DNA from: Kalymmatonema hyalinum WJT4-NPBG1
GTDB lineage: Bacteria; Cyanobacteriota; Cyanobacteriia; Cyanobacteriales; Nostocaceae
Direction of reading: 5' to 3'
DNA: 64,000 bases
Assembly: GCA_019359075.1 (NCBI GenBank)
Contig: JAHHIB010000026.1
Coordinates: 1-64,000, forward strand
Part shown: positions 1 to 64,000 of the stretch, in pieces
Position numbering within the stretch: position 1 is the first letter of the stretch
Layout: the number at the start of each line of letters is the position of its first letter
Notes under the pieces: generated by a model
What the model saw: the letters and a program-made list of their open reading frames with translations, nothing else
Told to the model about the DNA's origin: nothing
Databases searched by the model: none
Program-made: the position numbers and the translations under genes

Positions 1-229
1 TTCGCATCTGTAGGTAGGAACTTGAACACTTGCCAATAACGTAGTACACGAGGTACTTAGTCGGGTCAACTACTGTCCTTGGACTTAGGCTAGAAGCCCA
101 GCGTCTTTAGACCTGGGTTGTTGACACACTACTACTTAAGTTGAAATACAATCCGTGAAGATGTCCTGACATCTTATCACACAGCTCCTTGCTGAGCGGA
201 CCGGTGGTGCAATCTCTCCTGCACTACCT
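1..229 (-). other. Possible structured RNA or intron/mobile-element end at left edge
   Basis: No plausible long reading frame was found here. On the minus strand, directly beyond the point where the PIN-type gene remnant loses its frame, the DNA is rich in short self-complementary segments. Examples are gatgtc-ag-gacatc near 161-178 and a cccag/ctggg pair near 97-117. This density of small hairpins, starting abruptly inside a broken gene and running off the window, suggests a structured RNA. A group II intron 5' part is one candidate, because the junction region contains GTGTCG near 257-262. No intron-encoded reverse transcriptase or catalytic domain V is visible, as they would lie outside the window. 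The identity is an inference only. Confidence 0.3.
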
Positions 230-360
230 TCAGGCTGCGGTAGTCCCACACCCGACACTGAACCTGCCAGAAGCAAGTTCAGATGCTCCTGGTTGACCTG
301 CACCTTGAATTACAACTTCATGATACACCGCAGGAGGAACCAGCACTTCATCGAACAATT
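230..360 (-). pseudogene. Remnant of a PIN-domain (DUF3368-like) protein gene
   Basis: Reading the minus strand from 360 to the stop at 230-232 gives a short frame beginning LFDEVLVPPAVYHEVV and continuing IQGAGQPGASELA. This resembles the middle of DUF3368/PIN-domain proteins, which are putative VapC-like nucleases and commonly carry a (I/V)P.AVY.E(V/L)V..G.G.PG motif. After ELA the similarity is lost. Upstream, on the 360-437 side, the gene is replaced by an interspersed repeat. Neither the N-terminal catalytic aspartates nor the C-terminal half is present, so this is a fragment interrupted on both sides. The family call rests on motif memory, not a search. Confidence 0.5.
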
Positions 361-361
361 A

Positions 362-437
362 AGTCCTGCGGACGTGCCTTCTCGGCGCGTAGCGTCTGGG
401 ACAGGAGAAGGGAGCGCTTTGCGCTTAGAAGGTATTC
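362..437. repeat. Interspersed GC-rich repeat with inverted segments
   Basis: This segment contains gtcctgcggac-like and cgcgtagcg motifs that recur near 31475-31535 (cgcgtagcgtgtccgcagga), as well as gagcgctttgcgct. Such short GC-rich palindromic elements are scattered through Nostocales genomes. Here the element abuts the broken PIN-type gene. Confidence 0.5.
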
Positions 438-473
438 ACAAGGCAAAGCGCGAGAAGGAGAAATACTCGTAAA

Positions 474-998
474 TCATGCAGATACTAAGCGTCGTAAAGA
501 TTCAGAACGGCGTTTTGCCGTGGTATTATCTGGCTGAAGTTTCAGTGCTTCTTCATAAGCTTGCAGGGCTTGAGCAGTTAATTTTTTCCGCTCGTATGCA
601 TGACCGAGATTGTTCAGCCCTGTCACATAGTCGGGTTTAGATTTGACGGCTTCTTTATAATGACGAATCGCTAAGTCATACTGTTCTTGTGCAAAGTAGG
701 CGTAGCCCAGCCCATTATATATATATGCTACATTTTCTTCTCCTTCTTCTTCGGCGGCTTTGATTGCTTTTTGAAAGAAGGTTACTGCCTGGGAAAATAG
801 TTTTTTCTCGGAATAAATACTGGCTAACTCGTAATATTCTTGAGATGTCCCTTTTTCTTTAGTCAGCTTGTTTCGTAAGCGTGACATGGTGCTTTCCAGC
901 TTACGACTTTTGAACACCTGGCGAAAAACGCTGACACTCGCAATTAAGAGCAGACCCACAAAAATTGACAGATAAATAATCGCTAGATTGTTATCCAT
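474..998 (-). CDS. ycf37: Ycf37-like TPR protein, photosystem I assembly/stability factor
   Basis: The 174-residue protein has an N-terminal membrane anchor (about residues 7-25, IIYLSIFVGLLLIASVSVF), a basic linker, then about three tetratricopeptide repeats from residue 50 to 165. Examples are YIYNGLGYAYFAQEQYDLAI and GLNNLGHAYERKKLTAQAL. Length, single anchor and TPR array match Ycf37, a thylakoid-associated protein known in Synechocystis and algal plastids to support photosystem I accumulation. The family role is established knowledge. The assignment here is from architecture, and a generic TPR protein is the alternative. It is monocistronic as far as seen, facing away from the repeat region at the left edge, with an AT-rich leader upstream. 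Confidence 0.65.
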   Translation of the reverse strand: MDNNLAIIYLSIFVGLLLIASVSVFRQVFKSRKLESTMSRLRNKLTKEKGTSQEYYELASIYSEKKLFSQAVTFFQKAIKAAEEEGEENVAYIYNGLGYAYFAQEQYDLAIRHYKEAVKSKPDYVTGLNNLGHAYERKKLTAQALQAYEEALKLQPDNTTAKRRSESLRRLVSA

Positions 999-1071
999 TG
1001 TCTTTATTTAAAGTTTCTTCTTTTTCTATTATCAACTTACAGGGAACAGTGAAAATTATGGCTGATAAAAA

Positions 1072-1107
1072 TTTTAATTTATATTTTAATTTATATTTTA
1101 ATTTATA
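1072..1107. repeat. Three perfect copies of a 12-bp AT-rich unit
   Basis: The unit ttttaatttata is repeated three times without mismatch in the gap between ycf37 and the binding-protein gene. It sits upstream of ycf37, roughly 75-110 bp from its start codon, so it may influence that promoter. No function is demonstrated. Confidence 0.8.
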
Positions 1108-1138
1108 ATTTTTTATGCATAATTTATACTTCCCTCAT

Positions 1139-1960
1139 TCAGGGTAATCCCCAATGTGTAGCGCGTTGCTGGAGCCAACCAGAATTAATATAACGGGCAA
1201 TGGCTTGGTTTATCCGCCTTCGCAATTCATCGTACTGTAATCCCTTGGGCATGACCACAGATAATGGTTCTGTTGATAGCTTGGTTGGCAGTAGCCGATA
1301 CTGGGGATATTGTTGCACCCAACCGCTAAGAACGCTAGCATCTGCGGCAAAAGCATTTGCTGCATTGTTTTCTAAGAGCGCAAAGGCTTTTTGATAAGAA
1401 TCTACTCCCACTAACTCGGCATTTGGTAAATAATAGCGCACGTTGGCAATGGTGCTGGAATTTTTGAGGACGGCAATTTTCCGTTTTGCCAAATCGCTCA
1501 GCCGTTGCAATGAAGTATCTTTTGTCACTAAAACAGCGCCATCAAAGTAGTAAGGAACACTGAAACTTACCAACCGAGAGCGTGAGGAGGTTGCTGTGAC
1601 TCTGGCGATCGCCATATCAACTTTATGATCTAAAACTGCAGATAGGCGATCGCGATTTGCCACAGGTTGCAATTTCACAGCATCTGCTTTACCTACTAAG
1701 TCAACTGCCAATGCCTTTGCTAAGTCGATTTCCAAGCCTTGCAAATTGCCGCTTGCATCTCTAAATCCTAGCGGACGCAAGTTATCTTTGACGGCAATAT
1801 TTACATAGCCCCGCCGCTGAATTTCGGGCATTTCTGCGGCAGATGCTGATAATTGTGTATCTGCTATCACATAGGAAAAACTCAAAAGCAAAAAAATGGC
1901 AGCGGATATCAGCAGATGTAACCGACAAGCTGCTTTCCATCTGTTACATCCGTTATCCAT
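1139..1960 (-). CDS. Periplasmic amino-acid-type solute-binding protein (SBP_bac_3 family)
   Basis: The 273-residue protein has an N-terminal signal peptide/anchor (hydrophobic residues about 14-34, LHLLISAAIFLLLSFSYVIA) and a type II periplasmic binding fold. Family hallmarks are visible: RRGYVNIAVKDNLRPLGFRD, LQGLEIDLAKALA, MAIARVTATSSRSRLVSFS, then a second lobe with LAKRKIAVLKNSST. Such proteins capture polar amino acids for ABC import or act as sensors. No permease or ATPase gene is adjacent, and the start lies only 12 bp after the rplT stop, so it may be read through from rpmI-rplT. The substrate cannot be predicted. Possible partners are the transporter genes near 58-61 kb, which already carry their own binding protein. 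Confidence 0.8.
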   Translation of the reverse strand: MDNGCNRWKAACRLHLLISAAIFLLLSFSYVIADTQLSASAAEMPEIQRRGYVNIAVKDNLRPLGFRDASGNLQGLEIDLAKALAVDLVGKADAVKLQPVANRDRLSAVLDHKVDMAIARVTATSSRSRLVSFSVPYYFDGAVLVTKDTSLQRLSDLAKRKIAVLKNSSTIANVRYYLPNAELVGVDSYQKAFALLENNAANAFAADASVLSGWVQQYPQYRLLPTKLSTEPLSVVMPKGLQYDELRRRINQAIARYINSGWLQQRATHWGLP

Positions 1961-1972
1961 CCGTTGCCACCT

Positions 1973-2329
1973 TTATCCTTTCGCTTGGCTTGCTAATTCA
2001 GCAACTTTAGCGAAGCTTGCTGGATCGAGAACTGCCAATTGTGCCAATATTTTACGGTTGAGTTGGATATCGGCTTTTTTGAGATTTCCGATCAACTGGC
2101 TGTAACTCAAGCCATGTAGGCGTGCAGCAGCGTTAATGCGGGTGATCCACAGGCGGCGGAAATCGCGTTTGCGTTTTTTGCGATCGCGATAGGCGTTCCG
2201 CAACGCCTTCATGACTCTCTGATTAGCGGTTCTAAACAGAGTTGAGTGGGAACCGCGAAAACCTTTCGCGAGTTTGAGAATTTTTTTGCGGCGTTTGCGA
2301 GCAACGTTACCGCGTTTTACCCGTGTCAT
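1973..2329 (-). CDS. rplT: 50S ribosomal protein L20
   Basis: The 118-residue, strongly basic protein begins [20 protein letters not shown] and contains [20 protein letters not shown] and [20 protein letters not shown], the classic L20 sequence. It binds 23S rRNA early in large-subunit assembly. In many bacteria free L20 also represses its own mRNA. It follows rpmI by 22 bp in the usual rpmI-rplT order. The common upstream infC gene is absent, as is normal in cyanobacteria. Length and start agree with the family. Confidence 0.98.
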
Positions 2330-2351
2330 ATCGTTTTAGTTCCTTAACAAA

Positions 2352-2549
2352 TTACAAATAGGGGAGCATGAGGCGCACGTTTTCTTCGTCGCGCTCGTTG
2401 ACAACTGCCATTTTCGACAGGTTACGTTTCTTATTGGAAGATTTGTGCTGTAGCAGGTGGTTTTTGAAAGCTTTGCGACGTACGATTTTGCCGGTGCCAG
2501 TGGCACGGAATCTCTTTGACGCTGCTTTACGGGTTTTGAGTTTAGGCAT
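2352..2549 (-). CDS. rpmI: 50S ribosomal protein L35
   Basis: The 65-residue basic protein begins [20 protein letters not shown], which is the L35 signature. It is followed by [20 protein letters not shown]. It is a small structural protein of the large ribosomal subunit. It is the first gene of an rpmI-rplT operon on the minus strand. A TATAAT-like hexamer lies upstream (minus strand, positions 2584-2579), a plausible -10 element about 30 bp before the start codon. Confidence 0.97.
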
Positions 2550-2694
2550 GGCCTGGCTTTAATTCGACACAATCTATAATTATAAAGTAAGAATCCAAAG
2601 CTGATCAGGAGAACAACAGAGATTGACGTTTTTCCCTGGTCGTTCAAGTATATTTGAGGCGTTATCCAAGAAGCTTTTGTTACTCACAGATGTC

Positions 2695-2976
2695 ATGTTC
2701 GACGAAATTATACAACGAATGCGGGAGAAAGTTACATCACTTCAATATGTCATGACTCTCCATGCAGAACAAGAAATGAACGATGACAATTTGACAATCT
2801 ACGACATCGAACAAGGCATTCTCACAGGTGAAATTCTGGAACGTCAAAAAGATAAAGTCACTGCTGAATCAAAATACCGTATTCGAGGAACAACCGAAGA
2901 CGACACAGAAGTTGAAGTCATTGCCAAACTGAGTTTGACGGGAAAGTTAGTTATCATGACCGTATATCGGGTCTAA
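2695..2976 (+). CDS. DUF4258 protein, putative toxin of a TA-like pair
   Basis: A 93-residue protein. I chose the ATG at 2695 (MFDEIIQRMREKV), because the longer frame from 2623 overlaps the rpmI promoter region and adds a non-conserved leader. Visible DUF4258 features are YVMTLHAEQEMNDDNLTIYD near the start (the H.....M......D helix) and the C-terminal strand VIAKLSLTGKLVIMTVYRV. DUF4258 proteins are small RelE-fold-like proteins often encoded next to a YgiT-type zinc-finger protein, exactly as here, with 14 bp between the genes. By analogy this would be the toxin and the neighbour the antitoxin. No toxicity can be read from sequence. Confidence 0.75.
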   Translation: MFDEIIQRMREKVTSLQYVMTLHAEQEMNDDNLTIYDIEQGILTGEILERQKDKVTAESKYRIRGTTEDDTEVEVIAKLSLTGKLVIMTVYRV

Positions 2977-2990
2977 GATGGGAAAAAACA

Positions 2991-3245
2991 ATGCACAAGT
3001 GTGATATTTGCACAAGTGAAGGAGTAAATATCCGCAGGGTTACGAGAACCTATGGCAAAGGTGAAGACTTGCTGGTTATTGAGAATATTCCTGTCATCAG
3101 TTGTCCTCATTGTGGCGAAAGTTACCTCACAGCAGAAACTTTGCACGAAATCGAAAGAATTAAGCGCAACCGGAAAAACTTGGCAGTTGCACGTTTTATA
3201 GAAGTGGCTAAATTTGATGAGCGAAACTCGCCTGTTGCTGTATAA
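2991..3245 (+). CDS. YgiT-type zinc-finger protein, putative antitoxin
   Basis: The 84-residue protein starts MHKCDICTSEGVN and has a second cysteine pair in SCPHCGESYLTAET, giving the two CxxC knuckles of the YgiT/MqsA N-terminal zinc finger. The typical continuation ETLHEIERIKRN follows. It lacks the C-terminal XRE helix-turn-helix of full MqsA, as is usual for partners of DUF4258 proteins. It lies 14 bp downstream of the DUF4258 gene, so the two are probably co-transcribed. A HIP1-centred palindrome follows at 3273-3296. Confidence 0.8.
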   Translation: MHKCDICTSEGVNIRRVTRTYGKGEDLLVIENIPVISCPHCGESYLTAETLHEIERIKRNRKNLAVARFIEVAKFDERNSPVAV

Positions 3246-3272
3246 GTAGTGCTATGGCTAAACTAGCTAGGT

Positions 3273-3296
3273 ATTAAGACGCGATCGCGTCTTAAT
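3273..3296. terminator. 24-bp perfect palindrome centred on HIP1, possible terminator
   Basis: attaagac-gcgatcgc-gtcttaat reads identically on both strands, and its core is the cyanobacterial HIP1 octamer. It lies 28 bp after the YgiT-type gene stop. It could fold as a hairpin terminating the TA-like operon, although no clear T-run follows on the + strand. Confidence 0.5.
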
Positions 3297-3395
3297 TCGA
3301 GCCAGACTTTATAAGTTGGTAATAAGAACGATATCTAAACAGTCATGGAAAAAGCCAGACATGATCAATCTGGGCAAAATTAACCTGAGTAAAGG

Positions 3396-3917
3396 TTAAC
3401 CTTTCGTGCTGCTGATTTTGGGATCTAGAAGGATTTGTGAGCCGGATTGGTTGACATGGTAAGTCCAAGAATCGTCTCCCACCTCAACAAGGGCTTCCCA
3501 ACCTTTAATCGGCTTGTATTCCCTGGTGCAAACTTCTCCAAATTTGAATTCGCAAGGATTTCCAAAGGTTTTTGGACTGACTTGAGCAATTTCCAACTCA
3601 CGGATTGCTACGCCGGAACGTTTGGAAGCGTCACGCAAAATTGCATTTGCTATCCGTTTTGGCAGGACGTTTGAAATCTGGTTTGTGTTTTGAGATATTT
3701 GAATGCGGCTGTAGCTGGAAAACTGGTCTGTGTTTTGGGATATTTCAATGCTGCTGTGGCTGCTCTGTATCTGCTCATCGCTAGCCAAAGCAGCAGTATT
3801 GTTCCCAGCAAGTCCTAGTACGCTTGATAGCATTGTCAATGCTAGAGTCAACAAAGCACCTTTAGAGGACTTGAGTGTTTTGTTAAGTGCAGGATATAGT
3901 TTGTTTATGTCTTTCAT
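3396..3917 (-). CDS. Secreted hypothetical protein with short internal repeat
   Basis: The 173-residue protein has an N-terminal signal sequence (KGALLTLALTMLSSVLGLAG, cleavage probably near ALASD). It then has two similar segments, SSIEISQNTDQF and SRIQISQNTNQI, and a C-terminal region of about 90 residues with two cysteines (NPCEFKFGEVC) ending WTYHVNQSGSQILLDPK. The tail resembles a small PepSY-like or inhibitor-like domain seen in cyanobacterial secreted proteins, but I do not recognise the family with confidence. It is monocistronic and convergent with the TA-like pair. Function unknown. Confidence 0.65.
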   Translation of the reverse strand: MKDINKLYPALNKTLKSSKGALLTLALTMLSSVLGLAGNNTAALASDEQIQSSHSSIEISQNTDQFSSYSRIQISQNTNQISNVLPKRIANAILRDASKRSGVAIRELEIAQVSPKTFGNPCEFKFGEVCTREYKPIKGWEALVEVGDDSWTYHVNQSGSQILLDPKISSTKG

Positions 3918-4040
3918 AGAACACCCTTAAAATTGAATAAGTTAAATTGCCACTAGGAGCTATGCCCTTAGCTTGGGTTTTGCACGTTTTGATTTTGCTC
4001 TACTCCTAGAGACTTCAAACTCAAGTCCGAAAGTTTCCGA

Positions 4041-6476
4041 TTATGTGCCGCTTTTCTTTGTGTCTCCTCCGGGAATTGTTGCCAGAGTGATTACGCTTTC
4101 GGGAAACTGGCGTTTCAGTGCTGGAAATACCGGACAAGGGGTTTGCTCTTGTAAATTCTCTGGTTTACTCCAGGTAAATGGAGCTTTCTTCGCCGCAGAC
4201 ATCCACAGTAGGCGCTTTGCCCTTGTCATGGCAACGTAGAGTAAGCGATACTCTTCGGCAGTTTTTAGGTGTTTTGCTTGTTCCCAAGCAGCAGTGACGC
4301 TGGGTAAAGTAGATTTCGCGTGCAGAGCAGCGCGAATTTGGGCGCGGGCAACTTCTGATAAAGTAAAGTCACCTAAAAACTGGCTTTGGGGAGGAACCCA
4401 AAATCTGCCAGGAATTAAGTTTTCATGCACAAAGGGTATGAAAACGTAGTCCCAATCCAGCCCTTTTGCTTTATGCATGGTGATAATTGTGAGTTGACCG
4501 GGACGGGTGTATCGTGCTTCTAAATCTTCTGTTTCGACGGGTTCAAACCGTTCGGAACTGACGATTTCACTTAATACATTCAGCATCGCCCCCATTGAAG
4601 TATTGCCAGCTATTTGCTGATTGACTCGTTCTGCTAATTTGTCGGCTGTTGCTAGTTCTGCTTGCTCGTAATTGAGTGTTAGGGCGATGAATGAAATTAA
4701 CTGGTACAGGGGCAGTTCTAAACGGGCGCGAAGTAAACTCCGACACAGATGCGCAGCTTTTTGCACTGGCTGTGGCTGAGGTGCAGCCAAAGGACCTGGA
4801 TACAAAAATTCTTCGGGCAAAGTCGCGAGGGCGTTGAGGTCTTGCGTTTCAATCAATCGCCGCTGTACAAGGACTTGTAATGCCCGCTTGAGGTAGTCGG
4901 GGGAATGAGGGCGATCGCAAAATTGCAGAACTGCCAAAATCTCTTCCGGGACATGAGAATGGCGATCGCGTTCCCCAACATCATAAATTGGAATTTCATG
5001 ATGTTTACACACTGAACTCAGCGCCTCTGCCAACCACCGTCCTTGACGGTTCTCCCGCACCAAAATAGCTGCACTAATTTTGTCTGCGTCCTGGGAAAAT
5101 AACTCTACAACCCTCTCGGACAATAACTCGACTGTGTGATGAATATCACGGGGCGTGTATAGTTCCAATCCCCGCCCCACAGCTTGCGGATTGACATCAT
5201 CTTTACGGTGATTCAATTCAACAGGGCGAATTCTTTGGAAACGAAAGGGTGATGGGGAGATGGGGAGGTGAGGAGATGAGGGGGATGAGGGAGAGGTAGG
5301 AATTCCCCCTTGTCCTCCTTGTCCTGTTTTCACATAAAGACTATTCACCCATTCCAAGACAAAGTTGGCGGCGTCGATAATAATTTTGGTACTACGACCG
5401 GCTTGATCCATTGTCACCAGTCGCCCTTGGGCGTCACACTCTTTGCAGAATTGCCGAAAATAAATTGGATCGGCTGGGGTGAAGGTGGAGTTAATCGCTT
5501 GGTTGGGATCACCAACGCGAATCATATTTGGCGGCTGGTTGGGGTTGTGGGAGTCAGTGGCGAGAATTGTTAAGAGTCGCGTTTGCAGTGGGCTAGAATC
5601 TTGGGCTTCGTCTTCAAAGACGGCGAAAACTTGATTTTGCTCGATTCTCCGGGCGTTTTCGTTCTCCAAAACGCGCAGGGCGGCTAAAATCATGTCATCG
5701 TAGTCGATGAAGTCACGCACTCGCATTAAACTTTGATATTGCTCGTACAACCCAGCCGCGATGCTTAAGATTTCATATTCGTCTGTGGTTTGTTTGCTGA
5801 ACTCACGCAAATCTTGGGGGAATAAACCAGAACTTTTTGCCTCATGAATGACTGTAGTCGCCAGTTCTGGCAAGACTTCTGTCCGTAACACTGACTGACG
5901 TCGCAGTCTTTCTGTTTCTTCTCCGTCAAATTGAATACCTTCTAATAACCGAGAATAACGCCCTGGATGGGTGTTAATCCATTGTTCTACAGCAGTCCTG
6001 ATGAATCGGTGACTTTGGTTGGGGGTAATTAATGTGACATTTTCTAACTGTAAGCCTGACAAATCCGGATAGCGGTTGGCTATATTTAAGGCAAGACCAT
6101 GGAGCGTGTGTACAGTAAAGCCAGTCTGGGGTAAAGATAATTTTTTTAAGTATTCGCGGATTTTAACTTTAATATTGGCAACAGCTGAGCGAGTAAAGGT
6201 AACAACAATGAGTTGACGACGGCTATTGCGAGGTAATGCAGAAGATTGATCATACTGACGGGCGATCGCAATTGCCGCTGCTGCTGCCATTCCTGTGGAT
6301 TTACCAGCACCAGGAACCGCCGAAACAGCGAGTGAACCAGACTGCCAGTCAACCATGTGCTGCTGTCCCAGACGGAGGGTATTACGGATGCTTGCTATAC
6401 CTATCTCTCGGACTGAAGACACAGGCGATGAAGATACTTCTATCGGTGGAGATTCTTGAGGCACTGATTTGTACAA
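4041..6476 (-). CDS. UvrD/PcrA-like superfamily 1 DNA helicase
   Basis: This 811-residue ATP-dependent helicase carries SF1 motifs in order. Motif I is AVPGAGKSTGMAAAAA near residue 55. FIDYDDMILAALRVL follows. Motif II is FAVFEDEAQDSSPLQT. Later come ITMHKAKGLDWDYVFIP (motif V) and YRLLYVAMTRAKRLLWMSAA (motif VI). Such enzymes unwind DNA in repair and replication restart. The family usually has QxxAv at the Q-motif; here the N-terminus has RLGQQHMVDWQSGSLAVSAV. A serine/proline-rich stretch (IPTSPSSPSSPHLPISPSP, encoded near 5247-5325) is low-complexity DNA translated in frame. The length exceeds standard UvrD slightly for that reason. No operon partner is evident. Confidence 0.88.
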   Translation of the reverse strand: MYKSVPQESPPIEVSSSPVSSVREIGIASIRNTLRLGQQHMVDWQSGSLAVSAVPGAGKSTGMAAAAAIAIARQYDQSSALPRNSRRQLIVVTFTRSAVANIKVKIREYLKKLSLPQTGFTVHTLHGLALNIANRYPDLSGLQLENVTLITPNQSHRFIRTAVEQWINTHPGRYSRLLEGIQFDGEETERLRRQSVLRTEVLPELATTVIHEAKSSGLFPQDLREFSKQTTDEYEILSIAAGLYEQYQSLMRVRDFIDYDDMILAALRVLENENARRIEQNQVFAVFEDEAQDSSPLQTRLLTILATDSHNPNQPPNMIRVGDPNQAINSTFTPADPIYFRQFCKECDAQGRLVTMDQAGRSTKIIIDAANFVLEWVNSLYVKTGQGGQGGIPTSPSSPSSPHLPISPSPFRFQRIRPVELNHRKDDVNPQAVGRGLELYTPRDIHHTVELLSERVVELFSQDADKISAAILVRENRQGRWLAEALSSVCKHHEIPIYDVGERDRHSHVPEEILAVLQFCDRPHSPDYLKRALQVLVQRRLIETQDLNALATLPEEFLYPGPLAAPQPQPVQKAAHLCRSLLRARLELPLYQLISFIALTLNYEQAELATADKLAERVNQQIAGNTSMGAMLNVLSEIVSSERFEPVETEDLEARYTRPGQLTIITMHKAKGLDWDYVFIPFVHENLIPGRFWVPPQSQFLGDFTLSEVARAQIRAALHAKSTLPSVTAAWEQAKHLKTAEEYRLLYVAMTRAKRLLWMSAAKKAPFTWSKPENLQEQTPCPVFPALKRQFPESVITLATIPGGDTKKSGT

Positions 6477-6628
6477 TTAGCGTCTTATGTAATAAAATTT
6501 TAAATTTTGAACCGCAGCCTGGACGCTGATAAATATCTGAAAATTATCCGCTACAGGCTGCGGTTGCAATTTTGGACTAGGAATTGTTAGTTGTTCTAGT
6601 AACCACTAACGACGAACCATTGAAAGGA

Positions 6629-8362
6629 ATGGCAAATCGCAAACTCTATCTACATTATCTCGCTTTGGCTGGGGCGATCGCCCTGGGTGCAATCTTGCGT
6701 TTTTGGAATTTGGATCTCAAACCTCTGTGGATGGATGAGGTGATTACTGCCATTTTCAGCTTGGGTAAAACCTACAATGATTTGCCTTTGGATGTCGTGT
6801 TACCCCTGGAACGTGTACCAGAGATTTTTACTATCCAACCAGGAGTAAGTTGTTCTCAAATTGCCAAAAACCTTGCAACCCAGTCTACCCATCCGCCGCT
6901 GTTTTTTTGTGGGATGTACAGTTGGTTGAACTGGTTGAGTCCTTTGGGAAGTGAGTGGGTTGTAAAATTGCGATCGCCAGCAGCGTTGTTTGGTGTAGGT
7001 GCAATTGTAGCAATTTACTATGTTAATCGTATTGCCTTCTCTCACTCTGCGGGGATAATCGCAGCAGCTTTTATGGCTGTTTCTCCCTTAGCTGTTTACC
7101 TTTCACAAGAAGCACGGCACTACACATTACCCATGCTCCTGATTAGTTTATCCTTACTGGGGCTGGTGCAAGTTGTCAAGGATATCGAAAAGCGACAGAA
7201 AGTTAGACTTTGGGTTTTGCTGGGATGGGCAATCATTAACAGTATCGGTATTTATGTTCATTATTTTTGCATTCTTGCCTTCATTGCCCAAATTGGCACG
7301 CTACTGGTGCTGGTATGTTGGCGCAGGACAAATATCATTAACAAACGCCAAATTTGGCTAGCACTGATTCTATGTGTAAGTGTTGTTGCAATCAGCTTTT
7401 TGCCCTGGCTACCAGTTGTCGTTAATAACTATAACCGTTCTGAAACTAGCTGGCTGGATCCTCCACAAAACATTTCTCCACTCTATCAAACTCTGATTAG
7501 TTGGCTGCTGATGGTGATTTCTCTTCCTGTAGAAAATCAGATCCTTCCAATTGCAGTTATATGTGGATTGTTAATGCTGTTGTTTGGTGTATGGGTGGGT
7601 TGGCAAGCTTTCAAAGGGTTAAGGCAGCTATGGTGTGCAAAATCAACGCATTTAGCGACACTGACTCTCTTAAGTTTCTCGATTTGGGTATTGTTAGAAT
7701 TTTTTGCCATTGCTTATTTCTTAGGCAAAGATATTACTCCTATTCCCCGTTATCACTTTGTTTATTATCCCAGCTTTTGTGCTCTCCTTGCTGCAAGTTT
7801 TGCTCAAACGAACAAGAAAGAAAAAATAATAAAGTTTTCTATATTCAATCTTCATTCTTCAATCTTCATTCTTTTCCTTGTCGGTATTCTCAGTTGTGTT
7901 TTTGTTGTTTCCAACTTGGTGTTCCAAAAACCTTTTGGACCTGAGCAAGTCGCGCAAAATATGAATCAAGACCCCTCACTTGCCCTGATGATGGTGGTGG
8001 GATACAGAGATTACCAAGATGTGGCGTTAGGCTTAAGTTTCGCTTTAGCACTCGAACCACTTCGCGAAGTAGGGAAAGATAAATTAATTTCTTCATCTCC
8101 CTCATCCGCTTCATCCTCCTCTTCTAATGTTGCTTTCTTCAAGCAATCACCAGACTTTGCTCCTGTCTTGCAAAAACTTTCACAACTTCCTACGCCAACT
8201 GCAACTCAGCTTAATTTGTGGGTTGTTGGTCCAGGTAGAAAACGCAAAGACTATCCACAGCAGATCACACTTTCGCAGCAAATGACTTGCACCATAGATT
8301 CCTTGCAGCACTACCGTGTTGGTGTTCCCTATCAGCTGTATCGCTGTGGAAAAAATTTTTGA
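6629..8362 (+). CDS. GT39-like integral membrane glycosyltransferase
   Basis: A 577-residue multi-spanning protein. I prefer the ATG at 6629, preceded by aaagga, over the longer frame from 6584. The N-terminus has a first TM helix followed by LRFWNLDLKPLWMDEVITA, the acidic first-loop (DE) pattern of PMT/ArnT-type GT-C transferases. About ten further hydrophobic helices follow (for example AAAFMAVSPLAVYLSQEARHY, a typical GT39 'SQEaR.Y' loop). GT-C enzymes transfer sugars from polyprenyl-phosphate donors on the periplasmic side. The acceptor is unknown. A serine-rich stretch near the C-terminus (SSSPSSASSSSSN, encoded at about 8090-8125) is another translated CT-rich repeat. A strong hairpin follows the gene. 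Confidence 0.8.
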   Translation: MANRKLYLHYLALAGAIALGAILRFWNLDLKPLWMDEVITAIFSLGKTYNDLPLDVVLPLERVPEIFTIQPGVSCSQIAKNLATQSTHPPLFFCGMYSWLNWLSPLGSEWVVKLRSPAALFGVGAIVAIYYVNRIAFSHSAGIIAAAFMAVSPLAVYLSQEARHYTLPMLLISLSLLGLVQVVKDIEKRQKVRLWVLLGWAIINSIGIYVHYFCILAFIAQIGTLLVLVCWRRTNIINKRQIWLALILCVSVVAISFLPWLPVVVNNYNRSETSWLDPPQNISPLYQTLISWLLMVISLPVENQILPIAVICGLLMLLFGVWVGWQAFKGLRQLWCAKSTHLATLTLLSFSIWVLLEFFAIAYFLGKDITPIPRYHFVYYPSFCALLAASFAQTNKKEKIIKFSIFNLHSSIFILFLVGILSCVFVVSNLVFQKPFGPEQVAQNMNQDPSLALMMVVGYRDYQDVALGLSFALALEPLREVGKDKLISSSPSSASSSSSNVAFFKQSPDFAPVLQKLSQLPTPTATQLNLWVVGPGRKRKDYPQQITLSQQMTCTIDSLQHYRVGVPYQLYRCGKNF

Positions 8363-8389
8363 ATTTTTGATTATGAAAATCCATTGGCT

Positions 8390-8422
8390 AAGATTCCCGA
8401 CTTCGCCGAAGTCGGGAATCTT
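8390..8422 (+). terminator. Hairpin terminator after the glycosyltransferase gene
   Basis: The arms aagattcccgactt and aagtcgggaatctt are perfect complements around a 5-nt loop, and the complementarity extends into cg on both sides. It lies 28 bp after the stop and is followed by a T/A-rich stretch, consistent with an intrinsic terminator. Confidence 0.75.
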
Positions 8423-8623
8423 ATTATTCAATTTTAAGAATTAAAAAATATTCCTCAGAATTTATGGCTTGCAAATTTGATAATTTCTAACTTAATAATG
8501 ATAAAAATTTGTTATAAATAAGGTATGTACAATTTTTAAGCAGGTATATTTTTTCTATTTTAAAGTAATTGTTGAGTAGGTGCATTTAACCAAAGATCCA
8601 TAATCTCTACACAAAGCTTATCC

Positions 8624-10924
8624 ATGAATTTCCAAGATGTGATGACTGCTCATAATGTTAATTTAACAAATTGCGATCGCGAGCCGATTCACATTCCTGG
8701 CTCTATCCAACCTCACGGTATTCTCTTGGTTTTATCTGAACCTGATTTGGCAATACTCCAAATCAGCAATAATACAGAGGCTTTACTCGGTATTCCACCT
8801 GAAAACTTGTTAGGACAGCACTTATCTATTCTCCTTGAACCAGTTCATCTCAATGCTATTTATGGCTGTCTTCAGGGAGATTTTGAACATCTCAATCCCC
8901 TAAAACTTTTGGTTCGCGCTCAAGGGAAACCGACTGAGTTTAATGGCGTTATTCACCGTTCACCGCAGAACTATCTCATACTAGAACTAGAACCCTGTGA
9001 TCTTGAAAATCTTGAACCAGTCAGCGGGTTGGTCAACTTTTACACTTTGACACGCGGCACACTTACTAAGCTCCAACAGGTTTCAAACTTAAGTGAATTA
9101 AGTGCGATTCTTGTGACAGAAGTAAGAAAAATCACAGGGTTTGACCGAGTCATGGTTTACCGCTTCGATACCAGTGGTTCAGGTGAGGTGATTGCCGAAG
9201 ATAAATTAGAGGAATTAGAGCCTTACCTAGGTTTACACTACCCTGATACTGACATTCCCAAACAAGCAAGACATCTGTATATTGTCAATCCACTGCGCTT
9301 GATTCCCGATGTCAACTATCAACCTGTAGCAATTATCTCCCCTCCACCTCCCTCATCCTCCTCATCCCCCTCATCTCCCCTACCTCCCCTCGATTTAACT
9401 TTCAGTGTCTTGAGGAGCGTTTCTGCGATTCACATTGAATATCTGAAAAACATGGGTGCTCGAGCTTCCATGTCAATTTCACTTATAAAGAACAATAAAC
9501 TATGGGGCTTAATTGCTTGCCATCATCACACTCCTCGATTTGTTCCTTATGAAATCAGAACAATCTGTGAGTTTTTAGGAAAGGTGATGTCTTTAGAACT
9601 CATCTCTAAGGAAGAAAATGAAAATTTAGATTCAAAATTGCAGTTAAAATCGATTCAAACAAAATTTATAGATACAGTTGCACGAGCGCAAGATTTAACT
9701 GATGCCTTAGTGCAAGACAGAGCAAGTTTGCTCAAACTAGTCAACGCTGAAGGTGCGGCAGTATGTCTTGATGGTAATTTGATGCTGATTGGTAAAACAC
9801 CGAAAGAATCAGATATTCATGACTTAGTTGCCTGGTTAAAAGACAAATTTCACAACTACCTTTTTGTTACCGATTCCTTACCTCAGGAATATCCTCCAGC
9901 GATGGAGTTTAAAGAAGTCGCAAGTGGTTTGTTAGCCCTTTCTATCACCAGAATTAGCAACAATTATGTATTGTGGTTCCGTCCAGAAAGATTGCAACAG
10001 GTGAGTTGGGCAGGAAATCCTCAAAAGCCCACAAAAATAGAACCCGATGGTAGTTTAACAATCTTCCCGCGTCAGTCGTTTAAGTTGTGGAAAGAAACTG
10101 TATCCGGTACATCCTCACCTTGGGAGCAGTACGAAATAGATGGAGCAATGGAACTGAGAAGTGCGATTGTTGGGATTGTTCTTCGCAAAGCTGATGAACT
10201 GGCTGCTATCAATTTGGAGTTACAACGCAGCAATAACGAGTTAGATGCTTTTTCGTACATTGCTTCTCATGATCTGAAAGAGCCATTACGCGGCATTCAC
10301 AACTACTCAACATTTTTGCTAGAAGACTATGCCAATGTTTTGGATGGAGAAGGAATCTCGAAGTTAGAAACTTTAGTGCGCTTGACAAAGCGCATGGAGG
10401 ATATCATTAATTCCTTGCTGCATTTTTCCCGTTTGGGACGACAGGAATTAAATATGCAGCTGATAGACTTTAACGATTTGGTGAAGAATGTTGCTGAAGT
10501 CTTCCGCATGAGTTTAGGCGATGTCAATATTAATATCAGGATTCCCAAATCTTTGCCAACGATTCGGGGCGATCGCGTTTTACTTGAGGAAGTCTTAACA
10601 AATTTAATTGGTAATGGCTTCAAATATAATGACAGCCATGAAAAATGGGTAGAAGTAGAATGTTTAGAATCCCAAAACCAACCTCAGGATGCGAGTCCTT
10701 TTTGGACATTTTCCGTCCGCGATAATGGTATTGGCATTCGTAAAAAACATCTGGAAACCATCTTTCGGATTTTTAAGCGGCTGCATGCTCCTGGCAAGTA
10801 TGGCGGTGGTACGGGTGCGGGTTTGACCATTGTGAAGAAAATCATCGAACGACACGATGGTAAAATCTGGGTCGAGTCTACTTACGGTCAGGGCAGTATT
10901 TTCTATTTCACCTTACCACGTTAA
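8624..10924 (+). CDS. cphB: Bacteriophytochrome-type histidine kinase CphB
   Basis: The 766-residue photoreceptor kinase has PAS (about 15-110), GAF (about 140-310), PHY (about 320-500), HisKA (His549 in SYIASHDLKEPLRG) and HATPase_c (DNGIGI, GGTGAGLTIVKKI). The bilin-binding cysteine is N-terminal (Cys17 in NCDREPIHIPGSIQPHG). The GAF position used by Cph1-type phytochromes is isoleucine (Ile269 before His270 in SVSAIHIEYLKNMG). This is the CphB/BphP arrangement that binds biliverdin and senses red/far-red light. Its length equals that recalled for Calothrix CphB. A Pro/Ser run at about residues 238-256 replaces the usual GAF loop. It is followed 6 bp later by its response regulator. Confidence 0.93.
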   Translation: MNFQDVMTAHNVNLTNCDREPIHIPGSIQPHGILLVLSEPDLAILQISNNTEALLGIPPENLLGQHLSILLEPVHLNAIYGCLQGDFEHLNPLKLLVRAQGKPTEFNGVIHRSPQNYLILELEPCDLENLEPVSGLVNFYTLTRGTLTKLQQVSNLSELSAILVTEVRKITGFDRVMVYRFDTSGSGEVIAEDKLEELEPYLGLHYPDTDIPKQARHLYIVNPLRLIPDVNYQPVAIISPPPPSSSSSPSSPLPPLDLTFSVLRSVSAIHIEYLKNMGARASMSISLIKNNKLWGLIACHHHTPRFVPYEIRTICEFLGKVMSLELISKEENENLDSKLQLKSIQTKFIDTVARAQDLTDALVQDRASLLKLVNAEGAAVCLDGNLMLIGKTPKESDIHDLVAWLKDKFHNYLFVTDSLPQEYPPAMEFKEVASGLLALSITRISNNYVLWFRPERLQQVSWAGNPQKPTKIEPDGSLTIFPRQSFKLWKETVSGTSSPWEQYEIDGAMELRSAIVGIVLRKADELAAINLELQRSNNELDAFSYIASHDLKEPLRGIHNYSTFLLEDYANVLDGEGISKLETLVRLTKRMEDIINSLLHFSRLGRQELNMQLIDFNDLVKNVAEVFRMSLGDVNINIRIPKSLPTIRGDRVLLEEVLTNLIGNGFKYNDSHEKWVEVECLESQNQPQDASPFWTFSVRDNGIGIRKKHLETIFRIFKRLHAPGKYGGGTGAGLTIVKKIIERHDGKIWVESTYGQGSIFYFTLPR

Positions 10925-10930
10925 ACAGAT

Positions 10931-11410
10931 ATGCAAGACTCATTACTTCAGTCAGTTCTCAATACCCACAATATCAACAAAGCCATCTTGTTGGTGGAAG
11001 ACAGCGACGAGGATTTTGCAGCATTTAGCCGCATGCTGTGGGAAGCTGCTTTTTTCAACCCAGTGTACCGTACCTGCAATGGCGACGATGCCTTAGACTA
11101 TCTCTACCGCCAAGGCGAGTACGCCGATCCAGCCACGTCTCCTCGTCCAGCCATCATTTTAATAGACCTAAATCTGCCTGGAACTGATGGGCGAGAGGTG
11201 ATTGAACAGGTCAAGCAGGATGAGGCACTCAAAAGTATTCCTATTGTAGTATTTACCACTTCCTCTAGCCCAAAAGATATTAAGACTTGTTACCAATATG
11301 GTGTGAATTGCTATATGCTCAAACCGATTGGTGTGGAAGCTTTGAGAAAAACTATCCGAATTTTTTTAGATTACTGGTTTAAAACAGCTGTTCTTCCCAA
11401 TTCTATATAG
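10931..11410 (+). CDS. rcpB: Phytochrome response regulator RcpB
   Basis: The 159-residue single-domain CheY-like receiver has acidic residues in AILLVEDSDEDFAAF, phospho-acceptor Asp79 in ILIDLNLPGTDG, and the Thr/Lys pair in VVFTTSSSPKDI and YMLKPIGVEALRK. Rcp proteins have an extended C-terminal helix that supports dimerisation, and the tail TIRIFLDYWFKTAVLP fits that. The gene starts 6 bp after cphB, as in Calothrix cphB-rcpB, so it is the expected phosphate acceptor of the phytochrome. It has no DNA-binding output domain. Confidence 0.92.
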   Translation: MQDSLLQSVLNTHNINKAILLVEDSDEDFAAFSRMLWEAAFFNPVYRTCNGDDALDYLYRQGEYADPATSPRPAIILIDLNLPGTDGREVIEQVKQDEALKSIPIVVFTTSSSPKDIKTCYQYGVNCYMLKPIGVEALRKTIRIFLDYWFKTAVLPNSI

Positions 11411-11412
11411 TA

Positions 11413-14400
11413 ATGAAGGAGAGCCAACGCACTATTTTTATTATCGATGACTGTGTAGAAGACCGCACAGCATATCGTCGCTACTTAGAGTGCAGTACCA
11501 CAGATCATCGCCAGTACACTTATGAGTTTGTAGAATTTGAATCCGCAGCAGATGCGATTGAGCATTGCCAACATTCGATGCCAGATCTCATCCTGCTCGA
11601 TTTCATGCTACCAGATGCAACTGGGCTAGAATTTATTGAAGAATTAAAGCTTTCTACTGGTAGAAGCTTGTTGCCAATAGTCATGCTGACGGGATACGGA
11701 AATGAAAGCGTTGCTGTCGAGGCGATGAAAAGCGGCGCGCAGGATTATCTAGTCAAGGGAAAACTGACAAGCCAAGCTCTCAATCGTTCCTGTTATACGG
11801 TTATGGAACGAGTGCGCCTCATGCAGCAGCTAGAACATCAGCAAGAGCAGCAACGTTTAATTGCAACAATTGCTCTGCGCATTCGTCAATCCTTGAGCTT
11901 AGAAATTGTTCTCAATACAGCAGTCGATGAAATCCGTGACTTTCTCAAAACGGATCGGGTGCTTGTCTACAAGTGTCCTCCAGATATGAGCGGCACAATT
12001 ATTGCAGAATCTGTTTTGCCTAAGTGGAAGTCGTGCCTCAATGCCAAATTTGAGGATACCTGCTTTCAAAATATCAGAGCAAGCAATCATCACCGTCGCT
12101 CAGGTGCGGTTAATGATATATATGCAGCTAAATTGTCTGACTGCTATGTTCAAATGCTAGAACAATTTCAAGTCAAGGCAATTTTGTTTGTCCCGATTTT
12201 TTGCACTACTCAATCCCAAGAAGCTGAGCAATCAGTTTGGGGTTTACTAGTGGCTCACCAGTGTTCTGCTGCGCGTCAATGGCAGTCATGGGAAATAAAT
12301 TTGTTAGAGCAACTTTCTGTGCAACTGGGGATTGCAATTCAACAGGCAGAACTTTACCAAAATTTGCAAAACCTCAATACACAGCTAGAAGTGAAAGTGC
12401 AAGAGCGCACAGTTCAATTACAGCAAAGCGAACGCAAATACCGTGCCATTTTTGAACAGACTTTTCAATTTATTGGGTTATTAGCTCCAGATGGCAAAGT
12501 TTTAGAACTCAACCAGGCATGTTTAGAGTTTTGTAACAAGAAACACGATGCTGCGATTGGCAAATTCTTCTGGGAGTTGTTCTGTTGTCAGATTGTCCCA
12601 GAAGCGCACAGAGGATTGCGAAAAGCGATCGCCCAAGCAGCTCTTGGTTCTTGTACTCACTGTCAGGTGAGAGTACCTAACGGACAATGTGTTTTGAGAA
12701 CTGTTGATTTTTCCTTCAAGCCTATCCTTAATAATACAGGGGAAGTTGTCTGGCTGCTATTAGAAGGACAAGATATTACAGAACGCAAGCAAGCAGAAGA
12801 AGACTTGTGTCAACTCAATCAAGGGTTGGAAGCAAGAGTCATACAGCGCACCAGTGATTTAGAGCAGGCAAATGCTAACTTACGCAGCGAGATTGCCCAA
12901 CGTCAACACATAGAAGATGAACTGCGTCAAAGTGAACAGAAGTTTCGTCAACTAGCAGAAAATATCCGCGAAGTTTTCTTTGTCTACAACCATGACTTGA
13001 GCGAACTAATTTATATCAGCCCAGCTTACGAAGAGATTTGGGGTTGTTCCAGCTCCAGTCTGTATCAAAACCCTGCATCTTGGTTTGAGCTTGTCCATCC
13101 TGATGACAAAGATACTGTCTTGCAGGATGTCAACAGAAGTATAAATATTGAAGGTTTCAAACACGAATATCGAATCATCCGAGCTGATGGAGAGATTCGT
13201 TGGATTTGTACCAGAAGTTTTTATGTTCGAGATGACGCTCTTGAAGTTCAACGTGTCGTCGGTTTGGCTGAAGATATTACCGAACGCAAAATTAGAGAAG
13301 CAGAACTTCGAGAAACTAACGCCTTACTCCAGGCAATTATTCAATCTGCGCCAGTAGGGATTGATTTAGTTGCTCCTGACGGTAATGTTGTCCTCTGGAA
13401 CCCGATGTGCGAGCGTATCTTGGGTTGGGATGCTCAGGAAGTCCTTGGCAAGCCATTACCAATGATTTCCCCAAAAGAACAGGAAAAGTTTCTCGAATTT
13501 CTGCACCAAACCCTTGCTGGTGAGGGATTAACCCAAGTGGAAACTCATCGCCTCAGGAAAGATGGTTCGATAGTTGACATTAGTCTTTCAACAGCTTTGG
13601 TACGGGATACCCAAGGAAAAATCATTGGTGGTATTGGAATTACCCAAGATATTAGCGAACGCAAACAGGCTGAATTAGAGCTTATTCGTAATCGCGATTT
13701 ACGAGAAGCTATCTTTAATGAATCAGCAGATGCTATTTTCCTGGTAGATGCTGACACTCTTTTGATCATTGATTGTAATCGCCGTGCTATTGAGTTGTTT
13801 GAAGCCTCTAGCAAAGAGGAACTAATTAATATTCGCGGCAGCACATTACAAAGATATCAGTTCACTGCCGAAGAGACAGAGAAAATCCTAGAAGAAATTA
13901 AAATCAAAGGCTTTTGGAGTCAAGAAATTGAATACGTTACCCGCAAAGGCAATTTATTTTGGGGTCATTTAGCTTCCAAACAAATTAGTGTTGCTGGTAA
14001 AGTTCATAGGCTGGTACGGGTAAGCGATATTAGCGAACGGCACGCCGCGCTGCGCGAACGCAAGCGGACAGTAGAACAACTTCAGCATTCATTAGAGGAA
14101 AAAGAGACTCTGCTGAAGGAAATTCACCATCGCGTCAAAAATAACCTGCAAATTATTTCCAGCTTATTACGAATGCAGTCCCGACGTGCTCAAGATCAAG
14201 GTACTATGATCTTATTTCAAGAGTCTCAAAATAGAGTGCAATCTATGGCACTGATTCATGAACATTTGTATCAGTCGCCCGAACTCTCCCAAATAGACTT
14301 TGGTCAATACATCCACAGCTTGACGAACAACCTTTTGCGCTCCTATGGGATGAGCCAAAAGACGATTGCCCTGAAGATTGAAACCAATGGAATTAAGCTT

Positions 14401-14712
14401 AGTCTCGATACTGCTATTCCTTGCGGGCTGCTTATCAACGAACTGGTTTCCAACTCTCTCAAGTACGCTTTTCCCAACGACAAAAGTGGCGAAATCATTA
14501 TTCGTCTTATGCCAGAGACTGATAAGACCATTACGCTAACAGTAGGCGATAGTGGTATTGGCATTCCAGAAACTCTAGATTGGCAAAATACCAACTCTTT
14601 GGGTTTAAGAATAGTACATAACTTAACAAAACAACTTAAAGGTAACATACTCCTTGAGGGCGATCGCGGTACCACATTCCATATCACCTTTCCCAGGGCT
14701 TTAAAACCTTAA
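11413..14712 (+). CDS. REC-GAF(cyanobacteriochrome-like)-PAS-HisKA_2 sensor kinase
   Basis: This 1099-residue kinase starts 2 bp after rcpB. The receiver domain is at about 1-130 (Asp63 in LILLDFMLPDATG). The GAF domain is at about 145-320. Coiled coil and four PAS/PAC modules occupy about 340-880 (GQDITERKQ, LAEDITERKI, TQDISERKQ, VSDISERHA). HisKA_2 has EIHHRVKNNLQIISSLLRMQ (His905/906) and HATPase_c has DSGIGIPE. The GAF carries landmarks of cyanobacteriochromes: LKTDRVLVYKCPPDMSGTII, then NDIYAAKLSDCYVQMLEQF with Cys244 at the canonical bilin site (Tyr in place of the usual His), and WGLLVAHQCSAARQW. This suggests a second light sensor in the phytochrome operon, though bilin binding is inferred. 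Confidence 0.88.
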   Translation: MKESQRTIFIIDDCVEDRTAYRRYLECSTTDHRQYTYEFVEFESAADAIEHCQHSMPDLILLDFMLPDATGLEFIEELKLSTGRSLLPIVMLTGYGNESVAVEAMKSGAQDYLVKGKLTSQALNRSCYTVMERVRLMQQLEHQQEQQRLIATIALRIRQSLSLEIVLNTAVDEIRDFLKTDRVLVYKCPPDMSGTIIAESVLPKWKSCLNAKFEDTCFQNIRASNHHRRSGAVNDIYAAKLSDCYVQMLEQFQVKAILFVPIFCTTQSQEAEQSVWGLLVAHQCSAARQWQSWEINLLEQLSVQLGIAIQQAELYQNLQNLNTQLEVKVQERTVQLQQSERKYRAIFEQTFQFIGLLAPDGKVLELNQACLEFCNKKHDAAIGKFFWELFCCQIVPEAHRGLRKAIAQAALGSCTHCQVRVPNGQCVLRTVDFSFKPILNNTGEVVWLLLEGQDITERKQAEEDLCQLNQGLEARVIQRTSDLEQANANLRSEIAQRQHIEDELRQSEQKFRQLAENIREVFFVYNHDLSELIYISPAYEEIWGCSSSSLYQNPASWFELVHPDDKDTVLQDVNRSINIEGFKHEYRIIRADGEIRWICTRSFYVRDDALEVQRVVGLAEDITERKIREAELRETNALLQAIIQSAPVGIDLVAPDGNVVLWNPMCERILGWDAQEVLGKPLPMISPKEQEKFLEFLHQTLAGEGLTQVETHRLRKDGSIVDISLSTALVRDTQGKIIGGIGITQDISERKQAELELIRNRDLREAIFNESADAIFLVDADTLLIIDCNRRAIELFEASSKEELINIRGSTLQRYQFTAEETEKILEEIKIKGFWSQEIEYVTRKGNLFWGHLASKQISVAGKVHRLVRVSDISERHAALRERKRTVEQLQHSLEEKETLLKEIHHRVKNNLQIISSLLRMQSRRAQDQGTMILFQESQNRVQSMALIHEHLYQSPELSQIDFGQYIHSLTNNLLRSYGMSQKTIALKIETNGIKLSLDTAIPCGLLINELVSNSLKYAFPNDKSGEIIIRLMPETDKTITLTVGDSGIGIPETLDWQNTNSLGLRIVHNLTKQLKGNILLEGDRGTTFHITFPRALKP

Positions 14713-14741
14713 AACTCCTTGCTTGCATCAGAAAATGAATT

Positions 14742-15863
14742 ATGGTTCCGATAAAAATCTTGGTTGTTGAAGACGAACAGCTTGTTGCTGATGATTTGAG
14801 AGAAACACTGGAATATCTAGGATATGTTGTTCCTGCTCTCGTCGCAACGGGAGAAGAAGCCATTCTCATGGTGGAATTGCTTCAACCCAACTTAGTGTTA
14901 ATGGATATCAGGCTTGCGGGAGAGATGGACGGAGTCGAAGCTTCATTTAAGATTCAATCTCGTTTCCATGTACCTGTCGTCTACCTTACTGCCAATGCAG
15001 ATCGAGCAACTCTAGAACGAGTCAAAGCCACGCAGCCTTTTGGCTATATTTTAAAGCCTTTTGATGAAAAGATACTTTCTACCACAATTGAAATTGCTCT
15101 CGGACGCTATCAGGCACACTTTGAGGTACAAAAGGCGTTGTCTATAGCTCAAGCAGATAAGCAAATTGCCCAGTACCAATCTCAGATGAAATCTCAATAC
15201 CTCTACATGGCGGCTCATGAATTTCGCAATCCTCTCACGACAATTAGGTTGGGTTCTGAAATACTCAAACACTACAGCAACCAACTGCCAAAAGAGAAAA
15301 TACAAAAGCACATCGATCGCATTCAATCTGCCACCGATAGTTTAATTGATCTATTGGATGACATCCTAACACTAGGGCAGGCTGAATCCGGCGCAATTCA
15401 ATGCAATCCTGCACTAATGGATGTTGTCACATTCTGTCAAGAACAAGTTGAAGCCTTAGATTTGGCAGTAGGAGAGAAACATGAGATGCAATTGTCAGTT
15501 ATAGGCGAGCAACGTATTGCCTATCTCGATGAAAAACTCCTTTGGCATTTACTGAATAATCTGCTTTCTAATGCCATTAAGTACTCTCCAGAAGGTGGCA
15601 TAGTATCGCTAACCCTGTCTTGGGAGGAAAAAAACATTTGTTTCCAGGTACAAGACCAAGGAGTTGGAATTCCAAAAGAATCTCAGGCAAAGCTTTTTGA
15701 ACCTTTCCAACGCGCACGTAACGTTGCGAATATTCCAGGTACAGGATTGGGGCTGGCAATTGTTAAGCAATGCGTCGAGATGCATGGAGGCACGATCAGT
15801 TTTGAAAGTGAGGTCTGTCGGGGTACAACTTTTGTCGTTAGGTTGCCCCTCCGAAATTCGTGA
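14742..15863 (+). CDS. REC-HisKA-HATPase hybrid sensor kinase
   Basis: The 373-residue protein has an N-terminal receiver (residues about 5-120; VVEDEQLVADDLRE, Asp55 in LVLMDIRLAGEMDG, Lys in FGYILKPFDEK), a short coiled linker, HisKA with His159 in YMAAHEFRNPLTTIRLG, and HATPase_c (LLNNLLSNAIKYSPEGG, DQGVGIPKE, GTGLGLAIVKQCVEMH). There is no membrane segment or sensory domain, so the receiver probably gates the kinase in response to an upstream kinase. It lies 29 bp after the HisKA_2 kinase, in the same strand block as cphB and rcpB. It is likely part of the same light-signalling operon. Confidence 0.9.
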   Translation: MVPIKILVVEDEQLVADDLRETLEYLGYVVPALVATGEEAILMVELLQPNLVLMDIRLAGEMDGVEASFKIQSRFHVPVVYLTANADRATLERVKATQPFGYILKPFDEKILSTTIEIALGRYQAHFEVQKALSIAQADKQIAQYQSQMKSQYLYMAAHEFRNPLTTIRLGSEILKHYSNQLPKEKIQKHIDRIQSATDSLIDLLDDILTLGQAESGAIQCNPALMDVVTFCQEQVEALDLAVGEKHEMQLSVIGEQRIAYLDEKLLWHLLNNLLSNAIKYSPEGGIVSLTLSWEEKNICFQVQDQGVGIPKESQAKLFEPFQRARNVANIPGTGLGLAIVKQCVEMHGGTISFESEVCRGTTFVVRLPLRNS

Positions 15864-16371
15864 ACTAATGACAACGCAAACGCTTGTTTTCAACAAGCCC
15901 TAGTTTTAGCTATAAGCAATCACTTAAGAGTCGTTGAATTTTGATTACGTCATATGATGCCCTGATGAACACTTATAAAAAACGAAGAACCTCACCCGCC
16001 TCCCTTCCCCTCTCCACACAATCACGCTCAAATTCACGCATTAGAAATTCACGCGTTCAAACAAAAGATTCTTATTCTTGATTTTGAACGCGTGAATTTT
16101 GATAGGGCAGCGTTAGCCCGTGCCGCTTTTCTTGTGCCATATTTTGAATTCAGCGAAGGGGGTTGGGGTGAGGTAAAGCAGGAATTATAAGTTATGAAGC
16201 GGACTTGATATCACTTTACTTTCAATGAAATCAATTAGACTACAACCAATACATATGTAAACAATTAATCTTATGATCTTATTTTCAAAGTTAAACAGAA
16301 ATATAACTAAATATAGATGCGAAAGCCATTAGCTTACTGTGTCTTAACCTTACATCTGCGAAAAGACAACA
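15864..16371. other. 508-bp gene-free stretch with interspersed repeats
   Basis: No supportable gene was found. The stretch holds a CT-rich segment near 15990-16020, the inverted repeat at 16045-16099, a cgttagcccgtgccgc element near 16110 that resembles one near 24390, and an AT-rich region before the dual kinase gene that probably contains its promoter. Confidence 0.6.
16045..16099. repeat. Inverted repeat with 17-bp perfect arms
   Basis: aaattcacgcgttcaaa (16045-16061) pairs perfectly with tttgaacgcgtgaattt (16083-16099) around a 21-nt loop. Related words (attcacgcattagaa) recur just upstream and again near 60015. It could act as a terminator for the kinase operon or be a small palindromic mobile repeat. 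Confidence 0.75.
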
Positions 16372-19300
16372 ATGAGTATCACCATTGGCGGTTACAACCT
16401 CATCAAGGTCATTTATGACAGTACCACGAGCTGTGTTTATCGTGCTGTGAGAGAGTCAGACCAAACCTCAGTGATTATTAAAACTCTGAAATTTGAGTAT
16501 CCCACCCTAGAACAAATCACCCGATTAAGACATGAATATCAAATACTTCAAGTCTTAGAGATAGAAGGAATTGTTAAACCCTTATCATTGGAAACCTATC
16601 AAAATGGTCTGGCGCTAATTTTGTCAGATTTTGGGGGAGAAACTCTAGAATATTTTATCATCGCTCAAGCTCTTGAGTTAAGCAATTTTTTACAAATTGC
16701 TATTCAATTATCTTCAACGCTTGCTCAAATACATCAAAAAAATATTATTCATAAAGATATCAAACCCCAGAATATTCTTATTAATCCGAAAATAGGTCAA
16801 GCTGAAATTATAGACTTTAGCATTGCATCGCGTCTATCGAGTGAAAATCAGACAGTCAGTAATCCGACTTTGCTAGAAGGCACCCTCGCCTATATGTCAC
16901 CAGAACAAACTGGGAGGATGAACCGTTCAATTGATTACCGAACTGACTTTTACTCCTTAGGCATAACTTTCTATGAAATACTAACAGGGCGGCTACCTTT
17001 TCAAGCTACCGACCCTTTGGAATTAATTCACTGCCATATTGCTAAAACACCAGCATCGCCCAAAGAAGTAAATCCAGAGATTCCCCAAGCGGTTTCTGAT
17101 ATTGTCATGAAATTATTAGCCAAGACTGCTGAAGAGAGATATCAAAGTGCTTTGGGACTAAAAGCCGATTTAGAAGAATGTCTTAGAAAACTGCAAGCAA
17201 CTGGCAAAATTGAAGATTTCATAATCGGTCAGCTTGATTTATACAGCCAGTTTCTCATTCCGCAAAAACTTTATGGTCGCAAAAAAGAAGTTGCCACCCT
17301 AATAGGTGCCTTTGAACGAGTGGCAAACCCCCCTATATCCCCCCTTGCTAAGGGGGGATATAGGGGGGTAGAGATCATGTTAGTGAGTGGTTACTCAGGT
17401 ATTGGAAAATCCTCGTTAGTGAATGAAGTTCATAAACCCATTATCCGCCAGCGTGGTTATTTTATTTCCGGTAAGTTTGACCAATTGAAACGGAATATTC
17501 CTTATGCTTCCTTGATTCAAGCTTTTCAGGAATTGATGCGGCAACTACTTATGGAAAGTATTGACAGCATCGCGCTTTTGAAAACAAAACTCTTAGAAGC
17601 ATTAGGCTCGAATGGTCAGGTCATTATTGATGTTATTCCGGAAGTTGAAAGAATTATTGGTTCTCAGCCAGATGTTGCTCAATTGGGACCAACTGAATCT
17701 CAAAACCGATTTCATCGGCTGTTTCAAAAATTTATTCATGTATTTAGTAAACCTGAACATCCCCTAGTACTTTTCCTAGACGACTTACAATGGGCAGATT
17801 TAGCTTCCCTAAAGTTGATTCAGTTGCTTGCTTGTGACTCAGATAGTCAATATTTGTTGCTGATTGGAGCATATCGAGATAACGAAGTGAGTGCGACTCA
17901 TCCATTAATGTTGACTTTGCAGGAGATTCAATCTAATGGTGCAACGATCAACAATATTGTCCTTCAGCCTTTGCATATCACTCATGTCAACCAATTAGTA
18001 AGCGAAACCCTTCGCTCTGACACAGACAATTCAAAGCCACTCGCTGAGATACTGTTTAACAAAACTCAGGGAAATCCCTTCTTCTTAATTCAACTGCTCA
18101 AATCCCTCAACCAGGAAAACCTGTTGTCATTCAATTTCAGTGAAGGTTGCTGGCAATGGGATATTGAACTGATTGGCGGCATTGATATCACCGATAATGT
18201 TGTTGAATTAATGGTCAGCCAGATTCAGAAGCTGTCGCCAACAACGCAGAATATCTTAAAGTTAGCTGCTTGTATTGGAGATAAATTTACCTTAGATGTT
18301 CTCAGTATTGTTAATGAAAAATCTTGGTCAGAAACAGCAGCAGATTTGTGGGAATCTTTGCAGGCAGGATTAGTTTTGCCTCTGAACGAGTTCTACAAAA
18401 TTCCTCTGGTGAGTAGTGTTCAGCAAAATGAACAACTGGTAACTCATAAAAGACAGCAAACAATTGCATATAAGTTTTTGCATGACCGGGTGCAACAAGC
18501 ATCTTATTCTCTCATTCCAGATTTGCAGAAAAAAGAAACCCATCTAAAAATTGGTCAATTACTACTACAAAATAATACGTTTGAAGAACGAAAAGAAAAT
18601 ATCTTTGCTTTGCTCAACCAACTGAATTTTGGCACCGACTTACTCACTTCAGAATCAGAAAAATATGAGCTAGCTGAACTCAATCTCCTAGCAGGTCAGA
18701 AAGCAAAAGTAGCGACGGCATATGAGTCTGCTATCCGCTATCTAAACGTGGGTTTGAGCCTGTTGACAGATTCTAGCTGGCATCAGCAATATGAACTGAC
18801 ATTAGCTCTACATCAGGAAGCAGCAGAAGCGGCATTTCTCAGTGGTGACTTTGAGCAAATGGAGCAACTAGCTGACGTCGTGTTGCAACAAGCCAAAAGA
18901 CAGCTAGACAAAGTGAAAGTTTATGAGTTGCGAATCAAAACTCGTCAAGTGCAAAGAAAACTACTCGAAGCGGTGAAGCTTGGTCTGCAAGTTTTGAAAA
19001 TACTGGGAGTAGAAGTTGCAGAATCACCAACTCCATTAGATATCCAGCAAGCTATTGAGGAAACAACAGCAAATATAGCAGGTAAAGGAATAGAAGATTT
19101 AATTAATTTACCGCCAATGACAGATACGAACAAGCTAGCAGCCCTTCGGCTGATAGTAAGTTTAGTTCCTGCTGCCTATCAATGTGCACCTGCACTCTTT
19201 ATCCTGATGGCTTGCCAGCAAGTCAATTTATCTATTCAATATGGAAATACTCCTTTGTCAGCTTGCGGTTTTGCTGATTATGGAGTGGTTTTCAGCGGAT

Positions 19301-22300
19301 TATTACAAGATATTGAAACAAGTTATAAATTTGGAAAATTGGCTTTAAATTTATTAGACCGTTTAGATGCTCGTGAGGTGAGAAGCCAGGTCTTATTTAA
19401 GGTTTCAACATTCATCATACATTGGAAATATCATATTAGAGAGACTTTACCACTTTTAGAAGATGCTTACTCCAGTGGATTGGAATATGGAGATTTAGTA
19501 CATACTGGATATTCAGCAAGTAATAAGTGTCAATATTCCTATTGGAGCGGTTCGGAGTTAAAAAGCCTGGAACAGGAAATGGCGCAATATAGTAAGGCGA
19601 TCGCTCAAGTTAATCAAGAAACTGCCTTAAAGTGGCATCAAATATTTCATCAGGCAGTTTTGAACTTAATAGGATTGGCTGAAAATCCTTGCCGTTTAGT
19701 TGGTGAAGTTTACAATGAAGATCAATTCCTACCACTTCACATTCAATTCAATGAGCGCACAGTAGCTCACTATGTATTTCTTAATAAATTAATCCTCTGT
19801 TACCTATTTGGTGAGTTTTCTCAAGCTGCAGAAAATGCAACTAAAGCCCAACACTATTTAGACGGGGTAATAGGGTGGTTAACTGTGCCGTTTTTCCATT
19901 TCTATGATTCTTTAGCACAACTAGCGATATATCCATCAGTACCACACTCACAACAAGAAGACCTGTTGAGTAGAGTGATGAAGAACCAGGAAAAGATGCA
20001 AAGATGGGCAGAACATGCCCCAATGAATTTTCAGCATAAGTACGAGCTTGTGGAGGCAGAGAAAGCGCGGGTATTGGGTCAATATTGGCAAGCGATGGAG
20101 TGTTATGACCGAGCCATTGCGCTCGCTAAGGAGCAGGGATACATCCAGGAAGAAGCGCTAGCAAATGAACTGGCAGCAAAGTTTTATTTTGAGCATGGCA
20201 GAGAAAAGGTAGCTCAGACCTATTTGACTGATGCTTACTATGGATATCTTCGTTGGGGAGCAACAGGAAAAGTTAGAGAGTTGGAAATAAGATATCCTGA
20301 CAATTTTTCCCAAATATCAAACCAAAAAACCAAATCTATAAAGATAGATCAGACAATTAACTCTACAACTAAAGCTAGTCCCATTTTTCTGGATTTCGCT
20401 ACAGTTATGAAAGCTTCGCAAGCTCTGGCTAGCGAAATTCTTCTGGAGAAATTGCTGGCAAAAATGATGCAAATTGTTATTGAAAATGCTGGTGCAGAAA
20501 CTGGATTTTTAATTTTAGAAAAAGCAGGGGTGTTATTCATAGAAGCTTCAGGAAGTGTCGGACAAAGTGACATAAGCGTGCAGCAGACACCTCTAGAATT
20601 CAGTCAGCAGCTACCGATATCTGTGATAAATTACGTGCATCGAACTCAGGAAAATGTCGTACTGAACGATGCGACTGGTGAGGAATCCTTTACGACAGAT
20701 AGCTATATCATCAATAGAAAACCAAAATCTATTTTATGTATGCCAATTGTTCATCAAGGTAAACTTATTGGCATTCTTTACTTAGAAAATAACTTGACCA
20801 TTGGAGCATTTACGCCGGAGCGATTGGAAGTTTTACAACTTTTATCTTCTCAAGCAGCAATCTCAATTCAAAATGCGCGTCTCTATAATGACTTAGAGGA
20901 ATATAATCGGACTCTGGCAGCGAAAGTAGAAGAGCGAACATTAGAGCTACAAGATAAAAATTTGCAACTCCAACAGGAAATTTGCATTAGCGAAGCTGCC
21001 CGAAGAGAACGCCAGCAAGCAGAAGAAGCAGCGAACGCCGCCAACCGTGCTAAGAGCGAATTCCTAGCTAACATGAGTCATGAACTCCGCACGCCGCTGA
21101 ATGGAATTTTGGGTTATACTCAAATCTTTCAGAAAGATAAAACTTTAACCGCTCACCAAAAGAATGGTATAGACATCATTCATCAGTGTGGCGAACACTT
21201 ACTAACGCTAATTAACGATATTTTAGACCTCTCCAAAATCGAAGCTCGGAAAATGGAAGTTTATCCAAAAGAATTTCATTTTCCTCAATTTCTTGAAAGT
21301 ATTGCCGAAATTTGTCGCATCCATGCCGAACAAAAGGGAGTTCCATTAATTTACAAAACTCTTTTCCCACTACCAAGAGTCATTCAAGCAGATGAAAAAC
21401 GGTTGCGTCAAGTCTTGATGAATTTACTTAGCAATGCAGTTAAGTTTACAGAAAAAGGTAGTATAACTTTAAAAGTGGGTTATCACAAGGAGAAACTTCG
21501 TTTTCAAGTAGAAGATACAGGTATTGGAATTGCACCTGAGCAATTAGAAGAAATATTTTTGCCTTTCAAGCAGGTGGGTGAGGATAGCCGTAAAATTGAA
21601 GGCACAGGATTGGGATTGGCAATTAGCCGTCAATTAGTTCAAATCATGGGTGGCGAACTAAAGGTGAAGAGTACTTTAGGTAAAGGAAGCGTTTTTTGGC
21701 TCGATTTGACTTTACCTGAGATTTTCCAACCAAGTGATACCAACAGTCTTGATGAACCTAACATTATTACTTTTGTTGGCTCTAAACGAAAAGTTTTGGT
21801 AGTAGATGATAAACCGGCAAATCGCTCTGTCTTAGTTAATTTACTACAGCCTTTAGGTTTTGAAGTTGTGGAAGCGGCAGATGGCTTAGAGGGTCTAAAC
21901 AAAGCGCGTGAATTTAAGCCAGATGTGATTTTAATGGATTTGGTTATGAGTGGGATGGACGGCTTTGAAGCCACCCGTCGCCTCAGGATGTTACCAGACT
22001 TCAAGGAAGTGGTCGTGATTGCCGTCTCAGCTAGCGTTTTTGAGTTGGATCGGCAGCAAAGCCGAGAAGTTGGTTGCGATGATTTTCTCGCAAAACCAAT
22101 CCAAAAAGCGGAGCTTTTAGAAAGATTACGGATTCACTTGGGGTTGGAATGGGTTTATGAGGAACAACACAGCAAGGTACAACTCCGGAACGCCACTACA
22201 TTCAAGGTTGGGAACCTCCCCACGCGGCTGGCTTCTCAGGTATCATTTGTGGCTCCACCAGCAGAGGAACTTGCAGTCTTGGTTGATTTGGCGATGAGGG

Positions 22301-22440
22301 GGGACTTAAGAGGCATTACACAACGAGCGGCAAAATTAGAGGAGCTAGAGCAACGATGGGTACCGTTTGCTACCCATTTGCGCCAACTTGCTAAAGATTT
22401 TAAAGGGAAACAAATTCTGGAGTTTCTCAAAAAATATTAA
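16372..22440 (+). CDS. Ser/Thr kinase-AAA ATPase-GAF-histidine kinase-receiver protein (HstK-like)
   Basis: The 2022-residue protein has, in order: a Hanks-type Ser/Thr kinase domain (about 1-275; HKDIKPQNILI with Asp129); an AAA/STAND-like ATPase (GYSGIGKSSLVNE, Lys346; VLFLDDLQWADLASLKL); a long helical/TPR-like region to about 1330; GAF (about 1350-1500); coiled coil; HisKA (His1570 in FLANMSHELRTPLNG); HATPase_c; and a receiver (Asp1856 in VILMDLVMSGMDG). A helical HPt-like tail may follow. Such dual Ser/Thr-His kinases are typical of Nostocales. The known homologue is Anabaena HstK, and ligands are mostly unknown. The GAF lacks cyanobacteriochrome motifs. A 43-bp palindrome is translated in frame near residue 320. 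Confidence 0.9.
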   Translation: MSITIGGYNLIKVIYDSTTSCVYRAVRESDQTSVIIKTLKFEYPTLEQITRLRHEYQILQVLEIEGIVKPLSLETYQNGLALILSDFGGETLEYFIIAQALELSNFLQIAIQLSSTLAQIHQKNIIHKDIKPQNILINPKIGQAEIIDFSIASRLSSENQTVSNPTLLEGTLAYMSPEQTGRMNRSIDYRTDFYSLGITFYEILTGRLPFQATDPLELIHCHIAKTPASPKEVNPEIPQAVSDIVMKLLAKTAEERYQSALGLKADLEECLRKLQATGKIEDFIIGQLDLYSQFLIPQKLYGRKKEVATLIGAFERVANPPISPLAKGGYRGVEIMLVSGYSGIGKSSLVNEVHKPIIRQRGYFISGKFDQLKRNIPYASLIQAFQELMRQLLMESIDSIALLKTKLLEALGSNGQVIIDVIPEVERIIGSQPDVAQLGPTESQNRFHRLFQKFIHVFSKPEHPLVLFLDDLQWADLASLKLIQLLACDSDSQYLLLIGAYRDNEVSATHPLMLTLQEIQSNGATINNIVLQPLHITHVNQLVSETLRSDTDNSKPLAEILFNKTQGNPFFLIQLLKSLNQENLLSFNFSEGCWQWDIELIGGIDITDNVVELMVSQIQKLSPTTQNILKLAACIGDKFTLDVLSIVNEKSWSETAADLWESLQAGLVLPLNEFYKIPLVSSVQQNEQLVTHKRQQTIAYKFLHDRVQQASYSLIPDLQKKETHLKIGQLLLQNNTFEERKENIFALLNQLNFGTDLLTSESEKYELAELNLLAGQKAKVATAYESAIRYLNVGLSLLTDSSWHQQYELTLALHQEAAEAAFLSGDFEQMEQLADVVLQQAKRQLDKVKVYELRIKTRQVQRKLLEAVKLGLQVLKILGVEVAESPTPLDIQQAIEETTANIAGKGIEDLINLPPMTDTNKLAALRLIVSLVPAAYQCAPALFILMACQQVNLSIQYGNTPLSACGFADYGVVFSGLLQDIETSYKFGKLALNLLDRLDAREVRSQVLFKVSTFIIHWKYHIRETLPLLEDAYSSGLEYGDLVHTGYSASNKCQYSYWSGSELKSLEQEMAQYSKAIAQVNQETALKWHQIFHQAVLNLIGLAENPCRLVGEVYNEDQFLPLHIQFNERTVAHYVFLNKLILCYLFGEFSQAAENATKAQHYLDGVIGWLTVPFFHFYDSLAQLAIYPSVPHSQQEDLLSRVMKNQEKMQRWAEHAPMNFQHKYELVEAEKARVLGQYWQAMECYDRAIALAKEQGYIQEEALANELAAKFYFEHGREKVAQTYLTDAYYGYLRWGATGKVRELEIRYPDNFSQISNQKTKSIKIDQTINSTTKASPIFLDFATVMKASQALASEILLEKLLAKMMQIVIENAGAETGFLILEKAGVLFIEASGSVGQSDISVQQTPLEFSQQLPISVINYVHRTQENVVLNDATGEESFTTDSYIINRKPKSILCMPIVHQGKLIGILYLENNLTIGAFTPERLEVLQLLSSQAAISIQNARLYNDLEEYNRTLAAKVEERTLELQDKNLQLQQEICISEAARRERQQAEEAANAANRAKSEFLANMSHELRTPLNGILGYTQIFQKDKTLTAHQKNGIDIIHQCGEHLLTLINDILDLSKIEARKMEVYPKEFHFPQFLESIAEICRIHAEQKGVPLIYKTLFPLPRVIQADEKRLRQVLMNLLSNAVKFTEKGSITLKVGYHKEKLRFQVEDTGIGIAPEQLEEIFLPFKQVGEDSRKIEGTGLGLAISRQLVQIMGGELKVKSTLGKGSVFWLDLTLPEIFQPSDTNSLDEPNIITFVGSKRKVLVVDDKPANRSVLVNLLQPLGFEVVEAADGLEGLNKAREFKPDVILMDLVMSGMDGFEATRRLRMLPDFKEVVVIAVSASVFELDRQQSREVGCDDFLAKPIQKAELLERLRIHLGLEWVYEEQHSKVQLRNATTFKVGNLPTRLASQVSFVAPPAEELAVLVDLAMRGDLRGITQRAAKLEELEQRWVPFATHLRQLAKDFKGKQILEFLKKY
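17327..17369. repeat. Perfect 20-bp-arm palindrome inside a coding sequence
   Basis: acccccctatatcccccctt (17327-17346) is exactly complementary to 17350-17369, with loop gct. It is an interspersed cyanobacterial-type palindrome sitting in frame in the dual kinase gene. It is translated as NPPISPLAKGGYRG between the Ser/Thr kinase and the ATPase domains, just before the P-loop. Confidence 0.9.
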
Positions 22441-22592
22441 GAGGTTTTTTTGTAAAGGCTATTATTAGCAACTGCCTAAGTAATTTTTTTGTCAAAATGG
22501 CGACAAGCAAAAGCTCTCTTGCTTGTAAAGGTCCTTTTAGCGTCAAAATAATCAAGGATTCGTCTAATTTATTAATCGGACTTTTCGTTTCT

Positions 22593-23165
22593 ATGACTCA
22601 TCAAGAAAGTGATGCTAAAGAATCTTCTGTGTCGTCGCGAGGATGGCGAAGTTTACAGGAAAATCTCATTCTGATTGCGATCGCCTTATGTTTGGCACTG
22701 TTGATTAGGACTTTTGTTGCTGAACCGCGCTACATCCCTTCAGATTCAATGCTGCCAACCTTGCATAAGGGCGATCGCCTGGTCGTGGAAAAAATCTCCT
22801 ATCTTTCTGGTTCCCCACACTTAGGCGATATCGTTGTTTTTCAGCCACCAGAGGAACTGCAACATCGGGGGTATCCCAAAGACCAAGCTTTCATTAAGCG
22901 TGTTATTGGCACGCCTGGCAAGACAGTCAGCGTTGCCAATGGCAAAGTTTACATTGACGGGCAACCAATACAAGAAGACTATATAGCTGAACCACCAATT
23001 TTACCAATGTCCGGGCGGCAAGTTCCCCCTAACCAATTGTTTGTTATGGGAGATAACCGCAACGATAGTAACGACTCCCGCTACTGGGGGTTTTTACCCA
23101 AAGAAAATATTATTGGTCGAGCAGTGTTTCGCTTTTGGCCTTTTAATAGAATTGGGCTTATTTGA
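22593..23165 (+). CDS. lepB: Signal peptidase I
   Basis: A 190-residue membrane protease. I chose ATG 22593 (MTHQESDAKESS), because the longer frame from 22497 adds residues with no family character. One N-terminal TM helix (about 23-42, LILIAIALCLALLIRTFVAE) is followed by the S26 catalytic serine Ser52 in YIPSDSMLPTL and the general base Lys102 in FIKRVIGTPG. The conserved box MGDNRNDSNDSRYWGFLP follows. It removes signal peptides from exported proteins at the periplasmic or lumenal face. Cyanobacteria often carry two paralogues. It is monocistronic and followed by a palindromic repeat. Confidence 0.95.
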   Translation: MTHQESDAKESSVSSRGWRSLQENLILIAIALCLALLIRTFVAEPRYIPSDSMLPTLHKGDRLVVEKISYLSGSPHLGDIVVFQPPEELQHRGYPKDQAFIKRVIGTPGKTVSVANGKVYIDGQPIQEDYIAEPPILPMSGRQVPPNQLFVMGDNRNDSNDSRYWGFLPKENIIGRAVFRFWPFNRIGLI

Positions 23166-23171
23166 TTGTAG

Positions 23172-23247
23172 AGACGTAGCCCTTCGGGTTCGCCAGTCGC
23201 CTGCGGAGGGAAACCCTCCCGCAGCGCTGGACTCACATGCTACGTCT
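23172..23247. repeat. Interspersed palindromic element with agacgtagc/gctacgtct ends
   Basis: The element is bounded by agacgtagc and its exact complement gctacgtct. It contains internal pairs such as ggagggaaaccctcc. It lies between lepB and the convergent HhH gene and may serve as a bidirectional terminator. Composition is more GC-rich than the surroundings. Confidence 0.65.
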
Positions 23248-23252
23248 GTCGA

Positions 23253-23786
23253 TTAAAACCGGAGATAGTACATAAGCTGAGCGATCGCATCACCAGGTAA
23301 GTTTAACCTTTGCTGAAAATCAGCCAAGTTCCGGTAAGGACCAGCTGATATGCGGTTATCCACCACTGCTTGGGCTACGGACAAATCAATCAATGGCACA
23401 TTTGCCAAAGCCTCAACTGTTGCCGTGTTAGGGTTTACTATATTACTGGAAAGAACTAAAGATTCCGAGTCGTAATAACTAAAATTCAGAATTGGCTTGA
23501 GTGGCTCTAGCCTATGTACTGGCAGACTTAAGGCTGCGGCAATATCTTCAATGCAGTAAAATTTAACACCAGCACGAGAAAGTTCCACAAGCGATCGCGC
23601 TTGATGAATTGATAACCCCGGTAGACGCAACCAATCATCAACAGTCGCTTGATTGGCATCAATCTGGATACCCAGTTCGGCGGCGATCGCAATTTCTTCC
23701 CCTGATTGTAGTCGGTAGTAGGGGTCGTTAAGCAGCTTGGAGCGTAGTTTTTGCAACTTAGGGTTTAAAGGTAGCCAATTTTTCAT
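23253..23786 (-). CDS. Helix-hairpin-helix (ComEA-like) protein
   Basis: The 177-residue protein has two ComEA-type helix-hairpin-helix units. The first is about 42-100 (IDANQATVDDWLRLPGLSIHQARSLVELSRAG). The second is about 115-175 (VNPNTATVEALANVPLIDLSVAQAVVDNRISAGPYRNLADF). No signal peptide or TM helix is visible, so it is unlike secreted ComEA and may be a cytoplasmic DNA-binding protein. HhH pairs bind DNA backbone non-specifically. It is convergent with lepB and lies 22 bp downstream of the TM2 gene on the same strand. Its precise role is unknown. Confidence 0.8.
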   Translation of the reverse strand: MKNWLPLNPKLQKLRSKLLNDPYYRLQSGEEIAIAAELGIQIDANQATVDDWLRLPGLSIHQARSLVELSRAGVKFYCIEDIAAALSLPVHRLEPLKPILNFSYYDSESLVLSSNIVNPNTATVEALANVPLIDLSVAQAVVDNRISAGPYRNLADFQQRLNLPGDAIAQLMYYLRF

Positions 23787-23808
23787 AGTGTTGCTTGTTT
23801 TAAGAAAT

Positions 23809-24174
23809 TCACTCTAGCAACTGGCGGCGCTTTTGCTCAAATTCATACTCACTTAGGAGTCCATCTTGGCGCAAACTTTCTAACTCCCGCAAGGCTTGAG
23901 CAATTGCTGCTACTTGATTGCTAGCCGAGTGTGAGTTTTTGATAGCTGGTTTACCTAAATTAAAATTACGGTCAAAACCTTCTTCGTCTTGAGCTAAAAA
24001 CCAAACTCCTTCAATCGCGCTTGCTACCTTAGGAATGGGTGTCCAGGAAAGCAACACATATAAAAGACCCCACAGCGGCTGTCCTAGATAAAATTTATGT
24101 AATCCGGAAATTGTCAGCGTACCGGAAAAAGCTAAAATCGCGGCAACGCTTCGGCTTTTTCGCTGATTAAACAT
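23809..24174 (-). CDS. TM2-domain membrane protein with SHOCT-like tail
   Basis: The 121-residue protein has two hydrophobic helices (VAAILAFSGTLTISG and LWGLLYVLLSW) separated by LHKFYLGQPL, the characteristic G.H.FYLG turn of the TM2 (NINE) family. The C-terminus ends LRELESLRQDGLLSEYEFEQ-KRRQLL, a SHOCT-type short helical motif. Both domains are widespread and of uncertain function, and SHOCT is often linked to oligomerisation. It lies immediately upstream of the HhH gene on the same strand, which hints at co-transcription without explaining the role. Confidence 0.82.
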   Translation of the reverse strand: MFNQRKSRSVAAILAFSGTLTISGLHKFYLGQPLWGLLYVLLSWTPIPKVASAIEGVWFLAQDEEGFDRNFNLGKPAIKNSHSASNQVAAIAQALRELESLRQDGLLSEYEFEQKRRQLLE

Positions 24175-24600
24175 AATTAAAGCACCATAATAAATTCAGC
24201 ATTGCTGATATCCTAGCCGAAACCCAATATCTGAATCTATTCTATTCCTAAGCTATGAGCGATGAGCGAGTTGATCAGCCACTGCATCGCCATTTATAAA
24301 TAAATATGAAGTAATTATTTATCTGTGTCCCATGAGTGTCCATCTGTGGTTCATTATTTCTTTCTTTTTTGAATCTTGTATGCCTTGCGGGCACGTTAGC
24401 CCAAGCCGCGTACCGCAGGCATAGGGCATACTTTGAATGCGTGAATTTGAGTGCGGCGAGGGTCAAGTGTTGAAATTGCGGTAAAAAACCGTACTCAAAC
24501 CGAAGCTAGTTTTCTAGATTATCTCTCTAGACTAGAATAAAGTAACAGGCATCAACTAAGAAAGCTACTGAGTGTCGCCCCTCAGTGGAGTGTAGGCAAA
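24175..24600. other. 426-bp intergenic stretch with two repeat families
   Basis: No gene was found. At about 24317-24353 is a copy of the 'atctgtgtcc...tccatctgtggtt' repeat that recurs near 28335, 35110, 45690 and 45850. At about 24378-24460 is a GC-rich palindromic element (gcgggcacgttagccc, ccgcgtaccgcagg) followed by gaatgcgtgaattt. The promoter of the DUF1825 gene presumably lies near 24500-24580. Confidence 0.6.
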
Positions 24601-24924
24601 ATGGGATTTTTTGATTCTGACATAGTTCAGCAAGAAGCCAAGGAATTGTTTGAGGACTATCAAGCACTGATAACACTTGGCGGCAACTACGGCAAATTTG
24701 ACCGGGAGGGCAAAAAACTGTTTATTGAGCAGATGGAAGCCATGATAGAGCGGTATCGTATCTTTATGAAGCGTTTTGAGCTATCAGAAGATTTCATGGC
24801 GCAAATGACCATACAGCAGCTCAAGACTCAGTTGAGTCAGTTTGGTGTAACTCCCCAACAAATGTTTGAGCAAATGCACCTCACCCTACAGCGGATGAAA
24901 GGTGAACTGGAAAAACAATCATAA
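24601..24924 (+). CDS. DUF1825 family protein
   Basis: The 107-residue, almost wholly helical soluble protein begins MGFFDSDIVQQEAKELFEDY and continues with YGKFDREGKKLFIEQMEAM and RYRIFMKRFELSEDFMAQM. This is the conserved DUF1825 sequence found across cyanobacteria. Its function is unknown. It is monocistronic and is followed by a clear hairpin. Confidence 0.9.
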   Translation: MGFFDSDIVQQEAKELFEDYQALITLGGNYGKFDREGKKLFIEQMEAMIERYRIFMKRFELSEDFMAQMTIQQLKTQLSQFGVTPQQMFEQMHLTLQRMKGELEKQS

Positions 24925-24940
24925 CACAAGAGTTTTGAGT

Positions 24941-24970
24941 TAGGAGTTCTGAGTTGATTCAGAACTCCTA
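24941..24970. terminator. Hairpin between DUF1825 and convergent PBP gene
   Basis: taggagttctga pairs with tcagaactccta around a 6-nt loop, in an 'aactcctaa'-type repeat context. It lies 17 bp after the DUF1825 stop and 11 bp before the PBP gene end, so it could terminate both. Confidence 0.7.
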
Positions 24971-24980
24971 ATTTCTAATC

Positions 24981-26906
24981 CTAATTTGATTTTGGGCGAG
25001 AAAACTGATAAGGCGACTTAAACTTCTCTACAGGTACACCCTTAAGCGCTCTCAACATAAAATCGCGCCAGATAGGAGCAACCATAGTGCCGCCCGTCGC
25101 ACCGCTTGCCAAAGTTCTGTTGTCGTCCCGACCTACCCAAACAGCAGTTGTTAATTGGGGTACAGTACCAACAAACCAAATATCCTTTTCGGAGGAAGTT
25201 GTTCCTGTCTTACCTGCTGCTGGGCGGTCTATTGCAGCATTTTTACCAGTACCATCATTAATGACAGAGCGCATTGTATCAACAACTGCTGCTGACGCCC
25301 AAGGATCGAGAACTTGCTGCGGTTTGGGTGTGTTGTCAAGCAACACGTTGCCATTACTATCAGTCACACGAGCAATAATCGTCGTTGGCGACTGCCAGCC
25401 ATAATTAGCAAAGGTCGCATAAGCACCTGCCATTTCCAACGGTGTCATACCAATAGCACCTAAAGGTAGAGAAGTCACGGGTTCCATCGGACTCATAATA
25501 CCCAAGGTGCGGCAGGTTTCAACAACCTTATTCATCCCTACAGCCTTGCCTAGCTTAATGACAGGAATATTTCGAGATAGCTTGAGAGCGGTACGAATTG
25601 ACATTGCTCCCCCATAGCTACTATCGTAGTTTCGCGGGTGGTACCAACCGTCACCATCTCGATAGCTCACGGGGCTATCGTACACTGTTGACTCTGGTCC
25701 ATACTTACCAGTTGCAAAGGCAGCGTAGTAAACAAACGGCTTAAAAGCAGAGCCAGGTTGGCGAAAAGCTTGAGTTGCGCGGTTGAATTCGCTGGTTTTA
25801 GGATCTACACCACCCACCAGTGCTTTGACAAAATGGGTGCGGGGGTCAACTGCAACTAGAGCAATTTGGTTCTTAGATAACCCTTGCCCGCGTAGTCTAT
25901 TATGCCACTTACTGACAGTGCTTTCCGCCATCCGTTGGAAGTCGGTATCTACTGTAGTTTGAATTCGCATACCACCCTTGAGCAGCGCTTCACGACCAAA
26001 TTTTTTCGCTATTTCTTGGGCTACGGCGTTTGTCACATAAGGTAAGGCGCTCCCTTGGAATGACCTAATCTTACCGAGTTTGATTGGTTGTTTGAGGGCG
26101 TTATCGTAGTCTTGTTGGGTGATCCAGCCCAAATCCTTCATCCGCCCCAAAACTATTTTCTGCTGCTCTTTTGCCTTGTTCATATTGACAAACGGGCTAT
26201 ATTCTTCTGGGGCTTGGATCAAAGCAGCCATCATCGCCGACTCAGCCAAGGTTAAATTTTCGGCAGACTTGTTGAAGTAACTGCGTGCTGCTGTTTGTAC
26301 GCCATAGTTGTTATGACCCCAATAAACTTGGTTGAGGTACATTTCCAAAATTTGGTCTTTGCTGAGAATTTGCTCCAAGCGAATTGCCAGTACTCCCTCT
26401 GCTATCTTACGGGTAACGGCACGTTTGTGAGACAAGAAAAGGTTTTTTACCAACTGCATGGTAATGGTTGAACCACCCTCACGCACGCCACCTGCTGACC
26501 AGTTGGTGACTACTGCACGTCCAACGCCTTTAGGATTAATGCCGTGGTGATAATAAAAGTCACTGTCTTCACTCGCCAGTACTGCCCGCTTCAGGTCTGG
26601 AGAAATTCTATCTAATGATACGACTTCACGGTTGGCTTCTCCGTGAATACTTGTCAACAGTTTGCCCTTGAGGTCAAAGATATAAGTCGTTTCTGATGGC
26701 AAGAAGCTGCGTAACTGTCTAACATCTGGCAAATTGCGGAAACTAACGGCTAAGCCAACCAGTCCTCCCGCTACAATAGAACTTGCCAGCATAGTGACGG
26801 ATAGTAGAGTACCGCCAGCTACCTGACCTACTCCTTTGAAAAACTCAAAACCCGACGCAGCTGGCTGAGGTTGGGGCTGCTTATTTTCAAAAGTTCTGGA
26901 CGACAC
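24981..26906 (-). CDS. Class A penicillin-binding protein (PBP1A-like)
   Basis: The 641-residue bifunctional peptidoglycan synthase has a short cytoplasmic tail, one TM helix (about 33-56), a GT51 glycosyltransferase domain (catalytic Glu113 in ASEDSDFYYHHG; GGSTITMQLVKNLFL; EMYLNQVYWG), and a transpeptidase domain with Ser386-x-x-Lys389 (RQPGSAFKPF), Ser444-Arg-Asn446 and Lys566-Thr-Gly568 (AAGKTGTTSSEKD). It polymerises and crosslinks lipid II-derived strands outside the plasma membrane. Several class A PBPs are typical of filamentous cyanobacteria. Which paralogue this is cannot be decided. All catalytic motifs are intact. Confidence 0.95.
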   Translation of the reverse strand: MSSRTFENKQPQPQPAASGFEFFKGVGQVAGGTLLSVTMLASSIVAGGLVGLAVSFRNLPDVRQLRSFLPSETTYIFDLKGKLLTSIHGEANREVVSLDRISPDLKRAVLASEDSDFYYHHGINPKGVGRAVVTNWSAGGVREGGSTITMQLVKNLFLSHKRAVTRKIAEGVLAIRLEQILSKDQILEMYLNQVYWGHNNYGVQTAARSYFNKSAENLTLAESAMMAALIQAPEEYSPFVNMNKAKEQQKIVLGRMKDLGWITQQDYDNALKQPIKLGKIRSFQGSALPYVTNAVAQEIAKKFGREALLKGGMRIQTTVDTDFQRMAESTVSKWHNRLRGQGLSKNQIALVAVDPRTHFVKALVGGVDPKTSEFNRATQAFRQPGSAFKPFVYYAAFATGKYGPESTVYDSPVSYRDGDGWYHPRNYDSSYGGAMSIRTALKLSRNIPVIKLGKAVGMNKVVETCRTLGIMSPMEPVTSLPLGAIGMTPLEMAGAYATFANYGWQSPTTIIARVTDSNGNVLLDNTPKPQQVLDPWASAAVVDTMRSVINDGTGKNAAIDRPAAGKTGTTSSEKDIWFVGTVPQLTTAVWVGRDDNRTLASGATGGTMVAPIWRDFMLRALKGVPVEKFKSPYQFSRPKSN

Positions 26907-27081
26907 GGCGATTTCACTTCCTCACTTGTAAATATAAGTGTAATGTCTTGGTGAAGCAAGGCGGCTAATTTTTTGTAATTATATTAGTTTGGCAGAAGAC
27001 TTTGAGTAATACAAATTGTCAGTGACCATAATCAATCCTACTTTGATAGTGCAAAGCGTAAACAGTCAATCTCCTAGTAGT

Positions 27082-28251
27082 ATGACCCAAGATTTTTCTT
27101 GGTTGCGTCGTGGTGTTGTTGAAATTTTCCCACAACCTACTGATTCTGAAAGTGAAATTGAAAGTCTAGAAAAGCGTTTGACAATAACTGATCGACCTTT
27201 AAGGGTTAAATTAGGAATTGATCCGACAGGTGCGGATATTCATCTCGGTCATACCATACCAGTGCGAAAACTGCGAGCGTTTCAAGATGCGGGTCATACA
27301 GCAGTACTTATTATTGGTGATTTTACAGCTCGCATTGGCGATCCGACAGGCAAATCTGAGGTACGTCGCCAACTTTCAGAACAAGAGGTGGCGAAAAACG
27401 CTCAAACTTATCTTGACCAAATGCGATCTATTTTGGATTTTGATACACCAGGTAGGTTGGAGGTGCGTTACAACTCCGAATGGCTGTCTAAGCTAGACTT
27501 GGGCAAAATTTTAGAGTTACTCTCCACAATGACAGTGGGGCAGATGCTGGCTAAAGAGGGCTTCGCGGAACGCTATAAAAAAGAGAATCCTATTTTCCTT
27601 CATGAGTTCCTGTACCCGCTGATGCAAGGCTATGATTCTGTCGCCGTTGAAGCAGATGTGGAATTAGGAGGGACTGATCAAAAGTTTAACATTGCCGTAG
27701 GGCGTGATTTACAGCGCCATTTTGGGCAAAAACCGCAGTATGGGCTGCTGCTACCAATTTTGATTGGTTTGGATGGTGTACAAAAAATGTCCAAATCTCT
27801 AAGTAATTATGTGGGTTTATCAGAACATCCAACCCAGAAATATCAAAAGCTGCAGCAAGTTCCAGACCATCTCCTGAAGGAGTATTTTACACTGCTTACT
27901 GATTTACCATTAGAGAAACTGCCAGAAAATCCACGCGATCGCCAAAAACTCCTAGCACAGGAAATCGTCAAACAGTATCATGGGGAACAAGCTGTTAAGG
28001 ACATTGAGGCGGGTGACGTTCCAGAATTTTCCTTGGCGCTCGTCCAGTTTCCCGCTAAGCTAGCATACCTTCTGAATGCAAGTGGCTTGTGTAAAAGTAG
28101 TGGGGAAGGTAGGCGGAAAATTCAAGAAGGTGGAGTGCGCCTTGATGGCGATCGCATCACCGATGTTGACACCACTTTTGCTGACAAGAGTGAATTGCAC
28201 GGACGAGTTTTGCAACTGGGGAAAAATAAGTTTGTCCGACTGATACCTTAA
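27082..28251 (+). CDS. tyrS: Tyrosyl-tRNA synthetase
   Basis: A 389-residue class I aminoacyl-tRNA synthetase. I chose the ATG at 27082 ([19 protein letters not shown]), since the longer frame starts at a TTG (27016) and adds an atypical serine/asparagine-rich leader. The HIGH-type motif is HLGH at residues 54-57 ([18 protein letters not shown]) and the KMSKS loop is [18 protein letters not shown]-terminal S4 RNA-binding domain ([19 protein letters not shown]) follows. It charges tRNA-Tyr. The length matches the TyrZ-like bacterial form. Confidence 0.96.
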
Positions 28252-28324
28252 TGAAGTGGGGGCACAGGGCACTGCGCCTCTACACTCCACTCTCCAGTTG
28301 TGTTAAAAAGTCATAAAAAGATAT

Positions 28325-28397
28325 TTAGAACCACAGATGGACACTCATGGGACACAGATAATTAACTAGTGTTCCATGAGTGTTAATCTGTGGTTTG
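28325..28397. repeat. Copy of the 'cacagatgg' interspersed repeat, inverted pair
   Basis: accacagatggacactcatg is followed by a near-inverse copy, ccatgagtgttaatctgtgg, so the pair can form a long stem. Related copies lie near 24317, 35108, 45690 and 45850. It lies between tyrS and pyrF and may act as a terminator. Confidence 0.7.
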
Positions 28398-28431
28398 ATT
28401 TTTATTACTCTTGACTTTTGCCAGAGGGTTA

Positions 28432-29145
28432 ATGAATATAAAAGAGCGAATTATCGTACCTCTAGATGTACCAGATGAGCAGGCGGCGATCGCCCTGATC
28501 GAACGGCTTGAGTGTGTCACTTTCTGGAAAGTTGGCTTGGAGTTATTTACAAGCACAGGACCAAAAATTCTGGAGGTGCTAAAATCTCGGCAAAAACGTA
28601 TTTTCCTGGATTTGAAGTTTCATGACATCCCCAACACCGTTGCTGGTGCTTGTCGTGCGGCTGCTCGTTACGGTGTTGATTTGCTGACAATTCATGCTTC
28701 ATCTGGTAAAGATGCCTTGAAAGCAGCCACTGAGGCGGCATATGTAGGAGCAACAGATGCAGGTGTGAAACCGCCGAAGTTAATTGCCATTACCCTGTTG
28801 ACAAGTATTTCTTCCAGGCAGCTAGCGTTTGATTTGAAAATTCCCCTAGAATTACCAGAATATGCTCAACAGATGGCTCTGATGGCTCAAGAGATGGGTT
28901 TGGATGGGGCGGTTTGCTCACCCCAAGAAGTAGCACAATTGCGACAAACGAGTGGAGATGATTTTTTGCTGGTTTGTCCGGGGATACGTCCAACTTGGGC
29001 AGACAAAGGTGATCAAGCGCGATCGCTCACTCCTGCACAAGCCTTCAAAGCAGGAGCAAATTACCTCGTTATTGGGCGTCCCATCACCGCAGATCCCAAT
29101 CCAGAGTTAGCTTGGAAGAGGATTATTGAAGAATTAGTGACATGA
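28432..29145 (+). CDS. pyrF: Orotidine 5'-phosphate decarboxylase
   Basis: A 237-residue TIM-barrel enzyme making UMP from OMP in pyrimidine synthesis. I chose the ATG at 28432 with agagg upstream, because the longer frame uses a TTG at 28411. Motifs are [11 protein letters not shown] at the start, the catalytic Asp60-x-Lys62-x-x-Asp65 array in [24 protein letters not shown] in the middle, CPGIRP, and the phosphate-binding [19 protein letters not shown] near the end. Its stop overlaps the next gene's start (ATGA), which indicates translational coupling. Confidence 0.97.
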
Positions 29146-29789
29146 AGTCAGCAGTCAAAAAGAAAAATAAAAGCTTGTGTCTTTTTTGTTGTGGCTTCTG
29201 GCTATTAATATCAAATGCTGTGGATACCTCAGTACAAGCGAAGAAACTCACCCCTAACCCCTCCCCACACGCCCAGAGGGAAACCGTTGGTGGGAAGAAG
29301 TCTTCTTGCGGTAACCAAAATCTAGAAGCTTTAACAACTGGGCTGTTGCGAGATTTACCGAGTTATGCCAATCGCGCCAGTCAACGCGCCCGTCGTTTAA
29401 GCAGAGCAACTGACGTTTACAGTTATATGGTAGTCGCGGGAAGACCTGAGTTTGCACCGCTACCTCTTAACCCTAGCGGATACACCACAGATTCACTGAA
29501 AACGGCGTCAGTTGGAGTCGAACAAGTCTTTTTTACGACTTTAGAGCGACAGTACACCGCAGGCAAAGCAGTTCCATTGCAGCAATTCCACTGGTTGTTT
29601 TTAACAAAAACAAAGAGTGATTGGCGTTTTGTGATGATGTATTCCCAAACTGGTTTGCATCCTAAGAACCAGCCGCCTACACCACCACGCGATAGTAGTA
29701 ATGGTGACATTGCTCAAGCAATTAATGCTTGGTTGCGAGATTGTCAAGCGGGAAGCGTGCGTATGCGTTCTGGGAATTTGGGAAGCTAA
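29142..29789 (+). CDS. Secreted hypothetical protein coupled to pyrF
   Basis: The 215-residue protein overlaps pyrF by 4 bp. The N-terminus is a probable signal sequence ([23 protein letters not shown]). The stretch [20 protein letters not shown] looks like a translated interspersed repeat (compare cacccctaacccct near 44030). The mature part begins [20 protein letters not shown] and includes [31 protein letters not shown] and [15 protein letters not shown]. This looks like a conserved cyanobacterial family without named function. The link with pyrF may only be positional. The 3' end overlaps the convergent Gly-rich gene by 4 bp. Confidence 0.7.
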
Positions 29790-30085
29790 TCTCCCCCGCC
29801 CCCACCATCACAACCGCCGCCACCACCGCCATCAAATCCTCCACTGTCGCAACCGCCGCCATCATAGCTGCTACCGCTGTCATATCCGCCAGCATCACTA
29901 CCGTACCAACCGCTGTCGCTGCAGCTACTGTCATATCCTCCAGTATCACCACCATACGAACCGCTGTCGCTCCTTCCACTAGAACGGTTACGGGATTTGC
30001 TTTTACCACTTCCAGAGGAACCGCTGTCATGTACAATACTTAGCACCACTAGCACAACTATAAACAATCCGAGGAACCCCAACAT
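29786..30085 (-). CDS. Membrane-anchored Gly/Ser/Asp-rich low-complexity protein
   Basis: The 99-residue protein has one N-terminal TM helix (MLGFLGLFIVVLVVLSIVH), a short basic stretch (GSGKSKSRNRSSGR), then an extracytoplasmic Gly/Ser/Asp/Tyr-rich tail. Repeats include GGDTGGYDSSCSDSGWYG and SDAGGYDSGS, ending in runs of Gly with isolated Cys. Competing frames exist, but this one has a strong ribosome-binding site (aaggaga, 6 bp before the ATG), so I believe it is real. Such small repeat proteins occur in cyanobacteria without known role. It overlaps the 3' end of the opposite-strand gene. Confidence 0.6.
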   Translation of the reverse strand: MLGFLGLFIVVLVVLSIVHDSGSSGSGKSKSRNRSSGRSDSGSYGGDTGGYDSSCSDSGWYGSDAGGYDSGSSYDGGGCDSGGFDGGGGGGCDGGGGGD

Positions 30086-30278
30086 AAGCTTTCTCCTTGG
30101 CAGTAGTAGGTGACTCCACGCTCAACCATTTGCCCCAAATTTAGGAATACCCCAAGTTAAGGGCGTTTCAGGTGCCGGGAGCGTTTTACTTTTGTAGGAA
30201 TAAAGTTAGCTACCAAGTGAAGCGATCGCATTCCGGATTTTCTACCAAACTTTTGGTAAAATACCTGATGCTTGCCAG

Positions 30279-30965
30279 CTAGTGGTTGTTCTGAATTTCA
30301 TCAAACTTGGCACGCACTGCTTGTACATCTTGCCACATCAGCCATTTAGGCTTGCCGACTTCACGGGATTGGTTACGTAGTAAATAAGACGGGTGGAAAA
30401 TCGGCATACACAACCGCCCGTCCCACTCGATCCACTGTCCGCGAATTTTGGTAATTGCGCGTTTCTCACCAGTTAATCCTTTTACAGCCGTTGCGCCCGC
30501 CAAAAGAATGATTTTTGGATCAACCAAGCGAATTTGTTCCAACAGGTAAGGTTTGCAAGCCTCCATTTCTTCAGTGGTGGGAACCCGATTACCTGGAGGT
30601 CTACACTTGTTGATATTACTGATAAATATATCTTTTTCAGTATCTAAGTTAACAGATGCCAAAATTTTCTCCAGCAACTGTCCTGCCTTTCCCACAAATG
30701 GCAACCCAGTTTCGTCTTCATTTTGACCTGGTGCTTCCCCCACAACCATGATTGGCGCTTTAAGATTGCCACGTCCAACAACGGCATGAGTGCGTGTGTC
30801 TCCCAACCCACAACGGTGACACTGGTTGCAATGCTGTGCAACTTCAGTGATACTGGCATAGGTTCCAGGAGGAATGGGAATTTTAGCGTTTGTGGGAATT
30901 AGCTCTTTTTGGTCATTTGAGTCAAAATTTGACTCCTCAAAGAGGCTGAGTTGTTCGTTGCTCAT
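30279..30965 (-). CDS. Type 4 uracil-DNA glycosylase (Fe-S)
   Basis: The 228-residue family 4 UDG contains the iron-sulfur cysteines (CNQCHRCGLGDTRTHAVVG and INKCRPPGNR), motif A IMVVGEAPGQNEDETGLPFVG, and the C-terminal MPIFHPSYLLRN loop. It excises uracil from DNA to start base-excision repair of deaminated cytosine. The length and cysteine spacing fit the family. An extra N-terminal segment of about 40 residues (MSNEQLSLFEESNFD...) is variable. It is monocistronic. Confidence 0.93.
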   Translation of the reverse strand: MSNEQLSLFEESNFDSNDQKELIPTNAKIPIPPGTYASITEVAQHCNQCHRCGLGDTRTHAVVGRGNLKAPIMVVGEAPGQNEDETGLPFVGKAGQLLEKILASVNLDTEKDIFISNINKCRPPGNRVPTTEEMEACKPYLLEQIRLVDPKIILLAGATAVKGLTGEKRAITKIRGQWIEWDGRLCMPIFHPSYLLRNQSREVGKPKWLMWQDVQAVRAKFDEIQNNH

Positions 30966-31055
30966 GAAAATTTTTAATATTCGCGCAAGTGCAAGCTATG
31001 ACGTCTGGGTTTTCTCAAGAGTGTAGGTCAACCTAACTCGATTGCTGATATTGAA

Positions 31056-31268
31056 TCAAGAATCCTGTTGAAGTTGTGTTTGTACTGGTTTAACAACGAC
31101 ACGACCATTTTCCACAACAGTGCAGTTTTTAGATCTGCTTTTGCCATGATTCCCTGGGTCATGAGCACATGGCGTTTTCTCAGTACACTGCGTTTTATGG
31201 TATTGAATATTTTGCTCTTGTTGTTGATTAAGGGTGACAGCACAACAAGCAGAAGTGGTTAACGACAT
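31056..31268 (-). CDS. Small hypothetical Cys-containing protein (doubtful)
   Basis: A 70-residue frame starting MSLTTSACCAVTLNQQQEQN contains TQCTEKTPCAHDPGNHGKSR and ends VVVKPVQTQLQQDS. I use the ATG at 31268. The longer frame starts at 31373 without a supporting ribosome-binding site. It has no signal peptide or TM helix and four or five cysteines in the first two thirds. I do not recognise it. It could be spurious, as it has no near-consensus ribosome-binding site and its neighbourhood is repeat-rich. Confidence 0.3.
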   Translation of the reverse strand: MSLTTSACCAVTLNQQQEQNIQYHKTQCTEKTPCAHDPGNHGKSRSKNCTVVENGRVVVKPVQTQLQQDS

Positions 31269-31474
31269 ATTATAATATTTTGCTCTCTGTATACTATTAT
31301 CGCTCGATTCAGTCTTGGTTTTACAGGAAATACTTATCTGCTTAATAGTAGGTGAGTAATAATACTTAAACAAGATGACATGGAACAGAAAAGTTTACGC
31401 GTATAAATTCTTTAGAGTGGCGGATGAGTTGAGGGTTCAACCCCTCACGAAGAATGCATTCTGACTCCTGAATT

Positions 31475-31535
31475 CTGTGCCTCCTCCGGAGGAGCTGCGC
31501 AAACGCGTAGCGTGTCCGCAGGACATATTCTGACT
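31475..31535. repeat. GC-rich interspersed palindromic repeat
   Basis: It contains cctcctccggaggagctgcg (a palindrome cctccggagg) and cgcgtagcgtgtccgcagga. The latter half matches, inverted, the element at 362-437. It is out of character with the AT-rich surroundings. Confidence 0.65.
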
Positions 31536-31645
31536 TCTTGTTTTGACATCTTTCTGTCATATTTGCACCTCAAACTAAAAGTAGTGTTGTCCATAAATAT
31601 CAACTTCAATTACGTGATTCGATACAAAGGGGTTGATGACTATTA

Positions 31646-32176
31646 ATGTTGAAATTTTTAACTGTAGGTGCTGTCATAGCTACTGTTTTTAACACGCAAG
31701 TGAATGGCAGTTTATTAAGTTCACCGGAAAGCGTTGTTAATCAGACACTCAAAGCTAGTCCATTAAATTTAGTAGTAACAGATGTAATAGCTAATGCTCA
31801 TAGTGAATTGACTAATACTCAAGCTTCAATAGATTTCCCAGACTCTAGTGATACTCGAGAAGTGGTAGAACAAATAGACCCAACAGGAATAATGTTAGGT
31901 CTATTGGTAGTTGGTAGTCTTGCTGTTGCAGTTACTCTCAGTACACAAAATGACAATAATCGCTCTATTACTAAAATTAGCCAACAGAGCAAAACAGATA
32001 CCATTCTCCTTAAGCAAGCAAGTCCTAGGCTTCAGCAGAAACTCCTGAGACTTTTGCATAATGATTGGGATGCCGCAAACCGCCTTTTATCCAAAGTCAA
32101 AATGAAAAATCCTAATAGGTCGGTTAACTGGTATGTAGAGAAAGTCATTTATGATTTGGAACGCGATCGCGCTTAG
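31646..32176 (+). CDS. Hypothetical membrane/secreted protein
   Basis: The 176-residue protein has an N-terminal hydrophobic segment (LKFLTVGAVIATVF) and an internal TM-like helix (GIMLGLLVVGSLAVAVTLS at about 82-100). A charged C-terminal helical region of about 55 residues (RLQQKLLRLLHNDWDAANRL, WYVEKVIYDLERDRA) follows. The C-terminal piece resembles short helical tails found on several cyanobacterial hypothetical proteins. No family name can be given. A strong terminator follows, supporting transcription as a single gene. Confidence 0.6.
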   Translation: MLKFLTVGAVIATVFNTQVNGSLLSSPESVVNQTLKASPLNLVVTDVIANAHSELTNTQASIDFPDSSDTREVVEQIDPTGIMLGLLVVGSLAVAVTLSTQNDNNRSITKISQQSKTDTILLKQASPRLQQKLLRLLHNDWDAANRLLSKVKMKNPNRSVNWYVEKVIYDLERDRA

Positions 32177-32542
32177 CCAAGTGCCGCTCATTCTGGGTAT
32201 TAGAATCAAATCTTTTGTGTTAATCCCCTATTGAGGGATTAACACTGTTGATTTTTTTATCTGTAATTTTGACATCTTTTTATCTTATTATCATTGACTC
32301 AATGACTCTTACAAAAACTGAAATCCTTGTACGACAAGAGCTTTCGTATTGCTAATCAACTCATAAAACTGAGATTATGGAGTTGTAGACGACATTTTTA
32401 TACCACTTCAGGAGCTATAGGATAGTTAACTAGATGCCATATTTTCATGTGGCTGCAGTGATCATGTTGCTGGAAATGCAAATTTCAAACTGCTCCTAGT
32501 TATGGCGTCGGTGAACATCCAACGACGAAGGAAGAACAAATC
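32177..32542. other. 366-bp intergenic stretch after the hypothetical gene
   Basis: It holds the terminator at 32217-32258 and then AT-rich DNA without a reading frame. The leader of the acyl-CoA dehydrogenase gene (from about 32400) is less AT-rich and shows no recognised regulatory element. Confidence 0.5.
32217..32258 (+). terminator. Rho-independent terminator
   Basis: gtgttaatccc pairs with gggattaacac around an 8-nt loop and is followed by tgttgattttttt. It lies 40 bp after the hypothetical gene stop. This is the clearest intrinsic terminator in the window. Confidence 0.88.
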
Positions 32543-33739
32543 ATGATTGACTTCAGCCTCACTCCCGAACAGCGGATGTTGCAGTCAAAAGCGCGTGACT
32601 TTGCCGAAAGAGAGATTAAGCCTATTGTTCAAATCATTGAGGAATCTAATAATCCAGAAATTGAACCTTGGGATTTCTGTCAAAGTCTGTTCCGCAAAGG
32701 AACCGAACTAGGATTCACGTCATTGTTGCTTCCAAAAGAGTACGGTGGTTTGGGAGGAAAATGTGTAGACCTTGTTTTGGTTCTGGAAGAAGTGGGTGCT
32801 GCTGATGTCAGCATTGCGTCTAGCTACTTCAATCTGACGGCGGCAATGTCGCTTTTTGTAACTAGGGCTGGAACAAGCGAACAGCAAAAGCGGATATTAT
32901 CGCACGTCCTTTCTGGAGAACCTCACTTGTATAGCGCTGCAGAGAGTGAGCCAAACGTCGCAACCTCAGATTTGTTCTGTCCGCTACCAGATGCCAACAT
33001 CGGAATTAAGACCTTTGCACAACGCGATGGCGATGCATATATCCTGAACGGGAAAAAATCGTCGTTGGTGACAAATGCTGGCATTGCCGATGCATATTTT
33101 ATTATTGCACGTACAGATCTCGATAAGCCTTTAGGCGAGAGTATGTCCATATTCTACGTGCCAGCAAATACTCCAGGTCTTAAATTTGGCAAGCGCACTG
33201 AGATGATTGGCTGGAAACCCTCGCATCATGCAGAAATTCATCTTGATAACGTGAGAGTACCCGCAGAGAATCTGCTTGGGCAAGAGGGCGAAGCGGCAAA
33301 ACTCCTGATGTTGCTTCCTGAAGTGGCTATTGGACTTGCAGCTTCTTATGTGGGTTTAGCTCGGGCTGCTTATGAGTATGCCCTAGATTATGCTAAAAAG
33401 CGGGTCAGCTGGGGTCGTCCAATTATTCAGCATCAGGCAGTAGCTTTGAAGCTGGCTGATATGATGATAAACACTCAAGCTGCGCGATTGACGGTATGGG
33501 ACGCAGCTTATACCGCAGACACTAATCCCCAACTCGCTGCGATGGTGAAGGCACCAGCAGCTAAAACTTTTGCTGTGGATGTGGCAATCAAAAACGCGCA
33601 AACAGCAATGGAAATTTTGGGTGGCTATGGAGTAACCAAGGAGTCCCAAGCGGGTAAATTTCTTGCGGATGCCTCTATTGGATACTCATGTGACTTCACG
33701 CGAGAAGTGTTGCGTCTTGGGCTTGTTAACTGTTTGTAG
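32543..33739 (+). CDS. Acyl-CoA dehydrogenase family flavoprotein
   Basis: The 398-residue protein has the three acyl-CoA dehydrogenase domains: helical N-terminal (DFSLTPEQRMLQSKARDFAE), beta middle (YSAAESEPNVATSD, YILNGKKSSLVTNAGIADAYF) and helical C-terminal (GLARAAYEYALDYAKKRVSWGRPIIQHQAVALKLADM, AMEILGGYGVTKESQAGK). Members oxidise acyl-CoA thioesters with FAD. At the usual catalytic 'YEGTSEIQR' site this protein reads GYSCDFTREVLRLGL, so the standard glutamate is missing. A Glu in LLMLLPEVAIGLAAS lies near the alternative position of isovaleryl/long-chain enzymes, about one residue off. Beta-oxidation is unusual in cyanobacteria and no partner gene is adjacent, so a specialised or acquired role is likely. 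Confidence 0.85.
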   Translation: MIDFSLTPEQRMLQSKARDFAEREIKPIVQIIEESNNPEIEPWDFCQSLFRKGTELGFTSLLLPKEYGGLGGKCVDLVLVLEEVGAADVSIASSYFNLTAAMSLFVTRAGTSEQQKRILSHVLSGEPHLYSAAESEPNVATSDLFCPLPDANIGIKTFAQRDGDAYILNGKKSSLVTNAGIADAYFIIARTDLDKPLGESMSIFYVPANTPGLKFGKRTEMIGWKPSHHAEIHLDNVRVPAENLLGQEGEAAKLLMLLPEVAIGLAASYVGLARAAYEYALDYAKKRVSWGRPIIQHQAVALKLADMMINTQAARLTVWDAAYTADTNPQLAAMVKAPAAKTFAVDVAIKNAQTAMEILGGYGVTKESQAGKFLADASIGYSCDFTREVLRLGLVNCL

Positions 33740-33770
33740 CTTTATCAGCTAAAACACATTTAGTGAAGTA

Positions 33771-33799
33771 CCCTAAGTTCCGCTACGCGGAACTTAGGG
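33771..33799. repeat. Hairpin at the 3' side of tnpB (possible right end/terminator)
   Basis: ccctaagttccgc and gcggaacttaggg form a perfect 13-bp stem with loop tac. It lies 11 bp beyond the tnpB stop. It could be the subterminal hairpin of an IS200/IS605-type right end, part of the guide RNA scaffold, or a terminator for the acyl-CoA dehydrogenase gene. Confidence 0.7.
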
Positions 33800-33809
33800 C
33801 TTCCTGACC

Positions 33810-34961
33810 TCACCCACTACTGCGGGTGATACCCAGTCTTTCAACTGGCTGTTCAGGCGTAAATTTCCCCTCTTCCAGGGGTATTTTTGATTCAGAAAAC
33901 AATATCAAGTTTAATGCAGCATTAATATCCCTATCCCAAACTTTTTTGCATTCAGGACATTGCCACTCACGGATAGCAAGGGTTAAATCTTCTTTGATAT
34001 ATCCACAATTAGAACATCTTTTAGAACTGGGGAAAAATCTATCTACGTAACGAATCTCACACCCGTAGATATCTCCTTTGTACTCTAGCATTGTGAGAAA
34101 ATTACCCCAAGCAACATCGCTAATATGTTTAGCTAGCTTACGGTTTTTTACCATACCTTTGATATTCAGGCTTTCAACTGATATTGCTTGGTTTTCACAA
34201 GTCAGTTTCCGGCTGATTTTATGCTGGTAATCTTGCCGTTGGTTAGCCACTTTTTCGTGAATCTTAGCTACAGATAATCTCGATTTGTCAAGATTGCTTG
34301 AACCTTTTTGTTTTCTGCTTAGCCTCCTTTGTCTGACTTTGAGTCGGGGTAAAGATTTCTGAAAATATCTTGGGTTCTCAAACTTCTCACCATTTGAAGT
34401 AATAGCAAATTCTTTGAGTCCTAAATCCAACCCTATCTTATTCCCGTTTAACGGTGCATGAGCAATATCAAGTTCAGTAACTATAGAAGCGTAGTATTTG
34501 CCAGATGGAGTTTTGGATATAGTTACATTTTTTGGAGTTCCCAATATCTCTCGATGAATCACCATCTTAAGAGGTGTCATCTTTGGTAGTTTTAGAAACC
34601 CGTTTTCACTTATTAAAAAGTGCTGTGGTACTCTAAATGATTGCCTATTACTTCTCTTTTTAAAATTTGGAAAACCTCCCAACTTCTTGAAAAATCGTGT
34701 AAATGCAGATTTTAAATCCTTCAGTGTTTGTTGTAGTGACTGGGAATTAACTTCTGTGAGCCATTCAAATTCAGACTTCAACTTAACCAACAGTTTTGCC
34801 CATTCTTTGTATCGCAGAGATTTTTTTGACTCCGCGTAAGCATCTGTAGTCACCCTCAAAAAGTAATTGTAGACAAATCTAGAGCAGCCAAAACATTTCG
34901 CCAAAAATGCTGACTGCTCGTTATTTGGATAGATTCTGAATTTGTAAGCTTTGTTTCCCAT
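33810..34961 (-). CDS. tnpB: TnpB RNA-guided nuclease / IS605 OrfB-type protein
   Basis: The protein is 383 residues from the preferred ATG at 34961 (MGNKAYKFRIYPNNEQSAFL), the usual TnpB N-terminus. The track start at 34994 adds 11 atypical residues. RuvC-like catalytic residues are present: Asp179 in KIGLDLGLKEFA, Glu263 in ISVESLNIKGM and Asp345 in VWDRDINAALN. The zinc ribbon cysteines are Cys316, Cys319, Cys335 and Cys338 (CSNCGY, CPEC). TnpB proteins cut DNA guided by an RNA made from the element's right end. All residues needed look intact, so this copy may be active. Its codons and AT content resemble the flanks. Confidence 0.9.
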   Translation of the reverse strand: MGNKAYKFRIYPNNEQSAFLAKCFGCSRFVYNYFLRVTTDAYAESKKSLRYKEWAKLLVKLKSEFEWLTEVNSQSLQQTLKDLKSAFTRFFKKLGGFPNFKKRSNRQSFRVPQHFLISENGFLKLPKMTPLKMVIHREILGTPKNVTISKTPSGKYYASIVTELDIAHAPLNGNKIGLDLGLKEFAITSNGEKFENPRYFQKSLPRLKVRQRRLSRKQKGSSNLDKSRLSVAKIHEKVANQRQDYQHKISRKLTCENQAISVESLNIKGMVKNRKLAKHISDVAWGNFLTMLEYKGDIYGCEIRYVDRFFPSSKRCSNCGYIKEDLTLAIREWQCPECKKVWDRDINAALNLILFSESKIPLEEGKFTPEQPVERLGITRSSG

Positions 34962-35267
34962 AAGCCTGATTCTAGAATACTTATCGCGCTTCACGTCAAT
35001 TAGCTAAGTGTCTCAGATCCTACACTGGCTCTCCCGCACCACACCCACTTCGTTGCGTATGGGGTCAACAGCCAGGATGATAAACAAGAGTGCAAAAGTC
35101 AATTGGATGAAAATTAAACCACAGATGGACACAGATGGACACAGATGAATAACTAGTGTAAATCTCGTGTGCAAGAGTGGTTCCAAAATTCATTAACCTG
35201 ATTTTTGCAAGAGGTGTAAGCGTGCATATTTTTTGGAATGCGTGATTTTTTCTACACCCTCTCAACA
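34962..35267. other. Intergenic stretch: TnpB 5' flank and repeat
   Basis: It contains the presumptive left part of the TnpB element and, at about 35108-35150, a copy of the 'cacagatggacacagatg' repeat family, with taggaatgcgtg-like words after it. No gene was found. Confidence 0.5.
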
Positions 35268-37880
35268 TCACATCATATTTAATGGGTCAATATCAATTGT
35301 TAAACTGACAGACTGAGGACAAAGTTTACGCACTTCCTCCCAATCTGGCAACTGTGGCAAGGCATCGGGCGCAAATTTTAGCAATATCTGCCAGCGGTAA
35401 CGATTCGCTACCCGTAAAACACTAGCTGGTGCTGGTCCCAAAATGTCTAACCCCTCATGTTGAGGCAAACTAGCTGCTATGATCTGTGCCGTATTCTCCA
35501 CTTGGATTGCCTCGCTACTGCTTAAGCGCAATAAAATCAATCGTCCGTAGGGAGGATAATTGAGTGCTTGCCTTTGTTCTAATTCGACATCTATGAAGGA
35601 CTGATAATTGTGATTTTGCACTGCTTCAATCACAGGATGTTCTGGGGTGTATGTTTGGATAATCACTCTTCCTGGCTCTTCTCCTCTACCAGCACGTCCA
35701 GCAACTTGTGTTAGGGTTTGAAATGCCCGTTCGCTAGCGCGATAGTCTGATAAATGCAGCAACCCGTCAGCAGCCACAACACCCACAAGTGTGACTTGAG
35801 GCAGATCCAATCCTTTGGTGAGCATTTGCGTACCGACTAACAAATCTGCTTCACCGTTGGCAAACTGAGTTAGAAGAATACGGTGCGCTCCTTTTGTGCG
35901 CGTGGTATCGCTATCAAAGCGGATGCAGCGCAATTCGGGAAACAGTTTTGCTAACTCCTGCGTGACTCGTTGGGTACCACTGCCGAAAAATTTCAAGTAT
36001 GGAGAACTGCATTCGGGGCAGTTTTGGGGATGCGATCGCACAAAGTTACAGTAATGACACCGTAGTATTTGTGGTGCATTCTCCTCTGTATGGTGATAAG
36101 CCAGCGACACATCACAGTTTGGACACTCTAGGGCATATCCACAACTGCGACAAGAGACAAATGTGCTGTGTCCCCGGCGATGGATAAATAAAATTCCTTG
36201 CTGACGGCGTTCTTGCAGCTGCTGCAAAGCTTGTTGCAGGGAACGACTAAATATAGAACGATTTCCTTGGTGCAATTCTTGCCGCATATCCACAACTTCC
36301 ACAGGAGGTAGAGGACGGGAGTAGATGCGTTCGGGGAGGGAGAGGTAGTGAGTGGGGGGGGATGAGGGGGACAAGGAAATATTTTCTCCCTTGTCTTCCG
36401 TGTCTTCCCCTGCTCCCTCTGCTTTGCAAACACTCACCCACGTCTCCAGTGAAGGAGTTGCCGAACCTAGCACCAAAGGACAGTTTTCTAACTCGGCTCG
36501 CCATTGGGCGACGGTGCGGGCGTGGTAGGTGGGGATGGGAGAATCTTGCTTAAAGCTGCTGTCGTGTTCTTCATCCAATATGATTAAGCCTAAGTTCGGT
36601 AGAGGGGCGAATACTGCACTTCGCGTCCCTATAACAACTTGGGCTTCTCCTGTCAACATTTGCCGCCAAGTGTCGTAGCGTTCACCGTCTGAAAGGGCGC
36701 TGTGGTAAACGCTGACTTTGTTCCCGAAACGAGCGGTGAAACGGTCAGTTAACTGGGGTGTGAGTCCAATTTCTGGCACTAAGACGAGAGCAGACTTGCC
36801 TTTCGCTAGTAGAGGGGCTATTGCTTGCAAATACACCTCTGTTTTTCCAGAACCTGTGACACCATGCAACAGCACCGTAGCACATCCATCTAGATGGGTA
36901 ATGACCCCTAACGCTTGCGATTGAGCTGGTGTTAGTATTTTTGTCTGTTCCACTGCTAGCAAACCTCCTTGCGTTCCATCTGCAAGTGGGGGGAACACAG
37001 GAGGAGTTCGTAAGACTTCTCGGTCTTGGATGACGATGTAGCCCTTTTGTTCTAACGTCTTAAGAATGGATGTACTTGTGTTACAAGTTTGTAACAGTTC
37101 AGTTTGCCACAACTCGCCGCCGCGCCTTCGCAGCACTTCCAAAACTTCTCGCTGGCGAGTGGTTAAGTCACTGTCAGATGTACTGCCTATAAGTGTGACT
37201 GCTTTTTGCTGTTTTGGTCGAGTTGGTCGTGGGGGTTCTAAATAACTTTCCACTAAACCCCGTCGCTGCAACTCCCGGACGCCCCGGTAAGCTGCTTTTA
37301 CTTGGCGTTGCAGGTAGAGGAAGCTGTAATCTCCATCTGCTTGCGCTTGTAAAAGTTCCAGAATTTGCTGCGCTGCTGGGGAGAGGAAGGGTAGGGGAGA
37401 TGAGCCAGATGAGCCAGATGAGGAGGATAGGGAGAGTATCGCCTTGTCCTTTGTAGTCAGGCGGATGCGACGCTGCGATCGCCCTAACAAACCGGGTGGT
37501 AAAGCTGCACGTATAACTTGAATGAGGGGTGTGTAGTAGTACGCTGCAACTCGATTCAAAAGTTCCCAATAAGTCGAGGGAAAAAAGCCTACACTAACGA
37601 CATCTTCTACATTCCGAACTTTTTCTAGTGGTAGATCGGCTGGAGGTTGTGTTAGAAAACGAATGGCGATTCCTCCTAACTGTTGCGTACCAAATGGCAC
37701 ACTTAAAATGTCCCCTGGTTTTACTTCCAACTGATCGCTTAGCCGATAGGTGTACAGTCCTGAACTTCCCGGACAGTCTACTAGCACTTCAATCCAACGA
37801 TTCTCAGTTCTTCCTGACTGGTACGATTCTCCAGCTTGCGCAACTACCAAAGGAGGCAAACTAACGCCATTCATGTACAT
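35268..37880 (-). CDS. priA: Primosomal helicase PriA
   Basis: The 870-residue replication restart helicase has an N-terminal DNA-binding domain (RWIEVLVDCPGSSGLYTYRL), a winged-helix part, Walker A GVTGSGKTEVYLQA, the DEEH box LIILDEEHDSSFKQD, and a zinc-binding region with four CxxC pairs (CRSCGYALECPNC, CHYC, CPEC). These are followed by the motif V/VI region VAGRAGRGEEPGRV. PriA reloads replisomes at collapsed forks. Two serine/proline-rich stretches, LSLSSSSGSSGSSPLP (encoded near 37378-37440) and a run ending ISLSPSSPPTHYLSLPE (near 36326-36425), are translated low-complexity DNA and make this copy longer than usual. Confidence 0.93.
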   Translation of the reverse strand: MYMNGVSLPPLVVAQAGESYQSGRTENRWIEVLVDCPGSSGLYTYRLSDQLEVKPGDILSVPFGTQQLGGIAIRFLTQPPADLPLEKVRNVEDVVSVGFFPSTYWELLNRVAAYYYTPLIQVIRAALPPGLLGRSQRRIRLTTKDKAILSLSSSSGSSGSSPLPFLSPAAQQILELLQAQADGDYSFLYLQRQVKAAYRGVRELQRRGLVESYLEPPRPTRPKQQKAVTLIGSTSDSDLTTRQREVLEVLRRRGGELWQTELLQTCNTSTSILKTLEQKGYIVIQDREVLRTPPVFPPLADGTQGGLLAVEQTKILTPAQSQALGVITHLDGCATVLLHGVTGSGKTEVYLQAIAPLLAKGKSALVLVPEIGLTPQLTDRFTARFGNKVSVYHSALSDGERYDTWRQMLTGEAQVVIGTRSAVFAPLPNLGLIILDEEHDSSFKQDSPIPTYHARTVAQWRAELENCPLVLGSATPSLETWVSVCKAEGAGEDTEDKGENISLSPSSPPTHYLSLPERIYSRPLPPVEVVDMRQELHQGNRSIFSRSLQQALQQLQERRQQGILFIHRRGHSTFVSCRSCGYALECPNCDVSLAYHHTEENAPQILRCHYCNFVRSHPQNCPECSSPYLKFFGSGTQRVTQELAKLFPELRCIRFDSDTTRTKGAHRILLTQFANGEADLLVGTQMLTKGLDLPQVTLVGVVAADGLLHLSDYRASERAFQTLTQVAGRAGRGEEPGRVIIQTYTPEHPVIEAVQNHNYQSFIDVELEQRQALNYPPYGRLILLRLSSSEAIQVENTAQIIAASLPQHEGLDILGPAPASVLRVANRYRWQILLKFAPDALPQLPDWEEVRKLCPQSVSLTIDIDPLNMM

Positions 37881-39080
37881 AGTTTCTAAATTAATAGAAC
37901 AGATATTTCTCTTACCAAAACAGTCCTAAGTGCCAAGTGCCGAGTGCTTAGATATCCCCTTTTTGTTTTCTATCCTCCAGAGTACTCAAGCCCTTAAAAA
38001 AATAGCGAGAAGCCCGTGAATTGATTCTTGGAGAAAAAGAAAATTTTTTTCTTGTTCTATCCCCTGGATTCATCCATAGGGATTGGCTTATAACTCAAGA
38101 CTTAGGACTCAGCACTGATAAACCAGTTTGTCTATCTTAACCAAGTTTCCTGAACTCTAACTGTATGCATTCGTTAACCAAAAATGTAATTGGCAATACT
38201 GTCATTAGACATAATACTTGATAAGTTTCGTCTTAGGTAATTGGGCAGAAAATTACTCCTAACTGGAGAAGGCAATAAAGATTGAATGTCTACTCAACGA
38301 AAGGAACGACAATCGCCGCTTTTTTCAGAAGATTTTCTCTGATTACTAAATAGGGAATAAGCCTTTTCCGCCCATTGATAGATATTCTATGCTGTAAGTA
38401 TGTGAGATCCTTTATCAGGAGAATACATTGCTAAACTTTTTACTTGCCAAATTCCTTGTACTGGGGAAAGCTCAAGAGCGATGCATAACCCCACTATCAA
38501 AACTCAGATACATTAAGCGACTACCTAGGCATAAAAAGTCAAAAATTTAGAAAATTACATGAATATTTAAGATTTTGGAGAGAGCCAAATGGAGTTTTTA
38601 TATTTTTTAAAATAGGGCAATTTTGATTGAGGAGGGTGTGAAATATTTTTTAATTAAGAAAAAAAGAGGAAAATATATGTTGGCAGTCTGAGAAAATGTT
38701 TATCAGGTGCAACTACCAGGATTAGTTAAGAACAGTATCTATCTGGAACCGACAGCTGAAGTCAACTGAGGTTTAAGTGTTAAGGATGAAGTATAAATAA
38801 ACCCCAAGAATAAATGAAGCGGGGATTCTCTGCCAGTGTTCCCTATTTTTTCATTCTTATGCCTTGATCCCAGCCTATGGTAAGTCACCTTCCAAACATC
38901 TTTACAGTCCTCAGCCTAAGACAGTTTTGCCAAAGCGGGAAATTCCTGTAATAACAGTATAGACAACGTTGATCAAACTCACAGAAATTATGGACAAAGG
39001 CTCGTATTCTATGATTCAACGGGTGTATTTGTCCCTCAGAAAAACCACCAAGCATTTTTGCAGAGCAGCTGTCACTAATT
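37881..39080. other. 1.2-kb gene-free region upstream of the sigma factor gene
   Basis: No plausible gene was found. The left part has degenerate 'aagtgccaagtgccgagtgc' and 'actcaagacttaggactcag' repeats (near 37929 and 38092). From about 38560 the DNA is AT-rich, then 38690-38900 contains compact, less AT-rich sequence with an aagaataaatgaa.../...ttcattctt inverted pair (38808-38857). This suggests a long transcribed leader or a small RNA gene before the sigma factor. No known RNA family was recognised. Confidence 0.45.
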
Positions 39081-40250
39081 ATGTACCAAACAGAGCAACA
39101 ATCCCTGAAGGAAACTATGAATATTGCTGACTTGGGAACAATGGAAACAATGGGAAGTGCTGCTGATAATGAAGAATTATTTATCACGTTAGATGCAGTG
39201 GCAGATGAAGAAGCCCCAATTGTTGTAGAAAATCTGGAAGCCGAAGATCGCGCAGGAGATCAAATGGCGGCGGCTCGTCCCTCGGGATATAACAAAACCG
39301 AGTATGATGATGCCGTCGGCGCTTTTTTTAAAGAAATGGCTCGATACCCGTTGCTAAAGCCAGATGAAGAGGTGGAATTAGCGCGGAGAGTCCGGTTTTT
39401 AGAGGAAATTAGAGAATTACAAGCTTCTTTGTCTGAACAACTAGGAGATGAAGCGAACAAGGCAACTGTCGCTTCCCATTTGGGGATGACAGAAAAACAA
39501 CTAGAACATCGCTTGTATCAAGGGCGAGTCGCAAAACGTAAAATGATTCGCTCAAACTTGCGGTTGGTAGTATCTATTGCTAAACGATATTTAAATCGCG
39601 GAGTTCCTTTTCTAGATTTAATTCAAGAAGGAGCGATGGGGTTAAATCGTGCTACGGAAAAATTTGACCCAGATAAAGGATATAAATTTTCTACTTATGC
39701 CTATTGGTGGATTAGACAAGCAATTACACGGGCTATAGCCAACGATGCCCGGACAATTCGCTTGCCCATTCATATAGTTGAAAAACTTAACAAACTTAAA
39801 AAAGCGCAACGCGAACTCAAACAGAGATTAGGGCGCAATCCTAGCGAAGAAGAAATGGCGGAAGCTTTGGAGATTCCCGCGCCACAACTACGCCAGTTGC
39901 AACAACTACGACGACAAGCACTTTCCCTCAACCACCGTGTTGGTAAAGAAGAAGACACGGAATTGATGGATTTGCTAGAAGATGAAGATAACCTCTCTCC
40001 AGAGGCGAAAATGAACGAAAGCATGATGCGCCAGGAGATTTGGGAAGTCTTAGGTGACGTACTTACTCCACGGGAAAAAGACGTCATCTCTCTGCGGTAC
40101 GGTTTAATTACCAGCGAACCCTGTACCTTGGAAGAAGTTGGCACTATGTTCAATCTTTCCCGCGAGCGAGTTCGCCAAATTCAAAGCAAAGCCATGCGGA
40201 AGTTGCGACGTCCTCACATCGCCAAACGCTTAAAGGGGTGGCTAGTATAG
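39081..40250 (+). CDS. Group 2 RNA polymerase sigma factor (sigma-70 family)
   Basis: This 389-residue non-essential-type sigma-70 has an acidic N-terminal tail (about 1-75), region 1.2 at DAVGAFFKEMARYPLLKPDEE, region 2 with KYKFSTYAYWWIRQAITRAI-type sequence (YKFSTYAYWWIRQ), region 3 (LPIHIVEKLNKLKKAQREL) and region 4.2 helix-turn-helix (CTLEEVGTMFNLSRERVRQI). The promoter-recognition residues resemble the primary sigma factor, but the N-terminus and the box EGAMGLNRATEKFDPDKG differ from SigA, so it belongs to group 2 (SigB-SigE). I could not decide which. Such factors direct nutrient, dark or heterocyst-related transcription. A very long upstream region suggests complex control. Confidence 0.9.
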   Translation: MYQTEQQSLKETMNIADLGTMETMGSAADNEELFITLDAVADEEAPIVVENLEAEDRAGDQMAAARPSGYNKTEYDDAVGAFFKEMARYPLLKPDEEVELARRVRFLEEIRELQASLSEQLGDEANKATVASHLGMTEKQLEHRLYQGRVAKRKMIRSNLRLVVSIAKRYLNRGVPFLDLIQEGAMGLNRATEKFDPDKGYKFSTYAYWWIRQAITRAIANDARTIRLPIHIVEKLNKLKKAQRELKQRLGRNPSEEEMAEALEIPAPQLRQLQQLRRQALSLNHRVGKEEDTELMDLLEDEDNLSPEAKMNESMMRQEIWEVLGDVLTPREKDVISLRYGLITSEPCTLEEVGTMFNLSRERVRQIQSKAMRKLRRPHIAKRLKGWLV

Positions 40251-40257
40251 TTAACGC

Positions 40258-40306
40258 TCAACAGTTAACAGTCAACAGTTAACAGTCAACAGTTAACAGT
40301 CAACAC
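40258..40306. repeat. Tandem repeat of a 14-bp unit
   Basis: caacagttaacagt is repeated three times with partial copies on both sides, directly after the sigma factor stop. It is the short tandem repeat (STRR-like) type common in Nostocales. Confidence 0.85.
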
Positions 40307-40371
40307 TCAATAGGAACCAGCGCTACAGGAGAGTTTACGTCTGTAGGCGACTGGCGTTCTAGAGTCAAAAA

Positions 40372-40450
40372 ACTTATGACTATTGACTATCGACTATAAA
40401 ATATGGACTAATGACTAATGACTAACAACTCATGACTCATAACTAATGAC
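40372..40450. repeat. Degenerate heptamer repeats (actaatg/actcatg)
   Basis: A run of near-identical 7-mers (tgactaa, tgactat, tgactca) extends up to and into the start of the GNAT gene. Its ATG lies inside one repeat unit (actaatgactt). This may affect translation initiation. Confidence 0.75.
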
Positions 40451-40940
40451 TTCGCGTAGCGATTTAATTTTGCGTTTTGCTGAACCAGGCGATTGCGATG
40501 TATTGTTTAAACTAATTAAAGCGCTGGCAGAGTACGAAAAATTATCTCATGCCGTCAATGGTGATGCTGTGGCACTAAAGGAGCATCTATTTGGCTCCCC
40601 AAGATACGTAGAAGCAATATTAGCAGAATACGCAGGGCAAGCTGTGGGGTTTGCCCTATTTTTTCATAATTATTCAACATTTTTGACAAAACCAGGAATT
40701 TACTTAGAAGATTTGTTTGTTTTACCAGAATACCGACAACAAGGTATTGGCAGAGAACTGATCACGAAAATAGCGCAGATAGCTGTAGAACGGGGCTGCG
40801 GAAGGTTAGAGTGGAGTGTTTTGGATTGGAACGAACCAGCCATTGCATTCTATCGCCGTATGGGAGCCACTATTTTAGATGATTGGCGAATTTGTCGCGT
40901 TACTGATGAGGGGCTGATAAAATTAGGTTGTCAGGGATAG
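40446..40940 (+). CDS. GNAT family N-acetyltransferase (SSAT-like)
   Basis: The 164-residue protein has the GNAT fold: LRFAEPGDCDVLFKLIKALAEYEKLS (family start), then YLEDLFVLPEYR with acetyl-CoA loop QQGIGRELI, and the C-terminal WNEPAIAFYRRMGATILDDW. The 'YEKL' N-terminus and 'DWNEPAIAFY' resemble spermidine/diamine acetyltransferase-like members, so a small amine substrate is possible but not proven. Translation starts within a heptamer repeat. No operon partner is evident. Confidence 0.88.
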   Translation: MTSRSDLILRFAEPGDCDVLFKLIKALAEYEKLSHAVNGDAVALKEHLFGSPRYVEAILAEYAGQAVGFALFFHNYSTFLTKPGIYLEDLFVLPEYRQQGIGRELITKIAQIAVERGCGRLEWSVLDWNEPAIAFYRRMGATILDDWRICRVTDEGLIKLGCQG

Positions 40941-41527
40941 AAATACATTGACAAAATTCATAAAATGTATATTTTAATTTAAGTCTCTACACCCAGGTAA
41001 AAGAGATTCCTGATAGCGGATGAATAGTAGATCAAAACTTCGGCGCGTGAAACTATTTCAAAGAACCTTGGCTTCTCCCAATACAGACGCTAGGCGAATA
41101 CTAAGGTTGGCTCATAGATGAAATGCTACTTGAAGATGTAGCAGCATAGGTGCTGGAACAAACCGACAAAGGCTAGAAGTAGCTCACGCAAAGGCGCAAA
41201 GAGAACCTTGTTAGTGTCTTTGTGTATTTGCGTGAGATAAATTTATGAATTCGCTTCCTGTACCAGAATACTACATATTTTTCTTTTGAGGAAGTTTTAC
41301 ACCTTGTCTTTTGACAATTATTCTGATCACCCGTAAAGTGACGAAGTCTCTTACTAAGCTAAAACACCTATTGATTGCCTAGTTTCAAAGTGAGGGTTGT
41401 TTTTTGTCATCAGTCGTTTGTAAAAACACGCGTACTAATGATGCTCATCACAAAAAATCAGGTGCAATTTTTATGTGGAACAGCTTAGGGTGCTGTGTCA
41501 TGAGAATTTTGTGTGGTGAGAGAGAAA
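40941..41527. other. 587-bp upstream region of the TonB receptor gene
   Basis: No gene. An imperfect inverted repeat, ctcacgcaaa (41183-41192) with tttgcgtgag (41227-41236), belongs to the widespread 'acgcaaag' cyanobacterial repeats. No convincing Fur box or cobalamin riboswitch was seen before the receptor gene. Confidence 0.5.
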
Positions 41528-43636
41528 ATGAAATTTAGTTTCCTAATTTTTCAAGCTTTATTAATTAATTTTGCTTTCGCTTCCGTTACCTTTGCAAAAG
41601 AAAATAATTTAGTTCACAAAAAGGCTTCTATAAAGAAGACATCAGAAATACCATACTTAAATGAGATAAAGCAACCATACACCAGTGCAGAATTATTGAC
41701 TCAAACGCCAAGCCCATCTAAAAAGCCACAAACAACTGATAACCCAGAACCAAATTCCACACCAAACGAGTCAGAAGCCACAGTTGAAGATGATGCCATT
41801 ATTATAGATGTGACAGGGGAAAAAGATGACCTTCCTCAATCTACTCCGACATATGTTATTGAAAAAGAGGAAATTGAAAAACAGGGTGCGACAAGCGTAT
41901 CTGATGTTTTGAAAAAATTGCCTGGATTTGCTATCAATGATACAGGTCATGGTGCAGATATTCACACAGGTACATACTATCGCGGAGCCTCGATTAACCA
42001 ATCTGTATTTCTGATTAATGGCAGATCTATTAACACCAATGTCAACACCTATCATGGTGCTACAGATTTAAATAGTATTCCTGTAGAAGCTATTGAACGA
42101 GTGGAGTTGTATAGTGGTGCAGCTTCTACTCTTTATGGTTCCTCAGCCTTTGGAGGAGTTGTTAATATTATCACGAAAGAAGGTAGCGGTGTTCCTCGGT
42201 TCAATGCGGCGGCGGAATTTGGTTCTTTGAATTTTAATAATCAACAATTAAGCTATGGGGGTGCAACTGGCTCTTTAAGATATAACCTGAGCTTTGAAAG
42301 GTCTTTTATTGATAACCGTTACCGCGTTCCTCTTGGTGCAGCAAATCGTGATCCTCAAGGATACTTATTTAATGCAGACACAGCAAGAAGCACATATTTT
42401 GGCAGTTTTGCCTTTGATGTAGATCCTAGGAATACGTTAAGTTTAGATGTCACTACACTCAGCAGTCGTCGGGGATTAATTTATTTTGGCTTTCCTTTAC
42501 AAAGAGATCGACTAGACCACGATAATTTAAATATTGGCTTTTCTTGGAAAATTCGCCTTGGTAATGGTAACACTTCTGTTCTGACAACCACACTAGGTTA
42601 TAACCAAAATTACTTCAACACTTACGGTCCCAGCAGCCAATTCTACCGTACAGGAACTTTAGATACACAATTATATACAGCTAGGGTAGACCATACATGG
42701 CAACTGACTCCAAATTATAAATTGCGCTGGGGATTAGATTTACAAAACACAGATTTAAATGGGGATGCATTCAGTACAGTTCCTAATCGAATTGACTTGA
42801 ATGAAAATGAAAGCGAGAGTTTATTGAATACCGCATTATTTGCAGTTAATACTTTGAATATCAGCGATAATTTTCAGGTAGATTTGGGTTTGAGACAAAG
42901 CTTTGATAGCAAATTTGGAAATTATCTCAATCCGAGTGTGGGATTTAAATATGATATTGTTCCTGCTTTAGCTGTGCGGGGAAGTTGGGCGGGAGGACAG
43001 CGCAATCCTGGTTTGGATCAGTTGTATGTTTATGATACGGTACATGGATGGCTACCTAATCCTGATTTAGAACCAGAAACTGGCTCATCTTGGACTGCGG
43101 GAGTTGATGTTAAGTTTTTGGAGAATTTAGTAGGACAGTTCACTTACTTTGGCAGTAGTTTAGATAATCGCTTGGGAGTCGTACAAGGAACATGGCAAAA
43201 TATTGGGTTAGTTGATACCAATGGTTTAGAGGCGGCGCTGCGGTGGACAATTGGTTCTGGGTGGTCAACTTTTGTCAACTACACATATACAGATGCCAAA
43301 ATACAAACAGGACCAGAAAAAGGGTTACAATTGGGCTTAATTCCCTACTCTGTAGCTTCTGCTGGTATTGGTTATGAAAGTGGAGGCTGGCAGGCGAATT
43401 TGTATGCGACTTATTATGGTGGCGCTCGTCGAGCCATATACACAAGAACCGGAGAGTCAATTACAGAGTTCTCGCCATCTTTCTTTAATTTGGATTTTAG
43501 CGCTCGCGTTCCTGTTACGAGAAATTTGGGGTTGACGGTTTACTTAGAAAATTTACTAGATGAACAATACGAGCGAGTCAATCGTATCTATAGCCCTGGG
43601 TTTACGTTCCGCTTGGGTTTAACAGCTAATATTTAA
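41528..43636 (+). CDS. TonB-dependent outer membrane receptor
   Basis: A 702-residue protein from the ATG at 41528 (a GTG start at 41513 is possible). The signal peptide (MKFSFLIFQALLINFAFASV) is followed by a Thr/Pro/Asn-rich linker, then a plug domain (PTYVIEKEEIEKQGATSVSD, TYYRGASINQSVFLINGRS, VELYSGAASTLYGSSAFGGV) and a 22-strand barrel ending in an aromatic C-terminus, TFRLGLTANI. Such receptors import siderophores, cobalamin, heme or other ligands using ExbBD-TonB. The 'LNGR'-type loop and short barrel resemble BtuB/colicin receptor types, so cobalamin or heme is possible. No AraC regulator, PBP or ABC genes are adjacent, so the substrate is undetermined. Confidence 0.9.
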   Translation: MKFSFLIFQALLINFAFASVTFAKENNLVHKKASIKKTSEIPYLNEIKQPYTSAELLTQTPSPSKKPQTTDNPEPNSTPNESEATVEDDAIIIDVTGEKDDLPQSTPTYVIEKEEIEKQGATSVSDVLKKLPGFAINDTGHGADIHTGTYYRGASINQSVFLINGRSINTNVNTYHGATDLNSIPVEAIERVELYSGAASTLYGSSAFGGVVNIITKEGSGVPRFNAAAEFGSLNFNNQQLSYGGATGSLRYNLSFERSFIDNRYRVPLGAANRDPQGYLFNADTARSTYFGSFAFDVDPRNTLSLDVTTLSSRRGLIYFGFPLQRDRLDHDNLNIGFSWKIRLGNGNTSVLTTTLGYNQNYFNTYGPSSQFYRTGTLDTQLYTARVDHTWQLTPNYKLRWGLDLQNTDLNGDAFSTVPNRIDLNENESESLLNTALFAVNTLNISDNFQVDLGLRQSFDSKFGNYLNPSVGFKYDIVPALAVRGSWAGGQRNPGLDQLYVYDTVHGWLPNPDLEPETGSSWTAGVDVKFLENLVGQFTYFGSSLDNRLGVVQGTWQNIGLVDTNGLEAALRWTIGSGWSTFVNYTYTDAKIQTGPEKGLQLGLIPYSVASAGIGYESGGWQANLYATYYGGARRAIYTRTGESITEFSPSFFNLDFSARVPVTRNLGLTVYLENLLDEQYERVNRIYSPGFTFRLGLTANI

Positions 43637-43677
43637 GAGACGCGCCATGGCTCGTCTTTACATCTGTTGGCGTTAGA

Positions 43678-43983
43678 ATGTTTGGTATGAGAGCCAGAAT
43701 TGAAAACAGCGTGCTTTTTCTCCACCACGAAGATCTGCCAGAGTACAAAAAAGGCGGTTCCGTGGTGAGGAACAGTTATTTCTGGGCGCTGCGTTCAATT
43801 GCGGGTAGGGCTTCGCGTTATGGTGATTGGGAGTACGAGCCTGAGGTTTGGCTAGCACTGGCGCGGATGTTGTTATCCTTCGCTGAATCTAGGTATTTGG
43901 GGCTTAGAGAAACTGTGCTGGAGTTTCCTCTATCTCAAGGAGAAATTCCTGATGTGCTGCGAGATGTTTCCACTTGGGAATAG
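43678..43983 (+). CDS. Hypothetical protein
   Basis: The 101-residue soluble protein begins MFGMRARIENSVLFLHHEDL and is rich in aromatic and charged residues (NSYFWALRSIAGRASRYGDW, YEPEVWLALARMLLSF), ending IPDVLRDVSTWE. It has no signal peptide or TM segment. I do not recognise a family. It follows the receptor by 41 bp on the same strand but without evident coupling. The reading frame is long for this region, which is otherwise repeat-dense. Confidence 0.5.
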   Translation: MFGMRARIENSVLFLHHEDLPEYKKGGSVVRNSYFWALRSIAGRASRYGDWEYEPEVWLALARMLLSFAESRYLGLRETVLEFPLSQGEIPDVLRDVSTWE

Positions 43984-44491
43984 GATAGAACTGGAGGTTA
44001 ATACTAAGTTGCAGATCAAAACCTCACCCCTAACCCCTCTCCTTAGTAAGGAGAGGGGAAATAAAGCACAGCTTTATTGGGGTGAGGTGATACGTATGAA
44101 CGCAACTCGGTATAAGCTTGAAAAAATTCATTTTTAGGCTGCGCCTGGGAAAGAGAATGTAGCAGCATTTACAGAAAAACTTAATATTAAATTAATTCCA
44201 AAAATAGATAGATTGGCGGGCAAAACTAGCGTAGCTAGTTTTGCCCGCTTGCAAAGAAATTAATCTATTGGAGAGTTATGCATAGCTGCGAGATGCTTAT
44301 ACTTGAGAATAAAATAAAACTGGAGGCTCCGCCTCAAAAAATTTCTTTCCAGGCGCAGCCTGGAAAAGAGAATGTAGCAGCTTTACAGAAAAACTTAATA
44401 TTAAATTAATTCCAAAAATAGATAGATTGGCGGGCAAAACTAGCGTAGCTAGTTTTGCCCGCTTGCAAAGAAATTAATCTACTGGAGAGTT
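43984..44491. other. Repeat-dense intergenic stretch
   Basis: It holds the CT-rich palindrome near 44021-44091 and the tandem duplication 44136-44497, described separately. No gene is supported, although the first duplication copy carries an ATG and a 43-codon frame that is probably a relic of the downstream gene's start. Confidence 0.6.
44021..44091. repeat. Long palindromic repeat (cctcacccctaacc...ggggtgagg)
   Basis: The outer arms cctcacccc and ggggtgagg enclose an inner pair, cctctccttag/taaggagagg. This is the very common 'acccctaacccctctcc' cyanobacterial palindrome, and a truncated relative is translated in the gene at 29142. It lies after the hypothetical gene at 43678. Confidence 0.8.
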
Positions 44492-44497
44492 ATGCAT
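44136..44497. repeat. About 145-bp direct tandem duplication, period 214 bp
   Basis: Copy 1 (about 44136-44283) and copy 2 (about 44351-44497) agree almost base for base, with a 1-nt deletion and a few substitutions. Each contains a perfect 15-bp-arm hairpin (gcgggcaaaactagc around gta; 44216-44248 and 44430-44462), a ggagag ribosome-binding site and an ATG. The second ATG opens the hypothetical gene at 44492. The unit therefore includes that gene's leader and start codon. Confidence 0.9.
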
Positions 44498-44749
44498 AAA
44501 AGCTTTGAAGAATACGATCAGTTCATTGAAGAGTACAATAAATTCCTACAGCACTACGCACACTCTTCACGACTTATTACAGCAATGAAAAGTTCACAAC
44601 AGGAAAATACTCAAGTCACTTTATTATACCAAGAGGCTGTACAGGCACATACAGAGGCCACAAGTGCATACATAAAAACAGTCAGAATGTATAGGCAGTT
44701 AGTCCAAAAATGGCTTTTGGTAGCGCAATCCTGTTATCAGCGTGGATAA
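44492..44749 (+). CDS. Small hypothetical alpha-helical protein
   Basis: The 85-residue protein is predicted wholly helical (MHKSFEEYDQFIEEYNKFLQ, AVQAHTEATSAYIKTVRMYR, QKWLLVAQSCYQRG), possibly coiled coil, and has no TM helix. It has a good ribosome-binding site (ggagag). It starts inside copy 2 of the tandem duplication, and its stop lies 1 bp from the convergent truB end. I know no family or function. Confidence 0.5.
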   Translation: MHKSFEEYDQFIEEYNKFLQHYAHSSRLITAMKSSQQENTQVTLLYQEAVQAHTEATSAYIKTVRMYRQLVQKWLLVAQSCYQRG

Positions 44750-44750
44750 T

Positions 44751-45638
44751 TTAGATAGCCTCGAACACCATTTCAGGAATTAGTAGCTGGTTTGTATCTG
44801 AATTTTCCAGTTTAGCGATTCCCAAAAAGCGCCCATCTTCATCGTAAACTCGTAAGATTTCTACAACATTAAGAGTTACACTAATGCGCTGACCTTGACA
44901 CCATTTCTGTGCTTGAGTTGCGCTTAAGGTAATAAAAGGAAGATGCTGTAAGGCTGCATCGGGGGGAGTGGGTTGAAATGCCCCAGCTTGTAGTTGTGCT
45001 TCCAAGTCGGCAAAGGTAATGCTATCTGTTAAGTGAAAGCCACTGCTTTGTGTTCGTGTTAAAGCAGCGAGAGTTCCACCAGTTTCTAAGACTATACCTA
45101 AATCACGGGCGATCGCCCGAATATATGTCCCTGCACCACAGGCGATCGCCACATCGACTTCGGGAAACTCCTTTTCTCGCCAGTCCAAAATTTCAATTTG
45201 GAAAACTTCCACTATCCGTGCTGGCACTTCTACATCTTCTCCTTTACGTGCCAACTCGTACAGGCGTTTCCCTTGAACTTGAATGGCGCTGTAAATTGGA
45301 GGAATTTGCTCGATTTTGCCCACAAATTGTTGCAGTGCCGATTTCACCGCGTCTAAACTCAACCCAGTGCAAGGTTGCGAGGCGATGATTTCGCCTTCCA
45401 AATCATCGGTTGTCGTACGCACACCCAAGCGAATTGTCGCTTTGTAAGCTTTTTCTCCAGGAAGATACTGCAACAAGCGAGTTGCTTTCCCAACAGCGAT
45501 AGGTAACACTCCTGTGGCTGTTGGATCTAAAGTTCCAGCGTGTCCCACGCGCTTGAGGCGCAAAAGTTTGCGTGTCTTCGCCACACAGTCGTGGGAAGTC
45601 CAGTCAAATGGTTTGTTGAGATTCAGGAAACCTTGCAT
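44751..45638 (-). CDS. truB: tRNA pseudouridine synthase B
   Basis: The 295-residue enzyme makes pseudouridine 55 in the T-loop of tRNAs. The N-terminus [20 protein letters not shown] and the catalytic Asp38 in [20 protein letters not shown] are diagnostic. [16 protein letters not shown] and a C-terminal PUA-like part follow. The length fits the cyanobacterial form. Its 3' end is convergent with the small helical gene by 1 bp. Its start lies against the tandem duplication near 45641. Confidence 0.96.
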
Positions 45639-45640
45639 AT

Positions 45641-45947
45641 AAGTTATAAATTATAACCGCAGATGCACAAAGCATTGCAGGCAGCTAATTCATCTGTGTC
45701 CATCTGTGTCCATCTGTGGTTTAATTTTCATAGTAATTGACTTTTGTAAGAGGTTGATTTCTCATCTCTTTGCTTGTGCTAACTCGGTGCGCGTCAGGAA
45801 CTGTAAGTTATAAATTATAACCGCAGATGCACGCAGATAATTCATCTGTGTCCATCTGTGTCCATCTGTGGTTTATTTTCATAGTAATTGACTTTTGTAA
45901 GAGGTTGATTTCTCATCTCTTTGCTTGTGCTAACTCGGTGCGCGTCA
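45641..45947. repeat. About 155-bp tandem duplication including the 3' end of a gene
   Basis: Copy 1 (45641-45796) and copy 2 (45805-45947) share taagttataaattataacc, the 'atctgtgtccatctgtgtcc' repeat and tttctcatctctttgcttgt through gcgcgtca. Offsets fall from 164 to 151, so indels occurred. Copy 2 contains the last 12 codons and stop of the DUF1400 hydrolase, and copy 1 is a displaced duplicate of that end. Confidence 0.88.
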
Positions 45948-47586
45948 AGGATTGAATGAGACTCAAACCAGCTGAGCGACCAGAAATAACTTTAGCGTAG
46001 GCGGCGTTGAGGTAGGTAGCGTATCCTGGCGTTCGTGTAACGTAAGTTTCAAAGAAAGGGACGCTCAAAACATTCATGTAACGTTGTGCAACACTTGGAT
46101 TATACCCAACCACCTCGGAAGGTAAAGATAGTTGCTGTGCGCTACCCTTACCACTCCCAATAATGGAAAAGTGGGTTGCACGCTGAAGCACTGCCAGATA
46201 CTTTTGTGAATTATTTATCCAAGAGAAAGGCAGAAGTTGTTCGTATAAAGCTGGCGCGATAGTATCATCGCTGCCGGCGACAATCATCACAGGAGTTTGA
46301 ATTTGGCTTAAACCAGCTTCTCCAAAGATACTGCTCGTCATTGGGTTCACCGCAATCACAGCCTTAATTCTCTCATCTCGAAACTGATATTCCTTAGGGT
46401 TGTTGCTACGCAATTCGAGTGCATGACATTGAAGCAGTAAAGAGAGATTCCAAGTATCTTTGAGTGCCTTGGGTTGACAGTCTTTTTGGAGTTGTCCAAA
46501 GTTAATCTTTGCACCCGCCAAGGCTAAAGCTGTGTAGCCACCGAAGGATTGACCAAACACTCCAACTCTTTGCAGATTGAGCCGACCTTTAAAACGTGCA
46601 TCCGTTCTGCTAAGTTCTTGGAGCTGATCAAGAATATATTTTACATCGAGAGGTCGGTTCTTAAATTCATCCGCTTGTGCAACTTCACTTGTACTTCCAT
46701 TGAAGAGCGATCGCAATTGTTTGGTGTCACTTCCCGGATGATTGGGAACAACAACAGCAAACCCGTGAGAAGCTAGGTGATTGCCTAAATATTCAAAGTT
46801 ACTGCTGTCTGAACCCAAACCATGAGAAATGATGATGACAGGGACGCGACTTTGAACGTTAGGAAGGTAAACATCAGTCAACAAAAACCGTTTGCGTAGT
46901 GAATCGAAAAACTTCAGCGTCTGTTTTTGCGATATGAACCGTCCTTTACGCCGTAAATCTGGCAATTGGGAGTCTAGTGGTAGTCTAATTGTGGCAGCTT
47001 CGGCATTTGACTTTTGAGAAACTGCTGTAATAGCTCGATTCGTTTCATTTACCAGTTTTTCCAGTTGCGCAGTCATTGCTAAAGTTCTTGACAAATCTAT
47101 ATAAATTCCAGAACTGGGATACTTACGCAACAAATTCAATAACGTTAAGCCTCCTGGTTCAGTTGAGGCTAAAATGAGCGCTGATCGTAAGGCGTGAAAT
47201 CCTGGTTTTGGTTGACGAGATTCGGTTTTAATCACTTCTCCCAACCGTTGCAGCAGAAATTCTCCTTGTGGTGTATAAAGAAATTGCGACACCGCCACTG
47301 GACTTACCTTAATCGGACTGAGTAACCCACGCCGCAACTGCTGAAGCTGTTCTTTTTTCAGATATTGCCTATAAACTGCCAAGTCCTCGTCAAGAACACC
47401 GTTTCTGGCATACTTTTCCAAAGCGCTGACAGATACAGAACGCTCAAAGGCTGAATATGACGCATAAATTCGCTCTGCTGCTGTGGCAGAATTGCCAAAC
47501 CCAAGTGTTGGCAGCAACATAGAGAGAACCAGCCACAGCGAATTCTTTCTCAAGGCGCTGATCCAATGACCAAATAAGTTGTTCAT
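45913..47586 (-). CDS. DUF1400-alpha/beta hydrolase
   Basis: The 557-residue secreted protein has a signal peptide (LWLVLSMLLPTLGFGNSATA), a DUF1400 domain (about 38-170; ERIYASYSAFERSVSVSALE) and a dienelactone-type alpha/beta hydrolase (about 215-530). The hydrolase has VIIISHGLGSDSSNFEYL (oxyanion region) and nucleophile elbow VGVFGQSFGGYTAL. The acid/base part is VMIVAGSDDTIAP and RATHFSIIG. This fusion is characteristic of cyanobacteria and its substrate is unknown. The final codons are duplicated downstream. Confidence 0.9.
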   Translation of the reverse strand: MNNLFGHWISALRKNSLWLVLSMLLPTLGFGNSATAAERIYASYSAFERSVSVSALEKYARNGVLDEDLAVYRQYLKKEQLQQLRRGLLSPIKVSPVAVSQFLYTPQGEFLLQRLGEVIKTESRQPKPGFHALRSALILASTEPGGLTLLNLLRKYPSSGIYIDLSRTLAMTAQLEKLVNETNRAITAVSQKSNAEAATIRLPLDSQLPDLRRKGRFISQKQTLKFFDSLRKRFLLTDVYLPNVQSRVPVIIISHGLGSDSSNFEYLGNHLASHGFAVVVPNHPGSDTKQLRSLFNGSTSEVAQADEFKNRPLDVKYILDQLQELSRTDARFKGRLNLQRVGVFGQSFGGYTALALAGAKINFGQLQKDCQPKALKDTWNLSLLLQCHALELRSNNPKEYQFRDERIKAVIAVNPMTSSIFGEAGLSQIQTPVMIVAGSDDTIAPALYEQLLPFSWINNSQKYLAVLQRATHFSIIGSGKGSAQQLSLPSEVVGYNPSVAQRYMNVLSVPFFETYVTRTPGYATYLNAAYAKVISGRSAGLSLIQSLTRTELAQAKR

Positions 47587-47904
47587 TGTTTAACTGTGCA
47601 AGGAGATTTTATTTAACGAGGCGTGATCTGTAGTCGTTGTGCGGGCACTCCAGAATTAATTGATATCTTCGCCTCTCAATATAGAGATATTTTTGATGTT
47701 TTTTCTTGTTTTGAAATTCAAATACAAAACTTCAAAGAGTACATCAAGCAGGTGGAATCCCCACTTTCAATATATCAAATAGCTGCATTGTGCTAAAAAT
47801 GAATCTTGCTTCTGGGGGAGTCGTTTTATTTGCAGCAATTCGAGGCAAGATGACTAACAAGCCCAGAAGAAGAAAAGCCACCATCACATTTGTTGATTCA
47901 AAAC
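47587..47904. other. 318-bp intergenic stretch
   Basis: No supportable gene. AT-rich DNA here probably contains the promoter of the DUF1400 hydrolase, on the minus strand. No clear repeat or known regulatory element was seen. Confidence 0.5.
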
Positions 47905-49455
47905 TCAGGAGACTTTACCAAATCCTCCTCCTCCAGGGGTTTCTATTACAAAAATATCCCCAGGTTTCATCTCGACTGTTGCAGGTTCGTCTAAATTTTC
48001 TTGGGTTCCATCCTGACGTTCTATCCAGTTGCGTCCTACAAGTCCGGCTTCTCCACCATTTAATCCAAAGGGAGGAACAAACCGATGATTAGAGAGAATA
48101 TTAGCTGTCATGGGTTCTAAAAACCGGATGCGACGGATAACCCCATTACCACCGCAATGTTTTCCTTTACCCCCGCTATCCGGACGAAGACAAAAGCTTT
48201 CTACTTGTACAGGATAACGGGTTTCTAAGACTTCTGGGTCGGTCAAGCGGGAGTTAGTCATGTGGGTTTGTACTGCATCGGTACCATCAAAATTAGCCCC
48301 TGCCCCAGAACCGCCGCAGATGGTTTCATAATATTGATACCGCTCATTACCAAAGGTAAAATTATTCATCGTTCCCTGAGAAGCAGCCATCACACCCAAA
48401 GCACCATACAAAGCATCGACAATAATTTGAGAAGTCTCTACATTACCCGCTACAACTGCTGCCGGATAAGTTGGGTTAAGCATACAACCTTCAGGAATAA
48501 TAATTTCTAGAGGCTTCAGACACCCGGCATTCAGGGGGATATTATCATCAACCAGAGTGCGGAAGACATACAAAACTGCTGCTTGAGTGACGGCTTTGGG
48601 AGCATTGAAGTTACTATTGAGTTGTTTAGAAGTCCCAGTAAAATCAATGGTAGCGCTGCGATTTTCTCGGTCTATATTCACTTTAACTTGAATTCGCGCC
48701 CCATTATCCATTTCGTAAATGAATGAGCCATCACTGAGAACATCAATTGCCTTTCTGACTGACTCCTCAGCATTATCCTGCACAAAATTCATATAAGCTT
48801 GGACAGTTTCAAGTCCGTATTGGTCAACCATTTTACGGAGTTCTTGAACTCCTCTTTCATTGGCGGCAATTTGTGCCTTAAAGTCTGCTATATTTTGGTC
48901 AGGATTACGAGCAGGATAGGTATGATTTAAAAGTAACTCCCGTACGGTGGTTTCCTGAAAATTTCCCTCCTCAACCAAGAGAAAATTATCAAAAAGAATT
49001 CCTTCCTCTTCTACTGTGGTACTGTGGGGAGGCATTGAACCGGGAGTAATTCCGCCAATATCTGCCTGGTGTCCACGAGAAGCTACATAGAAAATAATTT
49101 GTTTTCCGTCTTCGTCAAAAACAGGGGTAATCGCAGTCACATCAGGAAGATGCGTTCCCCCATTATAGGGATTGTTGGAAAGATACACATTTCCTGATTT
49201 TATAGTGTCGCTTTTATCATTAATTAAACTGCGGACACTTTCACTCATTGAGCCTAAATGTACAGGAATGTGGGGGGCATTAGCAACTAATAATCCAGAA
49301 GAATCAAAAATAGCACAGGAGAAATCCAGCCTTTCTTTGATATTCACAGATGCTGCCGTGTTTTGGAGAACAATTCCCATTTGTTCTGCGATAAATTGAT
49401 AGAGGTTTTTGAAGATTTCTAAGCGGACGGGATCGGGTTGAGATGTTGTGTACAT
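47905..49455 (-). CDS. Hydantoinase/oxoprolinase subunit B (HyuB)
   Basis: The 516-residue protein begins TTSQPDPVRLEIFKNLYQFI and contains MGIVLQNTAASVNIKERLDF, SCAIFDSSGLLVANAPHIPV and HLGSMSESVRSL, typical HyuB. The C-terminus has RPDSGGKGKHCGGNGVIRRI and GDIFVIETPGGGGFG. HyuB pairs with HyuA in ATP-dependent hydrolysis of hydantoins or 5-oxoproline; acetone carboxylase-like roles also occur. HyuA lies about 600 bp upstream on the same strand, with a SnoaL-like gene between them. The length is normal. The substrate is unknown. Confidence 0.93.
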   Translation of the reverse strand: MYTTSQPDPVRLEIFKNLYQFIAEQMGIVLQNTAASVNIKERLDFSCAIFDSSGLLVANAPHIPVHLGSMSESVRSLINDKSDTIKSGNVYLSNNPYNGGTHLPDVTAITPVFDEDGKQIIFYVASRGHQADIGGITPGSMPPHSTTVEEEGILFDNFLLVEEGNFQETTVRELLLNHTYPARNPDQNIADFKAQIAANERGVQELRKMVDQYGLETVQAYMNFVQDNAEESVRKAIDVLSDGSFIYEMDNGARIQVKVNIDRENRSATIDFTGTSKQLNSNFNAPKAVTQAAVLYVFRTLVDDNIPLNAGCLKPLEIIIPEGCMLNPTYPAAVVAGNVETSQIIVDALYGALGVMAASQGTMNNFTFGNERYQYYETICGGSGAGANFDGTDAVQTHMTNSRLTDPEVLETRYPVQVESFCLRPDSGGKGKHCGGNGVIRRIRFLEPMTANILSNHRFVPPFGLNGGEAGLVGRNWIERQDGTQENLDEPATVEMKPGDIFVIETPGGGGFGKVS

Positions 49456-49542
49456 TTTTGAATCCTATTTGTTGACATTTGATGAATTGAGCAATACGTG
49501 ATGCCGCAATAACTACCGCAATTTATGTTAGCTTATCTCTCT

Positions 49543-50019
49543 CTAGCGCTTTTTAAACGGCTTGGCTAAAAGGTTTTTAATGATATGCGGGACAAGTGTA
49601 GGACCTGGTAGAAAAACAATACCCAACTGTTGCATTAATCCCAGCGCGTCACCTTGTCCCCAATGCTCCACGATTTTGCCGTTCTCAACGCGATCAATGT
49701 GCATAATTGATAATTTGATTTGCTTAAGAGTTGGGGGAATACCTTGAAAGTCACCTAAATGTGTAGCTGTGAACGTACCACAAGTAACGACTTTATTACG
49801 TTCAACAATCACTTCATCAAATGTGTGTTGACCATTGAGAAAGGCTAAGTAGAACGCCATACCGAACTGTTTAAAACCTTCGCAGTCGAGGGGTTCAGGG
49901 ACACCAGCCATGTGAGCAACAAAATTGGAGGCGAGAAGTGCTAATGCTTGGTCAATATTCCGATTATCGAAAGCTTTGTAAAACTGGAGAACGATGGCTT
50001 TATTTTGCTGGCTTAACAT
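49543..50019 (-). CDS. SnoaL-like polyketide cyclase/ester cyclase family protein
   Basis: The 158-residue protein has the SnoaL/NTF2-like cone fold. It begins NKAIVLQFYKAFDNRNIDQA and contains VAHMAGVPEPLDCEGFKQFG and LSIMHIDRVENGKIVEHWGQ, the characteristic 'D.ve.GKI.EhW...D' end. These small enzymes or binding proteins act on varied ligands. Its position between hyuA and hyuB on the same strand suggests co-transcription, and it may be an accessory to that pathway. The role is an inference. Confidence 0.85.
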   Translation of the reverse strand: MLSQQNKAIVLQFYKAFDNRNIDQALALLASNFVAHMAGVPEPLDCEGFKQFGMAFYLAFLNGQHTFDEVIVERNKVVTCGTFTATHLGDFQGIPPTLKQIKLSIMHIDRVENGKIVEHWGQGDALGLMQQLGIVFLPGPTLVPHIIKNLLAKPFKKR

Positions 50020-50084
50020 TGATTGGATGCTTCTTTTTCACTAAGATTGTAGTGGATTGCAAACATTACACCTCAACAGCCCAT

Positions 50085-52235
50085 TTATAGACGTTGTAAT
50101 ATTAAATGATTACGCTCAGTTAATCTTGCTTCCCAATCAGGTTCAACGACAATCGTGCTAATTTTTTCTACAATGATTGCAGGTCCACTAATCCTATCTT
50201 CAGGTTGTAAATTTTCCCGTTCATAAACGGGAGTATCATGCCATCGGTCAGCAGTAAACATTTGTACTGTTTCAACAGACGCGGGGGCTTCATCTATAGG
50301 ACGGGTACGAGTTATTAAGGGTTCTTCGGGAGTATCCATCTTCTGAATAACTTCCACCGAGGCAGATTCAACAATTAAGCTTTTCTCTAATTGAATGAAA
50401 CCATAACGACATTTGTGTTCAACCTCAAATTCTTGCCGCATGACTGCCACATCCGAGGCAAAATCAACTGTCAAGGTAGAGTTTGTACCTTCATATTTTA
50501 AATTAACTTTTAGGACGACTTCTTCTTCACTACTTGCTTCAGCCTTGTCAAGGGGGGATGAAAGGGGGGTGGGAGGGTTGGGGAGGGGTAATTCACTTCT
50601 CGCTTGGGTTTCTAATAACTCCATTAACTGTAGCAGTTGAGGGATTAATGCTTGATTTAGAGGCTTTTCTACTCCCCCTTCTCTAATTGCCCGGACATCA
50701 GCTAATCCCATTCCATAAGCAGAAAGAACTCCAGCATAAGGGTGAAGAAATATCTTTTTCATCCCCAAAGTATCGGCAATTAAACAAGCAACTTGCCCTC
50801 CTGCCCCTCCAAAACAACAAAGGACATATTGGGTGACATCATAACCTCGTTGTAGGCTGATTTTTTTGATTGCGTTTGCCATATTCTCCACAGCGATCGC
50901 AATAAATCCAGCTGCGACTTGTACGTTCGTACGGCTATTTCCTGTGACAGCTTGAATCTCTTGAGCTAATTGTGTAAATTTCTGAATGACAATATCTTTA
51001 TCTAAAGGCAAATTGCCATCTAATCCAAAGACAGAAGGAAAATATTGAGGATGAATTTTGCCTAACATAACATTGGCATCAGTAACTGTTAACGGTCCGC
51101 CACGTCGGTAACAAGCAGGACCAGGATTTGATCCAGCAGATTCCGGTCCGACACGATAACGAGAACCATCAAAAAATAGAATTGAACCGCCTCCAGCAGC
51201 AATCGTATTTATCGCTAATACGGGGACTCGCATCCGCGCCCCTGCAATCTCCGAATCTAGTTGTCGTTCATACTGTCCTTTAAAGTGGGCGACATCTGTA
51301 CTTGTCCCTCCCATGTCAAAGGTAATGACTAACTCAAAACCCGCCCTTTTGCTAGTTTGTACTGCGCCGACAATTCCCCCAGCCGGACCACTCAAAATAC
51401 TATCTTTTCCTTGAAATTGTTCGGCTGCGACTAAACCGCCGTCAGATTTCATAAACATTAATCTGACTCCAGGTAACTGACTTGCTACTTGGTTAACATA
51501 GCGACGCAGAATCGGAGTTAAATAAGCATCGACGACTGTTGTATCTCCTCGGCTAACGAGTTTCATTAAAGGACTCACTTGATGCGATACGGAGATTTGC
51601 GTAAATCCTATTTCTTGAGCGAGTTGGGCGACTTGTTGTTCATGCTGAGGATAGCGATCGCTGTGCATAAAAACAATCGCGCAAGAGCGAATACCTGTGT
51701 TGTAAACTGCTTGTAAGTCATTTTTGACTTGTTCAATATTTACCGGGATTAATTCCTGACCGTTAGCATCATAGCGTTCTGAAATCTCAATCACCTGCTC
51801 GTAAAGCATGGTTGGTAAAATGATATGACGGGCAAAGATATTAGGACGGTTTTGATAGCCAATCAAGAGTGCATCTTTAAACCCTTTGGTAATCACAAGT
51901 GCGACTCTATCCCCTTTCCTTTCTAACAGTGCATTTGTTGCTACTGTTGTCCCCATTTTGACCACTTCTATTGCTTCAGTTGGAATAGGTTCGTTGCCTG
52001 AAAGACCGATGATATCCCGAATACCTTGGATGACTGCATCTTGATACTGTTCGGGATTTTCTGAAAGTAATTTATAGACGATAATCCATTGCTGGTTGGG
52101 AAGAGGCACAATTAAAAAACGTAACGGACTTCCTCCTACAGGATGTCTTGAGAGTCCATCTATAATTGCGCGATCGTCAGTCACAGCAACCAAATCAGTA
52201 AATGTACCACCCCGGTCAGCAAAAACTTTCAACAT
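50085..52235 (-). CDS. Hydantoinase/oxoprolinase subunit A (HyuA)
   Basis: The 716-residue protein has the HyuA ATPase fold. Motifs are KVFADRGGTFTDLVAVTDD, VKMGTTVATNALLERKGDR, LSGPAGGIVGAVQ and LVITFDMGGTSTDVAHFKGQ. The ASKHA-type C-terminal region has CCFGGAGGQVACLIADTLGM. With HyuB it forms an ATP-dependent hydrolase for cyclic amides such as hydantoin or 5-oxoproline. A proline/serine run (LPLPNPPTPLSSPLDKAEAS, encoded around 50545-50600) is translated low-complexity DNA. The N-terminal region continues normally without truncation. A SnoaL-like gene follows 65 bp downstream. Confidence 0.93.
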   Translation of the reverse strand: MLKVFADRGGTFTDLVAVTDDRAIIDGLSRHPVGGSPLRFLIVPLPNQQWIIVYKLLSENPEQYQDAVIQGIRDIIGLSGNEPIPTEAIEVVKMGTTVATNALLERKGDRVALVITKGFKDALLIGYQNRPNIFARHIILPTMLYEQVIEISERYDANGQELIPVNIEQVKNDLQAVYNTGIRSCAIVFMHSDRYPQHEQQVAQLAQEIGFTQISVSHQVSPLMKLVSRGDTTVVDAYLTPILRRYVNQVASQLPGVRLMFMKSDGGLVAAEQFQGKDSILSGPAGGIVGAVQTSKRAGFELVITFDMGGTSTDVAHFKGQYERQLDSEIAGARMRVPVLAINTIAAGGGSILFFDGSRYRVGPESAGSNPGPACYRRGGPLTVTDANVMLGKIHPQYFPSVFGLDGNLPLDKDIVIQKFTQLAQEIQAVTGNSRTNVQVAAGFIAIAVENMANAIKKISLQRGYDVTQYVLCCFGGAGGQVACLIADTLGMKKIFLHPYAGVLSAYGMGLADVRAIREGGVEKPLNQALIPQLLQLMELLETQARSELPLPNPPTPLSSPLDKAEASSEEEVVLKVNLKYEGTNSTLTVDFASDVAVMRQEFEVEHKCRYGFIQLEKSLIVESASVEVIQKMDTPEEPLITRTRPIDEAPASVETVQMFTADRWHDTPVYERENLQPEDRISGPAIIVEKISTIVVEPDWEARLTERNHLILQRL

Positions 52236-52371
52236 TGCTTTGTTTCCTCAACGGTCTACACGTAGAATAACAAGGGGATTTGCAATGTTTCTACTTCGGG
52301 TAACGATTTAACCTCGACCAACGCCAAGATGTATCATTGACAAAATATGCCAAAACTAGCATACTGTCAGT

Positions 52372-52761
52372 ATGAGTTTTTCATTAAAACCAGTTGAGTG
52401 GGTTGGAAGCTCGCTTGATGATTTGAGAGAGTTCCCAGAAGAAGTTCAGCAGGTGATGGGTTACGCTCTTTATTTAGCTCAGTGTGGCGAGAAGCATAAT
52501 TGTGCAAAACCGCTTAAAGGATTTAAAGGTGCTGGGGTATTGGAAGTTGTAGAAGACTTTGATGGGGATACTTACAGAGCCGTTTACACAGTTAAATTGC
52601 AAGGCGTGGTTTATGTTTTACACGCGTTTGAGAAAAAATCAAAGCACGGTATTGCTACGCCAAAGCAAGACATTGAACTCATCGAAGCAAGATTCAAACG
52701 AGCAAAAGAGCATCACGCGCAAAACTATAGCGCCAAGCAAAAGGAAGAGAAAAATGACTGA
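52372..52761 (+). CDS. RelE/HigB-type (Gp49-like) toxin
   Basis: The 129-residue protein shows the HigB/Gp49-like toxin pattern: VEWVGSSLDDLREFPEEVQQ, then KPLKGFKGAGVLEVVEDFDG, TYRAVYTVKLQGVVYVLHAF and EKKSKHGIATPKQDIELIEAR. Such toxins are ribosome-dependent mRNA interferases. The gene's last 8 bp overlap the start of the XRE antitoxin gene, in the inverted toxin-first order of higBA. The C-terminal basic tail is somewhat longer than usual. Activity is not demonstrable here. Confidence 0.87.
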   Translation: MSFSLKPVEWVGSSLDDLREFPEEVQQVMGYALYLAQCGEKHNCAKPLKGFKGAGVLEVVEDFDGDTYRAVYTVKLQGVVYVLHAFEKKSKHGIATPKQDIELIEARFKRAKEHHAQNYSAKQKEEKND

Positions 52762-53083
52762 GGAAATCAACGTCAAAGCAAGTAGTGGTAATGTTTTTGC
52801 AGATTTAGGTCTAGCTAATCCTGATGAGCTACTTGTTAAAGCAGAACTTGCACGTCAAATTAGCGAAATCATCACGAAACAGGACATGACTCAAATTGAA
52901 GCAGCTGAACTTTTAGGAGTGGATCAACCTAAAATTTCTGCCCTAATGAGCGGAAAACTATCAGGTTTTTCAACAGAACGGCTTTTCCGATTTTTGAATG
53001 CTTTAGGTTGTGATGTGCAGATTGTGGTGAAGGCGAAACCAGAATCTCGAAAACACGCTCAGATAAAAGTTTATAGTCTGTAG
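52754..53083 (+). CDS. HigA-type XRE antitoxin
   Basis: A 109-residue protein. I chose the ATG at 52754 (MTEEINVKASSGNVFADLGL) inside the toxin's last codons rather than the longer frame from 52559. The XRE helix-turn-helix spans about 45-90 (DMTQIEAAELLGVDQPKISALMSGKLSG). It should bind both its own promoter and the HigB-like toxin. The small overlap with the toxin gene ensures coupled translation. Confidence 0.88.
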   Translation: MTEEINVKASSGNVFADLGLANPDELLVKAELARQISEIITKQDMTQIEAAELLGVDQPKISALMSGKLSGFSTERLFRFLNALGCDVQIVVKAKPESRKHAQIKVYSL

Positions 53084-53235
53084 TAGGGTAGGTTGGCTTA
53101 CCTGAAATTTTGGTCTTCTAACTTAACTTGGAAGACAGAGCGACAACCTCTGTGGACTTAACGTTATATCAGCAATCGATGGATTGATCGATAAAGCGAT
53201 CGCTCCACCGATTGGTAACGCCCAGTCGTAACTCG

Positions 53236-54252
<1,017 letters not shown>

Positions 54253-54302
54253 TCACCACCAGCGTTGATTTTTCGAGATGTCCTGCGGTTATTATTGACA
54301 CT

Positions 54303-54347
54303 CCGTTAACCTAAGGTTGGGGGTGACTCCCATGCTTAGGTTAACGG
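54303..54347. terminator. Hairpin upstream of por and after the Eis-like gene
   Basis: ccgttaacctaag (54303-54315) is perfectly complementary to cttaggttaacgg (54335-54347) with a 19-nt loop. It lies between por (54198 start) and the Eis-like gene start region (54371 end). It may be a regulatory inverted repeat upstream of por or a weak terminator. Confidence 0.65.
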
Positions 54348-54370
54348 ATGAGCTTAAAAAGAACACAATC

Positions 54371-55546
54371 TTAAAAGAAATCAGCCATCCAAGGAGATGC
54401 GCCAGCAAATATTTGAGTTGCGGCTGACATGGCTGTTTCTGTAGCATCCAGTTGTCCTGCAAGCTGCAACTGCTGTGGGGTAAATAAGCCCGTGTACAGA
54501 GGTGCCAATCCTCTAATGTCTAGCTTCATCTCGCCTTTTCCGCCGCTTGTGACTTCACCGCGTCCATTGGCAACAGACAGAATGAATCTCCCATTGTTTT
54601 CAGCAAGCAGATCATCTCGAATTTCCAAGTGCAGTTCTGCTTGAATTCCTGGTGAATAACCACGCTTTTCCAAAGCTGTACTAACATTAATCACGCGTAG
54701 CATCCAGCGCATGGCAGATTTTTGCTTGGCTGTTTGCTCTGGCAGGAGTAAAGTTAGGGAGTCGTTAGCAGATCCTCTCCATTGCACATATTTGATTTGG
54801 GAGCGATGATTGGCAAGAAAGCTCCACAAAGTTTGTGCAGCAGCGGTTGTGAGAACTGTCCAATCCCTCAGCCGTATACAAGAGCCATCTTGGTTTTGAT
54901 GCTGGCTGAAGATGATGTAGCCTTGGGGTTGGTCTGCACAACCGATAAGATACGCGTAGACTGCTTCATTCTCATCTGGTCTAGATATGCGTTGCCAAAG
55001 ACCTTGGTGTCGGTCTAAAAGTCCATTATTGAGTATTGCCTGATGCTGATAGAGCTGATGAAAGATTTCATGATTACCAGGAACATCGCAAACAGGTAGC
55101 GGCTTTTCCTTCACTAGGATGCTTTCAGTAGGAACTTCCCAAATACAAGAGAAACCCCCCTGCTCATACCCTGCTTTTCGGTATAGGCGTTGAGTCGCTG
55201 GATAGAGAGCGGAAATGGGTACTCCCTTGGCATAAAGTTCCTTAACAACGTGCTGCATCATAGCTAACGCAGCTCCAGTTCCGCGATATTCTGGAGCAAT
55301 GCCTACTGCTGCTATTCCCGTCATAGGTACGCGCTGACCGCCCCACCACTGACCCATTGAGATAGTCGCTAGTCCACCAGCAATTTGCTCAGCTTGACGG
55401 ATGATACGGAAGTTTTCTAAGCCGAGGCGGTTGAAGAAAATTTCACTCTCACCCGGCGACATGAGAAAACACTGCTCGAGGATGTTCCCCAGCCGCTGAA
55501 TGTCCTCTTGATTGGCAATCTGGCTGTATTCAAATTGAGAAGTCAT
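54371..55546 (-). CDS. Eis-like N-acetyltransferase
   Basis: The 391-residue protein has an N-terminal GNAT domain (IAAVGIAPEYRGTGAALAMM acetyl-CoA loop, LYPATQRLYRKAGYEQGG), a second degenerate GNAT part, and a C-terminal sterol-carrier-like domain (ENNGRFILSVANGRGEVTSG, LDIRGLAPLYTGLFTPQQL). This three-part layout matches Eis (enhanced intracellular survival) proteins, which acetylate amines including aminoglycosides in mycobacteria. The C-terminal carboxylate lies at the end (FAGASPWMADFF), as in Eis. The cyanobacterial substrate is unknown. Confidence 0.9.
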   Translation of the reverse strand: MTSQFEYSQIANQEDIQRLGNILEQCFLMSPGESEIFFNRLGLENFRIIRQAEQIAGGLATISMGQWWGGQRVPMTGIAAVGIAPEYRGTGAALAMMQHVVKELYAKGVPISALYPATQRLYRKAGYEQGGFSCIWEVPTESILVKEKPLPVCDVPGNHEIFHQLYQHQAILNNGLLDRHQGLWQRISRPDENEAVYAYLIGCADQPQGYIIFSQHQNQDGSCIRLRDWTVLTTAAAQTLWSFLANHRSQIKYVQWRGSANDSLTLLLPEQTAKQKSAMRWMLRVINVSTALEKRGYSPGIQAELHLEIRDDLLAENNGRFILSVANGRGEVTSGGKGEMKLDIRGLAPLYTGLFTPQQLQLAGQLDATETAMSAATQIFAGASPWMADFF

Positions 55547-55814
55547 AGCATCTACTGCCTAGCAAGACAAAACTACAAGCATACTACAGCAGGCAGTCGT
55601 GTCACCGCTTCACCCTATGGGTTAACCCGAATGGGGGATATGAGCTAGAGAGCGAAGCAAGGAGCGGAAAGATTTTGTTTCAGCTTCAGTTGTCTGGTTT
55701 GCTTTACTAACAAGTATTAACTTTGCTCAAAAAATATATAAACTTTACACCTTTGTTAACTGTCATTCGTCTTACTGGTGATAGTTTTACAGAATCTGAA
55801 CCAAAATTGTAATT

Positions 55815-57896
55815 ATGGACACACTACTTAGTTTAATTCTGGTATCCATATTCATTTACCTAGTACTTACCTCCTTAGGTAAGAAATTTATTTCTGGAAA
55901 CCTTAACCGATTGGTATCAAGGTATTCAAAGGGAATCACAATTGGTGTGGTCATTGTTATAGCAATTGTAAGTGGGCATATTGTGTCGGCGCAGACGGGG
56001 CCGCCGCCTTTGGCTTCGCTTAAGGGCGTGCAGGTTCCTGAACCTGATAATCTTAAAGAGTTCATTAAGGACAGAACAGCTGCAATTAAGCTAGGAAAGG
56101 CTTTTTTCTGGGATATGCAGGTTGGTAGCGACGGCTTACTATCCTGCGCTAGTTGTCACTTCCATGCTGGAGCCGACAACAGATCCAAAAATCAAATCAA
56201 TCCTGGTTTTTTGGCTAACCCAAAGGATACAACTTTCCAAGTAGGCTCAGCAGCAAACTACCAGCTACTACAACCGGGAGATTTTCCATTTCATAAGTTG
56301 GCAGACCCGACTAAACGCGATAGCGCGGTGTTATCAGACAGTAACGATGTCACCTCCTCCCAAGGAATCTTCAATGTTGAGTTCAAGGATGTCGTTCCTG
56401 GTCAGGCGGAGGATAAAGTAGAAACCAAGCCCGATCAAGATGGCTTTAGCGTGGCAGGTACAAATGTCCGCCGAGTCGAGCCGCGCAACACGCCAACTAT
56501 GATTAATGCGGTGTACAATCACCGCAATTTCTGGGACGGAAGGGCGCAGGATATTTTCAACGGTGTGAATCCCTTCGGTTTAAGAGACCCCAATGCCTCT
56601 GTTGGCAAGGCAGATAACCCAAGTAAGCTAAATTTTGTCAAAATCAGCCTAAAGAATTCGTCCTTAGCTTCCCAAGCAGTAGGTCCGCCACTCAGTTCCT
56701 TTGAAATGTCCGCTGACGGGCGAACTTTTGAGGAAATTGGCGATAAGTTCGGAGACATCGATAAAAAATCCAAAAGCGCTACCAAGGGCAAAAAGCTCCC
56801 AAGAAAACTTGGTAAAAAGTTACTTCCCCTTCGTCCGCTAGGCAAGCAGGTTGTGCATCCGGAAGATAGCGTTTTAAGTGCTGAAAGCAGATCGCCTCAA
56901 CCCGGTCTAAAAACGGCTACCTACGAAAAGTTGATTGAGGATGCGTTCAACTCAGAGTGGTGGAAGTCCAACAGCATGATCCAAATTGATCAGAATGGTC
57001 AACGGAGCATTGTTAAAAAGCCAGATAAATCCTTGGCTACCAACGAGTACACGTTGATGGAGTACAACTTCCCACTGTTCTTTGGGCTAGCAGTTCAGAT
57101 GTATGAGTCCACACTCATCTCTGACGACACACCCTTTGATCGCGGTGCCCTAAACGCCCAGCAACAGCGGGGTAAAGAATTGTTCGAGGGCAGAGCTGCA
57201 TGCATCGCATGCCATAGTGGGGCAGAATTTACCAGCGCTTCGGTTAGTAGCGTCAAGCAACAAGGACGAATTGCAACCTTCCCGTTACCGACTGGTCAAA
57301 CAGTCTTCTTTGATAGGGGCTTCTTTAATATTGGAGTCAGACCCACCTCAGAAGACCTTGGTGTCGGTGGTAATGATGGTGTCGGTACTTCAGACCAGGT
57401 GGGCAATCCACTTTCTGAGACGCGACTAGCTCAACAAGGTAAATTTAACCAGCTTTTGGGTGAAGCTCCGAATATCACCCCCGCAAATGGGATAGTAAAT
57501 CCGGACGGAGCCTTCAAGACACCTGGACTCCGCAACGTTGAACTTACCGCGCCTTACTTCCACAACGGTGGACAGTTGACTCTACGGCAAGTGGTAGAAT
57601 TCTACAATCGTGGCGGAGACTTCTCTTCTGGCGTTCTCGGACCGATTACGCCAAGTCTATCAAACGCTGAAATAGATGACTTAGTAGCTTTCCTAACATC
57701 GCTCACTGATGAGCGAGTCCGTTTGGATAAAGCGCCCTTTGACCACCCGCAACTGTTCGTCACCAATGGACATCCAGGTAACACTAGCTCAGTTACCAAC
57801 GATGGTACAGGAAAAGCTACAGACACTCTGTTAGAAATCCCTGCTGTTGGTCGTAACGGTAAAATTAATAGTACTCCCAATTTCTTACAACCGTAG
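55815..57896 (+). CDS. Di-heme cytochrome c peroxidase family protein (long form)
   Basis: The 693-residue protein has an N-terminal hydrophobic segment (MDTLLSLILVSIFIYLVLTS) and a second (ITIGVVIVIAIVSGHIVSA at about 41-59), a likely signal anchor. Two c-heme sites are Cys111-x-x-Cys114-His115 (LSCASCHFHAGADNRS) and Cys463-x-x-Cys466-His467 (ACIACHSGAEFTSA). The C-terminal FKTPGLRNVELTAPYFHNGG is the conserved CcpA/MauG segment. The spacing of about 350 residues between hemes greatly exceeds the 140-170 of classical peroxidases, because of an inserted region (about 200-400) with a Lys-rich stretch. It probably acts in the periplasm or lumen. Its substrate, H2O2 or other, is undetermined. 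Confidence 0.88.
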   Translation: MDTLLSLILVSIFIYLVLTSLGKKFISGNLNRLVSRYSKGITIGVVIVIAIVSGHIVSAQTGPPPLASLKGVQVPEPDNLKEFIKDRTAAIKLGKAFFWDMQVGSDGLLSCASCHFHAGADNRSKNQINPGFLANPKDTTFQVGSAANYQLLQPGDFPFHKLADPTKRDSAVLSDSNDVTSSQGIFNVEFKDVVPGQAEDKVETKPDQDGFSVAGTNVRRVEPRNTPTMINAVYNHRNFWDGRAQDIFNGVNPFGLRDPNASVGKADNPSKLNFVKISLKNSSLASQAVGPPLSSFEMSADGRTFEEIGDKFGDIDKKSKSATKGKKLPRKLGKKLLPLRPLGKQVVHPEDSVLSAESRSPQPGLKTATYEKLIEDAFNSEWWKSNSMIQIDQNGQRSIVKKPDKSLATNEYTLMEYNFPLFFGLAVQMYESTLISDDTPFDRGALNAQQQRGKELFEGRAACIACHSGAEFTSASVSSVKQQGRIATFPLPTGQTVFFDRGFFNIGVRPTSEDLGVGGNDGVGTSDQVGNPLSETRLAQQGKFNQLLGEAPNITPANGIVNPDGAFKTPGLRNVELTAPYFHNGGQLTLRQVVEFYNRGGDFSSGVLGPITPSLSNAEIDDLVAFLTSLTDERVRLDKAPFDHPQLFVTNGHPGNTSSVTNDGTGKATDTLLEIPAVGRNGKINSTPNFLQP

Positions 57897-57950
57897 TAGC
57901 GGTAATTGACAATTAGAAACGCACACTTTGGGAGCCGCACTCAAGATTTG

Positions 57951-58003
57951 TAAATCGTAATTCGTAGTTTGTAGTTAATAACTCAATCACGGATTACGAT
58001 TTA
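57951..58003. repeat. Inverted 'taaatcgtaat' repeat between convergent genes
   Basis: taaatcgtaat (57951-57961) is complementary to attacgattta (57993-58003), and taaatcgtaattcttaattc recurs at 58081, partly inside the 3' end of the ATPase gene. It may terminate the peroxidase and ATPase genes, which converge here. Confidence 0.65.
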
Positions 58004-58093
58004 TCTTTAGTACTAGATGTAGACTTTTAAGGTGAGTCTAATATGCATAATGATAATTTATGAAGATTTTTGAAAATTGATAAATCGTAATTC

Positions 58094-58867
58094 TTAATTC
58101 CTAATTCCTAACTCTGTACCATTAAGACGACTAAGAAAAGCACGTAAGCGATCGCTTTCTGGATTGGAGATAACTTTGGCAGCCGAACCTTGTTCTACCA
58201 CGACACCTTGATCCAAAAACATAACTTGATGTGCCACTTCACGAGCAAATTGCATTTCATGAGTGACAACTACCATTGTCATACCTTCTGCTGCTAGTTG
58301 CTGCATGACTTGCAACACTTCACCAACAAGTTCCGGATCTAGGGCGCTGGTTGGTTCATCAAAAAGCATGACTTGGGGGTTCATACACAAACTGCGGGCG
58401 ATCGCTGCCCGTTGCTTTTGTCCACCCGAAAGTTGTTCTGGATAGGCAGATGCTTTGTCAAAAAGTCCAACTTTTTCTAGGTACAATCCCGCAAGTTGTG
58501 TACTTTCTTTCGTAGATTTACCCAGCACTTTACGCGGAGCAAGTGTGAGGTTTTCTAGTACGCTCAGATGAGGAAACAGGTTAAACTGCTGAAAAACCAT
58601 GCCTACTTGTGTTCGTAGTTGGCGCAGTTGCCTGTTGCTAAAACTAGGTTGTGATACATCAATACCATTGACTACTAAACGCCCACAATCTATATTTTCC
58701 AAGCGGTTGAAGCAGCGCAGCAGAGTACTTTTGCCACAACCAGAGGCACCAATGACTGCGACGACTTCTCCTCGTTTGATTTCGCCCGTGATTCCCTTAA
58801 GCACTTTTAGGGAACCATAGCTCTTTTCAATGTCTTTAAAGATAATTGCAGGGGTGGAATTGTCCAT
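58094..58867 (-). CDS. Polar amino acid ABC transporter, ATP-binding protein
   Basis: The 257-residue ATPase has Walker [10 protein letters not shown] (about 40-48), Q-loop [20 protein letters not shown], signature [15 protein letters not shown], Walker [16 protein letters not shown] and H-loop [14 protein letters not shown]. It closely resembles GlnQ/HisP-type ATPases, with the 'FNLFPHLS' box. It is divergently transcribed from the binding protein and permease (59106-60795), so the three encode one transporter in two transcription units. The C-terminal codons overlap an intergenic repeat. Confidence 0.94.
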
Positions 58868-59105
58868 TTCCCATGTTTATTACACTATAGCTAATTATAC
58901 CTAAACAGTCTGGAATGAGAAAAAACAAAAGTTAAGCTAGTACGTATTTAATATATTTAGTTTTTCATGTTATTAATAGCATAAAATACAAAAAATATTT
59001 TTTTCTACACTTGATAGAAACTTATTACTCGCTTCTGTAGTACCTGAAAAGATGGTTCTTTGAAAATCTCATCTATGTTAGCAATTATTTATCCGGAAAA
59101 AAACA

Positions 59106-59987
59106 ATGTTCGAGGAAAAAATTACGAGATGGTGCAAAGCACCCGCCCCTATAGGGCGATCGCATTTTATTAAGCATTTCTTAGCTGGTTTTGGTGCGGC
59201 TGTGATTTTGTCAGCTTGTGACTCAACCAGCAATACTAGCAGTTCCTCCTCTAACGGAAATTCTCAACAAACAGCTACAGCAGGTAAAACCATCAAGGTT
59301 GCCACAGACGGGACCTTTCCGCCCTTTGTATTTAAAGGAACGGGAAATGAAATTGTGGGTTTTGACATTGACGTGATCAAAGCAGTCGCAAAAGTAGCTG
59401 GAATGACAATTGAATTCCAGACTATGCCTTTTGATGGCATGATTCCCGCACTACAGGCAAATACTGTAGATGCAGCCGTCGCTGCTATGACGATAACACC
59501 CGAACGCGCCCAGACAATATCGTTTTCTCGACCTTATTTTAAAGCAGGGTTGGCGATCGCAGTCCGCCAAGACAACGCAACGATTACCAACTTAGATAGT
59601 TTAAAAGGCAAAAAAATTGCCGCCCAAATTGGTACAACCGGAGCTAAAAAAGCCAGAAGCATTTCAGGTGCCGAAGTGCGGGAATTCGACTCAGCCCCTT
59701 TAACTTTGCAAGAACTAGCAAATGGCAATGTGGATGCAGCCATTCATGATGCTCCCGCGATTCAAGAAGCTATCAAGACTGGTAACATCAAAAGTATAAA
59801 GGTAGTTGGCGAACTAGTTACCGAAGAATATTATGGCTTTGCCCTGCCGAAAAACTCTCCCAACCTCAACGCCATCAACACAGCTTTGACAAAGATAATT
59901 TCAGATGGTACCTACGCTCAAATTTACAAAAAGTGGTTCGCTTCAGAACCTGTAAAACTGCCAGAAAGTGTGCCAGGTTCCTCATGA
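59106..59987 (+). CDS. Polar amino acid-binding lipoprotein of the ABC transporter
   Basis: The 293-residue protein has an N-terminal lipoprotein signal (VILSACDSTS, lipid Cys38), a Ser-rich linker and a type II periplasmic binding domain (KTIKVATDGTFPPFVFKGT, EIVGFDIDVIKAVAKVAGM, MTITPERAQTISFSRPY, GTTGAKKARSISGAE). The pattern TPERAQTISFSRPYF fits polar or basic amino acid binders. It is followed 91 bp later by the permease. The ligand cannot be named. Confidence 0.92.
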   Translation: MFEEKITRWCKAPAPIGRSHFIKHFLAGFGAAVILSACDSTSNTSSSSSNGNSQQTATAGKTIKVATDGTFPPFVFKGTGNEIVGFDIDVIKAVAKVAGMTIEFQTMPFDGMIPALQANTVDAAVAAMTITPERAQTISFSRPYFKAGLAIAVRQDNATITNLDSLKGKKIAAQIGTTGAKKARSISGAEVREFDSAPLTLQELANGNVDAAIHDAPAIQEAIKTGNIKSIKVVGELVTEEYYGFALPKNSPNLNAINTALTKIISDGTYAQIYKKWFASEPVKLPESVPGSS

Positions 59988-60078
59988 GGACTGGGGAGAA
60001 TCAATTCACGCCGCCGCATTCACGCATTAGAAGTCTCTTCCTCATCACCCCATCACCCCACCTCCCCACCACTCCATA

Positions 60079-60795
60079 ATGATTCAAAGTCTAACTATCA
60101 TTCTCAACGCCCTGCCAGATTTACTGCTTGGCACTGTCATAACACTTGAAATTGCCGCATTTTCCGTTGTTTTTGGCATGATTGGCGGCTGCTTGATCGG
60201 AATTACCCGACTTTCGCCAATTGTGCCTCTGAGATGGGCAACTCGCGCTTATATCGATTTCTTTCGCGGTACGCCTCTGCTTGTGCAGATTTTTATGATT
60301 TACTTCGGCTTACCAGCACTGGCGCAAAGTATTGGCATACCTCTGCGCTTTGACCGTTTAGTTGCTGCGGTTGTTGCTTTGAGCCTCAACTCTGCTGCAT
60401 ATATAGGCGAAATTGTTCGCGCTGGAATTCAATCGATTGAACCAGGACAAGCAGAAGCAGCAAACTCCCTAGGTATGAGTGGAGTGCAGACCATGCGCTA
60501 CATCATTTTTCCCCAAGCGTTGCGTCGCATGATTCCACCACTAGGAAATGAATTTATTACCTTGCTCAAAGATACCAGTCTGGTAGCAGTTATCGGCTTT
60601 GAGGAATTATTCCGACGCGGTCAATTAATTGTGGCTAATACTTATCGGGCTTTCGAGATTTACACGGCAGTTGCCTTAGTTTATCTGGTTCTCACCTTAG
60701 CTTCATCTCAATTGTTTTCTTTTCTGGAACTTTGGATGAACCCAATCAAGCGTAAAAAAAGCAAGCCAAAGTCGATTGAGTCTCTAAAAGCTTAA
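60079..60795 (+). CDS. Polar amino acid ABC transporter permease (HisM/GlnP type)
   Basis: The 238-residue inner membrane protein has five TM helices. It contains AYIDFFRGTPLLVQIFMIYF at helix 2 and the EAA loop EPGQAEAANSLGMSGVQTMR, which contacts the ATPase. The C-terminal helices are followed by LLKDTSLVAVIGFEELFRRG. It is probably a homodimer, since only one permease gene is present. A CT-rich tract (60030-60075) lies in the 91-bp gap after the binding protein and could act as a repeat or attenuator. Confidence 0.93.
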   Translation: MIQSLTIILNALPDLLLGTVITLEIAAFSVVFGMIGGCLIGITRLSPIVPLRWATRAYIDFFRGTPLLVQIFMIYFGLPALAQSIGIPLRFDRLVAAVVALSLNSAAYIGEIVRAGIQSIEPGQAEAANSLGMSGVQTMRYIIFPQALRRMIPPLGNEFITLLKDTSLVAVIGFEELFRRGQLIVANTYRAFEIYTAVALVYLVLTLASSQLFSFLELWMNPIKRKKSKPKSIESLKA

Positions 60796-61054
60796 CGGAG
60801 AAGTTATTCTCGATTAAGATGATGTCTTTGGAGATAAAGCAAGCGCCAAGAACACAATTTTAACTTACTGCGATCGCTTGAACTTTGATTCCAGTTTTAG
60901 ACGAAGCGAACCGTGGATAAAATTGAGAGACTGCAACTACAACCTAGCCAACAAAACAAGAGCAAGATTGAAAGCACAAAAAGAAATCCAATTTTTTCAG
61001 TAAATTAATGAACTATATAAAGCTACGAATTCTCGACATAGAGCAGTTTGTAAT

Positions 61055-61864
61055 TTGTTTGATATTCTCAGATTAGAGGACTTAGAGGTAGAAGCAGTAA
61101 AAGCGCTACCGCCCTACCGAAAAGGCTTTTATCATGTGAGCTTTAAGAAAAGCCCAAGTAACTCATCTGTTTTTATAAATGCTGACAAATTTGAAAACAG
61201 ACGAGACTGTCTTGTATTCAGTTCACCCTATCATATCTATTCTTGGCAAAGAGACTCAAACACCAAAGGCTTTGTCTTTTACTTCAAAGATGAATTTTTA
61301 TGCTGCGATATTTTGAGCGAGTTTCCCTTCTTCAAAGTTACGGAAAGCAATCTCTTCGAGCCGGAACAAGCGGAATCAGAAAAGCTACTAGGCTACTTTC
61401 AAATGATTTGGACAGAGTTTGGAGGTACAAATTCATACAAAACTTATATCACTCAATCGTTGGTACTGGCTCTACTTTATTATTGCAAATCACTTTATGA
61501 AAAATATACAGCCCAAGCTAAAGAGCAACCCCGTAATCTTGCAATCTTAAACCAGTATCAGCAACTCATTAATAAATTTTATTTACAGAAAAAGACAGTT
61601 GAGGAATATGCAAGTTTGTTAGGCATTACCTCTAATCACCTAAACGATGTCATAAAGCAAGCCACAGGTAAGACAGCCCGTAGCATTATCGTTGAACGTA
61701 TTCTGTTGGAGGCTAAGAGCCTTTTAACTCATACGGAATTAGATATTGCTGACATTTCCTATAACTTACAATTTGATGAACCCACCAACTTTGGCAAGTT
61801 CATCAAAAAATATGTTGGGTTGACACCCCTGCAATTTCGTAATCGGAAGCAGCTTAAGGATTAA
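61055..61864 (+). CDS. AraC family transcriptional regulator
   Basis: A 269-residue protein. The only start in frame is the TTG at 61055 (FDILRLEDLEVEAVKALPPY); upstream codons run into a stop at 61001 with no ATG. The N-terminal cupin-like ligand domain (about 20-120) is followed by an AraC DNA-binding domain at the C-terminus with two helix-turn-helix units: VEEYASLLGITSNHLNDVIK and DIADISYNLQFDEPTNFGKF, then KKYVGLTPLQFRNRK. The C-terminal 'F.KFIKKYVGLTP..FR' form resembles Bacteroidetes regulators. The downstream SDR gene is probably its target. Confidence 0.85.
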   Translation: MFDILRLEDLEVEAVKALPPYRKGFYHVSFKKSPSNSSVFINADKFENRRDCLVFSSPYHIYSWQRDSNTKGFVFYFKDEFLCCDILSEFPFFKVTESNLFEPEQAESEKLLGYFQMIWTEFGGTNSYKTYITQSLVLALLYYCKSLYEKYTAQAKEQPRNLAILNQYQQLINKFYLQKKTVEEYASLLGITSNHLNDVIKQATGKTARSIIVERILLEAKSLLTHTELDIADISYNLQFDEPTNFGKFIKKYVGLTPLQFRNRKQLKD

Positions 61865-61970
61865 TCCTTTGTTATTTACCATTTTATCCACGAATTGTAT
61901 TACCACCGCGTAGCAACTAACGACTACCCTTGGGATGTCATGTCTTGGCCATCACATCATTCTAATAATA

Positions 61971-62708
61971 ATGAAAATCACAGATAATACTATCCTCATT
62001 ACAGGTGGAGCAACGGGAATCGGATTAGCCTTAGCAGAGGCTTTCCTAAGAGAAGGCAACAGGGTAATTATCTGCGGAAGAAGAGAGCAAAAATTACAAC
62101 AAGCAAAGACAAAGCTTCCTTTGCTTCATATCATGAACTGCGATATTTCAAAAGACAGCGCCAGAGAAAACTTGTTTCAATGGGCTACCAATACATTCCC
62201 AAACGTCAACATCTTGATAAACAATGCAGGGATTCAAAAAGAAGTCTATTTGACAAAAAAAGCAGTAGATTTATCGGGAGAAGATGAGATAGACATCAAC
62301 TTAAAAGCTCCAATTCATCTATCCACAATGTTTATACCTCACCTAATCAAGCAGAGAGAATCGGCAATTATAAATATTACCTCTGGTTTAGCATTCACAC
62401 CGCTTGCGGTTGTTCCTATCTATTGTGCGACAAAAGCAGCTTTACATTCATTCAGTCAATCTTTAAGGCATCAATTGCGAAATACATCAATTAAAGTCTT
62501 TGAAGTAGCCCCACCTATTGTTGATACAGAGTTAGATAGGGGTGCAAGAGAAAACCGAGAACAAGAAAATGTAGTCATTTCACCTGTGGAGGTTGCTGAA
62601 GCAACTCTTAAAGGTATGAGAGAAGACCAGGTTGAAATTGCCATTGGTTTAGCAAGTAACTTACGTTCTGCTCCTGAGAAAATGTTTAATATCATTAATC
62701 GCTTTTGA
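61971..62708 (+). CDS. SDR family oxidoreductase (DltE-like)
   Basis: A 245-residue short-chain dehydrogenase. I chose ATG 61971 (MKITDNTILITGGATGIGLA), as the longer frame from 61935 adds a non-SDR leader. The cofactor motif is TGGATGIG. Next are NNAGIQKE and the catalytic Tyr-x-x-x-Lys (PIYCATKAALHSFSQSLRHQL). DltE-like SDRs oxidise or reduce unknown alcohol/carbonyl substrates. It lies about 100 bp after the AraC gene on the same strand. Both genes read like a pair common in Bacteroidetes and are probably a transferred cassette. Confidence 0.88.
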   Translation: MKITDNTILITGGATGIGLALAEAFLREGNRVIICGRREQKLQQAKTKLPLLHIMNCDISKDSARENLFQWATNTFPNVNILINNAGIQKEVYLTKKAVDLSGEDEIDINLKAPIHLSTMFIPHLIKQRESAIINITSGLAFTPLAVVPIYCATKAALHSFSQSLRHQLRNTSIKVFEVAPPIVDTELDRGARENREQENVVISPVEVAEATLKGMREDQVEIAIGLASNLRSAPEKMFNIINRF

Positions 62709-62845
62709 GTCGGCTGTGGAGTACCTTGATTGACCCGCAACTCGTGAGGAGGCTTTTGCTGACTCGAATATAGATCAATATGCTAGCCCTTTCAATAACA
62801 TTCCAACAAGCCGCCAAAATAGCATCTGGTTTGGTGAGCAGGAAC

Positions 62846-64000
62846 TTAAAACTTCCACATTGACACAACTTGTTTCCCTATCAAAACTAACGCAACACCA
62901 ATGATCACAATCAACGTCACCTGACCACCAGGAACAAGTCGTTGACTGATGCTATTTGATTGTTCCTGCTCTCTACGTTGTTTCCAAATCATCAAGGCAG
63001 GAATAATCCCTCCTAAAACTGAAACACTGAATGTTCCAGCATAGTCGAGAGCAGTCAAGAAGACTCTAGGATTAAGGACTCCAAGACTCATAGGCGGAAA
63101 AAGAATCAGTGAATAAAGGGGTAGGCGTTTAAAAGGTTCATTGGATGCTGAAATATCTTTAAAGAAATCTAGCAAGCCGTACACAAACCCAATAAATGAT
63201 GTGACAATAGCAAACTCGGAGAAAATGGACACTAACACTCCTAACCATTCTCCCGCGCCACCACCACGTAAAATTTGCAGTGGGTCAAAAACAGTTTCGC
63301 CACCAGAGGTACCGTGTACCATATCGGGACTGACGCTTCCCAAAATCACGGCATTCCAAGCCAAGAACATGACCAAGGGAATTGCAGAACCAATAAAGAT
63401 GGATTGACGTATCTTACGGGCATCTCCTTCAAGCTGAGCCACAACTGTTGGCACAACATTATGATAAAACAGTGCCACAAACATCACCGAAACGGCTGGA
63501 GGAAGCGCACTCCAATCTTGAAATGAGAAAGAGGAAGTGTTAAGGTGCGTTGTTCCCAGGAACAACAGTCCGAGAAATGAAGCAAGGACAATTCCCACAA
63601 ACGCGCTGTTTAATTTCTCCACAAACCTTTCTCGCCCAAGGTACATAATGCCGCCAAATAAGAGAGTGAAGGCGGTTGTCCCTACCCAAGCAGGCAGAAT
63701 GTTCTGCATACCTAACACTTTTTCAACCGCAGATACTAAAATCTCTCCACCTTGGGCAACATACGCTACAAGCAAGGCGTAGTGCAAGAACAGATACGCG
63801 CCACCAGCAACCCGCGCACCCAGCGTCCCAAGCGTCCTCTCAATCATCGTTAACAAACCTAAACTCGGACGTCCCACAAGACGCATCGTGTTCAAAGTCA
63901 CTTCTGCAATCAAAAGACCAGAGACTAAAGCATAAAGCCAAACAGCAATCAGTAGAACTGTCGATGGCACAACGCCAGACGGCAGAGTCACCGCAGGTAA
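62846..64000 (-). CDS. Aromatic amino acid permease (HAAAP family), 5' end cut by window
   Basis: The frame is open to the window edge, and its first visible residues are LPAVTLPSGVVPSTVLLI. That is the middle of TM1-TM2 of Trp/Tyr-specific HAAAP transporters (usual context AGMLALP), so about 20-30 N-terminal residues are missing. About ten TM helices follow, for example LYALVSGLLIAEVTLNTMRL, VMFVALFYHNVVPTVVAQLEG and FSVSVLGGIIPALMIWKQRR. The family imports tryptophan or tyrosine with protons. The gene is convergent with the SDR gene. The apparent GTG start at 63991 is internal, not the true start. Confidence 0.88.
   Translation of the reverse strand, partial: LPAVTLPSGVVPSTVLLIAVWLYALVSGLLIAEVTLNTMRLVGRPSLGLLTMIERTLGTLGARVAGGAYLFLHYALLVAYVAQGGEILVSAVEKVLGMQNILPAWVGTTAFTLLFGGIMYLGRERFVEKLNSAFVGIVLASFLGLLFLGTTHLNTSSFSFQDWSALPPAVSVMFVALFYHNVVPTVVAQLEGDARKIRQSIFIGSAIPLVMFLAWNAVILGSVSPDMVHGTSGGETVFDPLQILRGGGAGEWLGVLVSIFSEFAIVTSFIGFVYGLLDFFKDISASNEPFKRLPLYSLILFPPMSLGVLNPRVFLTALDYAGTFSVSVLGGIIPALMIWKQRREQEQSNSISQRLVPGGQVTLIVIIGVALVLIGKQVVSMWKF

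Follow-up and report, generated by a model that had tools for sequence, protein, structure and literature searches.

PPHK is the phosphorylation-responsive photosensitive histidine kinase of Leptolyngbya sp. JSC-1 (PDB 6oap, 6oaq and 6ob8; Shin et al. 2019). It is the sole solved kinase merging light and phosphorylation that we met in this analysis, and its N-terminal receiver (REC) domain is followed by a cyanobacteriochrome GAF domain, with a kinase core. PPHK has been termed a 'dual sensor histidine kinase', and according to a review its two inputs, light and phosphorylation, are integrated as a logical OR (PMC8584932). Three other systems provided points of comparison: LvrB, a REC-controlled histidine kinase whose N-terminal REC is described as the input domain of the kinase (PMC13269768); the CphB-RcpB pair of Calothrix PCC 7601, described as a phytochrome plus an Rcp (PMC3264485); and TePixJ (PDB 3vv4/4glq), the entry of which is named as a chemotaxis receptor. 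We compared these systems with a REC-kinase gene, here called KIN, in the window, the whole stretch of 64,000 nucleotides of Kalymmatonema hyalinum WJT4-NPBG1 that was analyzed. The relevant features are as follows.

8624..10924, + strand: cphB-like phytochrome, 766 aa, PAS-GAF-PHY-HisKA-HATPase (Pfam)
10931..11410, + strand: rcpB-like response regulator, 159 aa, single domain (Pfam; PDB match)
11413..14712, + strand: KIN, 1099 aa, REC-GAF-PAS-HisKA_2-HATPase kinase
11434..11760, + strand: REC of KIN, residues 8-116, Response_reg (Pfam)
11845..12372, + strand: cyanobacteriochrome-type GAF of KIN, residues about 145-320 (Pfam GAF 163-309)
12055..12066, + strand: DXCF motif Asp215-Thr-Cys217-Phe with the second Cys, aligning with DPCF of TePixJ
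12067..12117, + strand: rewritten loop QNIRASNHHRRSGAVND, residues 219-235, between the cysteines
12142..12147, + strand: canonical bilin Cys244, then Tyr245 (alignments)
12430..14052, + strand: PAS repeats of KIN, residues about 340-880, about four as judged by spacing (Pfam)
14119..14346, + strand: HisKA_2 (HWE-like) phospho-acceptor domain of KIN, residues 903-978, H-box EIHHRVKNNL
14428..14697, + strand: HATPase_c of KIN, residues 1006-1095 (Pfam)
14742..15863, + strand: RHK, 373 aa, a REC-HisKA-HATPase kinase separated from KIN by 29 nt
16372..22440, + strand: neighboring Ser/Thr kinase-AAA-GAF-HisKA-HATPase-REC hybrid (Pfam)

KIN is homologous to PPHK over both input domains: the match of its REC and GAF to the PPHK crystal construct spans residues 2 to 317 (E 6e-78), and the PPHK structures were the first matches in a fold search. 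The two proteins share the order of an N-terminal REC, a cyanobacteriochrome GAF and a kinase core. In PPHK, however, Tyr occupies the second-Cys position (DQYF), His follows the canonical Cys and the loop reads EDYRQGR, whereas KIN combines DTCF and Cys-Tyr with the rewritten loop and also has PAS repeats and HisKA_2. The best reading is that KIN is probably a divergent PPHK-type dual-sensor kinase with a DXCF dual-Cys GAF. The exact PPHK gene was absent from the 388 genomes sampled, in which the best match reached 71%.

The phosphorylation residues of the KIN REC are intact (Asp12-Asp13, Asp63, Thr93 and Lys115) and invariant across four aligned orthologues. The first-pass annotation had suggested that this domain could accept phosphate from CphB, and a REC serving as phosphate input does have a precedent in PPHK, whose REC-GAF region KIN matches end to end. 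The N-terminal REC of LvrB is likewise a kinase input, although LvrB is REC-DHp-CA with no light-sensing domain in between, where KIN has its GAF. The KIN REC is just 25% identical to RcpB and shows no special likeness to it; therefore, there is no sequence sign that CphB is the donor, which counts against the best reading.

The neighboring genes resemble the Calothrix pair, since the window likewise contains a phytochrome plus an Rcp. The proposal that the phytochrome is of the biliverdin type was supported by Cys typing on an alignment: the CphB-like protein possesses the N-terminal Cys17 and lacks the GAF Cys, which is replaced by Ile (SVSAIHIEYL), the two traits of biliverdin-type phytochromes. 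RcpB (1k66) was the top PDB match of the window Rcp (E 1.5e-54), with 76 of 144 aligned residues identical; at 53%, the window Rcp is therefore probably not the direct orthologue of Calothrix RcpB. Between the rcpB stop at 11410 and the KIN ATG at 11413 lie two bases (TA), exactly the spacing that had been noted earlier, and the order cphB-rcpB-KIN-RHK recurs in six genomes of three genera. On the basis of spacing and synteny, KIN is probably co-transcribed with rcpB, and this gene order makes it reasonable to infer, as had been done earlier, that one operon encodes two photoreceptors. Promoter-like sites were not in excess (12 versus a shuffle mean of 16.9), and terminator-like sites numbered 9 versus a shuffle mean of 6.8 (sd 2.7). 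We met no description of this operon type in a limited literature search covering Cys-Tyr, CphB-RcpB, PPHK and phytochrome/cyanobacteriochrome clusters.

The GAF of KIN is of the cyanobacteriochrome type, as had been proposed. The PDB matches of the REC-GAF region at E<=1e-20 comprised 11 distinct sequences, all of them cyanobacteriochromes or derived fluorescent proteins, and both sequence and fold are closer to cyanobacteriochromes than to other GAFs. All three GAF strings quoted in the first-pass annotation were found in KIN, and Cys244 does occupy the canonical bilin position, in register with the corresponding Cys of PPHK, miRFP670nano, RcaE, NpR6012g4 and TePixJ. Alignment of the Asp and Cys motifs further brought out DTCF at 215-218, with a Cys217 that had been overlooked and that makes this a dual-Cys GAF. 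TePixJ shares the Asp-x-Cys-Phe motif, the canonical Cys and a Leu at Cys+5, but in KIN, a REC-kinase, Tyr stands in place of the His after the Cys and the inter-cysteine loop is rewritten.

Tyr245 aligns with the residue right behind the bilin Cys of known cyanobacteriochromes, and Cys-Tyr had been regarded as a distinguishing oddity against a normal Cys-His. A survey of 37 aligned GAF domains in the window genome did not bear this out. A Cys was absent from the canonical place in 15 of them, and the 22 Cys-bearing bilin-type GAFs found comprised 11 with Cys-His, 8 with Cys-Tyr, 2 with Cys-Leu and 1 with Cys-Phe. The expectation of Cys-His therefore holds only in part, and the residue also differs among known cyanobacteriochromes (RcaE has Cys-Leu). 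In addition, it is Tyr, His (G212) or Glu (G110) among the syntenic orthologues of KIN. Cys-Tyr as a special feature was ruled out by this variation together with its frequency of 8/22.

The same residue bears on the pigment. It is conceivable, albeit very unlikely, that the KIN GAF carries biliverdin and not phycocyanobilin, in which case both sensors of the operon would share one pigment and Tyr245 would stack on it as in miRFP670nano. That protein was among the best PDB matches, and directed evolution of NpR3784 to biliverdin binding is reported to have chosen H87Y, which stacks on biliverdin (PMC6336887); we assign this substitution to the position immediately behind the bilin Cys. However, Tyr245 is neither fixed among the orthologues nor rare in the genome, and BV4, the four residues that let AnPixJ accept biliverdin, does not include this position (PMC8156171).

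As judged from the alignments, the unusual feature of the KIN GAF is the rewritten inter-cysteine loop, conserved between two genera. It replaces the ..YRQGR/K..-like loop of most aligned relatives and is one residue shorter, and Arg222, Ser224, His226, Arg229 and Gly231-Asp235 are invariant in the four genomes G000, G001, G002 and G019. Two usual, not strictly defining, DXCF traits seen in TePixJ, the ..YRQGR.. pocket loop and the His after the Cys, are therefore both missing in KIN. The replacement also removes the Tyr302-type residue of AnPixJ (numbering set in this analysis), which a modelling study counts as part of the bilin surroundings, and Tyr245 stands at the position of AnPixJ His322, which stabilizes the bilin; both observations count against the best reading. 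A fold model of middling confidence (pLDDT 65, from a 3-row alignment) was too weak for a judgement of the pocket, and pLDDT was <50 across the DTCF loop, which counts against the best reading.

These losses could indicate a retired photoreceptor, in which the GAF has kept its fold and inherited cysteines, lost its pocket loop, binds no bilin and merely relays the REC signal along the helix of a REC-controlled kinase. The Tyr/His/Glu variation and the loss of the second Cys in the syntenic orthologue G110 fit such a history, the latter also counting against the best reading, as does Tyr at the second-Cys place in the phytochrome-free orthologues G227 and G224. We nevertheless consider retirement rather unlikely. 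The canonical Cys is present in all nine loci classed as KIN-RHK orthologues, in every one of which RHK adjoins KIN, and the DXCF Cys is present in six; moreover, the new loop is itself conserved. The KIN GAF is under purifying selection, much like the REC: dN/dS within the genus was 0.21-0.44, and conservation of the two domains between genera was about equal. One close pair (G000/G002) gave a core GAF dN/dS of 0.89 from few changes, which counts against the best reading.

We then examined 24 phytochrome-Rcp-REC/GAF-kinase triads with a GAF match in the third gene, a set partly chosen for gene order. The canonical Cys was kept in 21, and 20 of these had the second Cys as well. Twenty phytochromes of the Cys-keeping triads were typed; the N-terminal Cys was present in all 20 and the GAF Cys absent from 19, so that 19/20 were of the biliverdin type. 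The remaining triads (G018, G019b and G009) have a phytochrome with the GAF Cys and without the N-terminal Cys, and their third-gene GAF was too diverged for confident Cys placement; decay of the domain, as retirement would entail, therefore does seem to happen.

The distances of phytochromes and of REC-GAF regions co-varied (r 0.965, 22 triads). The correlation persisted without the three most diverged triads (r 0.969, n=19), in a thinned set (r 0.941, n=14) and with both restrictions (r 0.952, n=11), and in each case 0 of 2000 permutations were as high. The phytochrome tree groups the window lineage, G361 and G042a/G083/G196, and the REC-GAF tree places the same lineages on one side; both are quick trees with a midpoint root and no bootstrap. 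The REC-GAF tree had initially pointed to independent assembly of the window triad, a reading that we dropped: two loci labelled phytochrome-free in that tree (L030 and L032) have an Rcp just upstream, the two trees agree and the distances co-vary, so that shared inheritance with losses is the simpler history. For most other rows with that label, the check covered at most 1.5 kb of flank.

Co-expression alone offers another explanation: CphB would act through RcpB only, and KIN-RHK would form a light system of its own, with a different kinase feeding its REC. We regard this as somewhat unlikely. KIN-RHK occurs without a phytochrome in 19.5-kb stretches of G099, G227 and G224, and the 9-kb stretch of G059, which carries the nearest cphB-rcpB found beyond the genus, lacks KIN; both facts count against the best reading, and the KIN REC is not RcpB-like. 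On the other hand, among the best 30 Rcp loci a REC-bearing gene follows the Rcp in 25 and a phytochrome kinase lies upstream in all 30, and the co-divergence described above also argues against separate systems. Among 30 loci with a PPHK-like GAF, an Rcp just before the REC-GAF gene was found in four (L217, L219, L222 and L245), two of which have a phytochrome kinase before the Rcp; these loci count for the best reading. In the other 26, no Rcp was seen beside the GAF gene within the flank, which counts against the best reading; these include L218, the second nearest to PPHK. The nearest, L217, follows an Rcp as KIN does. It differs from KIN in carrying HisKA and multiple REC stretches, a trait that it shares with two further triad kinases.

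With moderate confidence, we favor KIN as a divergent PPHK-type dual-input kinase in an inherited phytochrome-Rcp-kinase cluster, in which CphB-dependent phosphorylation of Asp63 and a light gate in the GAF would both control a signal to RHK. CphB would pass phosphate to RcpB and also, directly or by competition, to Asp63. Cys244 would carry a bilin, with phycocyanobilin and phycoviolobilin as the likeliest choices. Cys217 would reversibly form a second bond to it, a behavior known from other DXCF cyanobacteriochromes, so that absorption would lie between violet and green, far from that of CphB. Both inputs would converge on one signalling helix that sets the HisKA_2 kinase, possibly with OR-type logic, and the phosphate would most likely reach the REC of RHK, encoded next. 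Since related genomes retain these genes side by side, the cluster resembles a known type of light circuit with two colours built in. A bolder version, in which the GAF of this lineage (DTCF, Cys-Tyr, loop RxSxHxxRxGAVND) would define a new class of pocket among dual-Cys cyanobacteriochromes, appears unlikely. KIN would then stand in the middle of a REC-gated kinase chain CphB -> KIN -> RHK, and light would enter the phosphorelay at two points, a biliverdin phytochrome and a blue/green sensor.

A REC/cyanobacteriochrome kinase that travels with a phytochrome and an Rcp is a recurring cluster, in which the phytochrome is mostly of the biliverdin type and the GAF mostly has two cysteines. Four purified proteins would be enough for a direct test of what feeds the REC of such kinases, and the His, Tyr and Glu that occur naturally behind the bilin Cys of syntenic orthologues provide a ready set for a comparison of colour tuning. 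A plasmid search yielded 14 records, 0 of them above 60% identity, and a pattern scan of genome contigs, with poorly suited patterns, yielded 2 useful loci out of 17. The window genome has one bilin reductase gene, which counts for the best reading, and in two sister species the hybrid Ser/Thr kinase gene lies 23 and 27 nt behind RHK.

The 1099-aa histidine kinase KIN is of a known kind: it is a PPHK-type REC/cyanobacteriochrome kinase, present as a divergent variant within a phytochrome–Rcp cluster. PPHK is the structurally solved dual sensor histidine kinase (light and phosphorylation) of Leptolyngbya sp. JSC-1. The REC and GAF domains of KIN aligned with its entire crystallised part (E = 6e-78), and the three PPHK entries were the top fold-search matches of the predicted KIN fold, a model of middling confidence (pLDDT 65, pTM 0.65). 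The genes concerned are as follows.

8624–10924, + strand: phytochrome kinase (cphB), upstream of rcpB and KIN (Pfam)
10931–11410, + strand: single-domain response regulator, or Rcp (rcpB), upstream of KIN (Pfam)
11413–14712, + strand: KIN, open reading frame of 1099 aa (translation)
14742–15863, + strand: RHK, a REC-HisKA-HATPase kinase, 29 nt 3΄ of KIN (Pfam)

The window sequence agrees with the first-pass annotation that KIN starts 2 bp past the rcpB stop. Pfam places REC at residues 8–116 of KIN, GAF at 163–309, PAS domains from ~340 to ~880, HisKA_2 at 903–978 and HATPase_c at 1006–1095. In alignments, CphB carries a cysteine close to the N-terminus (Cys17) but Ile where the GAF Cys would align, and is therefore of the biliverdin type. 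The best solved match of the window Rcp was RcpB of Calothrix (E = 1.5e-54; 76 identical residues of 144 aligned).

The first-pass annotation had read KIN as a photoreceptor with Cys-Tyr in place of the normal Cys-His; what it observed proved correct, and its photoreceptor reading was supported in part. The cyanobacteriochrome-type GAF with a Cys at the bilin position stood, Cys244 being in register with PPHK, miRFP670nano, RcaE, NpR6012g4 and TePixJ, and the exceptional status of Cys-Tyr did not. Among 37 GAF-like domains taken from loci of this genome (sampling started with 38 tblastn hits), 22, including at least one phytochrome-like GAF, had Cys at the aligned place, followed by His in 11, Tyr in 8, Leu in 2 and Phe in 1; RcaE also has Cys-Leu. 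A point absent from that annotation is that residues 215–218 (DTCF) are in register with DPCF of TePixJ. PMC11284453 describes this second Cys as the defining feature of DXCF (Asp-x-Cys-Phe) cyanobacteriochromes.

Judged from the alignment, the odd feature of the KIN GAF is the loop between the two cysteines, rather than Cys-Tyr. In the KIN lineage this loop reads QNIRASNHHRRSGAVND, one residue less than in most aligned relatives, which have approximately ..YRQGR/K... there. Because Arg222, Ser224, His226, Arg229 and Gly231–Asp235 are identical across the window genome (G000), G001, G002 and G019, the loop has been rewritten and kept and is not drifting. Within the genus, dN/dS for three pairs was 0.21, 0.44 and 0.30 for the GAF, and 0.34, 0.89 and 0.39 for its core (residues 180–290), values that few changes underlie. 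Between genera, GAF and REC were about equally conserved (GAF/REC identity 0.73/0.72, 0.70/0.71 and 0.62/0.66).

A serious, if rather improbable, rival is that the GAF is a retired photoreceptor that merely relays the REC signal; its pocket loop has been replaced, as has the His after the bilin Cys. We place Tyr302 of AnPixJ in the loop lost from KIN. A modelling study lists this residue among those surrounding the bilin (PMC7727823), and PMC8156171 names five residues of AnPixJ, His322 among them, as crucial to keeping the cofactor stable. It is also possible that the KIN GAF binds biliverdin. We take a His-to-Tyr change in miRFP670nano to lie beside the bilin Cys. That change was selected during miRFP670nano evolution (PMC6336887), but the residue after the bilin Cys is not among the four described in PMC8156171 as letting AnPixJ accept biliverdin.

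The PPHK-type reading also bears on the proposal, made in the first-pass annotation, of a phytochrome-fed REC. The abstract of the original PPHK paper reportedly mentions a photoreceptor upstream of this kinase. According to a review (PMC8584932), light and phosphorylation are combined in PPHK as a molecular logic OR; its Pg state lies at 562 nm (PMC11480761). The proposal therefore has a published model, although the donor is putative for KIN, whose REC shares only 25% identity with RcpB. Among 30 loci fetched for PPHK-like GAFs from 388 genomes of the class, Rcp lay directly ahead of REC-GAF in four (L217, L219, L222 and L245), including the nearest (L217, 71%), and a phytochrome kinase preceded the Rcp in L219 and L245. 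In 26 of the 30, the second nearest (L218) included, Rcp was not seen next to REC-GAF within the flank.

A phytochrome kinase lay upstream in all of the best 30 Rcp loci of the family search, and a REC-bearing gene downstream in 25 (1.5-kb flanks, matches read by eye; the count includes G008, via next-gene typing). The next gene, typed in 24 of these loci, had a cyanobacteriochrome-like GAF in 8, of which 6 were of the window lineage. With a second region set, picked mostly for adjoining Rcp and REC-GAF matches and thus biased towards triads (phytochrome–Rcp–REC/GAF-kinase), 24 triads had a GAF match in the third gene. The canonical Cys was found in 21 (15 CH, 5 CY, 1 CE), and 20 of these 21, all except G110, had Cys at the DXC position. 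Phytochromes were typed in 20 of the 21 (the G019 frame excepted): all had the N-terminal Cys, and 19 lacked the GAF Cys. The triads of G018, G019b and G009 (L187, L188 and L189) had a phytochrome without the N-terminal Cys and with the GAF Cys, and a strongly diverged third-gene GAF in which Cys was placed without confidence. It is as if only biliverdin-type phytochromes kept a cyanobacteriochrome partner. Phytochrome and REC-GAF distances co-varied (r = 0.965, 22 triads), also without those three triads (0.969), after thinning of near copies (0.941, 14 triads) and with both cuts (0.952, 11 triads); for every set, 0 of 2000 permutations were as high. Such co-variation shows co-inheritance of phytochrome and REC-GAF, and shared species history would look alike.

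The order cphB-rcpB-KIN-RHK was found in six genomes of three genera: G000, G001 and G002 belong to one genus, G019 and G212 to another, and G110 to the third. In these syntenic orthologues the bilin Cys is followed by His in G212, Glu in G110 and Tyr in the other four. KIN–RHK occurred without a phytochrome in the stretch taken in G099, G227 and G224. These nine loci were classed as KIN–RHK orthologues by REC-GAF identity of at least 53% and an adjoining full-length RHK of at least 65%, so that the presence of the pair in 9/9 is partly true by definition; it occurred in 8 of the 22 regions searched. The canonical Cys was present in 9/9 and the second Cys in 6/9. In one further region (L110 of G218), an RHK of 66% lay on the strand opposite to that of a KIN-like kinase end.

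Most likely, CphB would pass phosphate to RcpB and, directly or in competition, to Asp63 of KIN; the GAF would serve as second light input via Cys244 and Cys217; and the HisKA_2 core would sum both inputs and pass phosphate to the REC of RHK. Both the bilin photochemistry and the phosphotransfer are putative, proposed from sequence. The last step is suggested because KIN adjoins RHK and other triad kinases have additional REC domains. Pfam detected a single REC stretch in KIN and more than one in each of the triad kinases L182, L196 and L217, clearly C-terminal in two; BLAST detected a second REC in only 4 of the other 18 triad kinases that carry a GAF (L182, L183, L184 and L195), a count that missed the one found in L196 by Pfam. 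With one gene of the ferredoxin-dependent bilin reductase family in the genome, phycocyanobilin or a similar pigment is likely available.

Several minor observations were made. The G212 phytochrome (L101, ~6844–9099) has both cysteines, N-terminal (TNCD) and GAF (STCH). The nearest cphB-rcpB outside the genus (79–80%) is at 2770–3246 of L192 in G059, where KIN was absent from the 9-kb stretch taken. From ~340 of L003 (G000:C18), a single protein of this genome carries three consecutive cyanobacteriochrome GAFs, each with DPCF; two of the three have Cys-Tyr and retain the usual loop. In the gap at 15864–16371, between RHK and a Ser/Thr kinase hybrid, ~480 bp of extra DNA probably splits a five-gene cluster; the same gap is 23 and 27 nt in the two sister species, with matching flanks. 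The extra DNA contains an imperfect inverted repeat of 24 nt, and pieces of it have further copies elsewhere in the genome (86–96%).
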